Shown here: one piece after another, positions 1 to 64,000 of the stretch
Layout: every line of letters begins with the position of its first letter
Numbering within the stretch: the stretch's first letter is position 1
Assembly: GCF_014083985.1 (NCBI RefSeq)
Contig: NZ_CP046907.1
Span: forward strand, 4,750,501 to 4,814,500
DNA: 64,000 bases
Source of the DNA: Streptomyces sp. SCUT-3
GTDB taxonomy: Bacteria; Actinomycetota; Actinomycetes; Streptomycetales; Streptomycetaceae
Direction: 5' to 3'
Program-made: the position numbers and the translations under genes
The notes under the pieces: model-generated
The model's database searches: none
Told to the model about the DNA's origin: nothing
What the model saw: only the letters and a program-made list of their open reading frames with translations

Positions 1-1132
1 CACCGATGCGCAGGCCCTGCTGATGAGCGACGCCGACGTCAAGCTCGACGTCGGCCGGGAACTCACCCGCGGCCTCGGAGCGGGCGCCAACCCCGACGTC
101 GGCCGCAAGGCGGCCGAGGACCACCGCGAGGAGATCGAGGAGGTCCTCAAGGGGGCCGACATGGTCTTCGTCACCGCCGGCGAGGGCGGCGGCACCGGAA
201 CCGGCGGCGCGCCCGTCGTGGCCAACATCGCCCGTTCGCTGGGCGCCCTGACCATCGGCGTGGTCACCCGGCCGTTCACCTTCGAGGGGCGCCGCCGCGC
301 GAACCAGGCGGAGGACGGCATCGCAGGCCTGCGCGACGAGGTCGACACCCTCATCGTGATCCCCAACGACCGCCTGCTGTCGATCTCCGACCGGCAGGTG
401 AGCGTCCTTGACGCCTTCAAGTCCGCCGACCAGGTGCTGCTCTCCGGCGTGCAGGGCATCACCGACCTGATCACCACCCCGGGCCTGATCAACCTCGACT
501 TCGCGGACGTGAAGTCGGTGATGTCCGAAGCCGGTTCGGCGCTCATGGGCATCGGCTCCGCCCGCGGCGACGACCGCGCGGTGGCCGCCGCCGAGATGGC
601 GATCTCCTCCCCGCTGCTGGAGGCGTCCATCGACGGCGCCCGCGGGGTGCTGCTGTCCATCTCCGGCGGCTCCGACCTCGGTCTGTTCGAGATCAACGAG
701 GCGGCCCAGCTGGTCAGCGAGGCGGCCCACCCGGAGGCCAACATCATCTTCGGAGCGGTGATCGACGACGCCCTCGGCGACGAGGTCCGGGTCACCGTCA
801 TCGCCGCCGGCTTCGACGGCGGCCAGCCGCCGGCCAAGGGCAGCCGCGACAAGGTCCTCGGCGGCACCGGCGGCACCGGCGGCGGCCGCGAGGACTCCGC
901 CCCGGTCTCCGCGGCCCCGCGCCTGGCCCCGCAGCCCGACGCCGGCTCGCGCTCGTCCTTCGGCGGGCTGGGCAGCGTCGCCGCCCGCGACGAGAACCCG
1001 GAGCCCGCCCCGGTCCCGGCCCCGGTCACCGAGATGCCCGCCCCGCCGGTCGCCCCGCCGCACGTGCCGCAGGCCCGCCCGTACCAGGACAGCCCCGCCG
1101 AGGAGCTGGACGTCCCGGACTTCCTCAAGTGA
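1..1132 (+). CDS. ftsZ: cell division protein FtsZ (5' truncated)
   Basis: Tubulin-like GTPase that polymerises into the Z ring at vegetative and sporulation septa. The frame is open from base 2 (T-D-A-Q-A-L-L-M...), so the N-terminal nucleotide-binding part lies left of the window. Visible are the tubulin signature [11 protein letters not shown], the T7 synergy-loop region, a Pro/Ala/Gly-rich linker from about codon 280, and the conserved C-terminal tail ending DVPDFLK, the docking peptide for partners such as SepF. The stop overlaps the next gene as GTGA. It is the first of six division and growth genes in one direction. Sequence is close to the strongly conserved Streptomyces FtsZ. Confidence 0.98.
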
Positions 1133-1887
1133 TAGGACACCGCTCCCGGGGGGACCGCGGCGTTCACTTCGCCTTCACCGACCGGTGGGGCGGGGTGAGC
1201 GCCGCTCCTCGTGACCGGCTCAACCTCGGCGGCGCGGTCGGCGACGACCCCGCCGCCGTCGCGGCCAACCGCAGGCTGGCGGCCGAGGCGCTCGGGCTGG
1301 ACCCGGCCGCCGTGGTCTGGATGAACCAGGTGCACGGCCGGGACGTCGCCGTGGTCGACGGGCCGTGGCCGCCGGACGCCCCGGTGCCCGCCGTCGACGC
1401 GCTGGTGACCGCCCGCCGCGGGCTCGCGCTGGCCGTCCTCGTCGCCGACTGCACCCCGGTGCTGATGGCCGACCCGGTGGCCGGCGTCGCCGCCGCGGTC
1501 CACGCGGGCCGGCCGGGCCTGCTGGCCGGGGTGGTCCCGGCGGCACTGGAGGCGATGGCGGGACTCGGCGCCCGCCCGGAGCGGATCGTCGCGGCCACCG
1601 GGCCGGCCGTCTGCGGCGGCTGCTACGAGGTGCCGGAGGAGATGCGTGCGGAGGTCGCGGCGGCGGTGCCCGAGGCGTGGGCCACGACCCGCCGGGGCAC
1701 CCCCGCGCTTGACGTCCCCGCGGGCGTGCACGCCCAACTGGCCCGGGCCGGCGTGCGGGTGCGGGAAAGGTCGCCGGTGTGCACGCTGGAGTCGCCGGAC
1801 CACTTCTCCTACCGGCGCGAGGCCACCACCGGCCGCCTGGCCGGGTACGTCTGGCTGGACGAGCACGAAGGACCGAAGAGCACGTGA
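1129..1887 (+). CDS. pgeF: YlmD/PgeF-type purine nucleosidase, multicopper-oxidase-like fold
   Basis: Member of the DUF152 (formerly polyphenol oxidase, laccase-domain) family, whose characterised members act on purine nucleosides or as peptidoglycan-editing factors. The 252-residue protein has the family's metal-ligand pattern: NQVHG, a DCTPVLM segment (here [12 protein letters not shown]), [11 protein letters not shown] and a late [14 protein letters not shown] motif close to the expected CT...FFSYRR. GTG start overlaps the ftsZ stop (GTGA) and its own stop overlaps ylmE, so the three are probably translationally coupled. Which activity this protein has is not decidable from sequence. Confidence 0.92.
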
Positions 1888-2612
1888 GCGCACGCAAGGA
1901 CCAGCTGGCCGCGAACCTGGCCGCGGTCGAGGAGCGGATCGCCGCCGCCTGCGCGGCCGCCGGCCGCGCCCGCGAGGAGGTGACCCTGATCGTGGTCACC
2001 AAGACCTACCCGGCGAGCGACGTGAGGCACCTCGCGGAGCTGGGGGTGACCGACGTCGCCGAGAACCGCGACCAGGAGGCGGCGCCGAAGGCGGCCGAGT
2101 GCGCCGACCTCGGACTGAACTGGCACTTCGTGGGGCAGTTGCAGACCAACAAGGTGCGGTCCGTGGTCCGCTACGCGAGCCGGGTCCACTCGGTGGACCG
2201 CCCCAGGCTGGTCGACGCCCTTTCCGCGGCCGCGGCCAAGGAGGGGAGGGAGATCGGGTGTCTGCTCCAAGTCGCCCTCGAAGGAGGGCCGGAGGACTCC
2301 CCGCTGCCCTCGGGGCGCGGCGGGGTGGCCCCCGGGGCGGTGGAGGAGCTCGCCGCCGCGGTCGACGCGGCCCCGTTCCTGCGGCTCGACGGCGTCATGG
2401 CCGTGGCGCCCCTGACGGGACCCTGGGCGGGCCGGCCCCGGCCGGCGTTCGACCGGTTGGCCAGGATCGCCTCCGATCTGCGAGCATCCCGCCCGGCGGC
2501 CGCGATGGTCTCGGCCGGTATGAGCTCGGACCTGGAGGAGGCCGTGGCCGCCGGGGCGACACATGTGCGCATCGGTACTGCGGTACTCGGAGTCCGACCC
2601 GGGCTCGGGTAA
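1884..2612 (+). CDS. ylmE: YggS/YlmE family pyridoxal-phosphate-binding protein
   Basis: PLP homeostasis protein of the YggS/PROSC family, a single-domain alanine-racemase-like TIM barrel without known racemase activity. The PLP lysine is in LIVVTKTYPASDV (residues about 34-46). NWHFVGQLQTNKV, GMSSDLEEAV and the ending THVRIGTAVLG are family hallmarks. GTG start is chosen because it gives a GTGA overlap with the upstream gene and the usual length (242 aa); a more upstream ATG would run through pgeF in another frame. In Streptomyces ylmD and ylmE sit between ftsZ and sepF. Confidence 0.93.
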   Translation: MSARKDQLAANLAAVEERIAAACAAAGRAREEVTLIVVTKTYPASDVRHLAELGVTDVAENRDQEAAPKAAECADLGLNWHFVGQLQTNKVRSVVRYASRVHSVDRPRLVDALSAAAAKEGREIGCLLQVALEGGPEDSPLPSGRGGVAPGAVEELAAAVDAAPFLRLDGVMAVAPLTGPWAGRPRPAFDRLARIASDLRASRPAAAMVSAGMSSDLEEAVAAGATHVRIGTAVLGVRPGLG

Positions 2613-2678
2613 CGTCACCAAACAAGTCGGACCACACCAGAAAATATGGTCATTCCCCGCAACCGGAGGACGTAGAGC

Positions 2679-3260
2679 ATGGCCGGCGCGATGCGCAAGA
2701 TGGCGGTCTACCTCGGCCTCGTGGAGGACGACGGGTACGACGGCCCGGGGTTCGACCCGGACGACGACTTCGAACCGGAGCCCGAACCGGAGCGGGCCCG
2801 TCGTCACACCCCGCCGCCGCCCCAGGAGGAGGAGCCGGTGCGGGTCACCGGCACGCCGGTCCGACAGGAGCCGCCGCGGATCGCTCCCGTGGCATCCATC
2901 ACACCCGAACGACGTCCCGAACCGCCGAGCCTGGAGAAGAACTCACCGGTGATCATGCCCAAGGTCGTGTCGGAGAGGGAGCCCTACCGCATCACCACGC
3001 TCCACCCCCGCACCTACAACGAGGCCCGTACCATCGGGGAACACTTCCGCGAGGGCACCCCGGTGATCATGAATCTGACGGAGATGGACGACACCGACGC
3101 CAAGCGTCTGGTTGACTTCGCAGCCGGACTGGTCTTCGGTCTTCACGGCAGTATCGAGCGGGTGACGCAGAAGGTGTTCCTCCTGTCGCCTGCTAACGTC
3201 GACGTAACGGCGGAGGACAAGGCTCGGATCGCCGAGGGCGGGTTCTTCAACCAGAGCTAG
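2679..3260 (+). CDS. sepF: cell division protein SepF
   Basis: Membrane-associated FtsZ anchor and Z-ring organiser, essential in actinobacteria that lack FtsA. The N-terminus [18 protein letters not shown] is the amphipathic membrane-targeting segment. An acidic and proline-rich linker (residues about 20-95) follows, then the SepF fold (about 100-185) with [19 protein letters not shown] and [24 protein letters not shown] Shine-Dalgarno precedes the ATG at 8-10 nt. Length 193 aa fits Streptomyces SepF2-type proteins next to ftsZ. Confidence 0.97.
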
Positions 3261-3325
3261 CCGTCGGCCGGAGCCGGCCACCGCACAGATGCGAAAGAAC
3301 GACAGGCAGGGGAGAGGGAAGCACG

Positions 3326-3610
3326 ATGGCCGTCGCGCAGCAGGTGCTCTACATCGTGCTGTACTGCTTCCTGCTGGTGCTCATCTTCCGACTGGTGATG
3401 GACTACGTCTTCCAGTTCGCCCGTTCGTGGCAACCGGGCAAGGCGATGGTGGTGGTCCTGGAGGCCGCCTACACTGTCACCGATCCGCCACTCAAGCTTC
3501 TGCGGCGATTCATTCCGCCGCTCCGCCTCGGGGGCGTGGCGCTCGACCTGTCCTTCTTCGTACTGATGATCATTGTCTACATCCTGATCAACGTCGTGGC
3601 CGGGCTGTGA
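3326..3610 (+). CDS. ylmG: YggT family membrane protein (YlmG)
   Basis: Small integral membrane protein of the YggT family, usually between sepF and divIVA and implicated in envelope or division functions. The 94 residues contain two hydrophobic segments, LYIVLYCFLLVLIFRLVMDYVF near the N-terminus and LSFFVLMIIVYILINVVAGL at the end. Between them lies the family motif YTVTDPPLKLLRRFIPPLRLGGVALD. Starts 65 nt after sepF behind a GGGGAGAGGGAAG ribosome-binding region. Molecular role is unknown. Confidence 0.93.
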   Translation: MAVAQQVLYIVLYCFLLVLIFRLVMDYVFQFARSWQPGKAMVVVLEAAYTVTDPPLKLLRRFIPPLRLGGVALDLSFFVLMIIVYILINVVAGL

Positions 3611-3658
3611 ACGATACGGTCTTGACCCATATGCCGACGATCACGTTGAGGTGAAGAG

Positions 3659-4699
3659 ATGCCGCTGACCCCCGAGGACGTTCGTAACAAGCAGTTCACG
3701 ACCGTCCGTCTCCGCGAGGGATACGACGAGGACGAGGTCGATGCCTTCCTCGACGAGGTCGAGGCGGAGCTGACCAGGCTGCTGCGCGAGAACGAGGACC
3801 TGCGGGCCAAACTCGCCGCCGCCACCCGTGCCGCCGCCCAGAACCAGCAGCAGGGCATGCGCAAGGAGCAGGAGCAGCAGCAACAGCAGCGCCCCAACGC
3901 GCCGGTGCCCGCTGCCATATCGGGCCCGCAGCCGGTGCCTCCGGGACAGATGGGCGGCCCCCAGCAGATGGGTCCGCCGCAGCTTCCCGGCGCTCCGCAG
4001 CTGCCCCCCGGCCCCGGCGGCCACCCGATGCAGCAGCAGGGCCCCGGTCTGCCCATGCAGCAGCAGGGCCCCGGCCCCGGTCACCCGATGCAGCAGCAGC
4101 AGGCCCCCGGCGGCGACAGCGCCGCCCGAGTGCTCTCGCTCGCCCAGCAGACGGCCGACCAGGCCATCGCCGAGGCCCGCTCCGAGGCCAACAAGATCGT
4201 CGGTGAGGCCCGCAGCCGCGCCGAGGGCCTGGAGCGCGACGCGCGGGCCAAGGCCGACGCGCTGGAGCGGGACGCGCAGGAGAAGCACCGCGTCGCGATG
4301 GGCTCCCTGGAGTCCGCGCGCGCCACGCTGGAGCGCAAGGTCGAGGACCTGCGCGGCTTCGAGCGCGAGTACCGCACCCGGCTGAAGTCCTACCTGGAGA
4401 GCCAGCTGCGCCAGCTGGAGAGCCAGGCGGACGACACGCTGGCCCCGCCGCGTTCCCCCGCCGCCCCCTCGCTGCCGGCCCCCACGGGCATGTCCTCGGC
4501 CGGCGCCAACGGGATGGGCCACGGCGGCGGTTACGGCGGCGGCCACACCGCCGGCGGCAACCAGACCTACGGCGGCCAGCAGCAGATGTCCCCGGCGATG
4601 ACCCAGCCGATGGCCCCGGTCCGCCCGCAGGCCCCGCAGCCGCTGCAGCAGGCGCCCACGCCCATGCGCGGGTTCCTGATCGACGAGGACGACAACTGA
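3659..4699 (+). CDS. divIVA: polar growth determinant DivIVA (Wag31)
   Basis: Coiled-coil scaffold that marks hyphal tips and directs apical wall growth in actinomycetes. [38 protein letters not shown] is the membrane-curvature-binding N-terminal domain with its first coiled coil. A Gln/Pro/Gly-rich insert (about 65-155) follows, with repeats such as HPMQQQGPG, typical of Streptomyces DivIVA. The long second coiled coil runs from about 157 to 265 ([21 protein letters not shown] onward), then a low-complexity tail ends [19 protein letters not shown] precedes the ATG. A perfect hairpin closes the gene cluster. Confidence 0.97.
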
Positions 4700-4743
4700 C
4701 CTGACTGCCGCTCGGGCGCCGGGCGCCCGGGAGCCCGGTACGA

Positions 4744-4794
4744 CCGAAGGGCCGGGCCCGGAGGGGATCATCCCCTCCGGGCCCGGCCCTTCGG
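4744..4794. terminator. 24-bp-stem hairpin after divIVA
   Basis: A perfect inverted repeat: left arm 4744-4767, loop TCA, right arm 4771-4794, core GGGCCGGGCCCGGAGG. It lies between the convergent divIVA and DUF1266 genes and so can act in both directions. No U-tract is present, which is normal for Streptomyces terminators. Confidence 0.85.
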
Positions 4795-4825
4795 CGTTCC
4801 CGGGCAGCCGGGCGCCCGGGCACGG

Positions 4826-6049
4826 TCACCGGGCGGGCAGCCGCCAGTCCAGGCTCCGCCAGGGGCTGGCGGGATCGCCGGTGAGGACGCGGTGCGGGCC
4901 GAGCCCGTGCCCGTACCACTCGCCGAACTCCTCCTCGTCGAAGCGCAGGACGCGTCCGAGGACGTAGCCGGCGGAGAACGCGGCCCAGGACGTGTACCGG
5001 TTGCGGGCCATCCGCCCGGCGCGGAGCACCGCCTCCTCGGCGGCGGCGCGGTCGGCGTAGCGGGCGGCCAGGCCCCAGCGGGCCATGTTCACCGCGCGGC
5101 CGTAGTCGTACCCGCGCACGCTGGTCACGAAGCCGTCCGCGGGCAGGAGGCCGTCGGCGCGGAACCGCGCCTCGTAGCGGGCCACGCGCCTTGCCCGGGC
5201 CAGCAGTTGGTCCAGCGCCTCGGTCGGCAGCCCGGCCTCCAGGCAGACCAGCCCCAGCTGCTCGTCCCAGGCGTCGACGTCCCGGGGGCGGGAGCCGCAG
5301 GCCACCGCCCGCAGCCGGGCGACCAGGGCCACCTCGGTCGCCCGGTCGCCGCCGTGCCGGTCCAGCAGGTCGTCCACCGCCTTCCGCCAGCCCTCGGGGG
5401 AGTGGACCCCCCAGGACTCGCGCAGGAGTTCGCGGTCCTCCTCGTAACCGTGCCAGCAGTCGCCGAGCTCGTTCCACGGCAGGCCGTTGTGCACGGCGAG
5501 GTGGGCCCCGAGAGCCAGGGACTGCGCCAGGACGCCGTGCACCGGCCAGGAGGAGCGGTGCAGCAGGGCCCCGGTGTGCCCGTGGCGGCCGCCGTCGGGG
5601 TGCGGGCGCTCCCGTTCGAGCCGCAGCAGCGTCCGGTGGTTCTCGGGAGTGGCCGTCAGGCGGCGTTCCGCCGGGGTCTCCGGGGCCACCACGATCCGTC
5701 CGCCGCGCAGTTGCCCGAAGAGGCCGGCGCAGTCCCGGGAGAGGAACACGTGGCCCGGCTCCGCGGGAGGGAGGGTGCCCCGGGTCCACAGCGGCAGGGC
5801 CCGGTCCGTGCCGCGGGTGTGCAGCAGGTCCGGGCCGGGCGGGCGGTCCTCCCCGTCCGTACGGCCGTGGTCCGTGCGGTCGTGGGGCACCTGCACGAAC
5901 AGCCTGCGGCCTGCGAGGAGTTGGAGGTAGGGCTCGTCGCTGCGCGCACGGGCGGCCTCGGTGAGCCGGGCCTCCAGGGGGCCGGGTGGCAGGAAGTCGG
6001 CCAGGGGAGGCGAGGGAGGCGTCCACTGGCGATGGCCCGGTCCGAACAT
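4826..6049 (-). CDS. DUF1266 domain-containing protein
   Basis: A 407-aa cytoplasmic protein of unknown function. The C-terminal half matches the DUF1266 pattern: WNELGDCWHGYEEDRELL (about 215-235) and YDYGRAVNMARWGLAARYADRAAAEE...SWAAFSAGYVLGRVL (about 325-375), rich in Trp, Tyr and Arg. The N-terminal 130 residues (YLQLLAGRRLFVQVP, FLSRDCAGLFGQL) look like an SseB-type N-terminal domain, an arrangement seen in streptomycetes. No signal peptide or membrane segment. It follows ileS on the same strand 65 nt downstream and converges on divIVA. Confidence 0.75.
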   Translation of the reverse strand: MFGPGHRQWTPPSPPLADFLPPGPLEARLTEAARARSDEPYLQLLAGRRLFVQVPHDRTDHGRTDGEDRPPGPDLLHTRGTDRALPLWTRGTLPPAEPGHVFLSRDCAGLFGQLRGGRIVVAPETPAERRLTATPENHRTLLRLERERPHPDGGRHGHTGALLHRSSWPVHGVLAQSLALGAHLAVHNGLPWNELGDCWHGYEEDRELLRESWGVHSPEGWRKAVDDLLDRHGGDRATEVALVARLRAVACGSRPRDVDAWDEQLGLVCLEAGLPTEALDQLLARARRVARYEARFRADGLLPADGFVTSVRGYDYGRAVNMARWGLAARYADRAAAEEAVLRAGRMARNRYTSWAAFSAGYVLGRVLRFDEEEFGEWYGHGLGPHRVLTGDPASPWRSLDWRLPAR

Positions 6050-6114
6050 GGGAGGAGACTATCCGGCCGCTGTCCCCGCCCCGACGGCGGGGACAGCGGA
6101 GGGTGTTCGTCCGG

Positions 6115-9100
6115 TCACAGCTCCTTCGGGGCGTCGGCCTTGCGCAGCGAGAAGCGCAGGTCCAGCGCCTCGTCGTGGAACGGCTCGCCCCGGCCGCCGG
6201 AGGCGTCGGCGGTGCCGCGGGCGAAGTCCACGGCCAGGACCTCGTCGGCGACCAGGCCGGCGTGCTCGGCCAGGGCCTCTGCGGTCTCGGCGCTGCCGGA
6301 CTCCCAGCGCAGCGCGATGCGGTCCGCGACGTCCAGGCCGCTGTTCTTGCGGGCCTCCTGGATCAGCCGGATCGCGTCGCGGGCCAGGCCGGCGCGGCGC
6401 AGCTCGGGGGTGATCTCCAGGTCGAGGGCGACGGTCGCGCCGGAGTCGGAGGCCACCGCCCAGCCCTCGCGCGGGGTCTCGGTGACGATCACCTCGTCGG
6501 GGGAGAGGGTGACGGACTCGCCGTCCACCTCCACCACCGCCGAGCCGGTCTCCCGCAGCGAGGCGGACAGCGCGGCCGCGTCCGCCGCGGCGACCGCCTT
6601 GGCGACCGGCTGCGTGCCCTTGCCGAAACGGCGCCCCAGGGCGCGGAAGTTGGCCTTGGCCGAGGTGTCCACCAGGGAGCCGCCCACCTCGCTGAGGGAC
6701 GCCAGCGAGGCCACGTTGAGCTCCTCGGCGATCTGGGCGCGCAACTGCTCGCCCAGGTCCTCGAAGCCCGCCGCGGCGATCAGCGCGCGCCGCAGCGGCT
6801 GGCGGGTCTTGACGCCGGAGTCGGCGCGGGTAGCCCGGCCCAGTTCCACCAGGCGCCGTACCAGCGCCATCTGCTCCGACAGCGCCGGGTCGACCAGCGA
6901 GGCGTCCACGGCCGGCCAGGAGGCCAGGTGCACCGACTCGGGGGCGTCCGGCGTCACCGGGCGGACCATGTCCTGCCACACCCGCTCGGTGATGAACGGG
7001 GTGATCGGGGCCATCAGGCGGGTCACCGTGTCGACGACCTCGTGCAGGGTGGCCAGCGCGGCCGGCTCGCCCTGCCAGAAGCGGCGGCGGGAGCGGCGCA
7101 CGTACCAGTTGGACAGGTCGTCGACGAACGCCGAGAGCAGCTTGCCGGCCCGCTGGGTGTCGAAGTCCTCCAGCGCGTCGGTGACCTGCTCGGTGAGCGT
7201 GTTCAGCTCGCCCAGCAGCCAGCGGTCCAGCAGCGGGCGGTCCTGCGGCGCCGGGTCGGCGTCCGACGGCGCCCAGCCGCTGGTGCGCGCGTACAGGGCC
7301 TGGAAGGCGACGGTGTTCCAGTAGGTCAGCAGCGTCTTGCGGACGACCTCCTGGATGGTGCCGTGGCCCACCCGGCGGGCCGCCCACGGGGAGCCGCCGG
7401 CCGCCATGAACCAGCGGACCGCGTCCGCGCCGTGCTGGTCCATCAGCGGGATCGGCTGGAGGATGTTGCCCAGGTGCTTGGACATCTTGCGGCCGTCCTC
7501 GGCGAGGATGTGGCCCAGGCAGACCACGTTCTCGTAGGAGGACCGGTCGAAGACCAGGGTGCCGACCGCCATCAGCGTGTAGAACCAGCCGCGGGTCTGG
7601 TCGATCGCCTCGCAGACGAACTGCGCCGGGTAGTGGCTCTCGAAGAGCTCCTTGTTGCGGTAGGGGTAGCCCCACTGCGCGAACGGCATGGACCCGGAGT
7701 CGTACCAGGCGTCGATCACCTCGGGCACCCGGACCGCGGTCAGGGAGCAGCCCTCGGCGGTGCAGCCGAAGGTGACCTCGTCGATGTAGGGGCGGTGCGG
7801 GTCCAGGGAGGACAGGTCCCTGCCCGCCAGGGAGCCCAGCTCGGTCAGGGAGCCGACGCAGGTCAGGTGGCCCTCCTCGCAGCGCCAGACCGGCAGCGGG
7901 GTGCCCCAGTAGCGGTTGCGGGACAGGGCCCAGTCGATGTTGTTGTTCAGCCAGTCGCCGAACCGGCCGTGCTTGACCGCGTCCGGGTACCAGTTGGTCC
8001 GCTCGTTCTCCCGCAGCATCGCGTCCTTGACCTGCGTGGTGCGGATGTACCAGGACGGCTGCGCGTAGTACAGCAGCGCGGTGTGGCAGCGCCAGCAGTG
8101 CGGGTAGCTGTGCTCGTACGGCAGGTGCCGGAAGAGCAGGCCGCGCGCGTCCAGGTCGGCCACCAGCGCCTCGTCGGCCTTCTTGAAGAACTGCCCGCCG
8201 ACCAGGGGGACGTCCTCCTCGAAGGTCCCGTCGGGGCGCACCGGGTTGACCACCGGCAGGCCGTAGGCGCGGCAGGCCTTCAGGTCGTCCTCGCCGAAGG
8301 CGGGGGACTGGTGGACCAGGCCGGTGCCGTCCTCGGTGGTGACGTACTCGGCGTTGAGGACGAAGTGCGCGTCCTCGATCTCCACCAGGTCGAAGGGGCG
8401 GCGGTAGGCCCAGCGCTCCATCTCGGCGCCGGTGAAGGACTGCCCGGTGGCCGTCCAGCCCTCGCCCAGGGCCTTGCCCAGCAGCGGCTCGGCCACCACC
8501 AGCCTCTCGGTGCCGTCGGTGGCCACGACGTAGGTCACCCCGGGGTGGGCGGCGACCGCGGTGTTGGACACCAGGGTCCACGGGGTGGTCGTCCACACCA
8601 GCAGCGACGCCTCGCCGGCCAGCGGGCCGGAGGTCAGCGGGAAGCGCACGTACACCGAGGGGTCGACGACCGTCTCGTAGCCCTGCGCCAGCTCGTGGTC
8701 GGACAGGCCGGTGCCGCAGCGCGGGCACCAGGGGGCGACCCGGTGGTCCTGGACCAGCAGCCCCTTGTCGAAGATCTGCTTGAGCGACCACCACACGGAC
8801 TCGACGTACTCGGGGTCCATGGTGCGGTAGGCGTCGTCCATGTCGACCCAGTAGCCCATGCGCTCGGTCAGCTCGGCGAAGGCGCCCACGTGCCGCTGCA
8901 CCGACTCGCGGCACTTCGCGTTGAACTCGGCGATGCCGTAGGCCTCGATGTCCTTCTTGCCGTTGAAGCCGAGCTCCTTCTCCACGGCCAGCTCCACCGG
9001 CAGGCCGTGGCAGTCCCAGCCGGCCTTGCGGGTCACGTGGTGGCCCCGCATGGTCTTGAAGCGGGGGAAGACGTCCTTGAAGACGCGGGCCTCGATGTGG

Positions 9101-9279
9101 TGCGCGCCCGGCATGCCGTTCGCGGTGGGCGGGCCCTCGTAGAAGACCCACTCGGGCCGTCCCTCGGACTGCTCCAGGGAGCGGGCGAAGACCTTGTGCT
9201 CGCGCCAGAAGCCGAGCACGGAGTGCTCGAGGGCGGGCAGGTCGACCTGGGCGGGTACCGGCTGGTACTGCGGCGTCAT
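6115..9279 (-). CDS. ileS: isoleucyl-tRNA synthetase
   Basis: Class I aminoacyl-tRNA synthetase charging tRNA-Ile. The 1054-aa length fits the long, eukaryote-like IleS of actinobacteria. Residues near 48-62 (YEGPPTANGMPGAHH) hold the HIGH-type signature, WDCHGLPVE follows, the editing domain shows LVWTTTPWTL, and the second catalytic motif is DGRKMSKHLGN (KMSKS class). The anticodon-binding helical domain includes DDLSNWYVRRSRRRFW. ATG start is supported by CCGGAGG a few bases upstream. A T-box leader precedes it, so expression should rise when tRNA-Ile is uncharged. Confidence 0.98.
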   Translation of the reverse strand: MTPQYQPVPAQVDLPALEHSVLGFWREHKVFARSLEQSEGRPEWVFYEGPPTANGMPGAHHIEARVFKDVFPRFKTMRGHHVTRKAGWDCHGLPVELAVEKELGFNGKKDIEAYGIAEFNAKCRESVQRHVGAFAELTERMGYWVDMDDAYRTMDPEYVESVWWSLKQIFDKGLLVQDHRVAPWCPRCGTGLSDHELAQGYETVVDPSVYVRFPLTSGPLAGEASLLVWTTTPWTLVSNTAVAAHPGVTYVVATDGTERLVVAEPLLGKALGEGWTATGQSFTGAEMERWAYRRPFDLVEIEDAHFVLNAEYVTTEDGTGLVHQSPAFGEDDLKACRAYGLPVVNPVRPDGTFEEDVPLVGGQFFKKADEALVADLDARGLLFRHLPYEHSYPHCWRCHTALLYYAQPSWYIRTTQVKDAMLRENERTNWYPDAVKHGRFGDWLNNNIDWALSRNRYWGTPLPVWRCEEGHLTCVGSLTELGSLAGRDLSSLDPHRPYIDEVTFGCTAEGCSLTAVRVPEVIDAWYDSGSMPFAQWGYPYRNKELFESHYPAQFVCEAIDQTRGWFYTLMAVGTLVFDRSSYENVVCLGHILAEDGRKMSKHLGNILQPIPLMDQHGADAVRWFMAAGGSPWAARRVGHGTIQEVVRKTLLTYWNTVAFQALYARTSGWAPSDADPAPQDRPLLDRWLLGELNTLTEQVTDALEDFDTQRAGKLLSAFVDDLSNWYVRRSRRRFWQGEPAALATLHEVVDTVTRLMAPITPFITERVWQDMVRPVTPDAPESVHLASWPAVDASLVDPALSEQMALVRRLVELGRATRADSGVKTRQPLRRALIAAAGFEDLGEQLRAQIAEELNVASLASLSEVGGSLVDTSAKANFRALGRRFGKGTQPVAKAVAAADAAALSASLRETGSAVVEVDGESVTLSPDEVIVTETPREGWAVASDSGATVALDLEITPELRRAGLARDAIRLIQEARKNSGLDVADRIALRWESGSAETAEALAEHAGLVADEVLAVDFARGTADASGGRGEPFHDEALDLRFSLRKADAPKEL

Positions 9280-9284
9280 CGGCG

Positions 9285-9540
9285 GGGCCTCCGGCGGAAA
9301 GGGTCACTGCGCTGTCCGTCGGAGGGACGAGAGGCACCGCACCGTCGGCGGCGGCTCCCGCGGTACCACCCTCCTTGACCGCGGACGCGGACCCGCTGCG
9401 CGGGCGCCCGTCCCCGGCCCTCTCATTGGGGCCGCGTGCCGGTTCTACTCGCCCGCCCGCCCGCGCCGTGCGTCCGCCGGCGCGGTCCGGGGGCTTTCTT
9501 CCGGCGGCTCCGGGGTGATCTTCACGCCGTGCACACCCCC
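9285..9540 (-). promoter_or_regulatory. T-box riboswitch in the ileS leader
   Basis: Reading the minus strand toward ileS, the T-box core GGGTGGTACCGCGG lies at 9359-9372, followed by CTCGTCCCTCCGACGG, both hallmark T-box elements that pair with the tRNA NCCA end. Upstream, at 9512-9539, GGGGU can pair with ACCCC around a short loop holding an AUC triplet (9517-9519), an isoleucine codon. This resembles the ultrashort Stem I of actinobacterial ileS T-boxes. An AGTAGAA element near 9440 fits a loop-E motif. GGAGG at 9288-9292 can pair with CCCTCC near 9320, suggesting translational control by sequestration. Exact helix borders are inferred. Confidence 0.88.
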
Positions 9541-9616
9541 GGGCTCACACCGTCCCCGGGTCGCTCGCGGCTGCGTGCGGCGCTACTCGTCCCCATCCAT
9601 GCCTGTCGCTGCGCCC

Positions 9617-9622
9617 AGTGTA
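9617..9622 (-). promoter_or_regulatory. possible -10 element of the ileS leader
   Basis: TACACT on the minus strand lies about 80 nt before the T-box 5' helix. No clear -35 hexamer is visible. The 9541-9939 interval otherwise holds no gene that I can support. Confidence 0.3.
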
Positions 9623-9939
9623 CGGGGCCGCCCGACCGGCTGCTCCGGAATACCCCGCCCGGCACTGGGCACAACGCATACCGGACGCGCTGCCGATCGG
9701 GCAGGGCCGACGGGGCGGGCGGCGTGCCCCGTTGCCGCGGGTCCGGAGTCGATTTATCGTTCCGGCACGATTCGCGAGCAGGATCACGGAATGCGAAGGG
9801 GGTGCGGTCGTGGCGGACGCGGCGACGCGGAGTGCGGCCGCACCCGCCGAGGGCGGTGCGCAGGAAGAGGCGGGCGCGCCCTCGCCCCGGCCGCGAAGAG
9901 GACCGCGGTCCCCAGTGGATGAAGACGGGAGCCAAGACG

Positions 9940-10434
9940 GTGGTGGCTAAGAAGACCGCGGCGAAGACCGTGGAGAAGAGCCCGGTGGCAGCCGGGGCGG
10001 GCACGGTGCCCGCGGTCGGCGGCACGGCCGTCACGAGCCCGGGCGACCTGGCCGTCAGGCCCGGCGAGGACCCCTGGACGGCCGAGGAGGTCGAGGAGAT
10101 CAGGACCGGGCTGGCCGAGGAGGCCGAACGGCTGCGCCAGGAACTGGTGGCCTCCGAGGAGACCCTCTCCGGCCTGATGCGCGACTCCGGCGGCGGCGCC
10201 GGCGACGACGAGGCGGACACCGGGACCAAGAACATCTCCCGCGAGCACGAGCTGTCGCTGGCCGCCAACGCCCGCGAGATGCTCCGCCAGACCGAGCACG
10301 CCCTGGAGCGGCTGCAGGGCGGCACCTTCGCCCTGTGCGAGTCCTGCGCGAAGCCCATCGGCAAGGCCAGGCTCCAGGCGTTCCCCCGGGCGACCCTGTG
10401 CGTGGAGTGCAAGCAGCGCCAGGAGCGCCGCTAG
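9940..10434 (+). CDS. TraR/DksA-type zinc-finger regulator
   Basis: DksA/TraR C4 zinc-finger family protein, a possible RNA-polymerase secondary-channel factor. The N-terminus is Lys/Ala-rich (MVAKKTAAKTVEKS). The central helices (about 45-125) run PWTAEEVEEIRTGLAEEAERLRQEL, and the C-terminus has the zinc motif CESCAKPIGKARLQAFPRATLCVECK (CxxC-17-CxxC). GTG at 9940 is preferred because GGGAG lies 8 nt before it and the protein then begins MVAKK; ATG 9919 in the same frame is an alternative with a poorer ribosome-binding site. It stands alone between divergent ileS and lspA. Confidence 0.85.
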   Translation: MVAKKTAAKTVEKSPVAAGAGTVPAVGGTAVTSPGDLAVRPGEDPWTAEEVEEIRTGLAEEAERLRQELVASEETLSGLMRDSGGGAGDDEADTGTKNISREHELSLAANAREMLRQTEHALERLQGGTFALCESCAKPIGKARLQAFPRATLCVECKQRQERR

Positions 10435-10608
10435 CCGCCGGACGGGCGGCGGGCCGCGCGGTCCCGGCCCCGGGGCTCCCGCCGGCCCGCGCCCGGCGCC
10501 CCGCTCCCGCCGCCCCGCGCCCGGTGCCCGGCCCGCGGGGCGGCCGGTTGCCGTACCCTCGTGGCAGCCGGGTGATGCCCGGCGCTGGACACCTGGTGAG
10601 GGACTCAC

Positions 10609-11268
10609 GTGACGAAGGCGGAGCCGACCATCGGTACCGGACCGGAGCAGCGGCCGCGGGGCGCGGCACGGGACGCGCAGGACGAGACGCCCGGGGGTGC
10701 CGCGAAGGAGGCCCCCGCGGGCGCGGATTCCGCGCCCGCCGACTCCGGGGACGCGGGCTCCGCGGACGCCCCCGCGCCCCGCGGCCCGCGGCGCATCCCC
10801 GCGCTCCTGTCGGTCGCCGTCGTCGCCTACGCGATCGACCTGATCACCAAGATCCTCGTGGTGGAGCACCTCGAGGGAAATCCGCCGATCGACGTCGTCG
10901 GCGAGTACCTGCGCTTCCACGCCATCCGCAACCCCGGGGCGGCGTTCGGCATCGGCGAGGCGCTGACCGTCTTCCTCACCCTGATCGCGATGGCCGTCGT
11001 CGTGGTGATCGCCCGCATAGCCCGCAGGCTGCACAGCCTGCCGTGGGCGATCGCGCTCGGACTGCTGCTCGGCGGCGCCCTGGGCAACCTCACCGACCGG
11101 ATCTTCCGCTCCCCCGGGGTCTTCGAGGGCCACGTGGTGGACTTCATCGCCCCCGCCCACTTCGCCATCTTCAACATCGCCGACTCGGCGATCGTGTGCG
11201 GAGGGATCCTGATCGTCTGGCTGTCCTTCCGCGGGCTGGACCCCGACGGGACCGTGCACGAGGACTGA
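10609..11268 (+). CDS. lspA: lipoprotein signal peptidase
   Basis: Type II signal peptidase cleaving diacylated prolipoproteins at the lipobox, an inner-membrane aspartyl protease. A 60-residue hydrophilic N-terminal extension rich in Ala/Pro/Asp precedes four membrane segments. Catalytic aspartates sit in GNLTDRIF and [17 protein letters not shown] is the other conserved motif. GTG start follows GTGAGGGA. The extension is common in streptomycete LspA. Probably translated with rluD downstream. Confidence 0.97.
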
Positions 11269-11327
11269 ACGGGCGCGGGCGGGCCGCGGCCGTCCGGCCG
11301 CCTGCACCGGGGCCGCGCCGAGTCCGG

Positions 11328-11333
11328 CATACT
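11328..11333 (+). promoter_or_regulatory. -10-like CATACT, 7 nt before rluD
   Basis: CATACT, then 7 nt, then the GTG of rluD. No Shine-Dalgarno is visible, so a leaderless mRNA is plausible. Confidence 0.45.
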
Positions 11334-11340
11334 CGACCGG

Positions 11341-12282
11341 GTGAGCACGATTCCCGAGATCCGAAACCTTCCCGTACCCGACGGCCTGGAGGGCGAGCGC
11401 GTCGACGCCGCCCTCTCCCGCATGTTCGGCTTCTCGAGGACCAAGGCGGCCGAACTCGCCGCCGCCGGCAAGGTCACCCTCGACGGCGCGGCCGCCGGCA
11501 AGTCGGACCGGGTGCACGGCGGCGCCTGGCTGGAGGTCGAGATGCCGGCCCCAGCCGCCCCCGTGCGGATCGTCGCCGAGCCGGTCGAGGGCATGGAGAT
11601 CGTGCACGACGACGAGCACCTGGTCGTCGTCGTCAAGCCGGTCGGGGTCGCCGCCCACCCCAGCCCGGGCTGGACCGGCCCCACCGTGATCGGCGGGCTC
11701 GCCGCGGCCGGCTACCGGATCTCCACCTCCGGTGCCGCCGAGCGCCAGGGCATCGTGCACCGCCTGGACGTGGGCACCTCCGGCCTGATGGTGGTGGCCA
11801 AGTCCGAGCGCGCCTACACCGTGCTCAAGCAGCAGTTCCGCGAGCGCACCGTCGACAAGCGCTACCACGCCCTCGTCCAGGGGCACCCCGACCCGATGAG
11901 CGGCACCGTCGACGCGCCCATCGACCGCCACCCCACCCACGACTACAAGTGGGCCGTGGTCGCCGGAGGCAAGCCCAGCGTCACCCACTACGACCTGGTC
12001 GAGGCGTTCCGCGCCGCCAGCCTCCTCGACATCAAGCTCGAGACCGGCCGCACCCACCAGATCCGGGTGCACATGTCCGCGCTGCGCCACCCCTGCGTCG
12101 GCGACCTCACCTACGGCGCCGACCCCACCCTGGCCAAGCGGCTGCGGCTCGGCCGCCAGTGGCTGCACGCCGTCCGGCTCGGCTTCGAGCACCCCGAGGA
12201 CGGCCGCTGGGTGGAGTTCGCCAGCGACTACCCCGAGGACCTCCGGCACGCCCTGGACACCGTCCGGGCGGAGAGCTCCTGA
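11341..12282 (+). CDS. rluD: 23S rRNA pseudouridine synthase RluD family
   Basis: RluA-family pseudouridine synthase, expected to modify helix 69 of 23S rRNA. An S4 RNA-binding domain (about 16-80, [26 protein letters not shown]) precedes the catalytic domain, with the active aspartate in [19 protein letters not shown], plus KRYHALVQG and [14 protein letters not shown] start is chosen from the -10/start spacing. The terminal TGA shares its last base with the next ATG (TGATG). Confidence 0.95.
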
Positions 12283-12785
12283 TGGAGACCAGCGCCCCCG
12301 CCGCTCCCGCGGCCCCCGCTGCTCCCGCGGCCCCCGCCGTGGCCGTCGTCGGCGAGGACGCCCTGGCCGCGGTGCACGCCGTGCGCCGGGAGGTGTTCGT
12401 CGTCGAGCAGGGCGTGCCCGAGGAGGAGGAGTGGGACTCCTACGACGCCGGCGCCGTCCACCTGCTCGCCACCGGTCCCGACGGTCCCGTCGGCACCGCC
12501 CGCCTGCTGCACGGCGGGGTCGCCCGTGCCAAGTACGGCCTGCCCGCCGGCGTCGCGGCCCTGGGCCGCGTGGCGGTGCGCGCCGCCGCGCGAGGCACCG
12601 GCCTGGGGGCCGCGCTGGTGCGCGCCGCGGAGGAGCAGGCCCGGCTGCTCGGCGCGACGGGCGTGTACCTGGAGGCGCAGGTGCACGCGGTGCCGTTCTA
12701 CGCCCGGCTCGGCTACACCGCCTTCGGCCAGGAGTTCGACGACGGCAGCGGTATCATGCACAGGGCCATGCGGCGCGGTCTCTAG
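12282..12785 (+). CDS. GNAT family N-acetyltransferase
   Basis: Acetyl-CoA-dependent acyltransferase of the ElaA/YjcF-like branch. Residues about 25-55 (HAVRREVFVVEQGVPEEEEWD) match that subfamily; the acetyl-CoA loop is LGRVAVRAAARGTGLGAALV, and the end is VYLEAQVHAVPFYARLGYTAFGQEFDDGSGIMHRAM. The first 20 residues are an Ala/Pro repeat ([12 protein letters not shown]) encoded by near-identical 12-bp units. Starts one base into the rluD stop, so it is probably translationally coupled. Substrate unknown. Confidence 0.88.
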   Translation: METSAPAAPAAPAAPAAPAVAVVGEDALAAVHAVRREVFVVEQGVPEEEEWDSYDAGAVHLLATGPDGPVGTARLLHGGVARAKYGLPAGVAALGRVAVRAAARGTGLGAALVRAAEEQARLLGATGVYLEAQVHAVPFYARLGYTAFGQEFDDGSGIMHRAMRRGL

Positions 12786-12884
12786 CACCGGGAGGGGGCG
12801 GACCGCTCCGTGCGCGGCGGGCCGCCGGCCGGCCGCGGTCCGGGCTCCGAGCCCGTACGCCCCGCCCGCCGGAGAGTGCCGCCC

Positions 12885-14471
12885 GTGGACCAACTGGCCC
12901 TGTTGTTCGTCGTCCTGCTGGCCGCGGTGTGCATGGTGCCGCTGGGGGAGCGGCTGGGACTGCCCTCGCCGGTCCTGATGACGCTGTTCGGCGGCGTGCT
13001 GGCCCTGCTGCCCTTCGTGCCCGACGTCGAGGTGCCTCCGGACCTGATCCTGCCCCTGGTGCTGCCGCCGCTGCTGTACTCCGCGGCCCAGCGGACCTCC
13101 TGGCGGCAGTTCGCGGCCAACGTCAGGCCGATCCTCCTGTTGGCCGTCGCGCTGGTGCTGGTCACCACGGCCGCGGTCGCCGCGACCGCGCAGGCGGTGG
13201 TGCCCGCGCTGTCGCTGGCCGCCGCCGTGGCCCTGGGCGCGCTGGTGGCGCCGCCCGACCCGGTGGCCGCGACCGCCGTGGCCGGCTCCCTCGGGCTGCC
13301 CCGGCGCATGGTCTCCGTCCTGGAGGGCGAGGGGCTGTTCAACGACGTCACCGCCATCGTCGTCTACCACGTGGCGATCGCCGCCGCCGTCACCGGCACC
13401 TTCTCCGCCCCCGCGGCCGCTGGGCAGCTGCTGCTCTCGGCGGTCGTCGCCGTGGCCGTCGGCCTCCTGCTGGGCCTGGCGACCCGCACGCTCATGGGCC
13501 TGCTCGGCGATCCCACCCTGCAGATCGGCCTCAGCCTGCTGGTGCCCTTCGCCGCCTACGCGCTCGCCGAGGAGATGCACGGCTCGGGGGTCCTGGCGGT
13601 CCTGGTCACGGCGCTGTTCCTGGCCGAGCGCGCCGGTACCGCCGACGACGTGACGGCCCGCCTGGCCGGCCACGCGTTCTGGCGCGTCGTCGAGACCCTG
13701 GTCACCGGGGTCGCGTTCGGCCTGATCGGCCTGGAGCTGCACGCCGTGCTGGCCTCGTCCGAGGGCCACTGGCGGCAGTGGCTCGGGCAGGCCGCGGTCG
13801 TGGTCGCCGTGGTGGTCGGGGTCAGGCTGCTGTGGCTGCTGCCGGCGGCCTGGCTGGCCAGGCGGCTGCACCGGAACAAGGACGTCGACGAGGACGTGCC
13901 GATGAGCCCGCGCGAGGTCGTCGTCATGTGGTGGGCGGGCATGCGCGGGGTGGCCTCCGTCGCCCTGGTGCTCGCCGTGCCGCTCACGGTCGACGGCGGC
14001 CGGCCGTTCCCGGGGCGCGACCAGATGCTGTTCGTCGCCTTCGCCGTGGTCCTGGCCACCCTGGTCCTCCAGGGGCTGACGCTGCCGTGGCTGGTCGGGC
14101 GGCTCGGGGTGACCGGTGACGGCGCGCACGAGTACCGGACCGAGCAGCAGCTCGCCCGCCGCGCCTACCGGGCCGCCCGGAAGCGGCTGAAGGAGATCGA
14201 GGACGGCGAGGACCTCCCCGAGGAGGTCGTGGAGCGGCTGCGCACCCGGGCCTACGACATCGGGGCCCGCATCAACCCCGAGATGGCCGACGAGGACAAG
14301 CGCGACGCCTACCGGCAGCGCACCCGGCGGCTGCACGAACTGCGCCGCATCGAGGCGGAGATGCTCGCCGCCGCGCGGCACGAGGTCCTCGCCGCGCGCA
14401 GCGAGCGCGGCACGGACCCCGAGATCGTCGACCGGGTGCTGCGCCAGCTCGACGTGCGCAGCCTGCGGTAG
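12885..14471 (+). CDS. CPA1 family Na+/H+ (or K+/H+) antiporter
   Basis: Integral membrane cation/proton antiporter of the NhaP/CPA1 group. About 12 hydrophobic helices span residues 1-400, with the family motif APPDPVAATAVAG and EGEGLFNDVTAIVVY. A charged cytoplasmic tail follows (about 415-528, EYRTEQQLARRAYRAARKRLKEIED...). GTG 12885 has GGAGAG 8 nt upstream; an ATG 75 nt earlier would add an implausible Arg/Pro leader. Ion specificity is not evident. Confidence 0.9.
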   Translation: MDQLALLFVVLLAAVCMVPLGERLGLPSPVLMTLFGGVLALLPFVPDVEVPPDLILPLVLPPLLYSAAQRTSWRQFAANVRPILLLAVALVLVTTAAVAATAQAVVPALSLAAAVALGALVAPPDPVAATAVAGSLGLPRRMVSVLEGEGLFNDVTAIVVYHVAIAAAVTGTFSAPAAAGQLLLSAVVAVAVGLLLGLATRTLMGLLGDPTLQIGLSLLVPFAAYALAEEMHGSGVLAVLVTALFLAERAGTADDVTARLAGHAFWRVVETLVTGVAFGLIGLELHAVLASSEGHWRQWLGQAAVVVAVVVGVRLLWLLPAAWLARRLHRNKDVDEDVPMSPREVVVMWWAGMRGVASVALVLAVPLTVDGGRPFPGRDQMLFVAFAVVLATLVLQGLTLPWLVGRLGVTGDGAHEYRTEQQLARRAYRAARKRLKEIEDGEDLPEEVVERLRTRAYDIGARINPEMADEDKRDAYRQRTRRLHELRRIEAEMLAAARHEVLAARSERGTDPEIVDRVLRQLDVRSLR

Positions 14472-14510
14472 CCCTGCGGTAGCGGGCTCCCCGGCGGCCG
14501 GTACGCACCC

Positions 14511-14544
14511 GCCCGGCGGCGGCCCGCGGGGGCCGCCGCCGGGC
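14511..14544. terminator. 14-bp-stem hairpin between convergent genes
   Basis: GCCCGGCGGCGGCC (14511-14524) and its exact complement (14531-14544) flank a 6-nt loop between the antiporter and DUF3817 genes. Likely bidirectional. Confidence 0.7.
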
Positions 14545-14552
14545 GAGGCCCG

Positions 14553-14969
14553 TCAGGCGGTGCCGGACCGGGACGCCCCGGACCGGGGCGTACGGCGTCC
14601 GCCCTCCCCGGGCGGCCGGGGGCCGGACGGGTCGAGCAGGCCGCGGCGCCGGGCCCAGGCCTCGAACACCACCGTCGCGAACGGCGGCACCGAGGCGGCC
14701 AGCGCGCACAGGACCGTCCAGCGCAGCGGCCACTTCAGGCGGACCGCCACCAGCACGGTGACGGCGACGTACACCACGAACGCGGCGCCGTGCAGGCTGC
14801 CGAAGATCCGCACGCCCAGCTCGGTGGTCTCCGGGACGTACTTGACGTACATCCCGGCCAGCAGCCCGGCCCAGGTGAACGCCTCGACGGCCGCGATCAC
14901 GGAGAACCAGCGCACCAGGCGGCGCGTCGTCCGGTCGGGCGCCCCGCGGGACGCGTCGTCCGCGCTCAT
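14553..14969 (-). CDS. DUF3817 domain membrane protein
   Basis: A 138-aa integral membrane protein matching DUF3817: three or four hydrophobic segments with LVRWFSVIAAVEAFTWAGLLAGMYVKYV and GVRIFGSLHGAAFVVYVAVTVLVAVRLKW. The C-terminal 35 residues are Arg/Gly/Pro-rich and probably cytoplasmic. Its ATG overlaps the stop of the MMPL gene by 4 nt (ATGA), so the two are co-transcribed and presumably under the same TetR repressor. Function unknown. Confidence 0.87.
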   Translation of the reverse strand: MSADDASRGAPDRTTRRLVRWFSVIAAVEAFTWAGLLAGMYVKYVPETTELGVRIFGSLHGAAFVVYVAVTVLVAVRLKWPLRWTVLCALAASVPPFATVVFEAWARRRGLLDPSGPRPPGEGGRRTPRSGASRSGTA

Positions 14970-17182
14970 GCGGTCCTCCCCGGGGCCTTCGTCGCGGCCT
15001 CCGCCGGGGCCGCGGCGCCGGGCGCGGCCTGTGCCCGGGAGTGCGGCATCCGGGCGGGCCACAGGGCGCGGTCGCCGAGCAGCCGGACGACGGCCGGGAC
15101 CAGGAGCGGCCTGATCAGGAAGGTGTCGAGCAGGACGCCGAGGGCCATCGCGAACCCGAACTGGAACAGCTCGCGGATCGGCTGGGTCGTCAGCACGGCG
15201 AAGGTGGCCGCCAGGATCAGGCCCGCGGAGGAGACGACGCCGCCGGTGCGGGTGACCGCAGTCCGGAGCGCCTGCACGGGCGGGGCCGTGCGGACCTCCT
15301 GCTTGAAGCGGCTCATGATGAAGATGTTGTAGTCGACGCCGAGGGCGACGAGGAAGACGAAGACGTAGGCGGTGACCCGGTTGCCGATGCCGTCGTCGCC
15401 GAGGACGGTCAGGGTGGTGAGGACGGTGGCGCCCATCGTGGCCAGGAAGGACAGGACCAGCGTCACGGCCAGGTAGAGCGGGGCGAGGACCGACCGCAGG
15501 AGCACGACCAGCACCGCGGTGACGACGGCCAGCACGAGCAGGACGACGGCCACCGTGTCGCGGTCGAGCGCGGAGCGGATGTCGGCCGTCCGGGCCGTCT
15601 CGCCGTCCACCAGGACCTCGGGGGAGACGACTCCGGCGCGCGCGGCCGCGGCCGCGGCGGATTCCTGCAGGGGTTCGACCGCGTCGAGCGCCTCCGGGCC
15701 GTAGGGGTTGCCGTCCAGGACGACGGTGAACGCCGCGGTGCGGCCGTCGCCGCTGAGCCGCGGGTGCTCGCCGACCCGGGCCACGCCGTCCGCGCCGGAC
15801 AGCGCGTCGGCGATGCGGGCGGGGGCGTCCGTCGTGCGCAGGTCGCCGTCGCCGCGGACCAGGACGGTGGCGGGCGCGGTCTCCCCGGGGCCGAACGCCT
15901 CGGCGACGAGCTCCTGGCCGCGCTCGGACCCGGTGTCGACGCGGAAGCCGCTGACGAAGTCGAAGCTCTCCTGGTAGCCGGCCAGGCCGGCGCTCATCGC
16001 CAGGAGGAGGGCGACGACCGCCCCGGCGACCTTGGCGGGCGCGCGGGTGACGGTGTCGGCGACGCGGTGCCACACGGCGCCGCCGAGGCTGCGCTCCGCG
16101 GCCCTGGCGACGCCTCCCGGCCAGAAGACGGCGCGCCCCAGGAGGAGGACGAGCGCGGGGACGAAGGTGAAGGCCACCAGCGCCATGACCGCGACGCCGA
16201 GGGCGAGGTACGGGCCGAAGCCGCGCAGCGACGGCGAGACGGCGACCAGCAGCGCGAACATGGCGAGCACGACCGTCGAGGCGCTGGCCAGCACGGTCTC
16301 CCCGACGGACCGCATCGCGGTGTGCATCGCCCGCCAACGGTCGGGCTCGTCCAGCAGGGCCTCGCGGTAGCGGGCGGTGATGACGAGCACGTAGTCGGTG
16401 CCCACGCCGAAGAGCAGGACCGTCATGATCGAGGCCGTCTGGGAGCTGATGTCGATCCAGCCGGCGTCCGCGGCGAGGGCGCCGAGCGTCTCCGCCACCC
16501 GCATCGCCACCCCGGCGGCCACCAGGGGGACGAGGGCCAGCAGGGGCGAGCGGTAGATGGCGAGCAGCAGGACCAGGACGAGCAGGATCGTTGCCAGGAG
16601 CAGCACCTTGTCGCCGTTGCTGAACACCTCGACGGTGTCCGTGGCGATGCCCGCGGGTCCGGTGACGGCGACCTCGGCGTCACCGGCCCGGTCGGCGGCC
16701 AGCTTCCGGATCTTCTCGACGTCGGCCCGGAACGACTCGTCGGAGGGGCTGCCCTCCATCGGCGCGACGATCATCTGCGTCCCGCCGTCCTTCGAGACGA
16801 GGTCCGCCGCGGGGCCGGGGTTCTTGCCGGGCCCCCCGGCGGGGGAGAGCACGCCGGTCACCTGCCCGGGGCGGCCCGGCCCGGACAGGGCGGCGGTGAT
16901 CCGCCGGACCGCCCGCTCGGCGCTGCCCCGGTCGCCGTCCGCGCCGCGCACCACGACGACGGCGGGGACCGCGTCCTGCCCGGGGAACTCCTTCCGGGCC
17001 AGTTCGCGGGCCCTCATGGAGTCCGAGGCGGCCGGGGGGAGGTTGGCGGAGGTGTTGTCCTGGACGGACTTCAGGTCGGGTGCGAGTTGCGCCAGGAGCC
17101 CTGCCAGGAGGACCCAGAACAGGACCACGGCGGCGGCGCGTTTCCTCGAACCCAGGAAGCATCGGAGAATGCTGGAGTACAT
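14966..17182 (-). CDS. MMPL/RND family transporter
   Basis: A 738-aa RND-type membrane transporter of the MMPL class, which moves lipids or drugs using the proton gradient. Two repeats, each with one helix, an extracellular domain and five helices: MYSSILRCFLGSRKRAAAVVLFWVLLAG at the start; the GTDYVLVITARYRE motif in repeat 1 and ALGVDYNIFIMSRFKQE in repeat 2 hold the proton-relay Asp-Tyr pair. The ATG is the first in frame after the operator palindrome. Divergent from a TetR gene, an arrangement typical of efflux pumps. Substrate unknown. Confidence 0.92.
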   Translation of the reverse strand: MYSSILRCFLGSRKRAAAVVLFWVLLAGLLAQLAPDLKSVQDNTSANLPPAASDSMRARELARKEFPGQDAVPAVVVVRGADGDRGSAERAVRRITAALSGPGRPGQVTGVLSPAGGPGKNPGPAADLVSKDGGTQMIVAPMEGSPSDESFRADVEKIRKLAADRAGDAEVAVTGPAGIATDTVEVFSNGDKVLLLATILLVLVLLLAIYRSPLLALVPLVAAGVAMRVAETLGALAADAGWIDISSQTASIMTVLLFGVGTDYVLVITARYREALLDEPDRWRAMHTAMRSVGETVLASASTVVLAMFALLVAVSPSLRGFGPYLALGVAVMALVAFTFVPALVLLLGRAVFWPGGVARAAERSLGGAVWHRVADTVTRAPAKVAGAVVALLLAMSAGLAGYQESFDFVSGFRVDTGSERGQELVAEAFGPGETAPATVLVRGDGDLRTTDAPARIADALSGADGVARVGEHPRLSGDGRTAAFTVVLDGNPYGPEALDAVEPLQESAAAAAARAGVVSPEVLVDGETARTADIRSALDRDTVAVVLLVLAVVTAVLVVLLRSVLAPLYLAVTLVLSFLATMGATVLTTLTVLGDDGIGNRVTAYVFVFLVALGVDYNIFIMSRFKQEVRTAPPVQALRTAVTRTGGVVSSAGLILAATFAVLTTQPIRELFQFGFAMALGVLLDTFLIRPLLVPAVVRLLGDRALWPARMPHSRAQAAPGAAAPAEAATKAPGRTA

Positions 17183-17210
17183 GACGGGTGGGCAGCCTTC
17201 GTCGAAGAAG

Positions 17211-17232
17211 TTAGAGACAGGGGTGTCTCTAA
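17211..17232. promoter_or_regulatory. perfect inverted-repeat operator for the TetR regulator
   Basis: TTAGAGACA and TGTCTCTAA, 9-bp arms with a 4-bp spacer, lie midway between the divergent MMPL and tetR starts. A TAAGAT -10-like hexamer for tetR (17230-17235) overlaps the right arm, so the bound repressor could block both directions. Confidence 0.8.
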
Positions 17233-17320
17233 GATGGCGCCAAGCTAACAGCCGTCTCCGAACACGGGCAACCCGGTGCAGCCGGGCGCGGTGCGCCGGC
17301 GCGACGATGGTGGGGAGAAG

Positions 17321-17923
17321 ATGCCGAAGATCGAGGCGGGAAGCGTCCGCGAGCACCGCGCACAGCGACTGGAGCGGCTGATCGACGCGGCCGAGGCGAT
17401 CGTGGCCGAGGAGGGGGTCGACGCCCTCACCGCCGGGGCGGTCGCCAAGCGGGCGGGGATCGCGCGCAACAGCATCTACCGGTACTTCGACTCCGTCGAC
17501 GACCTGCTCCAGCTCGTCGTCACGCGCGAGTTCCCGGCCTGGATCGCCGCCGTCGACCGGGCCGTCGCGGCCGAACGGACCCCCCGGGACCGGGCCGTCG
17601 CCTACGTGCGGGCCAACCTCGAACAGGCCGCCCGCGGCACCCACGGCTGGCGCGCGTCGCTGTCCCGCGGCTCCCTGTCCGCCTCGGCCCGGCAGCAGGT
17701 GAGGGAACTGCACACGTCCCTGCACGCCTGCCTGGAACGGGTGATCGCCGAACTCGCACCGCCCCATCCCGTGCTCACGGTCGCGGTGATCCAGGCGGTC
17801 GTGGACACCTGCATCCGCAGGATCGACGAGGGCGACGAACCGGCCGAGGTGTTCGAATTCGCCGCCCGGGCCACGGAAAGGCTCCTCGCCCCGGACGCGG
17901 ACCGGGGCCCGGACCCGGACTGA
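17321..17923 (+). CDS. TetR family repressor
   Basis: One-component repressor, 200 aa. The N-terminal helix-turn-helix (about 12-60) reads RLERLIDAAEAIVAEEGVDALTAGAVAKRAGIARNSIYRYFDSVDDLL, the classic TetR signature. The remainder is the ligand-binding helical domain. ATG 17321 has GGGGAG 3-4 nt upstream; an in-frame start 45 nt earlier is less likely. Expected to bind the palindrome at 17211-17232 and to control the divergent MMPL/DUF3817 pair and itself. Ligand unknown. Confidence 0.92.
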   Translation: MPKIEAGSVREHRAQRLERLIDAAEAIVAEEGVDALTAGAVAKRAGIARNSIYRYFDSVDDLLQLVVTREFPAWIAAVDRAVAAERTPRDRAVAYVRANLEQAARGTHGWRASLSRGSLSASARQQVRELHTSLHACLERVIAELAPPHPVLTVAVIQAVVDTCIRRIDEGDEPAEVFEFAARATERLLAPDADRGPDPD

Positions 17924-17983
17924 GCCCCGGACCCGGACCGGCCCCCGGGCGACCGCCGGCCCCCGGGGCGGGGCCGCCCCGGC

Positions 17984-18580
17984 CTACCCGGCGGCGACCG
18001 GACGGTAGGTGCACACGTGCACGCCCGTACCGCTGGTCACCGACGAGACCAGCTCGAGCGTGCGCAGCACGCCGTCGCCGGGGAAGATCGTCTTCCCGCC
18101 CCCGAGGATCACCGGCATGATCATCAGCCGGAGCTCGTCGACCAGGCCCTCGTGCAGGAGGGTGCGCACGAGCGCGGAGCTGCCCATCACCAGCAGGTCG
18201 CCGCCCTCTGCCCCGCGCAGTTCCCGGAGGCGGGCGACGGCCCCCTCGCCGGGGATCCGCACGGTGTTCCGCCACGTCAGGTCGTCGTCGCCCAGCGTGC
18301 CGGACACGACGTACTTCGGGATCGCGTTCATCCGGTCGGCGAACGGGTCGCCGGCCCGCCCCGGCCACGCCGCCGCCATCGTCTGCCACGTGCGGCGCCC
18401 GAACAGCAGGGCCCCGGCCCCGGCGAGCGCTTCGTCGAAGGCGCCGCCCACCGTCTCCGGGTCGAAGAACCGGCCCGACCAGCCGCCGTGGGCGAATCCG
18501 CCGTCGGTGTCCTCGCCGGGGCCGCCCGGTGCCTGCACGACGCCGTCCAGGCTCATGAACTCGACCACTACGATGCGCAC
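17984..18580 (-). CDS. dihydrofolate reductase family protein (RibD C-terminal-like)
   Basis: A 198-aa protein of the RibD_C/YyaP superfamily, NADPH-binding reductases of mostly unknown substrate. Motifs: MRIVVVEFMSLDGVVQAPGG at the start, ALLFGRRTWQTMAAAWP (about 58-74), KYVVSGTL, GGDLLVMGSSALVRTLLHEGLVDELRLMIMPVILGGGKTIFP (about 125-168). It stands alone and converges on tetR. Not the essential folate DHFR, which is shorter and has a different N-terminal pattern. Confidence 0.85.
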   Translation of the reverse strand: MRIVVVEFMSLDGVVQAPGGPGEDTDGGFAHGGWSGRFFDPETVGGAFDEALAGAGALLFGRRTWQTMAAAWPGRAGDPFADRMNAIPKYVVSGTLGDDDLTWRNTVRIPGEGAVARLRELRGAEGGDLLVMGSSALVRTLLHEGLVDELRLMIMPVILGGGKTIFPGDGVLRTLELVSSVTSGTGVHVCTYRPVAAG

Positions 18581-18663
18581 GGGAACCGCTCCTCTTCGTC
18601 ATGGGGTACGGCACCGAAGACTGCCACGAGGCTGTGACAACGCCGCGCCCCCGCGCCGCGCCC

Positions 18664-19920
18664 CTAGTCGCCGCGGGGGTCGCCGTCCCGGGAGGGGCCC
18701 TCGTGGCGGTCGTGCCCGTCGTGGCTCTCGTGGCGGTCGTGGCCCCCGTAACCCGGTGCCCGGACCGAGCCGGCCCGCTCCCCGGGCTCGCGCTCGCCGC
18801 CGGGCAGGCCGCGGTCGAAACGCCCGTCCTTGTCCAGGCGGGCGGCCCGCGGCGCCGGGACGCTCCGAGCCCCGCCCGGGGCGGGGGCGGTCGTGATCCG
18901 CGGCAGCGCGTACGGGTGCTCCTCGCGCAGCCACTCGATCAGCCTCTCGCGCACCTCGCAGCGCAGGGTCCAGATGTCGTCCGCGTCCCGGGCGGTGAGC
19001 AGGGCCCGCACCTGGATCGTCGACGGCGTGGTGTCGGTGACGACCAGGCTCCAGGCGCGCCGGTCCCACACCGAGGACTCCTCCAGGACCTCCTGGAGCC
19101 TGCGGCGCATCGCCTCCACGGGGGCGGAGTGGTCGAGGTGGAAGTAGACCGTGCCGGTCATCTGGGCGCCGTTGCGCGACCAGTTCTCGAACGGCTTGCT
19201 GGTGAAGTACGACACCGGCATCACGATCCGCCGCTCGTCCCAGGTCAGCAGCACCAGGTAGGACAGGGTGATCTCCTCCACGGTGCCCAGCTCCCCGTCC
19301 ACCACCACCATGTCGCCGATGCGCACCATGTCACCGAAGGCGATCTGCAGGCCCGCGAACAGGTTGCTCAGCGTCGACTGGGCGGCAATGCCGGCGACGA
19401 TGCCCAGCACGCCGGCCGAGGCCAGCATGCTCGTGCCGACGGTCCGCATCGCGGGGAAGGTCAGCAGCATCGCCGCCACCGCCACGGTGGCCACGATCGC
19501 GGTCACCACCCGCTGGATCAGGAAGACCTGGGTGCGCACCCGGCGCACCCGCGCCCGGTCGTGCGCGGCGGAGGCGTACCGGTTGTACGAGGCGTCGGTG
19601 ACGGCGTAGGCCACCCGCACCACCAGCCACGCCACCGCGGCGATCAGCACCAGGGTCAGGAAGTGCCCGATCGCGTCGAGCGCCTCCCGGGACAGGCCCG
19701 TCTCGCGGGGGTTGGCGGCCCGGTAGGAGCCGCGCAGCAGCGCGGCGGCCAGGACCAGTTGGAGCGGGATGCGGCCGCGGCGCAGCAGCCGCCACAGCGG
19801 GGTCTCCGGGTGGCGGGCGTCGACGCGCTGCAGCACCTTGTCGACGATCCAGCCCACCGCCAGCGAGAGCAGCACCACCCCCGCCAGCACGAGCAGCGGC
19901 CGCCACACCTGTTCCGTCAT
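18664..19920 (-). CDS. MscS-type mechanosensitive ion channel
   Basis: Small-conductance mechanosensitive channel family, 418 aa. Membrane helices at about 10-28, 50-66, 84-106, 130-150 and 155-185; the pore helix and entry to the beta domain read AGVLGIVAGIAAQSTLSNLFAGLQIAFGDMVRIGDMVVVDGELGTVEEITLSYLVL, the MscS signature. After the cytoplasmic domain comes a 70-residue hydrophilic tail with His/Asp repeats (GGHDRHESHDGHDRHEG), possibly metal-binding. ATG start is followed by a hydrophobic helix. Converges with no neighbour and is divergent from a hydrolase gene. Confidence 0.92.
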   Translation of the reverse strand: MTEQVWRPLLVLAGVVLLSLAVGWIVDKVLQRVDARHPETPLWRLLRRGRIPLQLVLAAALLRGSYRAANPRETGLSREALDAIGHFLTLVLIAAVAWLVVRVAYAVTDASYNRYASAAHDRARVRRVRTQVFLIQRVVTAIVATVAVAAMLLTFPAMRTVGTSMLASAGVLGIVAGIAAQSTLSNLFAGLQIAFGDMVRIGDMVVVDGELGTVEEITLSYLVLLTWDERRIVMPVSYFTSKPFENWSRNGAQMTGTVYFHLDHSAPVEAMRRRLQEVLEESSVWDRRAWSLVVTDTTPSTIQVRALLTARDADDIWTLRCEVRERLIEWLREEHPYALPRITTAPAPGGARSVPAPRAARLDKDGRFDRGLPGGEREPGERAGSVRAPGYGGHDRHESHDGHDRHEGPSRDGDPRGD

Positions 19921-20082
19921 CACCCAGGCCCCTCCGAGACATCGGCTCCAGGACACCGGCCGCCGGAGCGCCGGTCCGTACGCCGGCGGCCGCGGGGCGC
20001 GGCCGCAACTGGCACGATGGGGTGCGTACCCGTCCCGCCGCCGAACATTGCGGGACCCGCGCGTAAGGAAGCACACACCACC

Positions 20083-20664
20083 GTGGCCGTCATCGTCCTC
20101 TTCCACTCCTCCTACGGACTGCGCCCCGCGGTGCACGAGGCGGCGGAGCGCCTGCGCGCCGCCGGGCACGAGGTCCACGTGCCCGACCTCTTCGAGGGCC
20201 GCACCGCTGCGACCGCCGAGGAGGGCATGGCCGTCAAGGAGGAGATCGGCAGGGAGGAACTGCTGATGCGCGCCGTCACCGTCTCCGCGCCGCTGTCCGA
20301 ACGGGGCCTGGTCTACGCGGGGTTCTCCCTGGGCGGCTCGGTGGCGCAGAACCTGGCCCTGGCCGACAGCCGGGCCCGCGGCCTGCTCCTGCTGCACGGC
20401 ACCTCCGACCTCCCCGACGACGCCGCCACCGACATCCCGGTGCAGCTGCACGTGGCCGAGCCCGACCCGTTCGAGACCGAGGACTGGCTCAACACCTGGT
20501 ACCTGCGCATGCGGCGGGCCGGCGCGGACGTCGAGGTCCACCGCTACCGCGGCGCCGGCCACCTCTACACCGACCCCGGACTGCCCGACCACGACGCCGA
20601 GGCCGCCGAGCGCACCTGGGCCGTCGCCCTGGACTTCCTCGCGGACACCGACGCGGACCGCTGA
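20083..20664 (+). CDS. dienelactone hydrolase family protein
   Basis: Alpha/beta hydrolase of the DLH family, 193 aa. VAVIVLFHSSYGLRPAVHEAAERLRAAGHEVHVPDLFEGRTA is the typical N-terminus; the nucleophile elbow is YAGFSLGGSVAQN with serine (classical DLH uses cysteine), and the His is in RGAGHLYTD. GTG start lies 13 nt after AAGGA. Natural substrate unknown; the Ser nucleophile makes general esterase activity possible. Confidence 0.88.
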   Translation: MAVIVLFHSSYGLRPAVHEAAERLRAAGHEVHVPDLFEGRTAATAEEGMAVKEEIGREELLMRAVTVSAPLSERGLVYAGFSLGGSVAQNLALADSRARGLLLLHGTSDLPDDAATDIPVQLHVAEPDPFETEDWLNTWYLRMRRAGADVEVHRYRGAGHLYTDPGLPDHDAEAAERTWAVALDFLADTDADR

Positions 20665-20796
20665 CACCGTCCGCGGGGCGGCGGGGCCCGCCGCCCCGCC
20701 GCGACTGTGTCCGACCATCGGGACCAACCACCGCCAAGACGGTAGAATCGCCCGCGATCCGGACACCCCGGAGCTTCTACCGCGCGGGAGCGGCAC

Positions 20797-20979
20797 ATGA
20801 CCGTGAGGTTCGCGAAGAGCGGCTCGAAGAAGGACATGACCCTCAGTGAGCTGGAGCAGTTCGTCCAGGCCGCCCGCAAGGCGGGTGCGCCCGGCGACCA
20901 GCCGGTCAAGGCGGTGGTGAGCACCTCGGGGAAGATCAAGACGGTGGAGATCCAGCTCCCGGAGCCTGCGGCCACCTGA
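20797..20979 (+). CDS. small conserved-type hypothetical protein (60 aa)
   Basis: A short soluble protein that I do not recognise. It is basic at the N-terminus (MTVRFAKSGSKKDMTLSELEQFVQAARKAG), followed by a beta-like segment (VKAVVSTSGKIKTVEIQLPE). GCGGGAG lies 8-9 nt before the ATG, and a TAGAAT -10-like hexamer at 20741-20746 gives it a plausible own promoter. Codon third positions are GC-rich like true genes here. Residues 14-30 look like a short helix. Function unknown. Confidence 0.65.
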   Translation: MTVRFAKSGSKKDMTLSELEQFVQAARKAGAPGDQPVKAVVSTSGKIKTVEIQLPEPAAT

Positions 20980-21076
20980 CTGCCACCCGGACGGCGGCCC
21001 TTCGGTTGCCGGGTTCCGGCGGTGCGGGAACGCTGGCGGAGTACCGTGCCCCGTACCCCCGAAGGGACCGCCCCCA

Positions 21077-21637
21077 GTGGAGCTCACGACCTTCAACGGG
21101 CCTCCCGCCCACGTCCTCCTCGCCCACTTCGTGGTGGTGCTCGTCCTGCTGGCGGCGCTCGGCCTGGTGGTCTGCGCGATCTGGCCCGCCGTCATGGCCC
21201 GGGCGGGGATCGGTCTGCCGCTGCTGGCCCTGGTGTCGCTGATCCTCGTCCCCCTGACCACCGAGGCGGGGGAGTGGCTGGAGGACCGGGTCGACGAGAC
21301 CGCGCTGGTGGAGAAGCACGCGGAGCTGGGCGAGTCCCTGCTGCCCTGGGTGATCGGCCTGTTCGTCCTCTCGGCGGCGCTGTGGTTCTTCCGGCGCCGG
21401 GCGTCGGCGGCGGCCCCCGCGGCCGGCTCCGCCGACGCCCCGGCGCGGTCCGTGGCGTTCGCCGACAGCCTCCCGTTCCGGGTGGTGGCGGTGGTGCTGT
21501 CCCTGGTGGTGGGGATCGGTGCCGCCGTCCAGGTGTACCGGATCGGCCATTCGGGTGCCGAGGCCGTGTGGAAGGACAACTTCTCGCCCACGCCCCTCGA
21601 AAAGGGCGGCAACGAGGGCGGCGAAGAGGGGGATTGA
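21077..21637 (+). CDS. DUF2231-like integral membrane protein
   Basis: A 186-aa membrane protein with four hydrophobic segments (about 12-38, 46-60, 86-106, 133-150) and a charged C-terminus. The N-terminus FNGPPAHVLLAHFVVVLVLLAALGL resembles the DUF2231 pattern in which a conserved His lies early in the first helix. A glutamate-rich extracytoplasmic loop (EAGEWLEDRVDETALVEKHAELGES) follows helix 2. GTG start; no strong Shine-Dalgarno. Some relatives bind heme, but nothing here shows it. Confidence 0.7.
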   Translation: MELTTFNGPPAHVLLAHFVVVLVLLAALGLVVCAIWPAVMARAGIGLPLLALVSLILVPLTTEAGEWLEDRVDETALVEKHAELGESLLPWVIGLFVLSAALWFFRRRASAAAPAAGSADAPARSVAFADSLPFRVVAVVLSLVVGIGAAVQVYRIGHSGAEAVWKDNFSPTPLEKGGNEGGEEGD

Positions 21638-21684
21638 CGCGGCTCCGGCACCCCGGGGCGCGGGGCGCCGGGGCGCCGGGAGTG

Positions 21685-22134
21685 TCAGGAGACGCAGAAC
21701 TCGTTGCCCTCGGGGTCGGCCATGACCGTCCACCGTCCGCCCGGTTCGTCCACCTCGCGCAGGACCGACGCGCCGAGCGACCCCAGCCGGGCGGTCTCCG
21801 CCTCCCGGCGCCCCGGGCCGGCGTGGACGTCGATGTGCAGGCGGTTCTTGGACGTCTTCGCCTCCGGGACCCGCTGGAAGAGCAGCCGGCGGCCCAGACC
21901 GGTGCCGCTCCCGGGGTCGAAGGGGTCCTCCGGGTGCCGGGCGGCGGCCAGGTCCCGCCAGGCGGGCCGGCCGTCCACGGTGGTCACCAGCTCGTCCCCG
22001 ACCGCGCCGAGGTCGCGCAGCCGTTCGATCAGCGCGCTGTTGTCCTCGACGTCGTAGCCGAGCGCCTCGGCCCAGAAGGCGGCCTGCCGGTGCGGGTCCG
22101 CCGCGTCGATCACGAGCTTCCAGCCGAGTGCCAT
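21685..22134 (-). CDS. VOC (glyoxalase/bleomycin-resistance-like) protein
   Basis: A 149-aa vicinal-oxygen-chelate fold protein with two beta-alpha-beta-beta-beta modules. Start MALGWKLVIDAADPHRQAAFWAEALGY, central LLFQRVPEAKTSKNRLHIDVHAG, end GGRWTVMADPEGNEFCVS are the hallmark segments of glyoxalase-like domain proteins. GAGGGGAAGAGG precedes the ATG. Substrate unknown; most such genes in streptomycetes are uncharacterised. Confidence 0.85.
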   Translation of the reverse strand: MALGWKLVIDAADPHRQAAFWAEALGYDVEDNSALIERLRDLGAVGDELVTTVDGRPAWRDLAAARHPEDPFDPGSGTGLGRRLLFQRVPEAKTSKNRLHIDVHAGPGRREAETARLGSLGASVLREVDEPGGRWTVMADPEGNEFCVS

Positions 22135-22308
22135 CGAATCCCTCTTCCCCTCGTTCCCGGACGCTCCTTCGTAGCGGCCGCACGGCGACGGACGCAACCG
22201 CTCCGGTTCCCGGCGGTACCGCCCCGGCCCCGCGTCCGCGCGGTGCCGCGCCCGGCCGCCGCAATAACCGGGTGACGCCGTTCCGCCCGGGTGTTAGCTT
22301 CCAGGACC

Positions 22309-22812
22309 GTGAGACCGATCGGCGAGAACGACATACGGGGATCCTTCGTCAACTGCTCCAAGGGCGAGGCGCGCAGGCTCGGCCTGCCCCGGGGGCTGGA
22401 CGAACTCCCCTGGGGCGACCTGGACTTCCTCGGCTGGCGGGACCCGGGCGCGCCGGACCGCGGCTACCTCGTCGCCGAGCGGGAGGGCCGGCTCGTCGGC
22501 GTCGCGCTGCGGGCGACGCAGGGGATCCGCAGGAGCTTCACCAAGAGCACGGTCTGCTCGGTCTGCCTGACCGGCCACCCCGGTTCCGGGGTCGCCCTGT
22601 TCAGCGCGCGCAGGGTCGGCGCGGCCGGCCGGCAGGGGAACACCGTCGGCGTCTACCTGTGCGCCGACCTCGCCTGCCCGCTGTACGTGCGGGGCAAGCG
22701 GGTCTCGGGCCTGGGCGCCCGCTACCGGGAGACGCTCTCCCAGGAGGAGCAGGTCGACCGCATGCTGTCCAACCTCGGCGTCTTCCTGGACCAGGTCCTC
22801 CGCGAGGACTGA
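22309..22812 (+). CDS. FBP domain protein (FusB-like EF-G-binding family)
   Basis: A 167-aa protein of the FBP family, related to the FusB/FusC proteins that bind elongation factor G and confer fusidic-acid tolerance in staphylococci. The N-terminal part begins RPIGENDIRGSFVNCSKGEARRLGLP. The C-terminal zinc-binding domain has CSVCLTGHPGSGVALFSARR and YLCADLACPLYVRGK, giving four cysteines (CxxC...CxxxxC). GTG 22309 is preferred to a start 18 nt upstream because the family begins just before the P-x-x-E-x-D-I-R motif. Role in streptomycetes untested. Confidence 0.85.
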   Translation: MRPIGENDIRGSFVNCSKGEARRLGLPRGLDELPWGDLDFLGWRDPGAPDRGYLVAEREGRLVGVALRATQGIRRSFTKSTVCSVCLTGHPGSGVALFSARRVGAAGRQGNTVGVYLCADLACPLYVRGKRVSGLGARYRETLSQEEQVDRMLSNLGVFLDQVLRED

Positions 22813-22824
22813 GCGCCCCGCCCC

Positions 22825-22867
22825 CCGCCTCGCCCCCGCCCGGCCCCGCCGGGCGGGGGCGAGGCGG
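22825..22867. terminator. 19-bp-stem bidirectional hairpin
   Basis: Perfect arms 22825-22843 and 22849-22867 around a CCCCG loop, filling the gap between convergent FBP and M15-like genes. The right arm abuts the minus-strand stop codon. Confidence 0.8.
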
Positions 22868-23422
22868 TCAGTAGACGGATATGTGCACGTGGTCGTAGTG
22901 GTTGAGGGTGTTCGAGCCGCGGTCCTCCATGGGGGCGTTGCCCTTCAGGGGCCAGCGGCTGGACCAGATCCGCTGCTCGTGGATCACGTACCAGATGCCG
23001 TACTCGTCGGCGTTCTCCCGCACCCACGCCACGATCCGCCGGCCCAGTTCGAGGTCCTCGCCGGTGGCCTTCCTGCCGGCGTCGACCAGCATGACGTCGC
23101 AGGCGCGGCCCAGCGGGTGCTCGCCGCCGCCCGCTATGCCGCCGTCCTCGCGGTAGCAGCCCAGGTCCCCCTTGATGCCGAACTCCTTCTTCACCGCGTC
23201 GCGGACGGCCTCCATGCGCGGGGTGATGTTGTCCGGGCCGCGGGGCTCCTCCTTCTCCCAGCTCGCCGCGCGCATCTGGGCGCGCACGGCCACCCAGGCG
23301 TCGGTCGTGGGGATCCACAGGGCGAGCAGGCCGAGAGCGGCCAGGGGGGCGAGCCACTTCACGGTGAGGGGTATTCGGCGCCTGCCCCCGCGCGCCCGGC
23401 CCCGCGTCGTCTTCTCGTTCAT
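22868..23422 (-). CDS. membrane-anchored M15-like (VanY/ARB-type) domain protein
   Basis: A 184-aa protein with a basic N-terminus and one membrane helix (about 22-42), then an extracytoplasmic domain (about 60-184). HPLGRACDVML and the C-terminal HYDHVHISVY have the spacing of the zinc ligands of M15 peptidases (HxxGxxxD and DHxH), and CYREDGGIAGG precedes them. Related actinobacterial domains are usually named ARB_07466-like. A cell-wall peptidase or wall-binding role is likely but unproven. Lies 44 nt downstream of the phoD stop on the same strand? No: phoD lies upstream on the minus strand, so the two could share a transcript. Confidence 0.78.
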   Translation of the reverse strand: MNEKTTRGRARGGRRRIPLTVKWLAPLAALGLLALWIPTTDAWVAVRAQMRAASWEKEEPRGPDNITPRMEAVRDAVKKEFGIKGDLGCYREDGGIAGGGEHPLGRACDVMLVDAGRKATGEDLELGRRIVAWVRENADEYGIWYVIHEQRIWSSRWPLKGNAPMEDRGSNTLNHYDHVHISVY

Positions 23423-23466
23423 CGACGGATGAACGCGGGACCGGGCGTCCGAGTGCCCGGGAGGGC

Positions 23467-25164
23467 TCAGCGCGCCGGGGCGTCGGCCCGCTCGACCTGC
23501 TGGGTGCCGGCGAGGGTGCGGTAGCCGCGGGACCAGGAGGCGGCGGAGGCCGGGTCGGAGCGGTCGGCGAGCACGTAGTAGTCCATCTGCGCGCGCTCGG
23601 CGGTGACGTCCAGGACGCCGAAGCCGTGGCGGTCCATGTCGATGTACTTCACGTGCCGGTTGGCGCTCTTCACGGCGCTCTCGGCGACCAGGGAGACGGT
23701 CCGCGGGGCGACCCGCAGGATGTCGTCGAGGTTGTCGGAGGTGACGGAGGTGACCACGAACTCGGTCGCCACCGGCGGGGTGCCGGGGTAGGTGGCGGCC
23801 TTGACCGGGACCTCGTTGGCCCAGGCCATGTGGATGTCGCCGGTGAGGAAGACCGTGTTGCGCACGGCGTTGTCCCGCAGGTGGGTCAGCAGCTCCCGGC
23901 GGTCGTCGGTGTAGCCGTCCCACTGGTCGACGTTGACCGCCAGGCCCTCCTTCGGCACGCCCAGCAGCTCGGCCAGCGGACCCAGGAGGTGGGCGGGGAC
24001 GGAGCCGAAGGCCACGGGGGAGATCATCACCGAGGTGCCGACCAGCCGCCAGGCGGCGTCCGAGGCGGAGAGGCCCTTCTTGAGCCAGTCCAGCTGGGCC
24101 CGCCCGGTGATTGTGCGGTCCGGGTCGTCGACGTCGCCGTTGCCGATCGTGGACTGCTGGGACCGGAAGGAGCGCAGGTCCAGCAGGGACAGGTCGGCCA
24201 GGCGGCCGAAGCGCAGGCTGCGGTAGGTGGTGCCGGCGACCGAGGGGCGGACCGGCATCCACTCGAAGTACGCCTGCTTGGCGGCGGAGACCCGGGCCGC
24301 CCAGTCGCCCTCGGTGTCCGGCTGGTGGTTCTGCGCACCGCCGGACCATGCGTCGTTGGCGAACTCGTGGTCGTCCCACATGGCGATCACGGGGACGGCG
24401 GCGTGCATCGCCTGCAGGTCGGGGTCGGTCTTGTAGCGGCCGTGGCGGGCGCGGTAGTCGGCCAGGGTGGTGATCTCGTGGGAGGGCACGTGCGGGCGCA
24501 GGACCTTCCCGCGGCCCGCGTAGTCGCCACTGGCGTACTCGTAGATGTAGTCGCCCAGGTGCAGGACCGCGTCCAGGTCGGTGCGGGCGGCCAGGTGGCG
24601 GTAGGAGGAGAAGTAGCCGGCCTCGTAGTTGGAGCAGGAGACGACGCCCAGGCGCAGCGAGTCCACGGCGGTGTCGTGCGCGGGCGCGGTGCGGGCGCGC
24701 CCGGCGGGGGAGACGGCGCCGTCGGCGGTGAAGCGGAACCAGTAGTCGGTGGCCGGGCGCAGGCCGCGCACGTCGGCCTTGACGGTGTGGTCGCCGGAGG
24801 CGTCGGCGGTGACGGTGCCGGCGGCGACGACGCGGGCGAAGTTCCTGTCCTCGGCGACGGTCCAGGTCACCTGGACGGCCGGGCCGAGGCCCGAGCCGGG
24901 GACGGCCTCCGGGGAGGGGGTCACGCGGGTCCACAGCAGGACGCCGTCGGGCAGCGGGTCGCCGGAGGCGACGCCGTGCAGGAAGGCGGCGGCCGCGGCG
25001 TTCGCGGGGGCCGCGCCGGCGGCGCTCGCGGGGCGGGCGGCGGCGAGGGGGACGAGGGCGGCGCCCGCCGCGGCGGCCTTGACGACGGAGCGCCGGGCGG
25101 GGGTGTGCCGGGCGGCGTCGGGGGCGGGGGACGAGGGCGGGGTTGCGGATGCGGTCTCGGTCAC
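23467..25164 (-). CDS. phoD: PhoD-type alkaline phosphatase, Tat-exported
   Basis: Secreted Ca/Fe-dependent phosphodiesterase/phosphatase of the PhoD family, 565 aa. The N-terminus holds a twin-arginine signal, [20 protein letters not shown], ending near ASAAGA. An Ig-like PhoD N-terminal domain (about 60-160, [21 protein letters not shown]) precedes the metallophosphatase domain with [44 protein letters not shown] and [13 protein letters not shown] metal-ligand motifs. GTG start is in frame just before the signal. It probably supplies phosphate under starvation; a clear PHO box could not be confirmed. Confidence 0.93.
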
Positions 25165-25301
25165 GGCGGCAGATGCTACCGCCGGGTAATCCGAACGGAC
25201 ATACAACAAAAGGGAGTTGGCCGATCGGACACTCTTGCGCCGCCCGCCCGACGTCTCCGGTACTCCTCGGCCCCGGCCCGGCCCCGGACCGGAGGGGCAG
25301 G

Positions 25302-25346
25302 GGTGCGGGGTGCGCCGGACGGGCCCCGCCCGGCGCACCCCGCACC
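25302..25346. terminator. 17-bp-stem hairpin after the DsbA-like gene
   Basis: Arms 25302-25318 and 25330-25346 pair perfectly around an 11-nt GC-rich loop, 8 bp from the stop codon of the thioredoxin-like gene on the minus strand. It separates that gene from phoD. Confidence 0.75.
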
Positions 25347-25353
25347 GTGCCGG

Positions 25354-26142
25354 TCAGCCCTTCAGCCGGTCCTTCACCTGCTTGGTGAACTCCTCGGGGC
25401 CGACGGGGCCGGTGCTGCCGAGGACCTCGATCTTCTCCCCGTTGACCTCGACCGTCGGGGTGCCGGAGATGTCGTTCTCGTTGAACTTCTCGCTGACCTT
25501 CGCCGCCCACGCCTCGTAGGTGCCGTCCTTCACGGCCTTCTCGAAGTCCTTGTTGCCCTTGAGCGCGGGCACCTTCTGCGCCAGCTCCACCAGGTACGCG
25601 TCGTCGCCGTACTTGTCGTCGGTCTCCTCCGGGTGGTTCTCGAACAGCACCTGGTGGTAGGCGACGAAAGCGTCGGTGGACTCGTTCAGCGCCGCGCCGA
25701 GCGCGGTGAGGGCGTTCGTGGAGCCCTCGCCGCCGGCGTTGCTGTCGATGAAGGTGCCGAAGTTGTACTCGACCTTCAGGCTCAGGGACTTGTCGTCGGC
25801 CAGCTTCGTCAGGGTCTCGCCGTTGGCCTGCTCGAACTGGGCGCAGAACGGGCAGCGCATGTCCTCGTAGACGTCGACGGTGTTCTTGGCCTTCTTGTCG
25901 CCGTAGACCACCGTCGTGCCGTTCTCGCCGGTGGCGTTGGCGGGCACGACCAGCGGCCGGTCGTCCTCGCCCATGGAGGCCACGGCCACGCCGACGCCGC
26001 CGGCTACCGCCAGCACGGCGACGACGGCGCCGCCGGCGAGGAGCTGGCGGCGCGTCCTGTCGCGCTTGGCCTGGCGCTCGCGCTCGATGCGCATGCGCTC
26101 GCGGGCCGACTGCTTGTTCTCCCAGTTGTTCCTGGAGCTCAT
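25354..26142 (-). CDS. membrane-anchored DsbA-like thioredoxin-fold protein
   Basis: A 262-aa extracytoplasmic thiol-disulfide protein. A long basic N-terminal stretch (MSSRNNWENKQSARERMRIERERQAKRDRTRRQLL) leads into one membrane helix (about 36-56). The thioredoxin domain has YEDMRCPFCAQFEQAN (CxxC active site, about 95-110) and the cis-proline region SGTPTVEVNGEKIEVLG. This is the DSBA_thioredoxin_4 group common in actinobacteria. Directly downstream of a membrane protein gene on the same strand. Confidence 0.9.
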   Translation of the reverse strand: MSSRNNWENKQSARERMRIERERQAKRDRTRRQLLAGGAVVAVLAVAGGVGVAVASMGEDDRPLVVPANATGENGTTVVYGDKKAKNTVDVYEDMRCPFCAQFEQANGETLTKLADDKSLSLKVEYNFGTFIDSNAGGEGSTNALTALGAALNESTDAFVAYHQVLFENHPEETDDKYGDDAYLVELAQKVPALKGNKDFEKAVKDGTYEAWAAKVSEKFNENDISGTPTVEVNGEKIEVLGSTGPVGPEEFTKQVKDRLKG

Positions 26143-26268
26143 GGTGTTGTCCACGTCTTTCCGTCGTGCGGTGGCGGGGGAGGGGCGGCGCGCGGACCGC
26201 ACGGGTTCCGGCCGGCGTGCGGCCCGGGCACGGAGCACGGGCGGGCCGGCCGCGGCGGTGGCGCGCGG

Positions 26269-26976
26269 CTACGCGAATGCGGGGACCGCGTCCCGCGGCG
26301 GCCCCCGCCGCCCGACGGAATGGACCAGCGGCAGCCGGCGGGGCCCGGCCTCCGGGGCCCGCCCGCACCACGGCTGCGGCACGGCGTCCGGCACCGCGAC
26401 GGGCCGGGCCGGCAGCGGGAACAGCGACCGGCGGGCGAGGGCGACGGCGGACCGCACGGCCCTGTGCAGGGCGGCCTCGCCGTGCCGCAGCCAGGCGGAG
26501 GCGGCCAGCCCGACGGCGACGTGCACGGCGAGCAGCAGCCACGGGGCCGCGTGCCCTCCCGCGCCGACGGCGGCGGAGGCGCCGGCCACCGGGGACACCG
26601 TGCCGGGAACGGCCGCCAGGGAGGCCCCCACGTCACCGCTGTCGCACAGCCAGGCCGCGCTCACCGACCTCCAGGGGCCGGTGACCGGCCCCCCGGCGGG
26701 CCCGTAGCAGCTGTCCCGGCCGGTGGTGAACACCGTGTCCACGGCCAGCTCCAGCGGCACGAGCAGGGCCGCGATCTGCCGGAAGCGGCGCTCGCGCCCG
26801 GCCAGCGCGTACGCCACGGCGAACACCGCGGCGGCCGCCGCGGCGACGGCCGGCAGCGGCAGCGGCATCCCGGACAGGAACACGTTCGAGGCCACGGACA
26901 GGGTCGTGCACAGCCCGGCGAAGAGCGCCGCGCGCAGCGCCCTCGCCGGTGGCGCCGAGGCCCACGTCCTGTCCAT
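26269..26976 (-). CDS. integral membrane protein of unknown function
   Basis: A 235-aa protein with about five hydrophobic segments (10-35, 40-60, 66-85, 128-138, 150-165) and an Arg/Pro-rich cytoplasmic C-terminus. Two cysteines in the loop at about 90-112 (DSCYGPAGG, AAWLCDSGD) could form a disulfide, interesting beside the DsbA-like gene 126 nt downstream. ATG start MDRTWASAPPARALRAALFAGL. Diverges from dnaE. I do not recognise a named family; orthologs next to dnaE are expected in streptomycetes. Confidence 0.65.
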   Translation of the reverse strand: MDRTWASAPPARALRAALFAGLCTTLSVASNVFLSGMPLPLPAVAAAAAAVFAVAYALAGRERRFRQIAALLVPLELAVDTVFTTGRDSCYGPAGGPVTGPWRSVSAAWLCDSGDVGASLAAVPGTVSPVAGASAAVGAGGHAAPWLLLAVHVAVGLAASAWLRHGEAALHRAVRSAVALARRSLFPLPARPVAVPDAVPQPWCGRAPEAGPRRLPLVHSVGRRGPPRDAVPAFA

Positions 26977-27226
26977 GGAGCCAGAGTGTGCCACGGCCGG
27001 GTGTAGGGATCCGCTAAAGGGTCCGGCGGGAGCGCGGAACCGGGCCCCGACACGGCCGGGGATCAGCCCCCCGCCGCTCGCCGTGCGGAGTGTCACAGGC
27101 GGGTGGAATGCTGGTCGGCAGTGGTGTCCTCGCCCCGCGCGGGCCGCCGGCGGCGATCCGCCGGGACGTCGACCCCCGTGCCGGAAGAATCCCTGCCGTC
27201 GGTCCGTCCGCAGGAGGTCCCGCGCC

Positions 27227-30200
27227 GTGGACGAGCAGCCCTTCACCCACCTGCACGTGCACACCCAGTACTCCCTGCTGGACGGTGCGGCGCGGTTGGA
27301 GGACCTGTTCGCCGCGTGCACGGAGCACGGCATGACGCACCTGGCCATGACCGACCACGGCAACCTGCACGGCGCCCACGACTTCTACCGGCAGGCCACG
27401 GCCGCCGGCATCACCCCGGTCGTCGGCATCGAGGCGTACGTGGCCCCCGGGTCGCGCCGCGACAAGCGCCGGACCCTGTGGGGCGCCCCGCACCAGAAGC
27501 GCGACGACGTCTCCGGCTCCGGCGCCTGCACGCACATGACGATCTGGGCGGAGGACAGGACGGGCCTGCACCACCTGTTCGAGATCTCCTCCGACGCCTG
27601 CACCGAGGGCCGGCTGGCCAAGTGGCCGCGCACGGACAAGGAAACCCTCGCCGCGCACTCCCGGGGCCTGACGGCGTCCACGGGCTGCCCCTCGGGAGAG
27701 GTGCAGACCAGGCTGCGGCTGGGGCAGTTCGACGAGGCCCTGGCGGCCGCGGCCGACTACCGGGACATCTTCGGCAGGGACCGCTACTTCGTGGAGCTGA
27801 TGGACCACGGCGCCGAGGTCGAGCGCCGGGTCCGCGACGGCCTGCTGGAGATCTCCAGGAGGCTCGGCATCCCGCCGCTGGTCACCAACGACAGCCACTA
27901 CACCTACCCGCACGAGTCGGCGGCCCACGACACTCTGCTGTGCATCCAGACCGGCTCCCGCCTCTCCGACCCGGACCGGTTCAGGTTCGACGGCTCCGGC
28001 TACCACCTGAAGTCGGCTGCCGAGATGTACGCGATCGACTCCTCCGACGCCTGGCAGCAGGGATGCGCCAACACCCGGCTGGTCGCCGGACGGGTGGACA
28101 CCACCGGCTGGTTCGAGAAGCGCGACCTGATGCCGCGGTTCCCCGTGCCCGAGGGGTACACCGAGGTCACCTGGTTCCGGGAGGAGGTGGCGCGCGGCAT
28201 GGCCCGCCGCTTCCCCGGCGGGACCGACGACGAGCACCGCCGCCGGGCCGAGTACGAGACGGACACCATCATCCGGACGGGGTTCCCCGGCTACTTCCTC
28301 GTGGTCGCCGACTTCGTCGTGTGGGCGAAGAACAACGGCATCGCCGTCGGCCCGGGCCGCGGCTCGGCGGCCGGTTCGATCGTCGCCTACGCCATGGGCA
28401 TCACCGACCTGGACCCCGTCCCGCACGGCCTGATCTTCGAGCGGTTCCTCAACCCCGAGCGCGTGTCCATGCCCGATGTCGACATCGACTTCGACGAGCG
28501 CAGGCGCGGCGAGGTCATCCGGTACGTCACCGAGAAGTACGGCTCCGACAAGGTGGCGCAGATCGCCACCTACGGCACCATCAAGGCCAAGGCCGCGATC
28601 AAGGACTCCGCGCGGGTGCTGGGCTACCCGTTCGCCATGGGCGACCGGATCACCAAGGCCATGCCCGCGGACGTGATGGGCAAGGGCATCCCGCTGTCCG
28701 GCATCACCGACCCCGAGCACCCGCGCCACGGCGAGGCCGCCGAGGTCCGGGCGATGTACGAGAACGACCCGGACGTGCGGAGGGTGATCGACACCGCGCG
28801 CGGCGTCGAGGGCCTGGTGCGGCAGATGGGCGTGCACGCGGCCGGCGTCATCATGTCCAGCGAGCCGATCACCGACCACGTCCCCGTCTGGGTCCGCCAC
28901 ACCGACGGCGCCGTCGTCACCCAGTGGGACTACTCCGGCTGCGAGTCGCTGGGCCTGCTGAAGATGGACTTCCTCGGCCTGCGCAACCTGACGATCATGG
29001 ACGACGCGGTCAGGCTGATCAGGGTCAACAGGGGCGTCGGCCTGGAGCTGCTCTCCCTGCCCCTGGACGACCCGGCCACCTACGCCCTCCTCGCCCGCGG
29101 CGACACCCTGGGCGTCTTCCAGTTCGACGGCGGCTCGATGCGCTCACTGCTGCGCATGATGAAGCCCGACAACTTCGAGGACATCTCCGCCGTCTCGGCC
29201 CTGTACCGGCCCGGGCCGATGGGCATGAACTCCCACATCAACTACGCCCTGCGCAAGAACGGCCGGCAGGAGATCACCCCGATCCACCCCGAACTCGAGG
29301 AACCGCTGCGCGAGGTCCTCGACGTCACCTACGGCCTGATCGTCTACCAGGAGCAGGTGCAAAAAGCCGCGCAGGTGCTGGCCGGCTACACCCTCGGCCA
29401 GGCCGACCTGCTGCGCCGCGCGATGGGCAAGAAGGACAAGGCGGTCCTGGAAGCCGAGTTCACCGACTTCCGGCGGGGCGCGCGGGAGAAGGGCTACTCC
29501 GACGAGGCGATCCGGGCCGTGTGGGACGTGCTGGTGCCCTTCGCCGGCTACGCCTTCAACAAGGCCCACTCGGCCGCGTACGGCCTGGTGTCGTACTGGA
29601 CCGCCTACCTCAAGGCCAACTACCCGGCCGAGTACATGGCCGCGCTCCTGACCTCGGTCAAGGACGACAAGGACAAGATGGCGCTCTACCTCAACGAGTG
29701 CCGCCGCATGGGCATCAAGGTCCTCCCCCCGGACGTCAACGAGTCCGGGGCCGACTTCACGCCGCGCGGCGACGACACGATCGTCTTCGGCCTGACCGCG
29801 GTGCGCAACGTCGGCGCCAACGTCGTCGACTCCATCGTCAAGTGCCGCAAGGAGAAGGGGAAGTACTCCGACTTCCCCGACTTCCTCGACAAGGTCGAGG
29901 CCGTGGTCTGCAACAAGCGCACCATCGAATCGATGATCAAGGCGGGCGGCTTCGACGGCCTCGGCCACACCCGCAAGGGCCTGTCCGAGCGGTACGGGCC
30001 GATGGTCGACGACGCGGTGCGGGTCAAGCACAGGGAGGCCGAGGGGCAGTTCGACCTCTTCGGCGGCCCCGACCACCTCGGCGGGGAGGGGCCCGGCGGC
30101 GCCCCGGCCCCCGGCGCGGATGTGCGCTTCTCCGGCACCGAGTGGCACAGGGCGTACCTGCTGGCGCAGGAGCGCGAGATGCTCGGCCTGTACGTCTCCG

Positions 30201-30856
30201 ACCACCCGCTGTCCGGCATCGGGCACGTGCTGGCGGAGAAGGCCGGCACGGAGATCTCGCAGCTGACCGGCGGCGAGCACCCCGACGGCACGGTCGTCAC
30301 CGTCGGTGGCGTCGTCTCCGGGGTGCGGCGCAGGACGACCAGGCAGGGCCGCGCCTGGGCCACCGCCACCGTGGAGGACCTGTCCGGTTCCGTCGAGTGC
30401 GTGTTCCTTCCCGCCGTCCACCGGCTGGTCTCCGCCCGACTGGCCGAGGACGCGGTGGTCCTGGTGAGGGGGCGGTTGGACAGGCGCGAGGGCGCGCCCC
30501 GGCTGGTGGTGACGGAGCTGACTGTGCCGGACCTGACCGTGCCGGATCCGGCCGCCGCGGACCCGGGCGTTGCGGACCCGGGCGTTGCGGACCCGGGCGT
30601 TGCAGACCCGGCCGCCGCGGACCCGGGCGCGCCGGTGACGATCACCATCCCGTCGCCGGAGGTCACCCCGCCGCTGGTGGCCCGGCTCGGCGACGTCCTC
30701 GGCCGGCACCGCGGCAACACCGAGGTGCGGGTCAGGCTGGAAGGGGAGCGGTCGACCACCGTGCTGAGGCTGGACCGGTACCGGGTGAGCGCCGACCCGT
30801 CCCTGTTCGGCGACCTGGAGGCACTGCTGGGCCCCTCCCGCGTGCGGGCCGGGTGA
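27227..30856 (+). CDS. dnaE: DNA polymerase III alpha subunit
   Basis: Replicative polymerase catalytic subunit, 1209 aa. The PHP domain begins FTHLHVHTQYSLLDGAARLEDLF; the palm has GPGRGSAAGSIVAYAMGITDLDP and the catalytic aspartates in PDVDIDFDERRR (D419 and D421), with a third in KMDFLGLRNLTIMDD (D581). YQEQVQKAAQVLAGYTLGQADLLRRAMGKK is the fingers. The tau/beta-binding end includes QFDLFGG and an OB fold near residue 1020. AGGAGG lies 9 nt before the GTG. Odd: a run of ADPGV units at about 1105-1135 enlarges a linker that is short in relatives, and the protein looks somewhat diverged from typical Streptomyces DnaE. Confidence 0.97.
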   Translation: MDEQPFTHLHVHTQYSLLDGAARLEDLFAACTEHGMTHLAMTDHGNLHGAHDFYRQATAAGITPVVGIEAYVAPGSRRDKRRTLWGAPHQKRDDVSGSGACTHMTIWAEDRTGLHHLFEISSDACTEGRLAKWPRTDKETLAAHSRGLTASTGCPSGEVQTRLRLGQFDEALAAAADYRDIFGRDRYFVELMDHGAEVERRVRDGLLEISRRLGIPPLVTNDSHYTYPHESAAHDTLLCIQTGSRLSDPDRFRFDGSGYHLKSAAEMYAIDSSDAWQQGCANTRLVAGRVDTTGWFEKRDLMPRFPVPEGYTEVTWFREEVARGMARRFPGGTDDEHRRRAEYETDTIIRTGFPGYFLVVADFVVWAKNNGIAVGPGRGSAAGSIVAYAMGITDLDPVPHGLIFERFLNPERVSMPDVDIDFDERRRGEVIRYVTEKYGSDKVAQIATYGTIKAKAAIKDSARVLGYPFAMGDRITKAMPADVMGKGIPLSGITDPEHPRHGEAAEVRAMYENDPDVRRVIDTARGVEGLVRQMGVHAAGVIMSSEPITDHVPVWVRHTDGAVVTQWDYSGCESLGLLKMDFLGLRNLTIMDDAVRLIRVNRGVGLELLSLPLDDPATYALLARGDTLGVFQFDGGSMRSLLRMMKPDNFEDISAVSALYRPGPMGMNSHINYALRKNGRQEITPIHPELEEPLREVLDVTYGLIVYQEQVQKAAQVLAGYTLGQADLLRRAMGKKDKAVLEAEFTDFRRGAREKGYSDEAIRAVWDVLVPFAGYAFNKAHSAAYGLVSYWTAYLKANYPAEYMAALLTSVKDDKDKMALYLNECRRMGIKVLPPDVNESGADFTPRGDDTIVFGLTAVRNVGANVVDSIVKCRKEKGKYSDFPDFLDKVEAVVCNKRTIESMIKAGGFDGLGHTRKGLSERYGPMVDDAVRVKHREAEGQFDLFGGPDHLGGEGPGGAPAPGADVRFSGTEWHRAYLLAQEREMLGLYVSDHPLSGIGHVLAEKAGTEISQLTGGEHPDGTVVTVGGVVSGVRRRTTRQGRAWATATVEDLSGSVECVFLPAVHRLVSARLAEDAVVLVRGRLDRREGAPRLVVTELTVPDLTVPDPAAADPGVADPGVADPGVADPAAADPGAPVTITIPSPEVTPPLVARLGDVLGRHRGNTEVRVRLEGERSTTVLRLDRYRVSADPSLFGDLEALLGPSRVRAG
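30542..30631 (+). repeat. 15-bp tandem repeat in dnaE
   Basis: Three exact copies of GCGGACCCGGGCGTT (30557-30601) encode ADPGV; one degenerate unit before and two after make six in all. The period of 15 keeps the frame. Confidence 0.9.
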
Positions 30857-30929
30857 GGGGAGCGGGAGTGCCGGGCCGCCGGGCGTGCGCAGAGGCCGCA
30901 GGCCCGGCCCCGCCGGCCGGGCGCGCGCC

Positions 30930-31382
30930 TCAGCCCGCCGCCCGCTTCACGAGCTCGGCGATCCGCGCCTCCACCTCGGGCGTCACCTCGGTCAGGGCGA
31001 AAGCGGTCGCCCACATCGCGCCCTCGTCCAGCTTCGCCGGGTCGTTGAACCCGAGCGTGGCGTAGCGCGCCTTGAACTTCCCCGCGCTCTGGAAGAAGCA
31101 GACGACCTTGCCGTCCCGTGCGTAGGCGGGCATCCCGTACCAGAGCTTCGGCGCGAGGGCCGGGGCGCAGGCGGTGACCACGGCGTGGACGCGCTCGGCC
31201 ATGACCCGGTCCGAGTCCTGCATCCCGGCGATCTTCGCGAGCACGTCGCGCTCCGCCTGCGCCGCCTTGTCCGCCTGCGAGCTGCGGCGCGCCGCAGCCT
31301 TCAGCTCCCGGGCGTGCTCCTTCATCGCGGCCCGCTCCTCGGCCGTGAACCCCTCGTACGCGCTGCTCTCGGCACTGCTCAT
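30930..31382 (-). CDS. DUF1801 (YdhG-like) domain protein
   Basis: A 150-aa soluble protein. The N-terminal third is a charged helix (AEERAAMKEHARELKAAARRSSQADKAAQAERDVL); the C-terminal domain, from about 60, carries APALAPKLWYGMPAYARDGKVVCFFQSAGKFKARYATLGF, the DUF1801 signature of a frataxin-like/YdhG fold. GGGGGAG lies 7-8 nt before the ATG. The long N-terminal extension is a recurrent variant in streptomycetes. Function unknown; converges on dnaE. Confidence 0.82.
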   Translation of the reverse strand: MSSAESSAYEGFTAEERAAMKEHARELKAAARRSSQADKAAQAERDVLAKIAGMQDSDRVMAERVHAVVTACAPALAPKLWYGMPAYARDGKVVCFFQSAGKFKARYATLGFNDPAKLDEGAMWATAFALTEVTPEVEARIAELVKRAAG

Positions 31383-31614
31383 GACGGATCTCCCCCTTGA
31401 GGATCTTGATGCGCGGGACTTCGGGAGGGATCCTTCCCGGCCCACTGACATTGATAGCGGTACGCAGGTTCACCGGGACCGCCGTTTCCCCGACCGCTCG
31501 CCGGCCGGGTGCCGGCCCGCCCGGGAACGCCGGGAGGGGCGCCGCCCGGTGCGGGTGGCGCCCCTCCGACCCCTCCGGGCCGCGGGTGCGGTCCCGGGAG
31601 ATGCGTCAGCGGTG

Positions 31615-31779
31615 TCAGTTGTGGCCGAACCTCCGGCGACGCTTGCGGCCGGTCTCCTCGGTCAGGACCGCCGTCTGCTCCTGGGCGGTCGCCTCGGTCT
31701 CCCTGGCCTGCCGGTGGGTCTCCTCCGCGGCGGACTTCCTGCGCTCGCCGGGGCCCTTGGAACGGTTGTTCTTGGCCAC
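31615..31779 (-). CDS. small basic hypothetical protein (54 aa)
   Basis: A highly charged small protein, VAKNNRSKGPGERRKSAAEE... ending GRKRRRRFGHN, with a predicted single helix. The start is GTG at 31779 with a strong AGGAGG 8 nt upstream, so the gene is well supported although short. A longer in-frame reading from 31890 ignores that site. Resembles other tiny Lys/Arg-rich streptomycete proteins; nucleic-acid binding is possible, with no direct evidence. Confidence 0.7.
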   Translation of the reverse strand: MAKNNRSKGPGERRKSAAEETHRQARETEATAQEQTAVLTEETGRKRRRRFGHN

Positions 31780-32001
31780 GATCTTTCCTCCTGTCGGAAT
31801 GCCGAACGGTGGCGTGACCAGACTGACACAGTCGGTAATTGTTCGCATTCCGGGTGAATTCCAAACGTTCGTGGGCCGAGTGGCGGACACTGGAAGAACG
31901 ATTCGCCACGCCGGTGATCGATTTCGGGTTCATAAGCCGCGGCGGGTCGGGCAGACTCTGGGGACATTCGTACCGGGGGGCGATCCGGAAGAGGGTGGAA
32001 C

Positions 32002-33288
32002 GTGGACCGCTGCGTCGTCCTGGTGGACGCCGGATACCTGCTCGGTGCGGCCGCCAGCCTCCTGGCGGGAGAGCCGGCCCGCTCCCGGATCACCGTCGAC
32101 CACACCGCGCTGATCCAGGGCCTGCGCGAACGCGCCGAGGCCGAGACCGGCCAGCCCCTGCTGCGCATCTACTGGTTCGACGGCGCCCCCGACCGGGTGC
32201 CGCAGCCCGAGCACCGCAGGCTGCGCGTGATGCCCCGGGTCACCGTCCGGCTCGGCGCCCTCACCCGCACCGACGGCCGGTGGGCGCAGAAGGGCGTCGA
32301 CGCCGCCATGCACGCCGAACTGTCGGAGCTGGCCCGCAACCGCGCCTGCGCGGACATCGTCCTGATCACCGGCGACGGCGATCTGCTGCCCGGCATGATG
32401 TCCGCCAAGGAGCACGGCGTCGCCGTCCACCTGTGGGCCGTCCAGGCCGCGGACGGCGACTACAACCAGTCCGAGGACCTCGTCGCGGAGGCGGACGAGC
32501 GCCGCGTCCTGGACCGCTCCTGGATCACCCGGGCGGTCAAGGCCCGCGAACTGCCGGGCGTGTGCGTCCCGCCCACCCCCCGGCCCGAGATCGCGGCGAT
32601 CCTCTCCGCGCCGCTGCCCGAGTCCCCCGCGAGCCCCCGCAAGCCCGCCGCCGGCTCCACGGCCGCGCCCGCGGCCGCGAGCGTGCCCGCGGCCCCCGGA
32701 ACGGACGCGCCCCCGGACGGCGCCGCGCCGCGCCCCCGGCCCGCCACGCCCGCGGGCGCCGTCGCGGGCAGGGCCCACGTGCCCACCCCGAAGGACCTCG
32801 CGGGCCTCGCCTCCGGCCGGCCCGTGCTGCCCGCCGCCGCGGTGAACGGCGGCCCGCAGCCCAACGCCACCCTGCGCTGGTCCTCCGACCGGGGCTGGGT
32901 CGAGCGCGGGGGCCAGGGCGTCGGGGAGGGGACGGACGGCGCGCTGCCCACCCTGGCCCAGCTCACCACCGCCGAACAGCGGTGGGCGGACCGGGAGGAG
33001 GACATCACCGCGGTCAGCGGCGACCCCTTCGAGGTGGGTCAGGTCTTCGCCCGCCGCTGGGCGGCCCGGCTCGGGGACCGCGCCGTCCTGGCCCACCTGG
33101 CGGCCGAGGAGTACCCGCGCATTCCGCACCGCATCGACGGCGAACTGCTGCGCTACGCCGCCCGCTTCGGGCTGCTCGCCCACAAGGACGACCAGATCGA
33201 CGAGCACGACCGCTACGCGATCCGCGCCGGTTTCTGGCGCGAGATCGACGCCCGCACCGGAACCCAACGCCCCGCCCCCGCGGAGTAG
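32002..33288 (+). CDS. NYN domain (PIN-like nuclease) protein
   Basis: A 428-aa protein. The N-terminal NYN domain (about 3-160) belongs to the PIN-like RNase superfamily: CVVLVDAGYLLGAAASLL holds the first acidic residue, QKGVDAAMHAELSELA the second, and DIVLITGDGDLLPGMMSAKEHGVAVHLW the third. A Pro/Ala linker (about 195-275) precedes a conserved C-terminal helical domain (FEVGQVFARRWAARLGDRAVLAHLAAEEYPRIPHRIDGELLRYAARFGLL, about 350-410). GTG start after GGTGGAAC. It may process RNA; target unknown. Confidence 0.87.
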   Translation: MDRCVVLVDAGYLLGAAASLLAGEPARSRITVDHTALIQGLRERAEAETGQPLLRIYWFDGAPDRVPQPEHRRLRVMPRVTVRLGALTRTDGRWAQKGVDAAMHAELSELARNRACADIVLITGDGDLLPGMMSAKEHGVAVHLWAVQAADGDYNQSEDLVAEADERRVLDRSWITRAVKARELPGVCVPPTPRPEIAAILSAPLPESPASPRKPAAGSTAAPAAASVPAAPGTDAPPDGAAPRPRPATPAGAVAGRAHVPTPKDLAGLASGRPVLPAAAVNGGPQPNATLRWSSDRGWVERGGQGVGEGTDGALPTLAQLTTAEQRWADREEDITAVSGDPFEVGQVFARRWAARLGDRAVLAHLAAEEYPRIPHRIDGELLRYAARFGLLAHKDDQIDEHDRYAIRAGFWREIDARTGTQRPAPAE

Positions 33289-33372
33289 CCCGCCGCGGGC
33301 CGGACCGAAGGCGGCCCGGCCCGCGGCGGCCGGATCGGGGCGGCCCGAACGGCCGGATCGGCCGGAGAGGCG

Positions 33373-33386
33373 TGAGAGCGCTCTCA
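33373..33386. promoter_or_regulatory. LacI-family operator 1
   Basis: TGAGAGCGCTCTCA, a perfect 14-bp palindrome, 76 nt before the lacI start: likely autoregulation. Confidence 0.85.
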
Positions 33387-33461
33387 CTCGGTCCGGGCAG
33401 GGGATACGCTGTCCCGTGCCCCGCCGCGCGGCCCGCGCGGCCCGCGCGAAGGAGCCCCTCG

Positions 33462-34508
33462 TTGCACGACCGGACAGCCGTGTCCCGGCCCACACTGGAA
33501 GCCGTCGCCGCCCGGGCCGGAGTCTCCCGGGCCACCGCCTCACGGGTGGTCAACGGGGGGCAGGGCGTACGGACGGCGCTGGTGGAGCGGGTGCGCAAGG
33601 CGGTCGACGAACTCGGCTACGTCCCCAACCGGGCGGCCAGGACCCTGGTGACCCGGCGCAACGACGCGGTCGGGGTGGTGATTGCCGAACCCGGGTCCCG
33701 GGTCTTCTCCGACCCGTTCTTCGCCCGGCACCTGCGCGGCATCAGCAAGGAACTGGCCGCCCACGACTCCCAGCCGGTCCTGCTGCTGGTCGAGGAGGCG
33801 GGCGACTACGACCGGGTCGGCCGCTACCTGGCCGGCGGGCACGTCGACGGCGCCCTGCTGTTCTCCCTGCACGACGACGACCCGCTGCCGGCCATCACCC
33901 GGCGCATCGGCATGCCGACCGTCTACGGGGGGCGCCCGGGGCGGGCGGACGCGGCCGGGGACCGCAGCCTGCTGTACGTGGACTCCGACAACCGGGGCGG
34001 CGCCCGGGAGGCGGTCAGGCACCTGGTGGGGCTGGGCCGGCGCAGGATCGCCCATATCGCGGGCCCGCTGGACCAGGTCGCCTCGGTCGACCGGCTCGAC
34101 GGCTTCCGGGACGTCCTCATCGACGCGGATCCCCGGCTGATCGTGGAGGGGGACTTCACCCCGGGCGGCGGGGAGCGGGCCATGGCGGAACTGCTGGACC
34201 GGTGCCCGGACCTGGACGCGGTCTTCGCCGCCTCCGACCTGACCGCGTCCGGGGCCCTGCGCGTGCTGCGCGAACGCGGCAGGCGGGTGCCGGAGGACGT
34301 CGCGGTGGTCGGCTTCGACGACGTGGCCGAGGTCGCGGAGCTGACCGACCCGCCGCTGACCACCGTGCGGCAGGACATCGAGGGGATGGGCCGGTTGATG
34401 GCCAGGCTGCTGCTGCGCAGCCTGGAGGAGCCGGACGACCCGGCGGAGCGCCTCCCGCTGTCGTCCGTGATCATCCCGACCCGGTTGGTGCGCAGGGCCT
34501 CGGCCTGA
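33462..34508 (+). CDS. cebR: LacI family repressor of the cellobiose-type uptake cluster (CebR-like)
   Basis: A 348-aa regulator. The helix-turn-helix with hinge (about 7-60) reads SRPTLEAVAARAGVSRATASRVVNGGQGVRTALVERVRKAVDELGYVPNRAARTLV; the rest is a periplasmic-binding-like sugar sensor (IIPTRLVRR at the end). TTG 33462 has AAGGAG 7 nt upstream; GTG 33480 in frame lacks one but is a possible alternative. Three identical palindromes, one before this gene and two before the binding-protein gene, are its likely operators. The cluster order R-E-F-G-bglC matches ceb in Streptomyces. Confidence 0.85.
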   Translation: MHDRTAVSRPTLEAVAARAGVSRATASRVVNGGQGVRTALVERVRKAVDELGYVPNRAARTLVTRRNDAVGVVIAEPGSRVFSDPFFARHLRGISKELAAHDSQPVLLLVEEAGDYDRVGRYLAGGHVDGALLFSLHDDDPLPAITRRIGMPTVYGGRPGRADAAGDRSLLYVDSDNRGGAREAVRHLVGLGRRRIAHIAGPLDQVASVDRLDGFRDVLIDADPRLIVEGDFTPGGGERAMAELLDRCPDLDAVFAASDLTASGALRVLRERGRRVPEDVAVVGFDDVAEVAELTDPPLTTVRQDIEGMGRLMARLLLRSLEEPDDPAERLPLSSVIIPTRLVRRASA

Positions 34509-34661
34509 GGCGCCTGGCCCGGCAAGCCCGGCCCGGTGCGCCCGGCCCGGGCCGGCACGCCCGGCCCGGTGCGCGGGCGCAGTTGCATGCGGCAGGCGCC
34601 GGGGGAGCTCGGGGCGGGGAGCCCGAGGTCCTTGGTGTTTTGCGTCGGCGACGGCGGCCTC

Positions 34662-34675
34662 TGAGAGCGCTCTCA
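34662..34675. promoter_or_regulatory. LacI-family operator 2
   Basis: Exact copy of TGAGAGCGCTCTCA, 204 nt before the binding-protein start. Confidence 0.85.
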
Positions 34676-34814
34676 TCGTGAGGTGAACGTAAGGTCGCGG
34701 AAGCTCGAATGTCAGTATCCGGGAAATAACGGGTGATTCGAGGCGCGCCGAGACCAGGGTCTGCGTCGACTCTTGACGACGGGGCGACGGGAGGGCACTC
34801 TCCTGGGCATTGCT

Positions 34815-34828
34815 TGAGAGCGCTCTCA
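34815..34828. promoter_or_regulatory. LacI-family operator 3
   Basis: Exact copy of TGAGAGCGCTCTCA, 38 nt before the binding-protein start and 153 bp (about 14.6 helical turns) from operator 2, centre to centre. Position suits blocking RNA polymerase. Confidence 0.88.
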
Positions 34829-34865
34829 GAGTGTTCGTTCCCGTACTGAAGCCATGGAGGCCGCC

Positions 34866-36161
34866 ATGACCGTCGCCAGAGCCGCCCGAACCGGGGCGGT
34901 GCTGCTCGCCGGGGTGCTACTGCTCACCGCCTGCGGATCCGGATCGTCGGGGACCTCCGCCGGCGGCACCGGGAAGGAGCCGATCACCCTCACCGTCGAC
35001 CTGTTCGGCTCGTTCGGCTACAAGCAGGCCGGTCTCTACGAGAAGTACGAGAAGCTCAACCCCGGGATCACGATCAAGGAGACCGACACCGAGGACGAGG
35101 CCGACTACTGGAAGGCCCTGCAGACCCGCCTCGCCGGCGGCGGCGGCCTGGCAGACGTCCAGGGCATCGAGGTCGGCCGCATCTCCTCGGTCGTGCAGCG
35201 GCAGTCGGACAAGTTCGAGGACCTCGGCGCCTTCGGGGCGAAGAAGCTGGAGAAGGACTTCGCCGAGGGCAAGTGGTCCGCCGCCACCACCGCGGACGGC
35301 CGCATCCTCGGCCTGGGCACCGACGTCGGCCCCGAGGCGCTCTGCTACCGCAGCGACCTGCTGGAGAAGGCCGGGCTGCCCACCGACCGCGACGAGCTGG
35401 CGGAGAAGTGGTCCACCTGGGACGGCTACCTCGACCTGGGGCGGCAGTACAAGAAGAAGGCCCCGAAGGGCAGCCGCTGGATCGACAGCGTCGGCAGCCT
35501 CTACTCGATCATGACCGGGCAGGAGGAGGAGCGGTACTACGACTCCTCCGGCGAGTTGATCCACACCAGCAACCCGGCCGTGAAGAAGGCGTGGGACACC
35601 GCCGTCGACGCGGCGGAGGACGGACTCAGCGCCGAACTCGACCAGTGGTCCCCGGAGTGGAACCAGGCCTTCAGCAGCGGCTCCTTCGCCACCATCCCCT
35701 GCCCCTCCTGGATGCTCAGCTACATCAAGGGCCAGGTCGGAGAGAAGGGCGCCGGCACGTGGGACGTGGCGAAGCTGCCCGAGGGCGCGGGGAACTGGGG
35801 AGGCTCGTACCTCTCCGTGCCCAAGGGGGCGAAGCACCCGAAGGAGGCGTTCGAGCTGGTCAAGTGGCTCACCGCCGAGGAGCAGCAGGCTGAGCTCTTC
35901 ACCGAGCAGGGGCTGTTCCCCTCCAACCTCGGGGCCATCGACAGGGTTCGGAAGTACGAGGACCCCTACTTCAGCCGCGCGCCCATCGGTGAGATCTTCG
36001 GCGCCGCGGCCGAGCAGGCCCCTGTCCAGGTGCTCGGCGTCCACGACGGCGACATCCACCAGCAGTTCACCAACGCGCTCAGCGAGGTGGAGAAGAAGGG
36101 CACTCCCTCGATGAGGGCGTGGGACAACGCGGTCAAGGGCGTCGACAACGTCCTGGGCTGA
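34866..36161 (+). CDS. cebE: cellobiose/cellotriose ABC transporter substrate-binding lipoprotein (CebE-like)
   Basis: Family 1 extracellular solute-binding protein, 431 aa. Signal peptide with lipobox LLLTAC at about residues 18-23, so anchored in the outer leaflet of the membrane. The mature protein starts GSGSSGTSAGG and has the sugar-binding fold (ITLTVDLFGSFGYKQAGLYEKYEKLNPGITIKETDTEDEADYWKALQTRLAGGGGLADVQGIEV). ATG 34866 has GGAGG 5 nt upstream; ATG 34854 would add four residues. Sugar assignment rests on gene order and BglC, not on residues read here. Confidence 0.83.
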   Translation: MTVARAARTGAVLLAGVLLLTACGSGSSGTSAGGTGKEPITLTVDLFGSFGYKQAGLYEKYEKLNPGITIKETDTEDEADYWKALQTRLAGGGGLADVQGIEVGRISSVVQRQSDKFEDLGAFGAKKLEKDFAEGKWSAATTADGRILGLGTDVGPEALCYRSDLLEKAGLPTDRDELAEKWSTWDGYLDLGRQYKKKAPKGSRWIDSVGSLYSIMTGQEEERYYDSSGELIHTSNPAVKKAWDTAVDAAEDGLSAELDQWSPEWNQAFSSGSFATIPCPSWMLSYIKGQVGEKGAGTWDVAKLPEGAGNWGGSYLSVPKGAKHPKEAFELVKWLTAEEQQAELFTEQGLFPSNLGAIDRVRKYEDPYFSRAPIGEIFGAAAEQAPVQVLGVHDGDIHQQFTNALSEVEKKGTPSMRAWDNAVKGVDNVLG

Positions 36162-36225
36162 CGCCGCGCCGGCCGGCACCCGGCCGCCCGCGCCGCGTGC
36201 AGCGCCCGCAGCGCGCACCGCGCAC

Positions 36226-36266
36226 ACCGGGCCCGGAGGGCGGAACGTCCGCCCTCCGGGCCCGGT
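36226..36266. terminator. 19-bp-stem hairpin between cebE and cebF
   Basis: Perfect arms 36226-36244 and 36248-36266, loop ACG. Sitting inside the operon it may act as an attenuator or as an mRNA-stability stop that lets the binding protein be made in excess over the permeases. Confidence 0.75.
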
Positions 36267-36318
36267 CTCCCCTCCCCGCGCCCCGCACCACCCCCGACCG
36301 TCCGAAGGGCCCGACCCC

Positions 36319-37266
36319 ATGACCCTCCACGCCACCGCGCCGCCGGCCGTGCGCACCCGCGCCGAACGGCGGGCCCGCGCCCGGCGGCGGCTCACCCCCT
36401 ACGCCTACGTCGCCCCGTTCTTCGCCCTGTTCGCCGCCTTCGGCCTCTTCCCGCTGCTCTACACCGCCTACGTCTCCCTCTACCGCGTCGAACTGCAGAC
36501 CCCGGGCGAGATGGAGTGGCGCGGGCTGGACAACTACACCGCCCTGCTGGGCGACGAGTTCTTCTGGACCGCCCTGCGCAACACCTTCACCATCGGCGTG
36601 ATCTCCACCGTCCCCCAGCTGCTGATGGCCCTCGGCCTGGCGCACCTGCTCAACTACCGGCTGCGCGCCCGCGCGTTCTACCGGGTGGCGATGCTCCTGC
36701 CGTACGCGACCTCGGTCGCCGCCGCCACCCTGGTCTTCGCCCAGCTGTTCGGCCGCGACTTCGGCCTGATCAACTGGGTGCTGGGCCTGGCCGGCATCCA
36801 CCCCGTGGACTGGCAGTCGGGCACCTGGAGTTCGCAGATCGCCGTCTCCACCATCGTGATCTGGCGCTGGACCGGCTACAACACGCTGATCTACCTGGCC
36901 GGCATGCAGTCGGTCCCCGCCGAGCTGTACGAGGCCGCGGCCATCGACGGCGCCTCGCGCCGGCAGCAGTTCCTCCACGTCACCCTGCCCGGGCTGCGCC
37001 CCACCATCGTGTTCACCGTGGTCGTGTCGACCATCGGCGCCACCCAGCTGTTCGGTGAGCCGCTGCTGTACGAGGGGAAGATCACCGGCGGCATCTCGCA
37101 CCAGTACCAGACCCTGGGCCTGTACATGTACGAGCAGGGCTGGGGCTACTTCCACCTGGGCCGGGCCGCCGCCATCGCCTGGGTGATGTTCTCGCTGATC
37201 GTCCTGCTGGTCGGGGTCAACGCGGCGCTCGCCCGCCGGCGCAAGCTCCAGGAGGCCTCCCGATGA
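36319..37266 (+). CDS. cebF: ABC sugar transporter permease (CebF-like)
   Basis: Membrane permease of the MalF type, 315 aa. Six hydrophobic helices follow a basic N-terminus (RTRAERRARARRR); the EAA loop that contacts the ATPase is ELYEAAAIDGASRRQQFLHVTLPGLRP (about 210-235). Stop overlaps the cebG start by 4 nt (ATGA). No ATPase gene is nearby; in Streptomyces such systems use the shared ATPase MsiK encoded elsewhere. Confidence 0.9.
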   Translation: MTLHATAPPAVRTRAERRARARRRLTPYAYVAPFFALFAAFGLFPLLYTAYVSLYRVELQTPGEMEWRGLDNYTALLGDEFFWTALRNTFTIGVISTVPQLLMALGLAHLLNYRLRARAFYRVAMLLPYATSVAAATLVFAQLFGRDFGLINWVLGLAGIHPVDWQSGTWSSQIAVSTIVIWRWTGYNTLIYLAGMQSVPAELYEAAAIDGASRRQQFLHVTLPGLRPTIVFTVVVSTIGATQLFGEPLLYEGKITGGISHQYQTLGLYMYEQGWGYFHLGRAAAIAWVMFSLIVLLVGVNAALARRRKLQEASR

Positions 37267-38177
37267 CCGTGCTCGCCCCGCCGCCGCGCAGCGGCGCCCC
37301 CGCGAAGGACACCGCGGCCGGCCGCCCCTCCCGCCCCTCCCGGTCCACCGGCGCGGGCCGCCAGCACCACGGCGGCCGCCTGGCCCACGCGATCCTGATC
37401 GTCGCCGTGCTGTTCTCGGCCTTCCCCTTCTACTGGACGATCGTCGCCGCGACCCGCTCCAACGCCGACCTCGCGCAGACCCCGCCCTCCCTGCTGCCCG
37501 GCCCGAACCTGCTGCCCAACATCCGGGCGGTGCTGGAGGAGGCCGACATCGGGAAGGCGCTGCTCAACTCGCTGATCGTCTCCGGCTCGGTCACCGTCGG
37601 CACCGTGCTGTGCTCCACCCTGGCCGGCTTCGCCTTCGCCAAGCTGAGGTTCCGGGGCCGCGGCGCGCTGCTGGCGGTCACCGTCGGCACGATGATGATC
37701 CCGCCGCAGCTGGGGGTGATCCCGCTGTTCATGATGATCGCCGAGCTGCAGTGGGTGAACCAGCTGCAGGCGGTGATCCTGCCGGGCCTGGTCTCCGCCT
37801 TCGGCGTCTTCTTCATGCGCCAGTACCTCGTCCAGTCCCTCCCCGACGAGCTGATCGAGGCGGGCCGGGTGGACGGCGCCTCCACCGCCCGGATCTTCTG
37901 GAGCATCGTGGTGCCCGTCGCCCGCCCCGGGATGGCCGTCCTGGGAATGCTGACCTTCATGGCCTCCTGGAACGACTTCTTCTGGCCGATCGTCGCCCTG
38001 AGCTCGCAGGAGCCCACCGTGCAGGTGGCGCTGCGCCAGCTCGGCGGCGGCTACGTCAACGACCAGTCGGTGATCATGGCCGGCACCCTGCTCGGCACGC
38101 TGCCGGTGCTGCTGGTCTTCGGCCTCCTCGGCCGGCAGATCGTCGGCGGCATCATGCAGGGCGCCGTCAAGGGCTGA
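37263..38177 (+). CDS. cebG: ABC sugar transporter permease (CebG-like)
   Basis: Membrane permease of the MalG type, 304 aa, with six helices and the EAA motif LPDELIEAGRVDGASTARIFWSIVVPVARPGMAV (about 200-230). The first 40 residues are a Ser/Arg/Pro-rich cytoplasmic tail. Coupled to cebF by the ATGA overlap and followed by bglC 54 nt downstream. Forms the transmembrane channel with CebF. Confidence 0.9.
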   Translation: MTVLAPPPRSGAPAKDTAAGRPSRPSRSTGAGRQHHGGRLAHAILIVAVLFSAFPFYWTIVAATRSNADLAQTPPSLLPGPNLLPNIRAVLEEADIGKALLNSLIVSGSVTVGTVLCSTLAGFAFAKLRFRGRGALLAVTVGTMMIPPQLGVIPLFMMIAELQWVNQLQAVILPGLVSAFGVFFMRQYLVQSLPDELIEAGRVDGASTARIFWSIVVPVARPGMAVLGMLTFMASWNDFFWPIVALSSQEPTVQVALRQLGGGYVNDQSVIMAGTLLGTLPVLLVFGLLGRQIVGGIMQGAVKG

Positions 38178-38231
38178 CCCGGCCGCCCCTTCGCCACCCC
38201 GTACCCGCCCTCCGTTGGGAGCCCTCGACCG

Positions 38232-39677
38232 ATGACCGCGATCGACGCCCGCCCCGCCTCCGCACCCGCCTCCGCGCCCGCGGGCCTGCGCTTCCCGCCG
38301 GCCTTCCGCTGGGGCGCGGCCACCGCCGCCTACCAGATCGAGGGCGCGGCCTCCGAGGACGGCCGCACGCCCTCCATCTGGGACACCTTCAGCCGCCGGC
38401 CCGGCGCGGTGCGCAACGGCGACACCGGGGACACCGCCGCCGACCACTACCACCGCATGCGCGAGGACGTCGCCCTCATGGCCCGCCTCGGCCTGACCGA
38501 CTACCGCTTCTCCGTCTCCTGGCCCCGCGTGCAGCCCACCGGCCGCGGCCCCTCGGTCCGCAAGGGCCTGGACTTCTACCGCGCCCTGGCGGACGAACTG
38601 CTCGAGCACGGCATCCGCCCCGTGGCCACCCTCTACCACTGGGACCTCCCGCAGGAGCTGGAGGACCGCGGGGGCTGGCCCGAGCGGGACACCGCCGAAC
38701 GCTTCGCCGACTACGCCGCCCTGGTCGCCGACGGGCTCGGCGACCGGGTGCACACCTGGACCACCCTCAACGAACCCTGGTGCAGCGCCTTCCTCGGCTA
38801 CGCGTCCGGCGTGCACGCCCCCGGCCGCACCGAACCGGCCGCCGCGCTGCGCGCCGCCCACCACCTCAACCTCGCCCACGGGCGGGCGGTCGAGGTGCTG
38901 CGCGACCGCGTCCCCGCCGCCGAGGTCTCCCTCACCCTCAACCTGGCCGCCGTCCGCCCCCTGACCGGATCCGACGCCGACCGCGACGCCGCCCGCCGCA
39001 TCGACGCCCTGGCCAACCGGGTCTTCCTCGACCCGGTCTTCCGCGGCCACTACCCGCAGGACCTGATCGAGGACACCGCGGCCCTCACCGACTGGTCCTT
39101 CGTCCGGGACGCCGACCTCGCCGCGATCAGCCGGCCGATCGACGTCCTCGGCCTCAACTACTACTCGCCCACCGTGGTCGCCGCCGCCGACCACGGGCAG
39201 GACGGCGGCGGGGGAGCGGACGGCACCGGGCCGTCCCCCTGGCCGGCCGCCGACGGGGCCGTCCGCTTCCTGCCCGCCCCCGGGCCGCGCACCGCCATGG
39301 ACTGGCCGGTCGACGCGGACGGCCTGTACGAGATCCTGGTCCGGCTGCGCGACGAACTGCCCGGCACCGCGCTGATGGTCACCGAGAACGGCGCGGCGTA
39401 CGAGGACTACGCCGACCCCGAGGGCGACGTCCACGACCCCGAGCGCGTCGCCTACGTGGACGCCCACCTCGAGGCCGTCCACCGCGCGATCGCCGACGGC
39501 GCCGACGTGCGCGGCTACTTCCTGTGGTCGCTGCTGGACAACTTCGAGTGGGCCTACGGCTACAGCAAGCGCTTCGGCATGGTCCACGTCGACTTCGCCA
39601 GCCAGCGCCGCACCCCCAAGGACAGCGCCCGCTGGTACGCGCAGGTGATCGCCCGCGGCGGGCTGCCGCCCCGCTGA
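38232..39677 (+). CDS. bglC: GH1 family beta-glucosidase (BglC-like)
   Basis: Cytoplasmic glycoside hydrolase family 1 enzyme, 481 aa, with no signal peptide, so it hydrolyses imported oligosaccharides such as cellobiose. [38 protein letters not shown] is the family N-terminus; the acid/base is E181 in TTLNEPWCS and the nucleophile E385 in [21 protein letters not shown] and [24 protein letters not shown] complete the active-site set. In Streptomyces BglC also removes inducer for CebR, giving feedback. Confidence 0.93.
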
Positions 39678-39689
39678 CCCGTGCGCCGC

Positions 39690-39722
39690 CCCGGCCGGAC
39701 GTGCCCGCCCCGTCCGGCCGGG
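39690..39722. terminator. 11-bp-stem hairpin after bglC
   Basis: CCCGGCCGGAC (39690-39700) and its complement (39712-39722) with an 11-nt loop, 13 nt after the bglC stop. Confidence 0.6.
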
Positions 39723-39836
39723 CGCGGGCCCACCCCTGCCCCGGCCGGACGCGCCCGGTGGCCCGCCCGGCGACCGTCCTGCGGCCCCTGCGGCCCGCGC
39801 GTCCCGCCCGCCCGCCGGACGTGGAACGATGTGGGG

Positions 39837-40508
39837 GTGACCACACCGCTTTCCCCGAACGACGTCCCGCACGAGCACGACCGGCAGCACGGCGAGAGCC
39901 CTGCGCAGCAGGTGCGCCAGGGCCTGCTCGTCGCGGCGGCCGTCGCCGTGCTGGGTGTGGCCGTGGGGCTGCTGTGGCTGTGGCTGGCCCCGAGGGTGCC
40001 GATGATCTCCGACGGCAAGGCCGTCTACCTGGCCAACTCCGAGGGCGAGGAGTCGATCGCGGCGGACGGCACCTTCGCGCTGCTGGGCGCGGGCGCGGGG
40101 GTGCTCGCGGCACTGGCGGTGTTCTGGAGGCTGCGCCGCGGCGGGATCGCGGCGGTGCTCGGCCTGGCGGCGGGCAGCCTCGTCGGATCGGTCCTGGCCT
40201 GGCAGCTGGGCGTGTGGCTGGGCCCCGACCAGGACCTGGTGGCCCTGGCCCGCGCGGCCGGCGAGGGCAAGGTCTTCGAAGGGCCCCTGGTCCTCAGGGC
40301 GGAGGCCGCGCTGCTGGTGTGGCCGTCCGTCGCGATGCTCGCCCACCTGGGCCTCACCGCGGCATTCGGCCCCGAGGACCCCGAGTGGGCGCTCCAGCCG
40401 ATGCCCGAGGACTGGACCCACCGCAACCAGCCCCCGTCCGGCGGCCCGCACCCCCCGCCCGCGGGCCCGCACGCCTCCTGGCCCGCGCCGGACGGCCCGC
40501 GCCACTGA
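39837..40508 (+). CDS. DUF2567 domain membrane protein
   Basis: A 223-aa protein with four hydrophobic segments (about 25-45, 70-90, 100-122, 155-172) and the DUF2567-like motif SEGEESIAADGTFALLGAGAGVLAALAVFWRLRRG. Pro/His-rich cytoplasmic C-terminus. Two GTG codons six bases apart (39831 and 39837) are possible starts; 39837 gives VTTPLSPNDVP and has the more typical beginning. Function unknown. Confidence 0.75.
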   Translation: MTTPLSPNDVPHEHDRQHGESPAQQVRQGLLVAAAVAVLGVAVGLLWLWLAPRVPMISDGKAVYLANSEGEESIAADGTFALLGAGAGVLAALAVFWRLRRGGIAAVLGLAAGSLVGSVLAWQLGVWLGPDQDLVALARAAGEGKVFEGPLVLRAEAALLVWPSVAMLAHLGLTAAFGPEDPEWALQPMPEDWTHRNQPPSGGPHPPPAGPHASWPAPDGPRH

Positions 40509-40527
40509 GGCGGTACCCCGCGCGGAC

Positions 40528-40617
40528 AGCACCCGCAGCACCCGCAGCACCCGCAGCACCCGCGTCAGCCGCAGCACCCGCGGCCTCCGGCCCCGTACCG
40601 GCCTCCGGCCCCGTGCC
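40528..40617 (+). repeat. 9-bp and 18-bp tandem repeats in the DUF2567-ybaK gap
   Basis: AGCACCCGC occurs in four exact tandem copies (40528-40563), one degenerate copy and one more exact copy (to 40581). They are followed by two near-identical 18-mers, GGCCTCCGGCCCCGTACC and the same with GTGCC (40582-40617). Nothing coding is evident in the gap. Confidence 0.9.
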
Positions 40618-40634
40618 GTGCGGCCCGGCGGGCC

Positions 40635-41135
40635 CTAGGGGCGGGCGACGGGGGCGGTGGTGGCGCCGGTGAGGCGGACCAGGTCCTGCGGGGGCAGTTC
40701 GACCTCCATGCCGCGCCGGCCGGCGGAGACGAAGACCGTCCCGTGCTCCAGGGCGGTGGCGTCGACCACCGTGCGCAGCCGCTTGCGCTGGCCGAGCGGG
40801 GAGATGCCGCCGCGCACGTAGCCGGTGGTGCGCTCGGCCGCGGCGGGGTCGGCCATCGCGGCCCGCTTGCCGCCGACCGCCGAGGCCAGCGCCTTGAGGT
40901 CGAGCGACCCGCTGACCGGGACGACGGCGACGGTCAGCGTGCCGTCGACGTCGGCGACCAGGGTCTTGAAGATCCGGGCGGGGTCGGTGCCCATGGCCTC
41001 GGCGGCCTCGCCGCCGTAGGAGGCGGCGGCCGGGTCGTGCTCGTAGGTGTGCACGGTGAAGGCGACGCCGGCCGCGGTCAGCGCCACCGTCGCAGGGGTT
41101 CCGGAGCCGCCCTTGGCCCTGTCCTTCTTGCCCAC
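40635..41135 (-). CDS. ybaK: YbaK/EbsC family Cys-tRNA(Pro) deacylase
   Basis: Aminoacyl-tRNA trans-editing protein that hydrolyses mischarged Cys-tRNA(Pro), 166 aa. Motifs: ATVALTAAGVAFTVHTYEHDPAA, RIFKTLVADVDGTLTVAVVPVSGSLDLKALASAVGGKRAAMADPAAAERTTGYVRGGISPLGQRKRLRTVVD (the catalytic Lys is in FKTLV), FVSAGRRGMEVELPPQDLVRLTGA. GTG 41135 gives VGKKDRAKGG; a TTG nine bases upstream in frame is a possible alternative. Confidence 0.9.
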   Translation of the reverse strand: MGKKDRAKGGSGTPATVALTAAGVAFTVHTYEHDPAAASYGGEAAEAMGTDPARIFKTLVADVDGTLTVAVVPVSGSLDLKALASAVGGKRAAMADPAAAERTTGYVRGGISPLGQRKRLRTVVDATALEHGTVFVSAGRRGMEVELPPQDLVRLTGATTAPVARP

Positions 41136-41205
41136 CGCGTCCAACCGCCTCTTCCGTGTCCTCGGGCCGTGTGCGTGTCCCCGTCGGCCGGCCGGGGCCG
41201 GCCGG

Positions 41206-41926
41206 TCAGTTGGGGCTGACCGGCCGCCGGGTCAGCTCGGTGGCCGGCAGTGACGGGAGCCTACCGATCACCGCGGCCTCGCGCCTGAGCATTTCCAGCT
41301 CGGCGCGCAGCCGGGAGGCCGTGTCGGGCGCCTCCAGCAGCCTGCTTGACCGGCAGTTCGGCGACGGTCGCGGCCGCGACGAGGTAGGACAGGACCGAGG
41401 GGTCGTCGGGCAGCTCCTGGGAGGCGGAGATGGTCCGCTCCCGCGCCCCGGCCAGGCGCTTCTGGTAGGTGCGGAAGGTGCGCAGCACGCCCGAGGCCAG
41501 CGCTCCGGCGCCCTCGCCGGGCACCTCCGGGAGGTCCTCGACCTCGGCGACCAGGTAGGGGCCGGTGGTGTCGACCGACAGCACCCGGAAGCGGGTCGTG
41601 CCGGTGGCGACCAGCTCGTACCGGCCGTCCTCCTCCTTCTGCACGGAGGCGACCTCCGCCGTGCAGCCGGTGAAGTACAGCGAGCGCTCCAGGTCGGGGC
41701 CGAAGCCCGACGTGGCGGTGGAGTCCGGCACCCCGGGGCCCGACGGCCCGGTCTCCAGGCCGTCGCGGATGCCCACCACGCCGAACCGGCGCGGGGCGTC
41801 GGCGGGCAGTTCCAGCAGGTCGGCGACGAGCGCCCGGTACCGCTCCTCGAACACGTTCAGAGGCAGCACGAGACCCGGGAACAGCACCGAGTTCAGCGGG
41901 AAGAGCGGCAGGCGCGCGGTGGTCAC
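41206..41926 (-). pseudogene. LON-substrate-binding-domain protein, frameshifted
   Basis: Lon N-terminal-domain protein (not the full protease), normally about 240 aa. GTG start VTTARLPLFPLNSVLFPGLVLPLNVFEERYRALV, intact through LPDDPSVLSYLVAAATVAELPVKQ (about 195 codons). At base 41341 the frame shifts by one: reading on in the second frame gives LLEAPDTASRLRAELEMLRREAAV then IGRLPSLPATELTRRPVSPN and a TGA at 41206-41208. As given, the first frame ends at 41261 with about 28 unrelated residues. Either a true late frameshift or a sequence error. Downstream of, and in the same direction as, the unknown gene next to it. Confidence 0.85.
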
Positions 41927-41937
41927 GACACCACAGC

Positions 41938-44067
41938 CTACGGCGCGTCGTGCTCCGCCGGGCCCCGGGCCCCGTCTCCGGCCCGCGCGCCGGGGACGCC
42001 GTCCGGGCCGCCCGTCCCGGCGCCGTCCGCCCCCGCGTCTCCCGGCGGCACGGCCTCCGGGGGCGCGGTCCGGGCGGCCGCGAGCCGGGTCCGCGCACCG
42101 AGCAGGGCACCGGCCGGACGCCCGGACAGGTACAGCGCCGCCCCGGTCAGCAGCAGCGGGCGCAGGACGCCCGGCCCGCCCCGGCCCCACTCCCACCAGG
42201 CGTGCCCGGCGGCGGCCAGCAGCACCAGCGCGGCGGCGGCCCGCGGCGCCCACCACCGGGCGGACGGAGGACGGGCCCCGGCCGGGCGAGTGGGGCGGGC
42301 GGGGGCCCGCCCGCCCCCGGCGGCCGCGGCGCCCCCGGGCCCGGCCGGGGCCGGCCGCTCCCGCAGCAGGTGCGCCCCGGGGACGTCCTCCAGCGTCCGC
42401 GCCGTCCGCCCGTACTCCTGCGGCGGGGGCGGCAGGCCGAGGGCGGCGAGCGCCTCCTCCTGCCTGCGGGCGGCGGGGAAGCCGTTGCTGCGCAGCACCG
42501 CGGTGAGCGGCCGGGCGTCTTCGACGCCGAAGGCGGACGCCAGGGCCCGCGCGGTTCGTGACGCCTCGGCGAAGTCGGGTATCCGCGACGCCGGGTCCCA
42601 CCGGTGGCACGCCTGCTGCCCGCCCCCGCGCACCAGGGCGACACCGGCCCGGTCGCCGTCGCGGTGCAGCACCAGCACCGGCCATCCCTCCCCGGCGGTG
42701 AAGGACTCCGCGGCGGCGGTGAGCGGGTCCTCGCCCGGCGGGCCGGCCCGGCCCCGCCGGGACCCGCCCGCCGCCGGGCCGCCCGCCGCCTCCACCCACG
42801 TCAGACGTCCGTCCCCCGCCGGGGCCAGGCGCAGCGCGGCGCCGGACGCCGGGGCGGCCCGCGCCACCTCCGCGGGCGGGGCGGCGCACAGCGCCAGGAC
42901 GTGCGGCTGCCACTGTCCGGCCTCCCGCGCCCCGGAGCGTTTCCGCGGCCCGGGGCGTTTCCGCGGCCCGGGACGGCCCCGCGCCCCGGGCCGCGCGTCC
43001 CCGCCCGTGCCGCCGTGCCGCGCGGACGGTGACGGCGGGGCGCCGAAGAACGGCACCCGGGAGGCCGCCTGCGTCCGCACCCCCGTGCGGAACCCGGCGA
43101 ACTCCCGCAGCGGGTCGCCGAGGTGGGCCCAGGGGCGGCTGCGCACGTGGACGCCGACGGCGCGGAACTGCTCCAGGGACTCCTCCCACCGCTCCCGCAC
43201 GGCCAGCAGCAGGGCGAGCTCGTTGCGGAATCCGGCCGCCTCCGGGTCGCCGGGCCCGTAGTGGGCGGACAGCTCCGCGGCGCGGTCGATCGCGGCGTCG
43301 ATCCGGGACGGGGTGACGGCCGCGTCCGGCTTCCGCCCGGCGACCACGAGGTGCTCCACGGCGGCGGTCAGCGGCAGCGAGTTCAGCAGCGAGCCGGGCA
43401 GCGCGTCCTCGGCCGCCCGCTCGGCGAAGTCGAACGCCTCCCCGGGCGCGTCCCGTCCCGCGCCGCACAGGTACCGCAGGGCGGCCGCGTGGCAGCCGTA
43501 GTGGTGCGGGGCCCGGGCGACGGCCTGCTCCCAGTACGCGTCGAAGACCTCGCGGGGCGCCCGGAGGCCCGCGGCGTGGTCGACCGCCACCCGCCAGGGC
43601 ACCGGGTCCGAGGGTGCGGCCCCGGCTGCGGCCCGCAGCACCGGGGCACCGTCGCGCAGCAGGGCGGCGGCCGCCTCGGACCGCTCGCGGGCGGCGTGCC
43701 CGGCCCGGTCCGGGGCGAGCAGCGCCCGGGCCCGGTGCACGCACAGGTCGGCCCTGACCAGGAGGGCGTCGGGATCGTCGGGGTCCTCCCGCAGCCAGGC
43801 GTCCAGCCGGCCCGGGTGGTGCAGGGCGAAGGAGGCCAGTCCGGCGGCGTACTCGCTGCGCAGCTCCCACCGGGCGCCCAGCCGGGTGTCCGCCAGCAGT
43901 TCCGCGGCGGGACGGAGGTCCCCGCCGCCGGCCGCGGCGAGCACGTCCCGCAGCCCCGGCGCCGGGGCGTCCAGGACGAGGTCCTCCTCGGGCGGGAGGC
44001 CGGCCCCGACGGAGGCACCGTGGCGCAGCGCGCGGGGGAGGGCGAGGAGGCGACGGAGTGCAGGCAT
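41938..44067 (-). CDS. large Ala/Arg-rich uncharacterised protein
   Basis: A 709-aa protein that I cannot assign to a named family. Residues 1-330 are helical with TPR-like character ([79 protein letters not shown]). A basic linker with repeated [17 protein letters not shown] follows at about 360-380, then a mixed domain and two hydrophobic segments (about 610-650) near the C-terminus. ATG start; no signal peptide. Ortholog genes are expected near LON-domain genes in streptomycetes. Confidence 0.6.
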
Positions 44068-44233
44068 GGATCCGCTCACTGGGACGGCGGGTGCGGCCCG
44101 GCGGGCGCGGCCGGTACGCCGGACCGCCGCGGGCACGGTGCGGCGTCCGGGCAAGGTTGTACCGCGCCGGGTCAACGGCGGGCAAAGCGCGCCGGCCGGG
44201 CACCCGCCCGGGGCCCGGGCCGTGCGTGCCGCC

Positions 44234-44299
44234 CGGGCCGTCCGCGCCGGCCGCCGCTGCCGGGGCGCCCCGGCAGCGGCGGGCGGCACGGACGGCCCG
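44234..44299. terminator. two-tier inverted repeat downstream of the beta-repeat membrane gene
   Basis: An inner perfect 32-bp palindrome (44251-44282) is enclosed by outer 11-bp arms CGGGCCGTCCG (44234-44244) and their complement (44289-44299). Lies in the 248-bp gap after the minus-strand gene at 44316, so it probably ends that transcript. I see no gene in this gap. Confidence 0.6.
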
Positions 44300-44315
44300 G
44301 CGGCCCGGCTGCGGG

Positions 44316-45884
44316 TCAGTTGCGGCTCAGTACCCTGGTCACGCCGGCGGCCACGGTGGTGGCCAGGACCCAGCCCACCAGGATCAGCGCGGTCGCCGCC
44401 CACTGGTAGGCGCCGGCCGGCCGCCAGGCGGTGTCCTGTCCCAGGTCGATCACGGGCAGCAGCAGGTCCAGCGAGTACAGGGCGGCGTTCCAGTGCGGGC
44501 CCTCGCCCGCCTTCATCGGCTCGGGCGGGTGCAGGGAGAACACCGCCGCGCCCACGCCCCACAGCACCGCCATCCACACCGCCGCCCGCCCGGGGCGGTA
44601 GCCGTAGGCGACGGTCCAGTCCTGCAGGTGGCCCCAGAGCACGGCGGCCGGCGACAGCGTCTCGCGCCGCCTGCGCTGCTTGGCCAGCAGCACCCGCCGG
44701 GCCTGTGCGTCCTCCCCGTTGGCCCGCAGGGCGGCGGCCAGCTGCTCGTACGGCTCGGGGTGGAACTCCGGGGTGGCCGAGGCCAGCCACTGCAGCCGCT
44801 CCCGCAGGGGGAACGGGCCCAGCGGGCTGAGCCGCTCGTAGGTGAACCCGGCCAGGTCGATGCCGCCGGGCCCGGGCCAGCTGCTCATCGAGTCCGTCAG
44901 GTTGCCGACCTTGGCGCTGTTGAGGTTGACCCGGCCGGTCGGCGGGGTGTCGACGGTGAACCGCAGGTCCGGGGTCTGGATGCGGCGCAGCGACAGCTCG
45001 GTGCCCGCGCCCAGCCGGAACCGGGCCCGGTCGATCACCACCGCGTTGCCGAACCGGCCGTCGTCCAGGCGCACCCCGCTGTCGACCGACAGGTTGCGGG
45101 TGCGGGCCCCGGCGGGCGGGGTGCCGCCGCCGGCCGGCCCGCCGGTCATCCATCCCGCGCTGAGGTAGAGGGTGTGCTCGACGGTGACCCGTGCCGCGTT
45201 GAGCGCGTACCGGCCCCGGGGGTTGCGCAGCCGCGAGCCGCGCAGGCTCAGCCGCCCGCCGATCTGGGCGCTGCGCAGGCTGATCTCCCCGGTGGAGTCG
45301 ATCAGTTCGGCCTCCATGTCCTGGCCGACGGTCATGCCGTCCGCGGAGATCGACCTCCCGTGCCGGTTGCTGCCCACGGTCAGCTGGTTCAGCAGCACGT
45401 CGGTGCCGATGTGCGCGTCGGTGAGCCGTATGCCGCCGGGCACCGAGCACTGCGGCAGGTGCAGGTCGCCCTGGGTGGACAGCCGGGCGGCCTCCAGCCT
45501 CGGCAGGGCGCAGCGCACCATCCGCAGGGTGGTGAAGGAGCACTCGGGCATCAGCACGTACATCTCGAACCGGCAGTCGTGCAGCTCCACGTAGGGCCGC
45601 ACCTCGCCGCCGGAGAGGTTCAGCTGCCCGGTGACGAACGCCCCCGACAGCTTCAGGGACGTCACCCGGCCCGGCACGGGCTCCGGCCCGTGCAGCAGCA
45701 GCCGTGCCACGACGTCGGCGCGCACCCGCCGTTCCGGCCCCCAGGGCCGGTCGGAGGCCGGGTCGTCCCGCTCGGGCACCCCGCTGCGCAGGTCGTGCAC
45801 CTCGCCGCGCCGGAAGGCCTCCCACATCCCCCGTTCGGCCGGTGTCAGGTCGTCCGGCACCTGTTCGTCGGCCGCCTCGGTCAC
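44316..45884 (-). CDS. uncharacterised beta-strand-repeat protein with C-terminal membrane helices
   Basis: A 522-aa protein of unknown function, often left as hypothetical or oxidoreductase in streptomycetes. Residues about 60-330 are a run of short beta segments ([70 protein letters not shown] and onward) recalling a right-handed beta-helix such as a pentapeptide-repeat or polymer-forming domain. Two membrane segments follow: [15 protein letters not shown] (about 435) and [24 protein letters not shown] at the end. GTG 45884 follows GGGGAGG; a longer TTG reading exists. Confidence 0.7.
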
Positions 45885-46066
45885 ACGCGCCTCCCCGTCC
45901 TCCCGCGCACCCTGAACACCCTTGCCACCAGACGGTATCGGCAACGGCCCGCGCCCGGGGGAGCCTTCGGTGACGCCGGGTGCGCGGAGCGTTCCGGGCC
46001 GGCGCCCGCCGCGGTTCCGTTCGTCTCACCACGTGGCGCCCGTCCGTGTTCGTCCCGGGGCATCCC

Positions 46067-46072
46067 TACACT
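46067..46072 (+). promoter_or_regulatory. -10 element of the his operon
   Basis: TACACT, 7 nt before the GTG of hisD, with no Shine-Dalgarno: a leaderless transcript is likely. The -35 is weak. Confidence 0.6.
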
Positions 46073-46079
46073 TGGGGGC

Positions 46080-47399
46080 GTGATCTCCCGAATCGATCTG
46101 CGCGGCCCCGCCTTCCCCGAGGGCGGGATCGACCGCGACCTGCTGCCCCGTGCCGAGCTCGACGTCGAGGCCGCCCTGGAGAAGGTGCGGCCCATCTGCG
46201 ACGACGTGCGCCATCGCGGCACCGCGGCGCTGATCGACTTCGCGGAGCGGTTCGACGGCGTGCGGCTGGAGCGGGTGCGCGTGCCCGCCGAGGCCCTGGA
46301 GCGGGCCCTGCGGGAGCTGGACCCGAAGGTGCGGGCCGCCTTGGAGGAGTCGATCCGCCGCGCCCGCCTCGTCCACCGCGACCAGCGCCGCACCGACACC
46401 GTGACCGAGGTCGTGCCCGGCGGCACCGTCACCGAGCGGTGGGTGCCCGTAGCCCGGGTCGGCCTGTACGTGCCCGGCGGGCTGGCGGTCTACCCGTCCT
46501 CCGTCGTGATGAACGTCGTCCCCGCCCAGGAGGCCGGTGTCGGCGGCATCGCGGTGACCTCGCCGCCGCAGAAGGAGTTCGGCGGCCTGCCGCACCCGAC
46601 GATCCTGGCCGCCTGCGCCCTGCTGGGCGTCGACGAGGTGTACGCGGCCGGCGGCGCGCAGGCGATCGCCATGTTCGCGTACGGCACCGACGAGTGCCGT
46701 CCGGTCAACCTGGTCACCGGCCCCGGCAACATCTGGGTCGCCGCCGCCAAGCGGCTGCTCAAGGGCCGCATCGGCATCGACGCCGAGGCCGGCCCCACCG
46801 AGATCGCCGTCCTGGCCGACGACACCGCCTCCCCCCGGGAGGTGGCCTCCGACCTGATCAGCCAGGCCGAGCACGACCCGCTGGCCGCCGCGGTCCTGGT
46901 CACCACCTCCGAGGCGCTGGCCGACGCGGTCGTGGCCGAGCTGGAGACCCAGGTCGCCGCCACCAAGCACGTCGAGCGGATCACCGAGTCCCTGGCCGGC
47001 CGGCAGTCCGCGATCGTCCTGGTCGACACCCTGGAGCAGGGCGTCGAGGTCGTCGACGCCTACGCCGCCGAGCACCTGGAGATCCAGACCGCGGACGCCG
47101 CTGCCGTGGCAGCCCGGATCCGCAACGCCGGCGCTATCTTCGTCGGCCGCTACGCCCCGGTGTCCCTGGGCGACTACTGCGCCGGCTCCAACCACGTGCT
47201 GCCCACCGGCGGCTGCGCCTGCCACTCCTCGGGGCTGTCCGTGCAGTCCTTCCTGCGCGGCATCCACGTCGTGGACTACAGCCGCGAGGCGCTGGCCGAC
47301 GTCGCCCACCACGTCGTCACCCTGGCCGACGCCGAGGACCTGCCCGCCCACGGCGCGGCGGTCCGGGCGCGCTTCGACCGGGAGGTGCCCGGCGCGTGA
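46080..47399 (+). CDS. hisD: histidinol dehydrogenase
   Basis: Zinc enzyme that catalyses the last two oxidations of histidine synthesis, 439 aa. Motifs: [67 protein letters not shown] and [23 protein letters not shown]. Zinc ligands fall in SQAEHD and the C-terminal H-x-x-x region. First gene of the his operon; stop overlaps hisC (GTGA). Confidence 0.98.
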
Positions 47400-48520
47400 C
47401 CACCCCAGGCACCACCCGCATCGACGACCTGCCGATCCGGGACGAACTGCGCGGCCAGTCGCCCTACGGCGCGCCGCAGCTGGACGTCCCCGTCCGCCTC
47501 AACACCAACGAGAACCCGTACCCGCTGCCCGAGCCCCTGGTGCGGCGGATCGCCGAGCGGGTGGCCGAGGCCGCCCGCACCCTCAACCGCTACCCGGACC
47601 GGGACGCGGTCGAGCTGCGCACCGAACTGGCGAAGTACCTCACCCGCACCGCCGGCCACGAGGTCACCGCGGCGAACGTGTGGGCGGCCAACGGCTCCAA
47701 CGAGGTCCTCCAGCAGCTGCTCCAGGCGTTCGGCGGCCCCGGCCGCACCGCCATGGGCTTCGAGCCGTCCTACTCGATGCACGCCCTGATCTCCCGGGGC
47801 ACCGGCACCGGGTGGGTCTCCGGGCCGCGCGCCGCGGACTTCACGATCGACGTCGGCGCCGCCCGCGCCGCGATCGCCGAGGTGCGGCCCCACGTGGTCT
47901 TCGTCACCTCTCCGAACAACCCCACCGGCACCGCCGTCTCGGCGGAGACGGTGCTGGCCCTGTACGAGGCGGCCCAGGTCGCCCGGCCGTCCCTGGTCGT
48001 GGTGGACGAGGCCTACGGCGAGTTCTCCCACCGCCCCTCGCTGCTGCCGCTGATCGAGGGCCGGCCCAACCTGGTCGTCTCGCGCACCATGTCCAAGGCG
48101 TTCGGCGCGGCCGGACTGCGCCTGGGCTACCTGGCGGCCGACCCGGCCGTCGTCGACGCCGTCCAGCTGGTGCGCCTGCCGTACCACCTGTCCGCCGTCA
48201 CCCAGGCCACCGCGCTCGCCGCGCTGGAGCACACCGATACGCTGCTGCAGTACGTCGAGCAGCTCAAGGCCGAGCGCGACCGCCTGGTCGCCGAACTGCG
48301 CGCGACCGGCTGCGAGGTCGTCGACTCCGACGCCAACTTCGTCCAGTTCGGCCGGTTCGGCAGCAGCCACGACGCCTGGCGGGCACTGCTCGACAAGGGG
48401 GTCCTCGTCCGGGACAACGGAATACCGGGGTGGCTGAGGGTCACCGCCGGGACCCCCGAAGAGAACGACGCGTTCCTCGATGCGGTGCGCGCGCTGATGA
48501 AGGAGAACAAGCAAGCATGA
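47396..48520 (+). CDS. hisC: histidinol-phosphate aminotransferase
   Basis: PLP-dependent class I/II aminotransferase converting imidazole-acetol phosphate to histidinol phosphate, 374 aa. [59 protein letters not shown] and the PLP lysine in [18 protein letters not shown] are all present. Coupled to hisD and hisB by overlaps of 4 nt. Confidence 0.97.
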
Positions 48521-49110
48521 GCCGCGTGGGCCGCGTGGAGCGCACCACCAAGGAGACCTCGGTCACCGTCGAGATCGACCTCGACGGCACCGGCAAGGTC
48601 GACGTCTCGACCGGCGTCGGCTTCTTCGACCACATGCTCGACCAGCTCGGCCGCCACGGTCTGTTCGACCTCACCGTCAAGACCGACGGCGACCTGCACA
48701 TCGACACCCACCACACCATCGAGGACACCGCCCTCGCCCTGGGCGCCGCCTTCAAGCAGGCGCTCGGCGACAAGGTCGGCATCACCCGGTTCGGCAACTG
48801 CACCGTGCCGCTGGACGAGTCCCTCGCCCAGGTGACCGTCGACCTGTCCGGCCGCCCCTACCTGGTGCACACCGAGCCGGAGAACATGGCGCCGATGATC
48901 GGCTCCTACGACACCACCATGACCCGGCACATCCTGGAGTCCTTCGTCGCCCAGGCCCAGGTCGCCCTGCACGTCCACGTCCCCTACGGCCGCAACGCGC
49001 ACCACATCGTGGAGTGCCAGTTCAAGGCCCTCGCCCGCGCCCTGCGGTACGCCGCCGAGCGCGACCCGCGCGCGGCCGGCATCCTGCCCTCCACCAAGGG
49101 CGCCCTGTGA
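48517..49110 (+). CDS. hisB: imidazoleglycerol-phosphate dehydratase
   Basis: Manganese dehydratase of histidine synthesis, 197 aa, single-domain form without the fused phosphatase of enterobacteria. The duplicated half-domains carry [34 protein letters not shown], and [22 protein letters not shown], whose histidines bind metal. ATG overlaps the hisC stop and its stop overlaps the following small gene (GTGA). Confidence 0.98.
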
Positions 49111-49265
49111 GCGGGGCCTCCACGCTGTTCATCGTCCTGGGCCTGTTCCTGCTCGGCGGAGTCATCTCCTTCTGGAAGCAGGGACTGCCCAAGAGCGTTG
49201 TCGTGGTGCTGGGCATCGGCGCCGCCATGTCGCTGGCCGCCGGCCTGATGCGCCTGGACCTGTAG
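49107..49265 (+). CDS. small membrane protein in the his operon (52 aa)
   Basis: A 52-aa protein, [52 protein letters not shown], with two hydrophobic helices and a short basic turn. Coupled to hisB by the GTGA overlap, 26 nt before hisH, so it is co-translated with histidine genes. It resembles the small conserved proteins at the same place in other streptomycete his operons. Role unknown. Confidence 0.8.
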
Positions 49266-49291
49266 CGCCCCGCCGAGGAGACCTTCCTTAC

Positions 49292-49930
49292 ATGAGCAAC
49301 AAGCGCGTGGTCGTCTTCGACTACGGATTCGGCAACGTCCGCTCCGCCGAGCGCGCCCTGGCCCGCGCCGGGGCCGAGGTGGAGATCACCGCCGACTACG
49401 ACACCGCCATGGGCGCCGACGGGCTGCTCGTCCCCGGCGTCGGCGCCTTCGCCGCCTGCATGGCGGGGCTGAAGCAGGCCCGCGGCGACTGGATCGTGGA
49501 CCGGCGGCTGGCCGGCGGGCGCCCCGTGATGGGCATCTGCGTCGGCATGCAGATCCTCTTCGGGCGCGGCGTCGAGCACGGCGTGGAGACCTCCGGCTGC
49601 GACGAGTGGCCCGGCACGGTCGAGCCGCTGCGCGCCCCCGTCGTGCCCCACATGGGCTGGAACACCGTCCGCGCCCCCGAGGGGTCGAAGCTGTTCGCCG
49701 GCCTCGGCACCGACGAGCACTTCTACTTCGTGCACTCCTACGCCGTGCGCTCCTGGGAGCTGGAGACCGGCAACGAGAACATGACCGCACCCCTGGTCAC
49801 CTGGGCCACCCACGGCGAGCCGTTCGTCGCCGCGGTGGAGAACGGCCCGCTGTGGGCCACCCAGTTCCACCCCGAGAAGTCCGGCGACGCCGGTGCGCAG
49901 CTGCTGCGCAACTGGATCGCCACCCTGTGA
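49292..49930 (+). CDS. hisH: imidazole glycerol phosphate synthase glutaminase subunit
   Basis: Class I glutamine amidotransferase, 212 aa, that feeds ammonia to HisF. The nucleophile is C83 in [10 protein letters not shown]; the triad His/Glu are in [32 protein letters not shown] is the typical N-terminus. GGAGACC lies about 10 nt before the ATG. Acts as a heterodimer with HisF, whose gene is two genes downstream. Confidence 0.97.
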
Positions 49931-50048
49931 CCCGGACCCCCGGCCACCGACCCGAACACCCGGCCCCGTCCGCCGCCCGCCCGGCCCCGCGCCGGCCGGA
50001 CGGTGGACGCGGCCACCGCCCCCTCCCTCCTGACTAAGGCCAGCGACC

Positions 50049-50792
50049 ATGACAGCCAGCGCCCCCGCCAACCGCCTCGAACTCCTCCCCGCCGTCGACG
50101 TCCGCGACGGACAGGCCGTCCGCCTGGTGCACGGCGAGTCCGGCTCCGAGACGTCCTACGGCGACCCGCTGGCCGCCGCCCTGGCCTGGCAGCGGGCCGG
50201 CGCCGAGTGGCTGCACCTGGTCGACCTCGACGCGGCCTTCGGCACCGGCGACAACCGGGCGAGGATCGCCGAGGTCGCCCGGGCCATGGACATCAAGGTC
50301 GAGCTGTCCGGCGGCATCCGCGACGACGACACCCTCGCCGCCGCCCTGGCCACCGGCTGCACCCGCGTCAACCTGGGCACCGCGGCCCTGGAGAGCCCCG
50401 AGTGGGTCGCCAAGGTCATCGCCGAGCACGGCGACAAGATCGCCGTCGGCCTGGACGTGCGCGGCACCACCCTGCGCGGCCGCGGCTGGACCCGCGACGG
50501 CGGCGACCTGTACGAGACCCTGGCCCGCCTGGACTCCGAGGGCTGCGCCCGCTACGTCGTCACCGACATCGCCAAGGACGGCACCCTGGCGGGCCCCAAC
50601 CTGGAGCTGCTGCGCAACGTCTGCGCCGCCACCGACCGGCCCGTCGTCGCCTCCGGCGGCGTCTCCTCCCTCGACGACCTGCGCGCCATCGCCTCGCTCG
50701 TCCCGCAGGGTGTGGAGGGCGCCATCGTGGGCAAGGCGCTGTACGCCAAGGCGTTCACCCTGGAAGAGGCGTTGGAGGCTGTGTCCCGATGA
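50049..50792 (+). CDS. priA: phosphoribosyl isomerase A (HisA/TrpF bifunctional)
   Basis: TIM-barrel isomerase of 247 aa. In actinomycetes PriA isomerises both ProFAR (histidine) and phosphoribosyl anthranilate (tryptophan). The catalytic aspartates are D17 ([10 protein letters not shown]) and the one in [25 protein letters not shown] and [13 protein letters not shown] are phosphate-binding loops. The R-G-W and D-V-R motifs are those of the bifunctional group. No trpF is present in the window. Stop overlaps the ridA gene (ATGA). Confidence 0.96.
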
Positions 50793-51193
50793 CGACCGAC
50801 CCCGTGCGGCGCGTACCGGCCGGCAGTCCCTGGGAGGAGTCCGTCGGCTCCTCCCGGGCCGTGGCCGCCGGCGACCTGGTGCTGGTCGCCGGCACCATGC
50901 CGTTCACCGACGGCGACCTGCACGGGGAGGGCGACCCGTACGAGCAGACCCGGGCCGCGTTCGCCAACGCCTTCGCCGCCCTGGGCGAGTTCGGCCTCGG
51001 GCCCGCCGACGTCGTCCGCACCCGCATGTACCTCGCCCACAGCCGCGACGTGGAGGCCGCCGGCCGCGCCCACAAGGAGCTGTTCGACGCCGTGCGCCCG
51101 GCGGCCACCCTGGTCGTGGTCTCCGGGTTCGCCGACTCGCGCGTCCTGGTCGAGGTCGAAGTAGAGGCATACCGAGGAGCCCCCGCATCATGA
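50789..51193 (+). CDS. RidA family protein
   Basis: A 134-aa YjgF/RidA fold protein, a family that hydrolyses reactive enamine/imine intermediates. [38 protein letters not shown] and [25 protein letters not shown] are characteristic; the catalytic arginine lies in VVRTRMYL. Overlaps priA and hisF (4 nt each), placing it in the his operon. Sequence cannot tell whether it deaminates imines. Confidence 0.88.
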
Positions 51194-51960
51194 CCCTCGC
51201 GGTCCGAGTCATCCCCTGCCTGGACGTGGACAACGGCCGCGTCGTCAAGGGCGTCAACTTCCAGAACCTGCGCGACGCCGGCGACCCGGTCGAGATGGCC
51301 AAGGTCTACGACGCCGAGGGCGCCGACGAGCTGACCTTCCTGGACATCACCGCCTCCTCCGGCGACCGGGAGACCACCTACGACGTGGTGCGGCGCACCG
51401 CCGAGCAGGTCTTCATCCCGCTGACCGTGGGCGGCGGGGTGCGCACCGCGTCCGACGTCGACCGGCTGCTGCGCGCGGGCGCGGACAAGGTCGGCGTCAA
51501 CACCGCGGCCATCGCCCGCCCCGAGCTGATCCGGGAGATCGCCGAGCGCTTCGGCCGCCAGGTGCTGGTGCTGTCGGTCGACGCCCGCCGCTGCCCGGAG
51601 GGCACGGTCACCGACTCCGGCTACGAGGTCACCACCCACGGAGGCCGCCGCGGCACCGGCATCGACGCCGTGGAGTGGGCCCACCGGGCGGCCGAGCTGG
51701 GCGCCGGGGAGATCCTGCTGAACTCCATGGACGCCGACGGCACCAAGGACGGCTACGACACCGAGATGATCCGGGCCGTCCGCAAGGTCGTCACCGTCCC
51801 CGTCATCGCCTCCGGCGGGGCGGGCCGGCTCGGCGACTTCGCCCCGGCGGTGGAGGCCGGCGCGGACGCGGTCCTGGCCGCCAGCGTCTTCCACTTCGGC
51901 GACCTGCGGATCCCCCAGGTCAAGCAGGCCCTGCGCGAGGCCGGCCACCCGGTGCGCTGA
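51190..51960 (+). CDS. hisF: imidazole glycerol phosphate synthase cyclase subunit
   Basis: Cyclase making imidazole glycerol phosphate and AICAR, 256 aa. The catalytic aspartates are in [15 protein letters not shown] and [12 protein letters not shown]; phosphate loops GGGVRT and [11 protein letters not shown] are present. Overlaps the RidA gene by 4 nt; the his operon's last gene here, ahead of a hairpin. Confidence 0.98.
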
Positions 51961-51976
51961 GCCCGCGCGGACGGGC

Positions 51977-52002
51977 GGGGCGGCCCCCGGGAGGGCCGCC
52001 CC
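51977..52002. terminator. 10-bp-stem hairpin after hisF
   Basis: GGGGCGGCCC (51977-51986) and its complement (51993-52002), loop CCGGGA, 17 nt after the stop. Confidence 0.65.
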
Positions 52003-52068
52003 CCGGGGCCGCCCCGTAACGTGTCGGGAAAGTTACCGGAAGCAACTCCGCGGGAATCCCGGGCCGTC

Positions 52069-52074
52069 TAGCGT
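52069..52074 (+). promoter_or_regulatory. -10 element of the MFS gene
   Basis: TAGCGT, 7 nt before ATG 52082. No Shine-Dalgarno is visible; a leaderless start is likely. Confidence 0.5.
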
Positions 52075-52081
52075 GCCTGTC

Positions 52082-53413
52082 ATGGCACCCTCAGGACAGT
52101 CACACGCCGCGGACCCGGAGAGGACCGCGGCCGCACTCCCCGCCCACCGCGACGGCAACGTGCTGCGCTGGCTCGCGGCGTACGGCCTCTCCGTGATCGG
52201 CGACAGCATCTACTTCCTCGCCCTGTCCTGGAGCGCGGTACGACTGGGAGACCCCACCCAGGCCGGACTGGTCATGGCCGCGGGATCCGTCCCCCGGGCC
52301 CTGCTGATGCTCGGCGGGGGAGTGGTCGCCGACCGGTTCGGCCCGCGGCGCGTGGTCATCGGCAGCGACCTGGTGCGCTGCCTGGCCGTCCTGACGGCCG
52401 CCGCCGCGGTGCTCGTCGCGCCGGGCCTGTGGCTGCTGGTGCCGCTCGCACTGGTCTTCGGCGTGGTGGACGCCCTGTTCATGCCCGCCATCGGCGCGCT
52501 GCCCCCGCGCATCACCACGGCCGGCGAGCTCGGCCGCGTCCAGGGCATGCGGACCGTCTCCACCCGCCTGGCCCAGGTGTGCGCCCCGCCCCTGGGCGGC
52601 CTCGCCTTCGCCCTCGGCGGCCCGTCCGCCGCCTTCGCCGCGGCGGGAGTGCTGTTCGCCGTCTCCCTGGTGCTGCTGCTCCTCGTCCGCCTCGGCCCCC
52701 TGCCCGGCGAAGGGGCCGGGAAGGCCCCCGCCTCCCCGGAGGCCGACGCGGACGCCGCGGGGCGCCCCGGCCCCGGCCCGCGGAAGACGGGATCCGTCGC
52801 CCGGACGATGGGGGCGGACCTCCTCGACGGGCTCCGCTACGCGCGTCGGCACCGGCTGATCGGGCCGCTGCTCGCCGTCCGGGCCTTCGGCGACCTGGGG
52901 TTCATCGTCCCGCTGAACATCGGGGCCGCGCTGCTTGCCGACGCCCGCGGATGGGGCGCGGCGGGCCTGGGCTGGCTCTTCAGCGCCTTCGGCGCCGGAG
53001 CCGCGCTCGCCGGACTGCTGGTCACCGTGCGCGGCCGGCTGCCGCGCGCCGGACTGCTGCAGAGCCTGCTGCTGCTGGTCGCCGCCGTCTGCTGCGCCTC
53101 GCTCGCCGTGGTGCCGACGCTGGCGGCCGCGGTCGCCGCCATGGGGATGGTCGGGCTCAGCGCCGGGGTGGCCGGCACACTGGGCAGCGCCCTGATCCAG
53201 ACCGCCGCGGACCCGGCCTACCTGGGACGGGTCACCTCGCTGCTGATGCTCATGGCGGTGGGCCTGGCCCCGCTGATGTACCCCGTCGCCGGAGCCGCGG
53301 TGTCCCTGTGGGGGCTGGAGCCGGTCTTCGCGGTCTGCGGCGCCCTCGTCGCCGCGGCCGCCCTCGTCGGCCTGAGCTCGACGGCCGTGCGCGGCGCCGA
53401 GCTCCCGGACTGA
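52082..53413 (+). CDS. MFS transporter
   Basis: A 443-aa major facilitator superfamily protein, 12 hydrophobic helices, most like the macrolide or small-molecule efflux group (MefA-like). Motif A resembles [27 protein letters not shown] (about 70-95); a central loop (about 220-245, [27 protein letters not shown]) separates the two halves. ATG 52082 is chosen from the promoter spacing; GTG 52073 would add three residues. Substrate unknown; probably separate from the his operon. Confidence 0.88.
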   Translation: MAPSGQSHAADPERTAAALPAHRDGNVLRWLAAYGLSVIGDSIYFLALSWSAVRLGDPTQAGLVMAAGSVPRALLMLGGGVVADRFGPRRVVIGSDLVRCLAVLTAAAAVLVAPGLWLLVPLALVFGVVDALFMPAIGALPPRITTAGELGRVQGMRTVSTRLAQVCAPPLGGLAFALGGPSAAFAAAGVLFAVSLVLLLLVRLGPLPGEGAGKAPASPEADADAAGRPGPGPRKTGSVARTMGADLLDGLRYARRHRLIGPLLAVRAFGDLGFIVPLNIGAALLADARGWGAAGLGWLFSAFGAGAALAGLLVTVRGRLPRAGLLQSLLLLVAAVCCASLAVVPTLAAAVAAMGMVGLSAGVAGTLGSALIQTAADPAYLGRVTSLLMLMAVGLAPLMYPVAGAAVSLWGLEPVFAVCGALVAAAALVGLSSTAVRGAELPD

Positions 53414-53475
53414 CGCACGCCGCCCGTCCCCCGTCCCGCCAGGCCCCCGCCCGCCCCGACCCCGCCCGCCCCCGT

Positions 53476-53524
53476 CCCCGGCGCCCCGGCCCCACGAGGC
53501 CGCGGCGCCGGGGCGGACTTTTTT
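53476..53524 (+). terminator. intrinsic terminator with T-tract
   Basis: CCCCGGCGCC (53476-53485) and its complement (53504-53513), an inner GGCC stem, then TTTTTT (53519-53524). A Rho-independent terminator of the MFS gene, unusual for this GC-rich window, where hairpins mostly lack T-tracts. Confidence 0.8.
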
Positions 53525-53615
53525 CGCCCCGGGTGCATCCGCGGGGGCCGCGGGGCCGGAAGCAGGGGTGAGACCCCGCTGCCGAGCGGGGCACGGTGCG
53601 AAGGGATGTCCGACG

Positions 53616-54446
53616 ATGAACCCGCGCAACGCCTCCCTGGCCCTGACCGTGGCCGGAACCTGCTGCCTCGGCCTCGCCGCCGCGACTCCCGCCGGCGCCG
53701 AACCCCGCGCCGAGGACGACCGGGCGTCCGTGTCCGTCTTCCACGGGATTCCCGGCCTCACCGTCGACGTGTACGCCAACGGCAAGGAACTGATCCCGAA
53801 CTTCAAGCCCGGCACGCTCACCGAGCCCCAGAAGCTGGACGCCGGCAGCTACGACATCGAGATCTTCGCGGACGGCGAGGGCCCCGACGGCAAGCCGGCC
53901 CTGCAGAAGACCGTCGAGGTGGCCGCGGGCGGCAACGCCACGGTCGCGGCCCACCTCGACGCCCAGGGGAAACCCGCCCTCGACGCCTTCGTCAACGACG
54001 TCTCCGCGGTCGACCCCGGCAAGGCCCGGCTGACCGTGCGCCACATCGCCGCCGCGCCCGCGGTGGACGTCAGGGCGGGCGGCACGCCGGTCGTCCGGGG
54101 GCTGGAGAACCCCGACGCGAAGACCCTCGAGGTCGCCGCCGGGACCGTCCGGGCCGACGTGGTCCTGGCCGGCACCGGCAACGTCGTCCTCGGCCCGGCC
54201 GACCTGGACCTCGCCGAGGGCACCAGCACCGTCGTCTACGCCTGGGGCAGTGCCAAGGACGACAACCTGGCGCTGAAGGTGCAGACCCTCAAGGGCATGG
54301 AGACGCCTCCCGGCGGTGTGAACGCCGGCGAGTCCGACCTGATGGCCTCCGGCGGCGCCCTGCCTGCCTGGGCCTGGGTCGTCGCCGGCGCCGCGGCCCT
54401 GGGCAGCGGCCTCGCGGTCCGCAAGCTGGCCGTGCGACGCGGCTGA
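53616..54446 (+). CDS. DUF4397 domain surface protein
   Basis: A 276-aa exported protein. A signal peptide (NPRNASLALTVAGTCCLGLAAATPAGA, about 1-30) precedes a DUF4397 domain of Ig-like beta strands (ASVSVFHGIPGLTVDVYANGKELIPNFKPGTLTEPQKLDAGSYDIEIFADG, and a second, VRHIAAAPAVDVRAGGTPVVRGLENPD). The C-terminus has a hydrophobic helix (AWAWVVAGAAALGSGLAV) and a basic end RKLAVRRG. The pattern suits sortase anchoring, but no LPxTG is seen (nearest ALPAWAW). A class F sortase gene follows. AAGGGA before the ATG. Confidence 0.85.
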   Translation: MNPRNASLALTVAGTCCLGLAAATPAGAEPRAEDDRASVSVFHGIPGLTVDVYANGKELIPNFKPGTLTEPQKLDAGSYDIEIFADGEGPDGKPALQKTVEVAAGGNATVAAHLDAQGKPALDAFVNDVSAVDPGKARLTVRHIAAAPAVDVRAGGTPVVRGLENPDAKTLEVAAGTVRADVVLAGTGNVVLGPADLDLAEGTSTVVYAWGSAKDDNLALKVQTLKGMETPPGGVNAGESDLMASGGALPAWAWVVAGAAALGSGLAVRKLAVRRG

Positions 54447-54456
54447 CCCGCAGGCC

Positions 54457-54491
54457 CCGTGCCCGGGCCGGAATGGGCGGCCCGGGCACGG
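54457..54491. terminator. 13-bp-stem hairpin between the DUF4397 and sortase genes
   Basis: CCGTGCCCGGGCC (54457-54469) and its complement (54479-54491), loop 9 nt. May attenuate read-through into the sortase gene. Confidence 0.65.
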
Positions 54492-54685
54492 CCACCGTGG
54501 CGGTCCCGCAGGGCCGCTCCCGGAAGGGCCCTCCCCGGGAGCGGCCCGCGGGCCCCCGCACGGGCCCCGAACGGGCCCCGTGAATGTCCGAGCCCCCCTG
54601 CGGGCCGGGTGACTCCCTCCCCGCCCCGCAGGAGGCACCACCGCCGGCCGCGCCGGCGCCCTCCCGGCGAGGGGAGTGACCGCCC

Positions 54686-55354
54686 ATGCACGGCAAGGGA
54701 CCCTGGTGGATCCTGCTGGCGGTGTGCACGACGGTGCTCCTGGCCACGGTCGCCACCGCCCTCGTCCCGCAGGCCCCGCCCGCCGAGTTCGGCAGCCGCC
54801 CGGCCGCTCCGGCCCCCGCGGCGCCGTCCGCGGCGGGCGCCCCGCCCCCGGCCCCGCCCTCCCCCTCGCCCGGGGCCGGTGCGGGGGCCCGGGCGGAGCC
54901 GGCCGCCGAGCCGGTCCGCCTGGGCATCCCCGCCGTGGGCCTGGAGGCGCGCGTCGTGCCGGTCGGCGTGGCCACGGACGGCACCGTGCAGGTCCCGCGG
55001 GACGCGCAGGAGGCCGGCTGGTACCGCCACGGCCCGGCCCCCGGATCGCCCGAAGGGTCCGCGGTCCTCGTCGGCCACGTCGACTCGCGCACCGGGGACC
55101 TGGGCGCCCTCGCGGCCCTGTACCGGGTCCGCGAGGGGGACGAGGTGACGGTGGGGCGCTCCGGCGCCGCACCGGTCCGCTACACGGTGACGGCGCGCAC
55201 GCTGTACGACAGGGAGCGCCTCCCGGCCGGGGAGGTGTTCCGGCGCACGGGGGACCCGGTGCTCACCCTCGTCACCTGCGCGGCCCCCTACGACCGCGAC
55301 CGCGGCGGCTACCTGCGCAACCTCGTCGTGTCGGCCATTCCGGTGAGCGGCTGA
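54686..55354 (+). CDS. class F sortase
   Basis: Transpeptidase that links surface proteins to the cell wall, 222 aa. An N-terminal membrane helix (about 8-27) and a Pro/Ala spacer (30-70) precede the sortase domain. The catalytic residues are H131 in [12 protein letters not shown]198 in [11 protein letters not shown] and R211 in GGYLRNLVV. Class F assignment follows from the short actinobacterial form with the DUF4397 neighbour. GAGGGGAGTGAC before the ATG. Next to it lie the sigma and anti-sigma genes. Confidence 0.9.
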
Positions 55355-55387
55355 CATGGCGCGGGGACCGCAGCGCGTGCCCGCGGC

Positions 55388-55393
55388 TACGCT
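55388..55393 (+). promoter_or_regulatory. -10 element of the sigma gene
   Basis: TACGCT, 7 nt before GTG 55401. A leaderless start is likely. Confidence 0.5.
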
Positions 55394-55400
55394 GGCGACC

Positions 55401-55964
55401 GTGCCCGGAGCCTCCCCCGACGAGGAGCTGGCCGCCGGATTCGCCCGGGGCGACGAGTCGTGTCTCGCCGAGGCCTACCGGAGGTGGGGAACCCTCGTCC
55501 ACACCATCGCCAGCCGTTCCCTCGGCGATCCCACGGAGGCCGAGGACATCACCCAGCAGGTCTTCGTCGGCGCCTGGCACGGCAGGTCCGGCTTCGCCCC
55601 CGACAGGGGGTCGCTGGCCGGCTGGCTTGTGGGCATCACCCGCCGCAAGGTCGCCGACGCCCTGGCCGCCCGGGCGCGCCGGGCACGCCAGGCGGAGCAG
55701 GCGGGGCAGGCCGCGGCGGCCGCCCCCGGGAGCGGCGACCCGCTCTGCGACCTCGTGGTCGACCGGGTCCTGGTCCTCGACGAGCTGTCCGCCCTCCCCG
55801 AACCGCAGCAGCAGATCCTCAGGCTCGCCTTCTACGATGACCTCACCCAGGCCCAGATCGCCCAGCGGCTGGGCCTGCCGCTGGGCACGGTAAAGAGCCA
55901 CGTGCGGCGCAGCCTGGAACGGCTCAGACGCAGATTGGAGGTGGACGGCGGTGGAGCACACTGA
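55401..55964 (+). CDS. ECF-family RNA polymerase sigma factor
   Basis: Sigma-70 of the ECF group, 187 aa. Region 2 (about 8-70): [51 protein letters not shown]; region 4 (about 130-180): [51 protein letters not shown] 55401 is preferred over ATG 55356 because of the -10 spacing; the longer form has no Shine-Dalgarno. The anti-sigma gene overlaps its end by 14 nt, so they are coupled. It may control the adjacent envelope genes. Confidence 0.9.
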
Positions 55965-56859
55965 CCCCGCGATGCTCGCGGAACTCGCCCTGGGCGAGCC
56001 GTCCGCCGAGGAGGCCGTCCGGGCACGGCAGCACGTGCGCGAGTGCGAGCGGTGCGCCGCCGAACTCGAGGCGCTGGAACGCGTCGTGAGCGCGGCGCGC
56101 GACGCCTCGCCCGCCGACGCCCCCGTGGCCCCGCCCGCCGGCGTGTGGGAGGCCGTGGCCGCCGAGCTCGGCCTGGGGAAGGGACGGGAGGAGGAGGCCG
56201 CGGACGCCGCCCCGGCCGCCCGGCCAGGGACGGAACCGCGGATCCCACAGCCCCAGCCGGAGCCGCAGCCCTCGGAGTCAGTCGCGGCCGGCCCGGTCCC
56301 CCGGGTCCGGCCCGCGGGCCGGACCCGGGGGACCGGGCACGTGCCCGGCCCGGCCGGCGGACCGCAGCAGGCCCCCGCGGCGCCGCTCCGGCTCCCGGCG
56401 CAGGCCCGCCAGCCCCGGACCCGGCGCTCCGCGCTCCTGCTGGCCGCGGTCGCCCTGGCGGTCGGGGCCGCGCTGGGCAGCAGCGCCACCTGGTGGGCGA
56501 CGGGCCGGGACACCGCCGTCGTCGCGGCCGGGGAGCGGTCGGTCCTCGGCCCCCTCGCCGTGAAACGCGCCGAGGGGACCGCGCAGGTGGCCGACCGCGA
56601 GGGCGGCGCCCGGCTGCTGAGGATCTCGGTCGACGGACTCCCGCCCACCAAGGGCTACTTCGAGGTGTGGCTGATGGACCGCTCGCACACCAGGCTCGTC
56701 TCCCTCGGCACCCTGGGGCCCGACGGGTCGGCCGTCCTGCCGCTGCCGGACAACGTGGACTTCGCCGAGTACACCCTGGTGGACGTCTCGGACCAGCCCT
56801 TCAACGGCAGCCCGGAGCACTCCGGCAGGAGCGTGGTGCGCGGCCCGCTGCGCCTGTAG
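55951..56859 (+). CDS. RskA-type anti-sigma factor
   Basis: A 302-aa anti-sigma factor. Residues 1-50 hold a zinc-binding motif ([19 protein letters not shown], HxxxCxxC), the sigma-binding part; a Pro/Arg/Gln linker (about 70-145) contains a perfect 48-bp DNA palindrome; a membrane helix (about 150-175) leads to an extracytoplasmic RskA C-terminal domain ([32 protein letters not shown]). Overlaps the sigma gene by 14 nt. Such pairs are typically released by regulated proteolysis. Confidence 0.88.
56291..56338. repeat. perfect 48-bp palindrome inside the anti-sigma gene
   Basis: Arms 56291-56314 and 56315-56338 are exact complements with no loop; core GGCCCGCGGGCC. It encodes the linker [13 protein letters not shown]. 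Read as mRNA it could form a very stable hairpin; as DNA, a cruciform. Confidence 0.92.
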
Positions 56860-56897
56860 GGCACGGCGGGCCGCAGCACGCACCGGGTCGGGGGGCG

Positions 56898-57530
56898 TCA
56901 GATGCCGAGGTCGGCGTCGAGGAGGCGGGCCACCGCGTCCTTGTCGCCCCTGGTCTCCACCCGGGCCTCGGAGGTGCGGCCGAAGGCGAACAGGACCAGC
57001 TCGCCCGGCTCGCCGGTGACCGTGACCACCGGGGCGCCGCGGTGGGCCACGGCGGTCCGCCCGTCGGGGCGGCGCAGCACCAGGCCCACCGGGGACTTGC
57101 GGCCCAGCACCCGGGCCATCCTCTCCAGGCGCGTCCACAGCGCGTCGGCGAGGACCGGGTCCGGTTCGCGCGGGGTCCAGCCGGGCCGGGCCCGCCGCAC
57201 GTCCTCGGCGTGGACGTAGAACTCCACCGTGTTCGCGGCCTCGTCCACCTGCTTGAGGGCGTACGGGGAGAAGCGGGGCGGGCCGGTGCGGATCAGCCGC
57301 AGCAGCTCGTCGTAGGGCTTGGCCGCGAACTCCTTCTGCACCCGTTCCAGACGGGCGGCCAGGGCTGGGATCACCAGGCCGCCCGCCGCGTCGGCGCGGC
57401 GTTCGCGCACCACGAGGTGGGCGGCCAGGTCCCGGGTGGTCCAGCCCTCGCACAGCGTGGGCGCGTCCGGACCCGCACCCTCCAGGAGATCGGCCAGCAG
57501 CAGACGTTCGCGTCGGGCATGAGTCGACAT
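56898..57530 (-). CDS. TIGR03085-type (maleylpyruvate isomerase N-terminal) protein
   Basis: A 210-aa cytoplasmic protein of the mycothiol-dependent DinB-like group. [49 protein letters not shown] is the typical N-terminus with the metal-binding His in [24 protein letters not shown] supplies a second His. The C-terminal domain (about 140-210) is the family's beta domain. ATG start [11 protein letters not shown]. Function unknown; 20 bp downstream of the septum-family gene on the same strand. Confidence 0.8.
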
Positions 57531-57550
57531 GCCGTCAGCGTACGTCCGTA

Positions 57551-58522
57551 CTAGAGGGGAAGGGGGGAGGTGAGCTTGGGACCGTCCTGCTTGTTGCTCA
57601 GGGTCAGCGCGCACGCGACGTGGTCCTTGCCGCTGAGCTCGTAGGTGAGGAGCCTCGGGGAGATCACGTACGAGTAGTAGGTGCGGCCGTCCGTCAGCTT
57701 GTCGACGGTCGCCCGGGCGACCGGGTCGCACAGTTCGAACGCCTTGTCCTGCAGTTCGTCCTCGGTGTCGAACGAGCCGGTGAGCGTCTTGGTGCCGACC
57801 ACCTCGCCGTCGTGGGAGGAGCCGCAGGGGACCTTCTCGATCTCGCTCACGCCGCTGTCCAGCGACGGGTCGTCGAAGCAGTCGCCGGTGTCGAGCCGGA
57901 TGTAGGGCAGGTAGCTCTCGGAGGCCCCGGGCGTGGGCAGGGAGGTCGGCCAGTCGTCCGGGCTGCTCGCCTCCGGCGACGGCCCGTCCGTGGGCAGGCC
58001 GGTCTCCGAGGCCGACGCGCTCGGGGCGACGACCGGGTCGGGATCCTCCTCGGAGCCACCCACCAGCAGCAGGCCGCCGACGATCACCGCCAGCACCACC
58101 ACCACGCCGATGACGACCGCCGCGGCCTTGGCGCCCCCACCGCCCCCGCCCCCGCCGCCGGGCGGCGGCCCCTGCGGCGGCCAGGGCCCGCCGGGCGGCA
58201 CGCCCTGTCCGTAGCCGCCCTGGTTGTATCCGCCCTGTCCGTATCCGCCCTGGTTGTCGTAGCCCCCGGGGCCGCCTTGGCCGCCGTGGGCACCCTGCCC
58301 GCCGTATCCGCCGGGCGGCGCCCCGTACCCGCCGGGCGCCCCGTACCCGCCGGGGTCCGCGGGGGCGGGCGGCCCGCCGGGACCGGGGTAGCCGTAGCCG
58401 CCGGGCGGGGGCGCGCCGGCGGGACCGCCGACGGCGGGCGGTCCGAAACCCTGGGGAGGCCCGAAGCCCCCGCCCTGCTGCGGAGGCTGGCCCTGGTCCG
58501 GTGGCGGCGGAGGAACGCTCAT
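57551..58522 (-). CDS. septum-formation-family protein, Gly/Pro/Tyr-rich
   Basis: A 323-aa membrane protein. The first 130 residues are a low-complexity Gly/Pro/Tyr/Gln region with repeats such as [17 protein letters not shown] and [18 protein letters not shown]; one membrane helix (about 132-155); then a Ser/Pro stalk and an extracytoplasmic domain (about 205-323) with LDTGDCFDD...[13 protein letters not shown]...CALTLSN, the septum-formation (PF13845-like) pattern with four conserved Cys. Such repeats often drive phase-like or multivalent contacts. ATG 58522. Confidence 0.8.
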
Positions 58523-58642
58523 AGCCCGAAAGCATGCCCCATCCGGCCGACAGCGGGATCCCCGGGCGGTCCCCGCGCGCACTACTGTGACCGAACGCTG
58601 ACACACGGGAACCGCCCGTCCGGGAGCGGCCCGCCGACCGGG

Positions 58643-58648
58643 CACAAT
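58643..58648 (+). promoter_or_regulatory. -10-like CACAAT before hisI
   Basis: CACAAT, 6 nt before the ATG of hisI, consistent with a leaderless start. Confidence 0.45.
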
Positions 58649-58654
58649 GGCTGC

Positions 58655-59020
58655 ATGTCCGTACCCGCACGCCCCTCCGGTCTCGACCCCGCCGTCGCCT
58701 CCCGCCTCAAGCGGAACGCCGACGGCCTCTTCCCCGCCGTCGCCCAGCAGTACGACACCGGGGAGGTGCTCATGCTCGGCTGGATGGACGACGAGGCCCT
58801 GCACCGCACCCTCACCACCGGCCGCTGCACCTACTGGAGCCGCAGCCGCAACGAGTACTGGGTCAAGGGGGACACCTCCGGCCACGTGCAGCTGGTGAAG
58901 TCGGTCGCCCTGGACTGCGACGGCGACACCGTCCTGGTCAAGGTCGACCAGACCGGCGCAGCCTGCCACACCGGCGACCGCACCTGCTTCGACGCCGACG
59001 TCCTCCCACTCGGCCGCTGA
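58655..59020 (+). CDS. hisI: phosphoribosyl-AMP cyclohydrolase
   Basis: Histidine pathway enzyme opening the adenine ring of PR-AMP, 121 aa, cyclohydrolase domain only, so PR-ATP pyrophosphatase (hisE) is separate and outside this window. Motifs: [45 protein letters not shown] and the zinc/magnesium ligands in [28 protein letters not shown]. The first codons [21 protein letters not shown] are typical. Separate from the main his operon. Confidence 0.96.
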
Positions 59021-59044
59021 CCGTCCGGCCGCCGGCCGCCCGGG

Positions 59045-59103
59045 GGCCGAGTGCCCGGGGGCCGGCCGTCCGGCGGCCGAGTGCCCGGGGCCGTCCGGCG
59101 GCC
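59045..59103 (+). repeat. direct repeats between hisI and trpE
   Basis: GGCCGAGTGCCCGGGG occurs at 59045-59060 and 59075-59090, and CCGTCCGGCGGCC twice nearby (59066-59078, 59091-59103). GC-rich, non-coding; might also form hairpins ending the hisI transcript. Confidence 0.7.
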
Positions 59104-59135
59104 GGACAGCACCCGGCGAACCGGCCCGGAGGGCC

Positions 59136-59141
59136 TAAGCT
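59136..59141 (+). promoter_or_regulatory. -10 element of trpE
   Basis: TAAGCT, 8 nt before ATG 59150. A leaderless start is likely, which leaves no room for a leader-peptide attenuator. Confidence 0.5.
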
Positions 59142-59149
59142 GTGCGCCC

Positions 59150-60667
59150 ATGAGCACGGGCACCGTCATCCCCGACCTGCAGACCTTCCGCACGCTCGCC
59201 CGCGACCGCCGGGTCGTCCCGGTCACCCGGCGGTTCCTGGCGGACGGCGACACCCCGGTCGGCCTCTACCGCAAACTCGCGGCCGAGCGCCCCGGCACCT
59301 TCCTGCTGGAGTCGGCGGAGAACGGGCGCACCTGGTCCCGCTACTCCTTCGTCGGCGTCCGCAGCGCCGCCACCCTCACCGAGGACGGCGGACAGGCCCG
59401 CTGGCTGGGCACGCCCCCCGTCGGCGTCCCCACCGACGGCGACCCGCTGCAGGCCCTGCGCGCCACCCTCCAGGCCCTGCACACCCCCCGCGACCTGCAC
59501 GCCGGCGGCACACTCCCGCCGTTCACCGGCGGCATGGTCGGCTACCTGGGCTACGACGTCGTCCGCCGCCTGGAGAAGGTCGGCGACAGCGCCGAGGACG
59601 ACCTGCGCCTGCCCGAGCTGACCATGCTCCTGGCCACCGACCTCGCGGTGCTCGACCACCGGGACGGCACGGTCCTGCTGATCGCCAACGCGATCAACCA
59701 CGACGCCCAGGACACCGGCGTCGACGAGGCGTACGCCGACGCCGTCGCCCGCCTGGACGCGATGGCCGCCGACCTGGCCCGCCCCACCGACGCCCGCCCC
59801 GCGGCACTGAGCCCCTCCGACGCCCCGGAGTTCACCGCCCGCTGGGGCGGGAAGGCGTACCAGGACGCGGTGGAGGAGATCAAGGAGCGGATCAGGGCGG
59901 GCGAGGCGTTCCAGGTCGTCCCCTCGCAGCGCTTCGAGGCCCCCTGCCCCGCCCCCGCGCTCGACGTCTACCGGGTGCTGCGGGCCACCAACCCCAGCCC
60001 CTACATGTACCTGTTCCGGTTCGACGGCTTCGACGTCGTCGGCTCCAGCCCCGAGGCGCTGGTCAAGGTCGAGGACGGCCGGGCGATGCTGCACCCCATC
60101 GCCGGCACCCGGCCGCGCGGCCTCACCCCGCAGCACGACGCCGACCTGGCCGCCGAACTCCTCGCCGACCCCAAGGAGCGCGCCGAGCACCTGATGCTCG
60201 TCGACCTCGGCCGCAACGACCTGGGCCGGGTCTGCGAGCCCGGCAGCGTCGAGGTCGTGGACTTCATGTCGGTCGAGCGCTACAGCCACGTCATGCACAT
60301 CGTCTCCACGGTCACCGGCCGCATCGCCCCGGGGCGCACCGCGTTCGACGTGCTCACCGCCTGCTTCCCGGCCGGCACCCTCTCCGGCGCGCCCAAGCCG
60401 CGCGCCCTGCAGATCATCGAGGAGCTCGAACCCGTCCGCCGCGGCCTGTACGGGGGCTGCGTCGGCTACCTGGACTTCGCCGGGGACTCCGACACCGCCA
60501 TCGCCATCCGCACCGCGCTGCTGCGCGACGGGACGGCGTACGTCCAGGCCGGCGCGGGGGTCGTCGCCGACTCCGACCCGGTGGCCGAGGACACCGAGTG
60601 CCGCAACAAGGCCACCGCCGTCCTGCGCGCCGTGGCCACGGCGAGCGCTCTCGAACCGCTGCGCTGA
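59150..60667 (+). CDS. trpE: anthranilate synthase component I
   Basis: Chorismate-utilising enzyme for the first step of tryptophan synthesis, 505 aa. The N-terminal regulatory domain contains [19 protein letters not shown] (the tryptophan site, LLES). The catalytic domain has [86 protein letters not shown] and [25 protein letters not shown]. Needs a glutaminase subunit (trpG), not in this window. Confidence 0.97.
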
Positions 60668-60770
60668 CCGGGGACCGGCCGGACCGGACCAGAGCGGGCC
60701 GGTGCGGGCCGGTGCGGGCGGTGCGTCCGGTGCGGGCGGGGGCGGGTGGGAGCCGGCCGCCCGGCTGGGC

Positions 60771-60776
60771 GATAGT
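60771..60776 (+). promoter_or_regulatory. -10-like GATAGT before the Trp-associated membrane gene
   Basis: GATAGT, 6 nt before GTG 60783; possible leaderless start. Confidence 0.4.
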
Positions 60777-60782
60777 GGGGGT

Positions 60783-61529
60783 GTGAGTGCCGCTCCCGAA
60801 CCCCGTCCCGCCGACGGGACCCCTGCAGGGGCCCCCGCCGAGTCCGCCGCCGACACCGGCCCCGCCGCCGGAGACCCCGCCGCCGGAGACCCCGCCGCCG
60901 GGCCCCCGTCCGCGACCGCCCGGGCCGGCCGGGCCGGGCGCCGCAGCCTGGCGGCCGCCTGGGCGCTGGGCGTCGCCGGGGCCGCGCTCGCCTTCTTCGC
61001 CGCGGGCCGGACCTGGGCCGAGGGCACGGTGGCCCTGGCCACCGGGAGCACGCGGGTCGCCGTCGAGGGGCAGGACGTGACCGCGGTGCCCTCGGCCATG
61101 GCGCTCGTCGGCCTCGCCGCGCTGGTCGCCGTCATGGCCACCCGGCGGGCCGGCCGCCTCCTGGTCTCCGCGCTCCTCGCGTTCGCCGGCGCCGCGGCCC
61201 TCGTCACCGCCCTGCTCGGCGCCGGTGACACCGCGGCCCTGGAGGCGGAGGCCGCCCGGGCCGCGGGCCTGACCGCCGTCGAGGTCACCGCCGTCGCCCG
61301 CACCGCCTGGCCGTGGGCCGCCGCGGCCGGCGGTGCCCTGCTGCTCGCGGCCGGCCTGCTGGCCGTGCTGCGCGGCCGCCTGTGGCCGGGCATGTCCAGC
61401 CGCTACGACGCCCCCGGCGCCGCCGGGGCGAAGGCGCGCCGCGGCTTTGCCGCCGTCGTGGACCCCGAGCGGCCCGAGGACGTCTGGAAGGCACTGGACC
61501 GCGGCGAGGACCCCACCGACACGGCCTGA
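60783..61529 (+). CDS. Trp biosynthesis-associated membrane protein (TIGR02234)
   Basis: A 248-aa membrane protein of the family found beside trp genes in actinobacteria. A Pro/Ala-rich cytoplasmic N-terminus (1-50; AAGDPAAGDPAAGP) precedes four hydrophobic helices (about 58-75, 104-120, 127-147, 178-200) and a C-terminal tail with DPERPEDVWKALDRGEDPT, the conserved LWKALDAGxDPT-type ending. GTG start from promoter spacing. Role in tryptophan metabolism unknown. Confidence 0.88.
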   Translation: MSAAPEPRPADGTPAGAPAESAADTGPAAGDPAAGDPAAGPPSATARAGRAGRRSLAAAWALGVAGAALAFFAAGRTWAEGTVALATGSTRVAVEGQDVTAVPSAMALVGLAALVAVMATRRAGRLLVSALLAFAGAAALVTALLGAGDTAALEAEAARAAGLTAVEVTAVARTAWPWAAAAGGALLLAAGLLAVLRGRLWPGMSSRYDAPGAAGAKARRGFAAVVDPERPEDVWKALDRGEDPTDTA

Positions 61530-61619
61530 GACCCCCTGTCGTACTCCTGCGGGGCGGTCGGCGACAATGGGCCGTGACAGCCCGCCGGGCATCATGAGCA
61601 CTGAACTTGGGAGCTATTC

Positions 61620-61832
61620 ATGGCCGGAAACAACCACGGACACACCACTGCCGCCTGGACCGGTGTGACCATCTGCTTCATCGGCTTCCTCGTCGCGGGT
61701 GCCGCCGTGGTGATCGCGCAGCCGATGCTGATGTGGGTCGGTGTGGCCGTCTGCCTGCTCGGCGGTGTCGTGGGCAAGGCGATGTCGATGGCGGGCCTGG
61801 GCCAGCCGCACGAGGCCCGGAAGAAGAGCTGA
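61620..61832 (+). CDS. HGxxPAAW-type small membrane protein
   Basis: A 70-aa protein, MAGNNHGHTTAAWTGVTICFIGFLVAGAAVVIAQPMLMWVGVAVCLLGGVV, with two helices. The NHGHTTAAW start is a variant of the HGxxPAAW signature, with Thr in the usual Pro position. Basic tail (EARKKS). Located between the Trp-associated membrane gene and DUF2752, the same order as in other streptomycetes. Function unknown. Confidence 0.85.
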   Translation: MAGNNHGHTTAAWTGVTICFIGFLVAGAAVVIAQPMLMWVGVAVCLLGGVVGKAMSMAGLGQPHEARKKS

Positions 61833-61938
61833 ATCAGGGAGCACCGCGCCGTGGTGCGCCCGCGCCCGAGGCGGCGCGGCGCCGGGGAGTCCTCCCCGGA
61901 CGCTGCGCCGTCGCCCGTCCCCGGGGGAGAATCCGAGC

Positions 61939-62394
61939 GTGACCCACACCACTGAGACCACCGGCCCCGCCGCCGCACCCGCTCCGGGCGCGGGACGCGG
62001 CCCCGCCCGCCGCCTGCTCGCGCCCGCCGCGACACTGGCCGGCGTGGCCGCCGCGTTCGCCTACGTCGCGGCCGTGGACCCCAACCAGCCCGGCCACTAC
62101 CCCGGCTGCCCCCTGCTGGAACTGACCGGCATCTACTGCCCCGGCTGCGGGGGGCTGCGCAGCGCCCACGCCTTCGCCCACGGGGACCTCCCGGCCGCCT
62201 TCGGCGCCAACGCCGTCGCGGTCGTCGGCTACTTCCTGTTCGCCGCGCTGTGGTCGGTGTGGGTCTGGCGGGCCGCGCGCGGACGCACCTTCGCCCTCGC
62301 GCTGCGGCCCGCGCACTGGTGGGCGGTCGGGACCGTGGTGCTGGTCTTCAGCGTGGTCCGGAACCTGCCGTTCGGGTCGGCCCTGGCACCGTGA
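61939..62394 (+). CDS. DUF2752 membrane protein
   Basis: A 151-aa protein with three hydrophobic helices (about 28-45, 95-115, 128-142) and the DUF2752 motif CPLLELTGIYCPGCGGLRSAHAFAHGDLPAAFGANAV (about 58-95). The CPxCGGxR element looks like a small metal- or disulfide-forming site, possibly membrane-embedded. GTG start with both GGGGGAGA 8 nt and GAGAAT 6 nt upstream, so leadered or leaderless. Function unknown. Confidence 0.87.
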   Translation: MTHTTETTGPAAAPAPGAGRGPARRLLAPAATLAGVAAAFAYVAAVDPNQPGHYPGCPLLELTGIYCPGCGGLRSAHAFAHGDLPAAFGANAVAVVGYFLFAALWSVWVWRAARGRTFALALRPAHWWAVGTVVLVFSVVRNLPFGSALAP

Positions 62395-62526
62395 CGACCG
62401 CCGCCGCGGCAGCTTCTGTCCAGCTTGTGGGACCGTGCGCCGCTGAATGATGGGTGTGCGCGGTTCGCCGGATACCATCGGCGGTGCCTGCGCTTTCCCG
62501 CCACTTTGCCGACAGGAGGAGCCCGC

Positions 62527-63336
62527 GTGAGTGTGCTCGACGAGATCATCGACGGAGTCCGTGCCGACCTCGCCGAGCGACAGGCGCGCGTCTCCCTCGA
62601 GGAGCTCAAGGAGCGGGCCGCCAAGGCTCCCCGGGCCAAGGACGGCGTGGCCGCCCTGCGCGGTGACAGCGTCAAGGTGATCTGCGAGGTCAAGCGGTCC
62701 AGCCCCTCCAAGGGCGCGCTGGCCGCGATCGCCGACCCGGCGGGCCTGGCAGCGGACTACGAGGCGGGCGGCGCGGCCGTCATCAGCGTTCTCACCGAGC
62801 AGCGCCGCTTCGGGGGGTCGCTCGCCGACCTGGAGGCGGTGCGCGCCAAGGTCGACATCCCCGTCCTGCGCAAGGACTTCGTCGTCACCTCCTACCAGCT
62901 GTGGGAGGCCCGCGCGTACGGCGCCGACCTGGTCCTGCTGATCGTCGCCGCGCTCGGGCAGGAGGCCCTGGTCTCGCTGATCGAGCGCGCCCGGTCGATC
63001 GGTCTCACCCCCCTCGTCGAGGTGCACGACGAGGAGGAGGCGGAGCGGGCCGTCGCCGCCGGGGCGCGGATCATCGGCGTCAACGCCCGCAACCTCAAGA
63101 CCCTCGAGGTGGACCGCGGCAACTTCGCCCGGGTGGCCCCCGAGATCCCGGACGGCATCGTCAAGGTCGCCGAGTCCGGGGTGCGCGGCCCGCACGACCT
63201 GATCGCCTACGCCAACGAGGGCGCCGACGCCGTGCTCGTCGGCGAGTCCCTGGTCACCGGCAGGGACCCCAAGGCCGCCGTGGCCGACCTCGTCGCCGCC
63301 GGCGCCCACCCCGCGCTGCGCCACGGGCGGGGCTGA
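62527..63336 (+). CDS. trpC: indole-3-glycerol-phosphate synthase
   Basis: TIM-barrel enzyme closing the indole ring, 269 aa. [81 protein letters not shown] and [12 protein letters not shown] are the catalytic and phosphate-binding segments. AGGAGG lies 7 nt before the GTG. Followed by trpM and trpB. The 130-bp gap before it probably holds its promoter, which I cannot define. Confidence 0.97.
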
Positions 63337-63346
63337 CCGCACCGCC

Positions 63347-63526
63347 ATGCCCCCGCACGCACCGCTGCCGGCCCCGGCCGCCGGCCTCGCCGCACCGATG
63401 CGCTGTGCGCCGCCGCGCTCCCTGAGGGGATGCCGGGCGCCGGCGCGCCGCGTGCTGGGCCGCCGCGTGCGCTACCACATCGGCTGCGAACCGGGACAGA
63501 TCAACGGGCGGCGATGGCAGGGCTGA
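63347..63526 (+). CDS. trpM: TrpM-like small protein
   Basis: A 59-aa basic protein between trpC and trpB, ATG with GCACCGCC upstream. The C-terminal half [31 protein letters not shown] is the conserved portion of TrpM/TrpX, a small regulator tied to tryptophan synthesis and development in S. coelicolor. The N-terminus ([18 protein letters not shown]) is variable. Ends 94 nt before trpB. Confidence 0.72.
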
Positions 63527-63620
63527 GCGCCCCGCGCCGGTTCCCCCGGGCCGCCCGGCCCGGTGGGGACCGGTGAGAACGCCCACGTCACCCGTTCCCT
63601 GTTCACCGGGAGTCAGTTTC

Positions 63621-64000
63621 ATGTCCACCGACTTCTTCCTGCCCGACCCCCTGGGCCTGGTGCCCGACCCCGGGGGCTACTTCGGTGCCTTCGGCGGCAA
63701 GTTCGTGCCCGAGGCCCTGGTCGCCGCGATCGACGAGGTCGCGGTGGAGTACGCCAGGGCCAAGGCCGATCCGGAGTTCGCCGCCGAGCTCAACGACCTG
63801 CTGGTCAACTACACCGGCCGCCCCAGCCCGCTCACCGAGGCGAAGCGGTTCGCCGAGCACGCCGGCGGAGCCCGGGTCTTCCTCAAGCGCGAGGACCTCA
63901 ACCACACCGGCTCGCACAAGATCAACAACGTGCTCGGCCAGGCGCTGCTGACCAAGCGCATCGGCAAGACGCGGGTGATCGCCGAGACCGGCGCCGGGCA
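63621..64000 (+). CDS. trpB: tryptophan synthase beta subunit (3' truncated by window end)
   Basis: PLP-dependent subunit condensing indole with serine. The first 126 residues are visible: [51 protein letters not shown] and the PLP lysine region [43 protein letters not shown] follows CCGGGAG. The gene continues past 64000. Confidence 0.97.

Follow-up and report, generated by a model that had tools for sequence, protein, structure and literature searches.

The leader of ileS in Streptomyces sp. SCUT-3 is very probably a tRNA-Ile-responsive T-box riboswitch that has a canonical long Stem I and acts on translation. It lies in a window of 64,000 nt (GCF_014083985.1, NZ_CP046907.1 positions 4,750,501-4,814,500), to which all coordinates below refer; unless stated otherwise, features are on the minus strand. 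The ileS gene (6115-9279) encodes an isoleucine--tRNA ligase of 1054 aa, which scores 889.1 bits with TIGR00392 (cut-off 621.4) and has close relatives in Streptomyces. The leader directly precedes it, spanning roughly position 9610 to the ileS start at 9279. Transcription appears to start near 9610, judging from the position of a probable -10 box, TACACT, at 9617-9622. The same hexamer or a close TAnnnT form occurs 21-26 nt upstream of GACGAGUA in nearly all streptomycete leaders, and no sigma-70-type site came out of a generic promoter scan. The interval originally proposed for the element, 9285-9540, does hold the T-box core, the specifier and the Shine-Dalgarno sequence (SD), but the element reaches about 9604-9610 and most of its Stem I falls outside that interval. 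Divergent from the leader, on the plus strand, a gene at 9784-10434 resembles a DksA/TraR-type zinc-finger protein (CESCAKPIGKARLQAFPRATLCVECK).

The T-box core can be read directly as AGGGUGGUACCGCG at 9372-9359 and CUCGUCCCUCC at 9331-9321, just where the original prediction had put it. The covariance search recommended there as a check gave a match to RF00230 in two collinear pieces on the ileS strand. In this sensitive leader scan, the first piece (9602-9507, 42.4 bits, E 6.5e-8, model positions 7-103) comprises the complete Stem I, and the second (9393-9323, 21.9 bits, E 0.013) comprises Stem III and the T-box core. Two defining properties of a T-box are present: a UGGN bulge within a two-part antiterminator/antisequestrator (AGGGUGGUACCGCG...CUCGUCCCU, RF00230 positions 163-216) and a Stem I specifier, AUC, that fits the amino acid of the downstream gene. 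In a genome-wide search at E 0.001, the ileS leader was the only RF00230 match. Neither piece in the window attains the RF00230 gathering score of 93, which is a detection threshold and not a structural feature. This threshold seems too strict for such leaders, since the related ileS leader L087 covers the model over its full length and still scores only 52.4 bits; high G+C content together with expanded Stems II and III is a likely reason.

The specifier AUC at 9517-9519 sits where it was originally placed and is kept in both long and ultrashort leaders. Across these leaders the preceding base varies between G, A and C, which argues against GAU (Asp) as the specifier, a reading that was rejected. 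The same genome encodes a tRNA-Ile(GAU) whose discriminator base is A73 and whose CCA is not encoded. This tRNA fits both the AUC specifier and the UGGU bulge, read directly at 9365-9368, which is the expected partner of the tRNA 3' end ACCA. With an isoleucine specifier and an ileS gene identified downstream by TIGR00392, the assignment to the ileS T-boxes of the actinobacterial kind holds.

Between Stem I and the T-box core, three further elements can be placed. Stem II (9438-9505) was assigned by its S-turn motif, GCCGGAAGAA ... AGUAGAACCGGC, shared with the related leaders that were read. The Stem IIA/B region at 9416-9434 (CGGCCCCAAUGAGAGGGCC), a putative pseudoknot, was assigned by motif as well, a similar CCCCAAUGAG-GGGGC motif being present in streptomycete leaders. 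Stem III has the approximate limits 9377-9415; the second RF00230 match begins inside it, and a hairpin is predicted there in the leader fold. The antisequestrator (9321-9374), contained in the second RF00230 match, pairs GGAGGG (9374-9369) with CCCUCC (9326-9321) and GCGGG (9361-9357) with CUCGU (9331-9327). In the minimum-free-energy fold, a sequestrator hairpin (9288-9325) appears, formed by CCUCCG-A-CGGA at 9325-9315 (CCUCCGACGGA) and UCCG-C-CGGAGG at 9298-9288 (UCCGCCGGAGG). Its 3' arm includes the SD, GGAGG at 9288-9292, which is located 8 nt upstream of the ileS start codon by direct reading; CCCUCC is indeed complementary to GGAGG (9292-9288), as had been pointed out. The two hairpins are mutually exclusive because 9325-9321 is common to both. 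The computed energies are -45.6 kcal/mol for the sequestrator conformer and -40.3 kcal/mol for the antisequestrator conformer, and the gap of 5.3 kcal/mol makes a default-off switch plausible.

Comparison with related leaders gives the same picture. Folding the leaders that have a T-box core places the first CGUCC stretch in a base-paired position in every case (73/73), and in most of them the predicted partner is a run of GGAGG-like purines upstream of the start codon. In a few leaders (L005, L006) the script picked the wrong CGUCC, and the right one there also pairs with GGAGG; in a few others, such as L049, L062 and L067, the partner is not clearly the SD. For five sequestrator pairs that lie outside the SD, 69.9% of cells hold a standard pair, compared with a maximum of 62.8% in 1000 shuffles, and the figures are 63.9% against 60.8% when only distinct rows are counted; the arms were anchored independently on CGUCC and an SD-like motif, and the SD was missed in several rows. 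For the sequestrator core, the argument is one of conservation and energy and not of covariation, because hardly any variation occurs in the CCUCC arm or in the SD. The region 9200-9800 yielded no terminator-like site. Given this result and the SD-covering hairpin predicted for most leaders, the output is best read as translational control. The preference for translational over transcriptional control voiced in the original prediction is thus supported by the SD-sequestering folds, by the result for 9200-9800 and by covariation beyond the SD.

Rho could gain access to the message through an untranslated leader, and the same sensor might then act mainly on transcription, for example through Rho-dependent termination following translational repression. 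Against this alternative stand a switch partner that is the SD itself and a region (9200-9800) in which no intrinsic terminator was found. We consider it very unlikely, even though most annotated T-boxes regulate transcription, according to a review of the field (PMC7583486). Rho could, nevertheless, act in addition to SD sequestration.

How such a translational switch might work can be outlined by taking tRNA binding, aminoacylation sensing, elbow contact and switching from characterised T-boxes and fitting them to what we observe here, namely the sequence parts, the covarying Stem I, the mutually exclusive hairpins and the matching tRNA. The leader would bind tRNA-Ile through the AUC specifier and the anticodon GAU; Stem II would probably brace the duplex of codon and anticodon, and the tRNA elbow would be contacted by the distal T-loop module, which would stack on it. 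With uncharged tRNA, the free 3' end ACCA would pair with UGGU and stabilise the antisequestrator GGAGGG/CCCUCC. CCCUCC would then be unable to cover the SD, and ileS would be translated. With charged tRNA, or with no tRNA at all, CCUCCG would pair with CGGAGG and the ribosome would be blocked.

The canonical long Stem I spans 9506-9604. It scores 112 bits with R1, a covariance model built from our own alignment of 40 leaders, that of the window among them. The helix under the specifier loop is formed by GGGG (9591-9594) and CCCC (9515-9512), with a pair probability of 0.90 and 99.3% of cells paired across 40 leaders; the Rfam alignment likewise pairs the CCCC after the specifier with GGGG 9594-9591. 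Above it, AGUA of the specifier-loop S-turn (loop E) at 9584-9587 lies opposite GAA at 9523-9521, and in most leaders AGUA is found 64-67 nt upstream of GAA. GAGCGA at 9561-9566 carries the AG bulge of the distal T-loop module and is aligned to AGAGA of RF00230. The distal loop GACGGUGUGAG (9544-9554) is closed by CCCGGG 9560-9555 and CCCGGG 9543-9538, a helix paired in 99.6% of cells, with three of its six pairs compensated in the 40 leaders. These features were compared in alignment A3, which consists of 39 non-redundant long leaders, drawn from 80 fetched ileS loci, together with the window. A3 shows no variation in AG.GA of the AG bulge or in GGUG of the distal loop; AGUA and AUCAC do not vary either, by construction, because the loci were selected for these two motifs. 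RNAalifold run on the first, raggedly trimmed alignment (A2) had given 14 pairs only, and A2 was replaced by A3 with an explicit structure. In A3, the long Stem I is paired in 94.8% of cells and shows compensatory changes in 15 of 22 pairs, a result reached by none of 500 shuffles; sliding the structure by one column lowers the paired cells to 49-56%. Relatedness is not taken into account by the shuffles, but the one-column slide and the count of compensated pairs point the same way. An AGUA/GAA specifier loop, an AG bulge, a distal T-loop and covarying helices are all found together, as in canonical long Stem I T-boxes.

The original prediction had instead placed AUC in an ultrashort Stem I, with GGGGU (9539-9535) and ACCCC (9516-9512) as its two arms. 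Direct reading confirms that these letters are present, complementary and enclose AUC; the hairpin as drawn has -5.3 kcal/mol alone (the best local fold has -10.6), and genuine ultrashort Stem I leaders do occur in other actinobacteria, for example GGGGCGAUCACCCC in L054 and L067. However, the short hairpin has no compensatory changes and does no better than shuffles, 28 of 40 leaders lack its U-A pair, and its pair probability in the folded Stem I is 0.00, compared with 0.90 for the long-stem pairs. Forcing it costs 7.6 kcal/mol when Stem I is folded alone (-38.0 against -45.6 kcal/mol unconstrained). Moreover, the GGGG of genuine ultrashort leaders lies only 2-3 nt from AUC, and their flanking UGAUGGGG is the counterpart of the window's GGAUGGGG at 9598-9591, not of 9539-9535. 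What defines an ultrashort Stem I, a specifier in a short hairpin without a distal arm, is absent from the window. Because the long stem covaries, an ultrashort Stem I here is extremely improbable. Comparison with other streptomycete ileS leaders had been proposed as a check, and it upheld the AUC codon but not the short helix, which lacks compensatory change; a better Stem I upstream, named in advance as grounds for rejection, was found, and it covaries strongly. The long Stem I therefore corrects a structural misreading, and the case illustrates that a long Stem I T-box of high G+C content can both escape the Rfam cut-off and mislead the eye.

The long Stem I is widespread among relatives of the window. 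R1 matched in 57 of 60 genomes of its order, in all 44 other genomes of its family that were searched, and, across the class, in 83 of 197 genomes, representing 37 of 91 genera. No R1 match was obtained in G015, G017 and G021, members of one genus (g6) of the same order, while the two other sampled genera of their family do match. A pattern search for the T-box core was tried as a denominator for the class survey and discarded, as a reversed control matched about as often in many genomes. Reading the leaders of 80 ileS loci, fetched by similarity to a streptomycete IleS, distinguished three forms among the 72 loci with a T-box core: 57 with a long AGUA/GAA Stem I, five with a long Stem I lacking AGUA and ten ultrashort. 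These proportions lean towards the window's relatives because of the way the loci were fetched, and eight of the ultrashort calls were made by script, L076 and L077 being assigned by reading CAGG-CC-AUCA-CCUG. Ultrashort forms were found in propionibacterial relatives, Bifidobacterium and freshwater lineages. The five leaders without AGUA (L061, L062, L065, L068 and L070), all upstream of ileS, have an AG bulge and a distal loop on a long Stem I, as exemplified in Actinomadura by GGGGACACCUGCC...GGCGGUCUGAUCACCCC. They may stand midway between the long form and the ultrashort one. At L045, L050, L052, L053, L056, L066, L079 and L080, no T-box core was seen within about 270 bases of the ileS start; the loci without a core include one from Actinoplanes and three from Aeromicrobium.

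Together, the 72 ileS leaders, of which 57 are long, 5 intermediate and 10 ultrashort, provide a basis for tracing the reduction of Stem I. It is conceivable, if somewhat short of an even bet, that a full-length elbow-binding Stem I is a usual form and no rarity among translational ileS T-boxes of this actinobacterial class, with the window being typical and the short forms being later reductions. If true, this would cast doubt on the idea that the elbow-binding module is seldom retained in translational T-boxes.

The leader belongs to a kind already described. In 2005, Seliverstov et al. described translational ileS T-boxes from several Actinobacteria, working with a genome set that included Streptomyces (PMC1262725), and Sherwood et al. 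2015 also dealt with such T-boxes, as cited by the 2020 review (PMC7583486). That review attributes a canonical long Stem I to a few translational T-boxes and an intermediate or ultrashort one to most (PMC7583486). Since the 2005 report and the 2020 review cover such T-boxes, the leader in the window is an ordinary member of the group. With other actinobacterial translational ileS T-boxes it shares the downstream ileS, an isoleucine specifier, a hairpin that sequesters the SD in place of a terminator, and the Stem II domain. It differs from the solved ileS T-boxes of N. farcinica and M. tuberculosis, whose shortened Stem I is devoid of the elbow-binding module, in having a full Stem I with an AG bulge and a distal loop. 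The AGUA/GAA loop, AG bulge, distal T-loop and UGGN bulge are common to the long Stem I leaders of RF00230, such as the transcriptional ones of Firmicutes; unlike these, the window leader is predicted to act by SD sequestration and not through a terminator, and it scores under the gathering cut-off. The codon, the AUCA-CC 3' side, Stem II and the T-box core are shared with ultrashort Stem I T-boxes, which have a short hairpin only (e.g. GGGG-CG-AUCA-CCCC), whereas in the window a long distal stem caps the specifier loop.

Several other T-boxes were met in the same order. Four of them (L082:430-674, L084:506-725 and, on the minus strand, L083:2693-2458 and L086:2729-2489) are full long-Stem-I T-boxes, with RF00230 E-values from 2e-9 to 1e-13. 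Their apparent specifier is GAC, and they lie upstream of genes of the aspartate--tRNA(Asn) ligase type; the family was tested for L082 and L083, and L084 and L086 start alike. Their hosts belong to another family of the order, along with one genome of the window's own family, and these T-boxes fall outside the usual actinobacterial ileS context. One more T-box, at L085:427-663 (RF00230 E 8e-12), has the apparent specifier UCC and precedes serS at L085:713-1990, which encodes a seryl-tRNA synthetase (TIGR00414).
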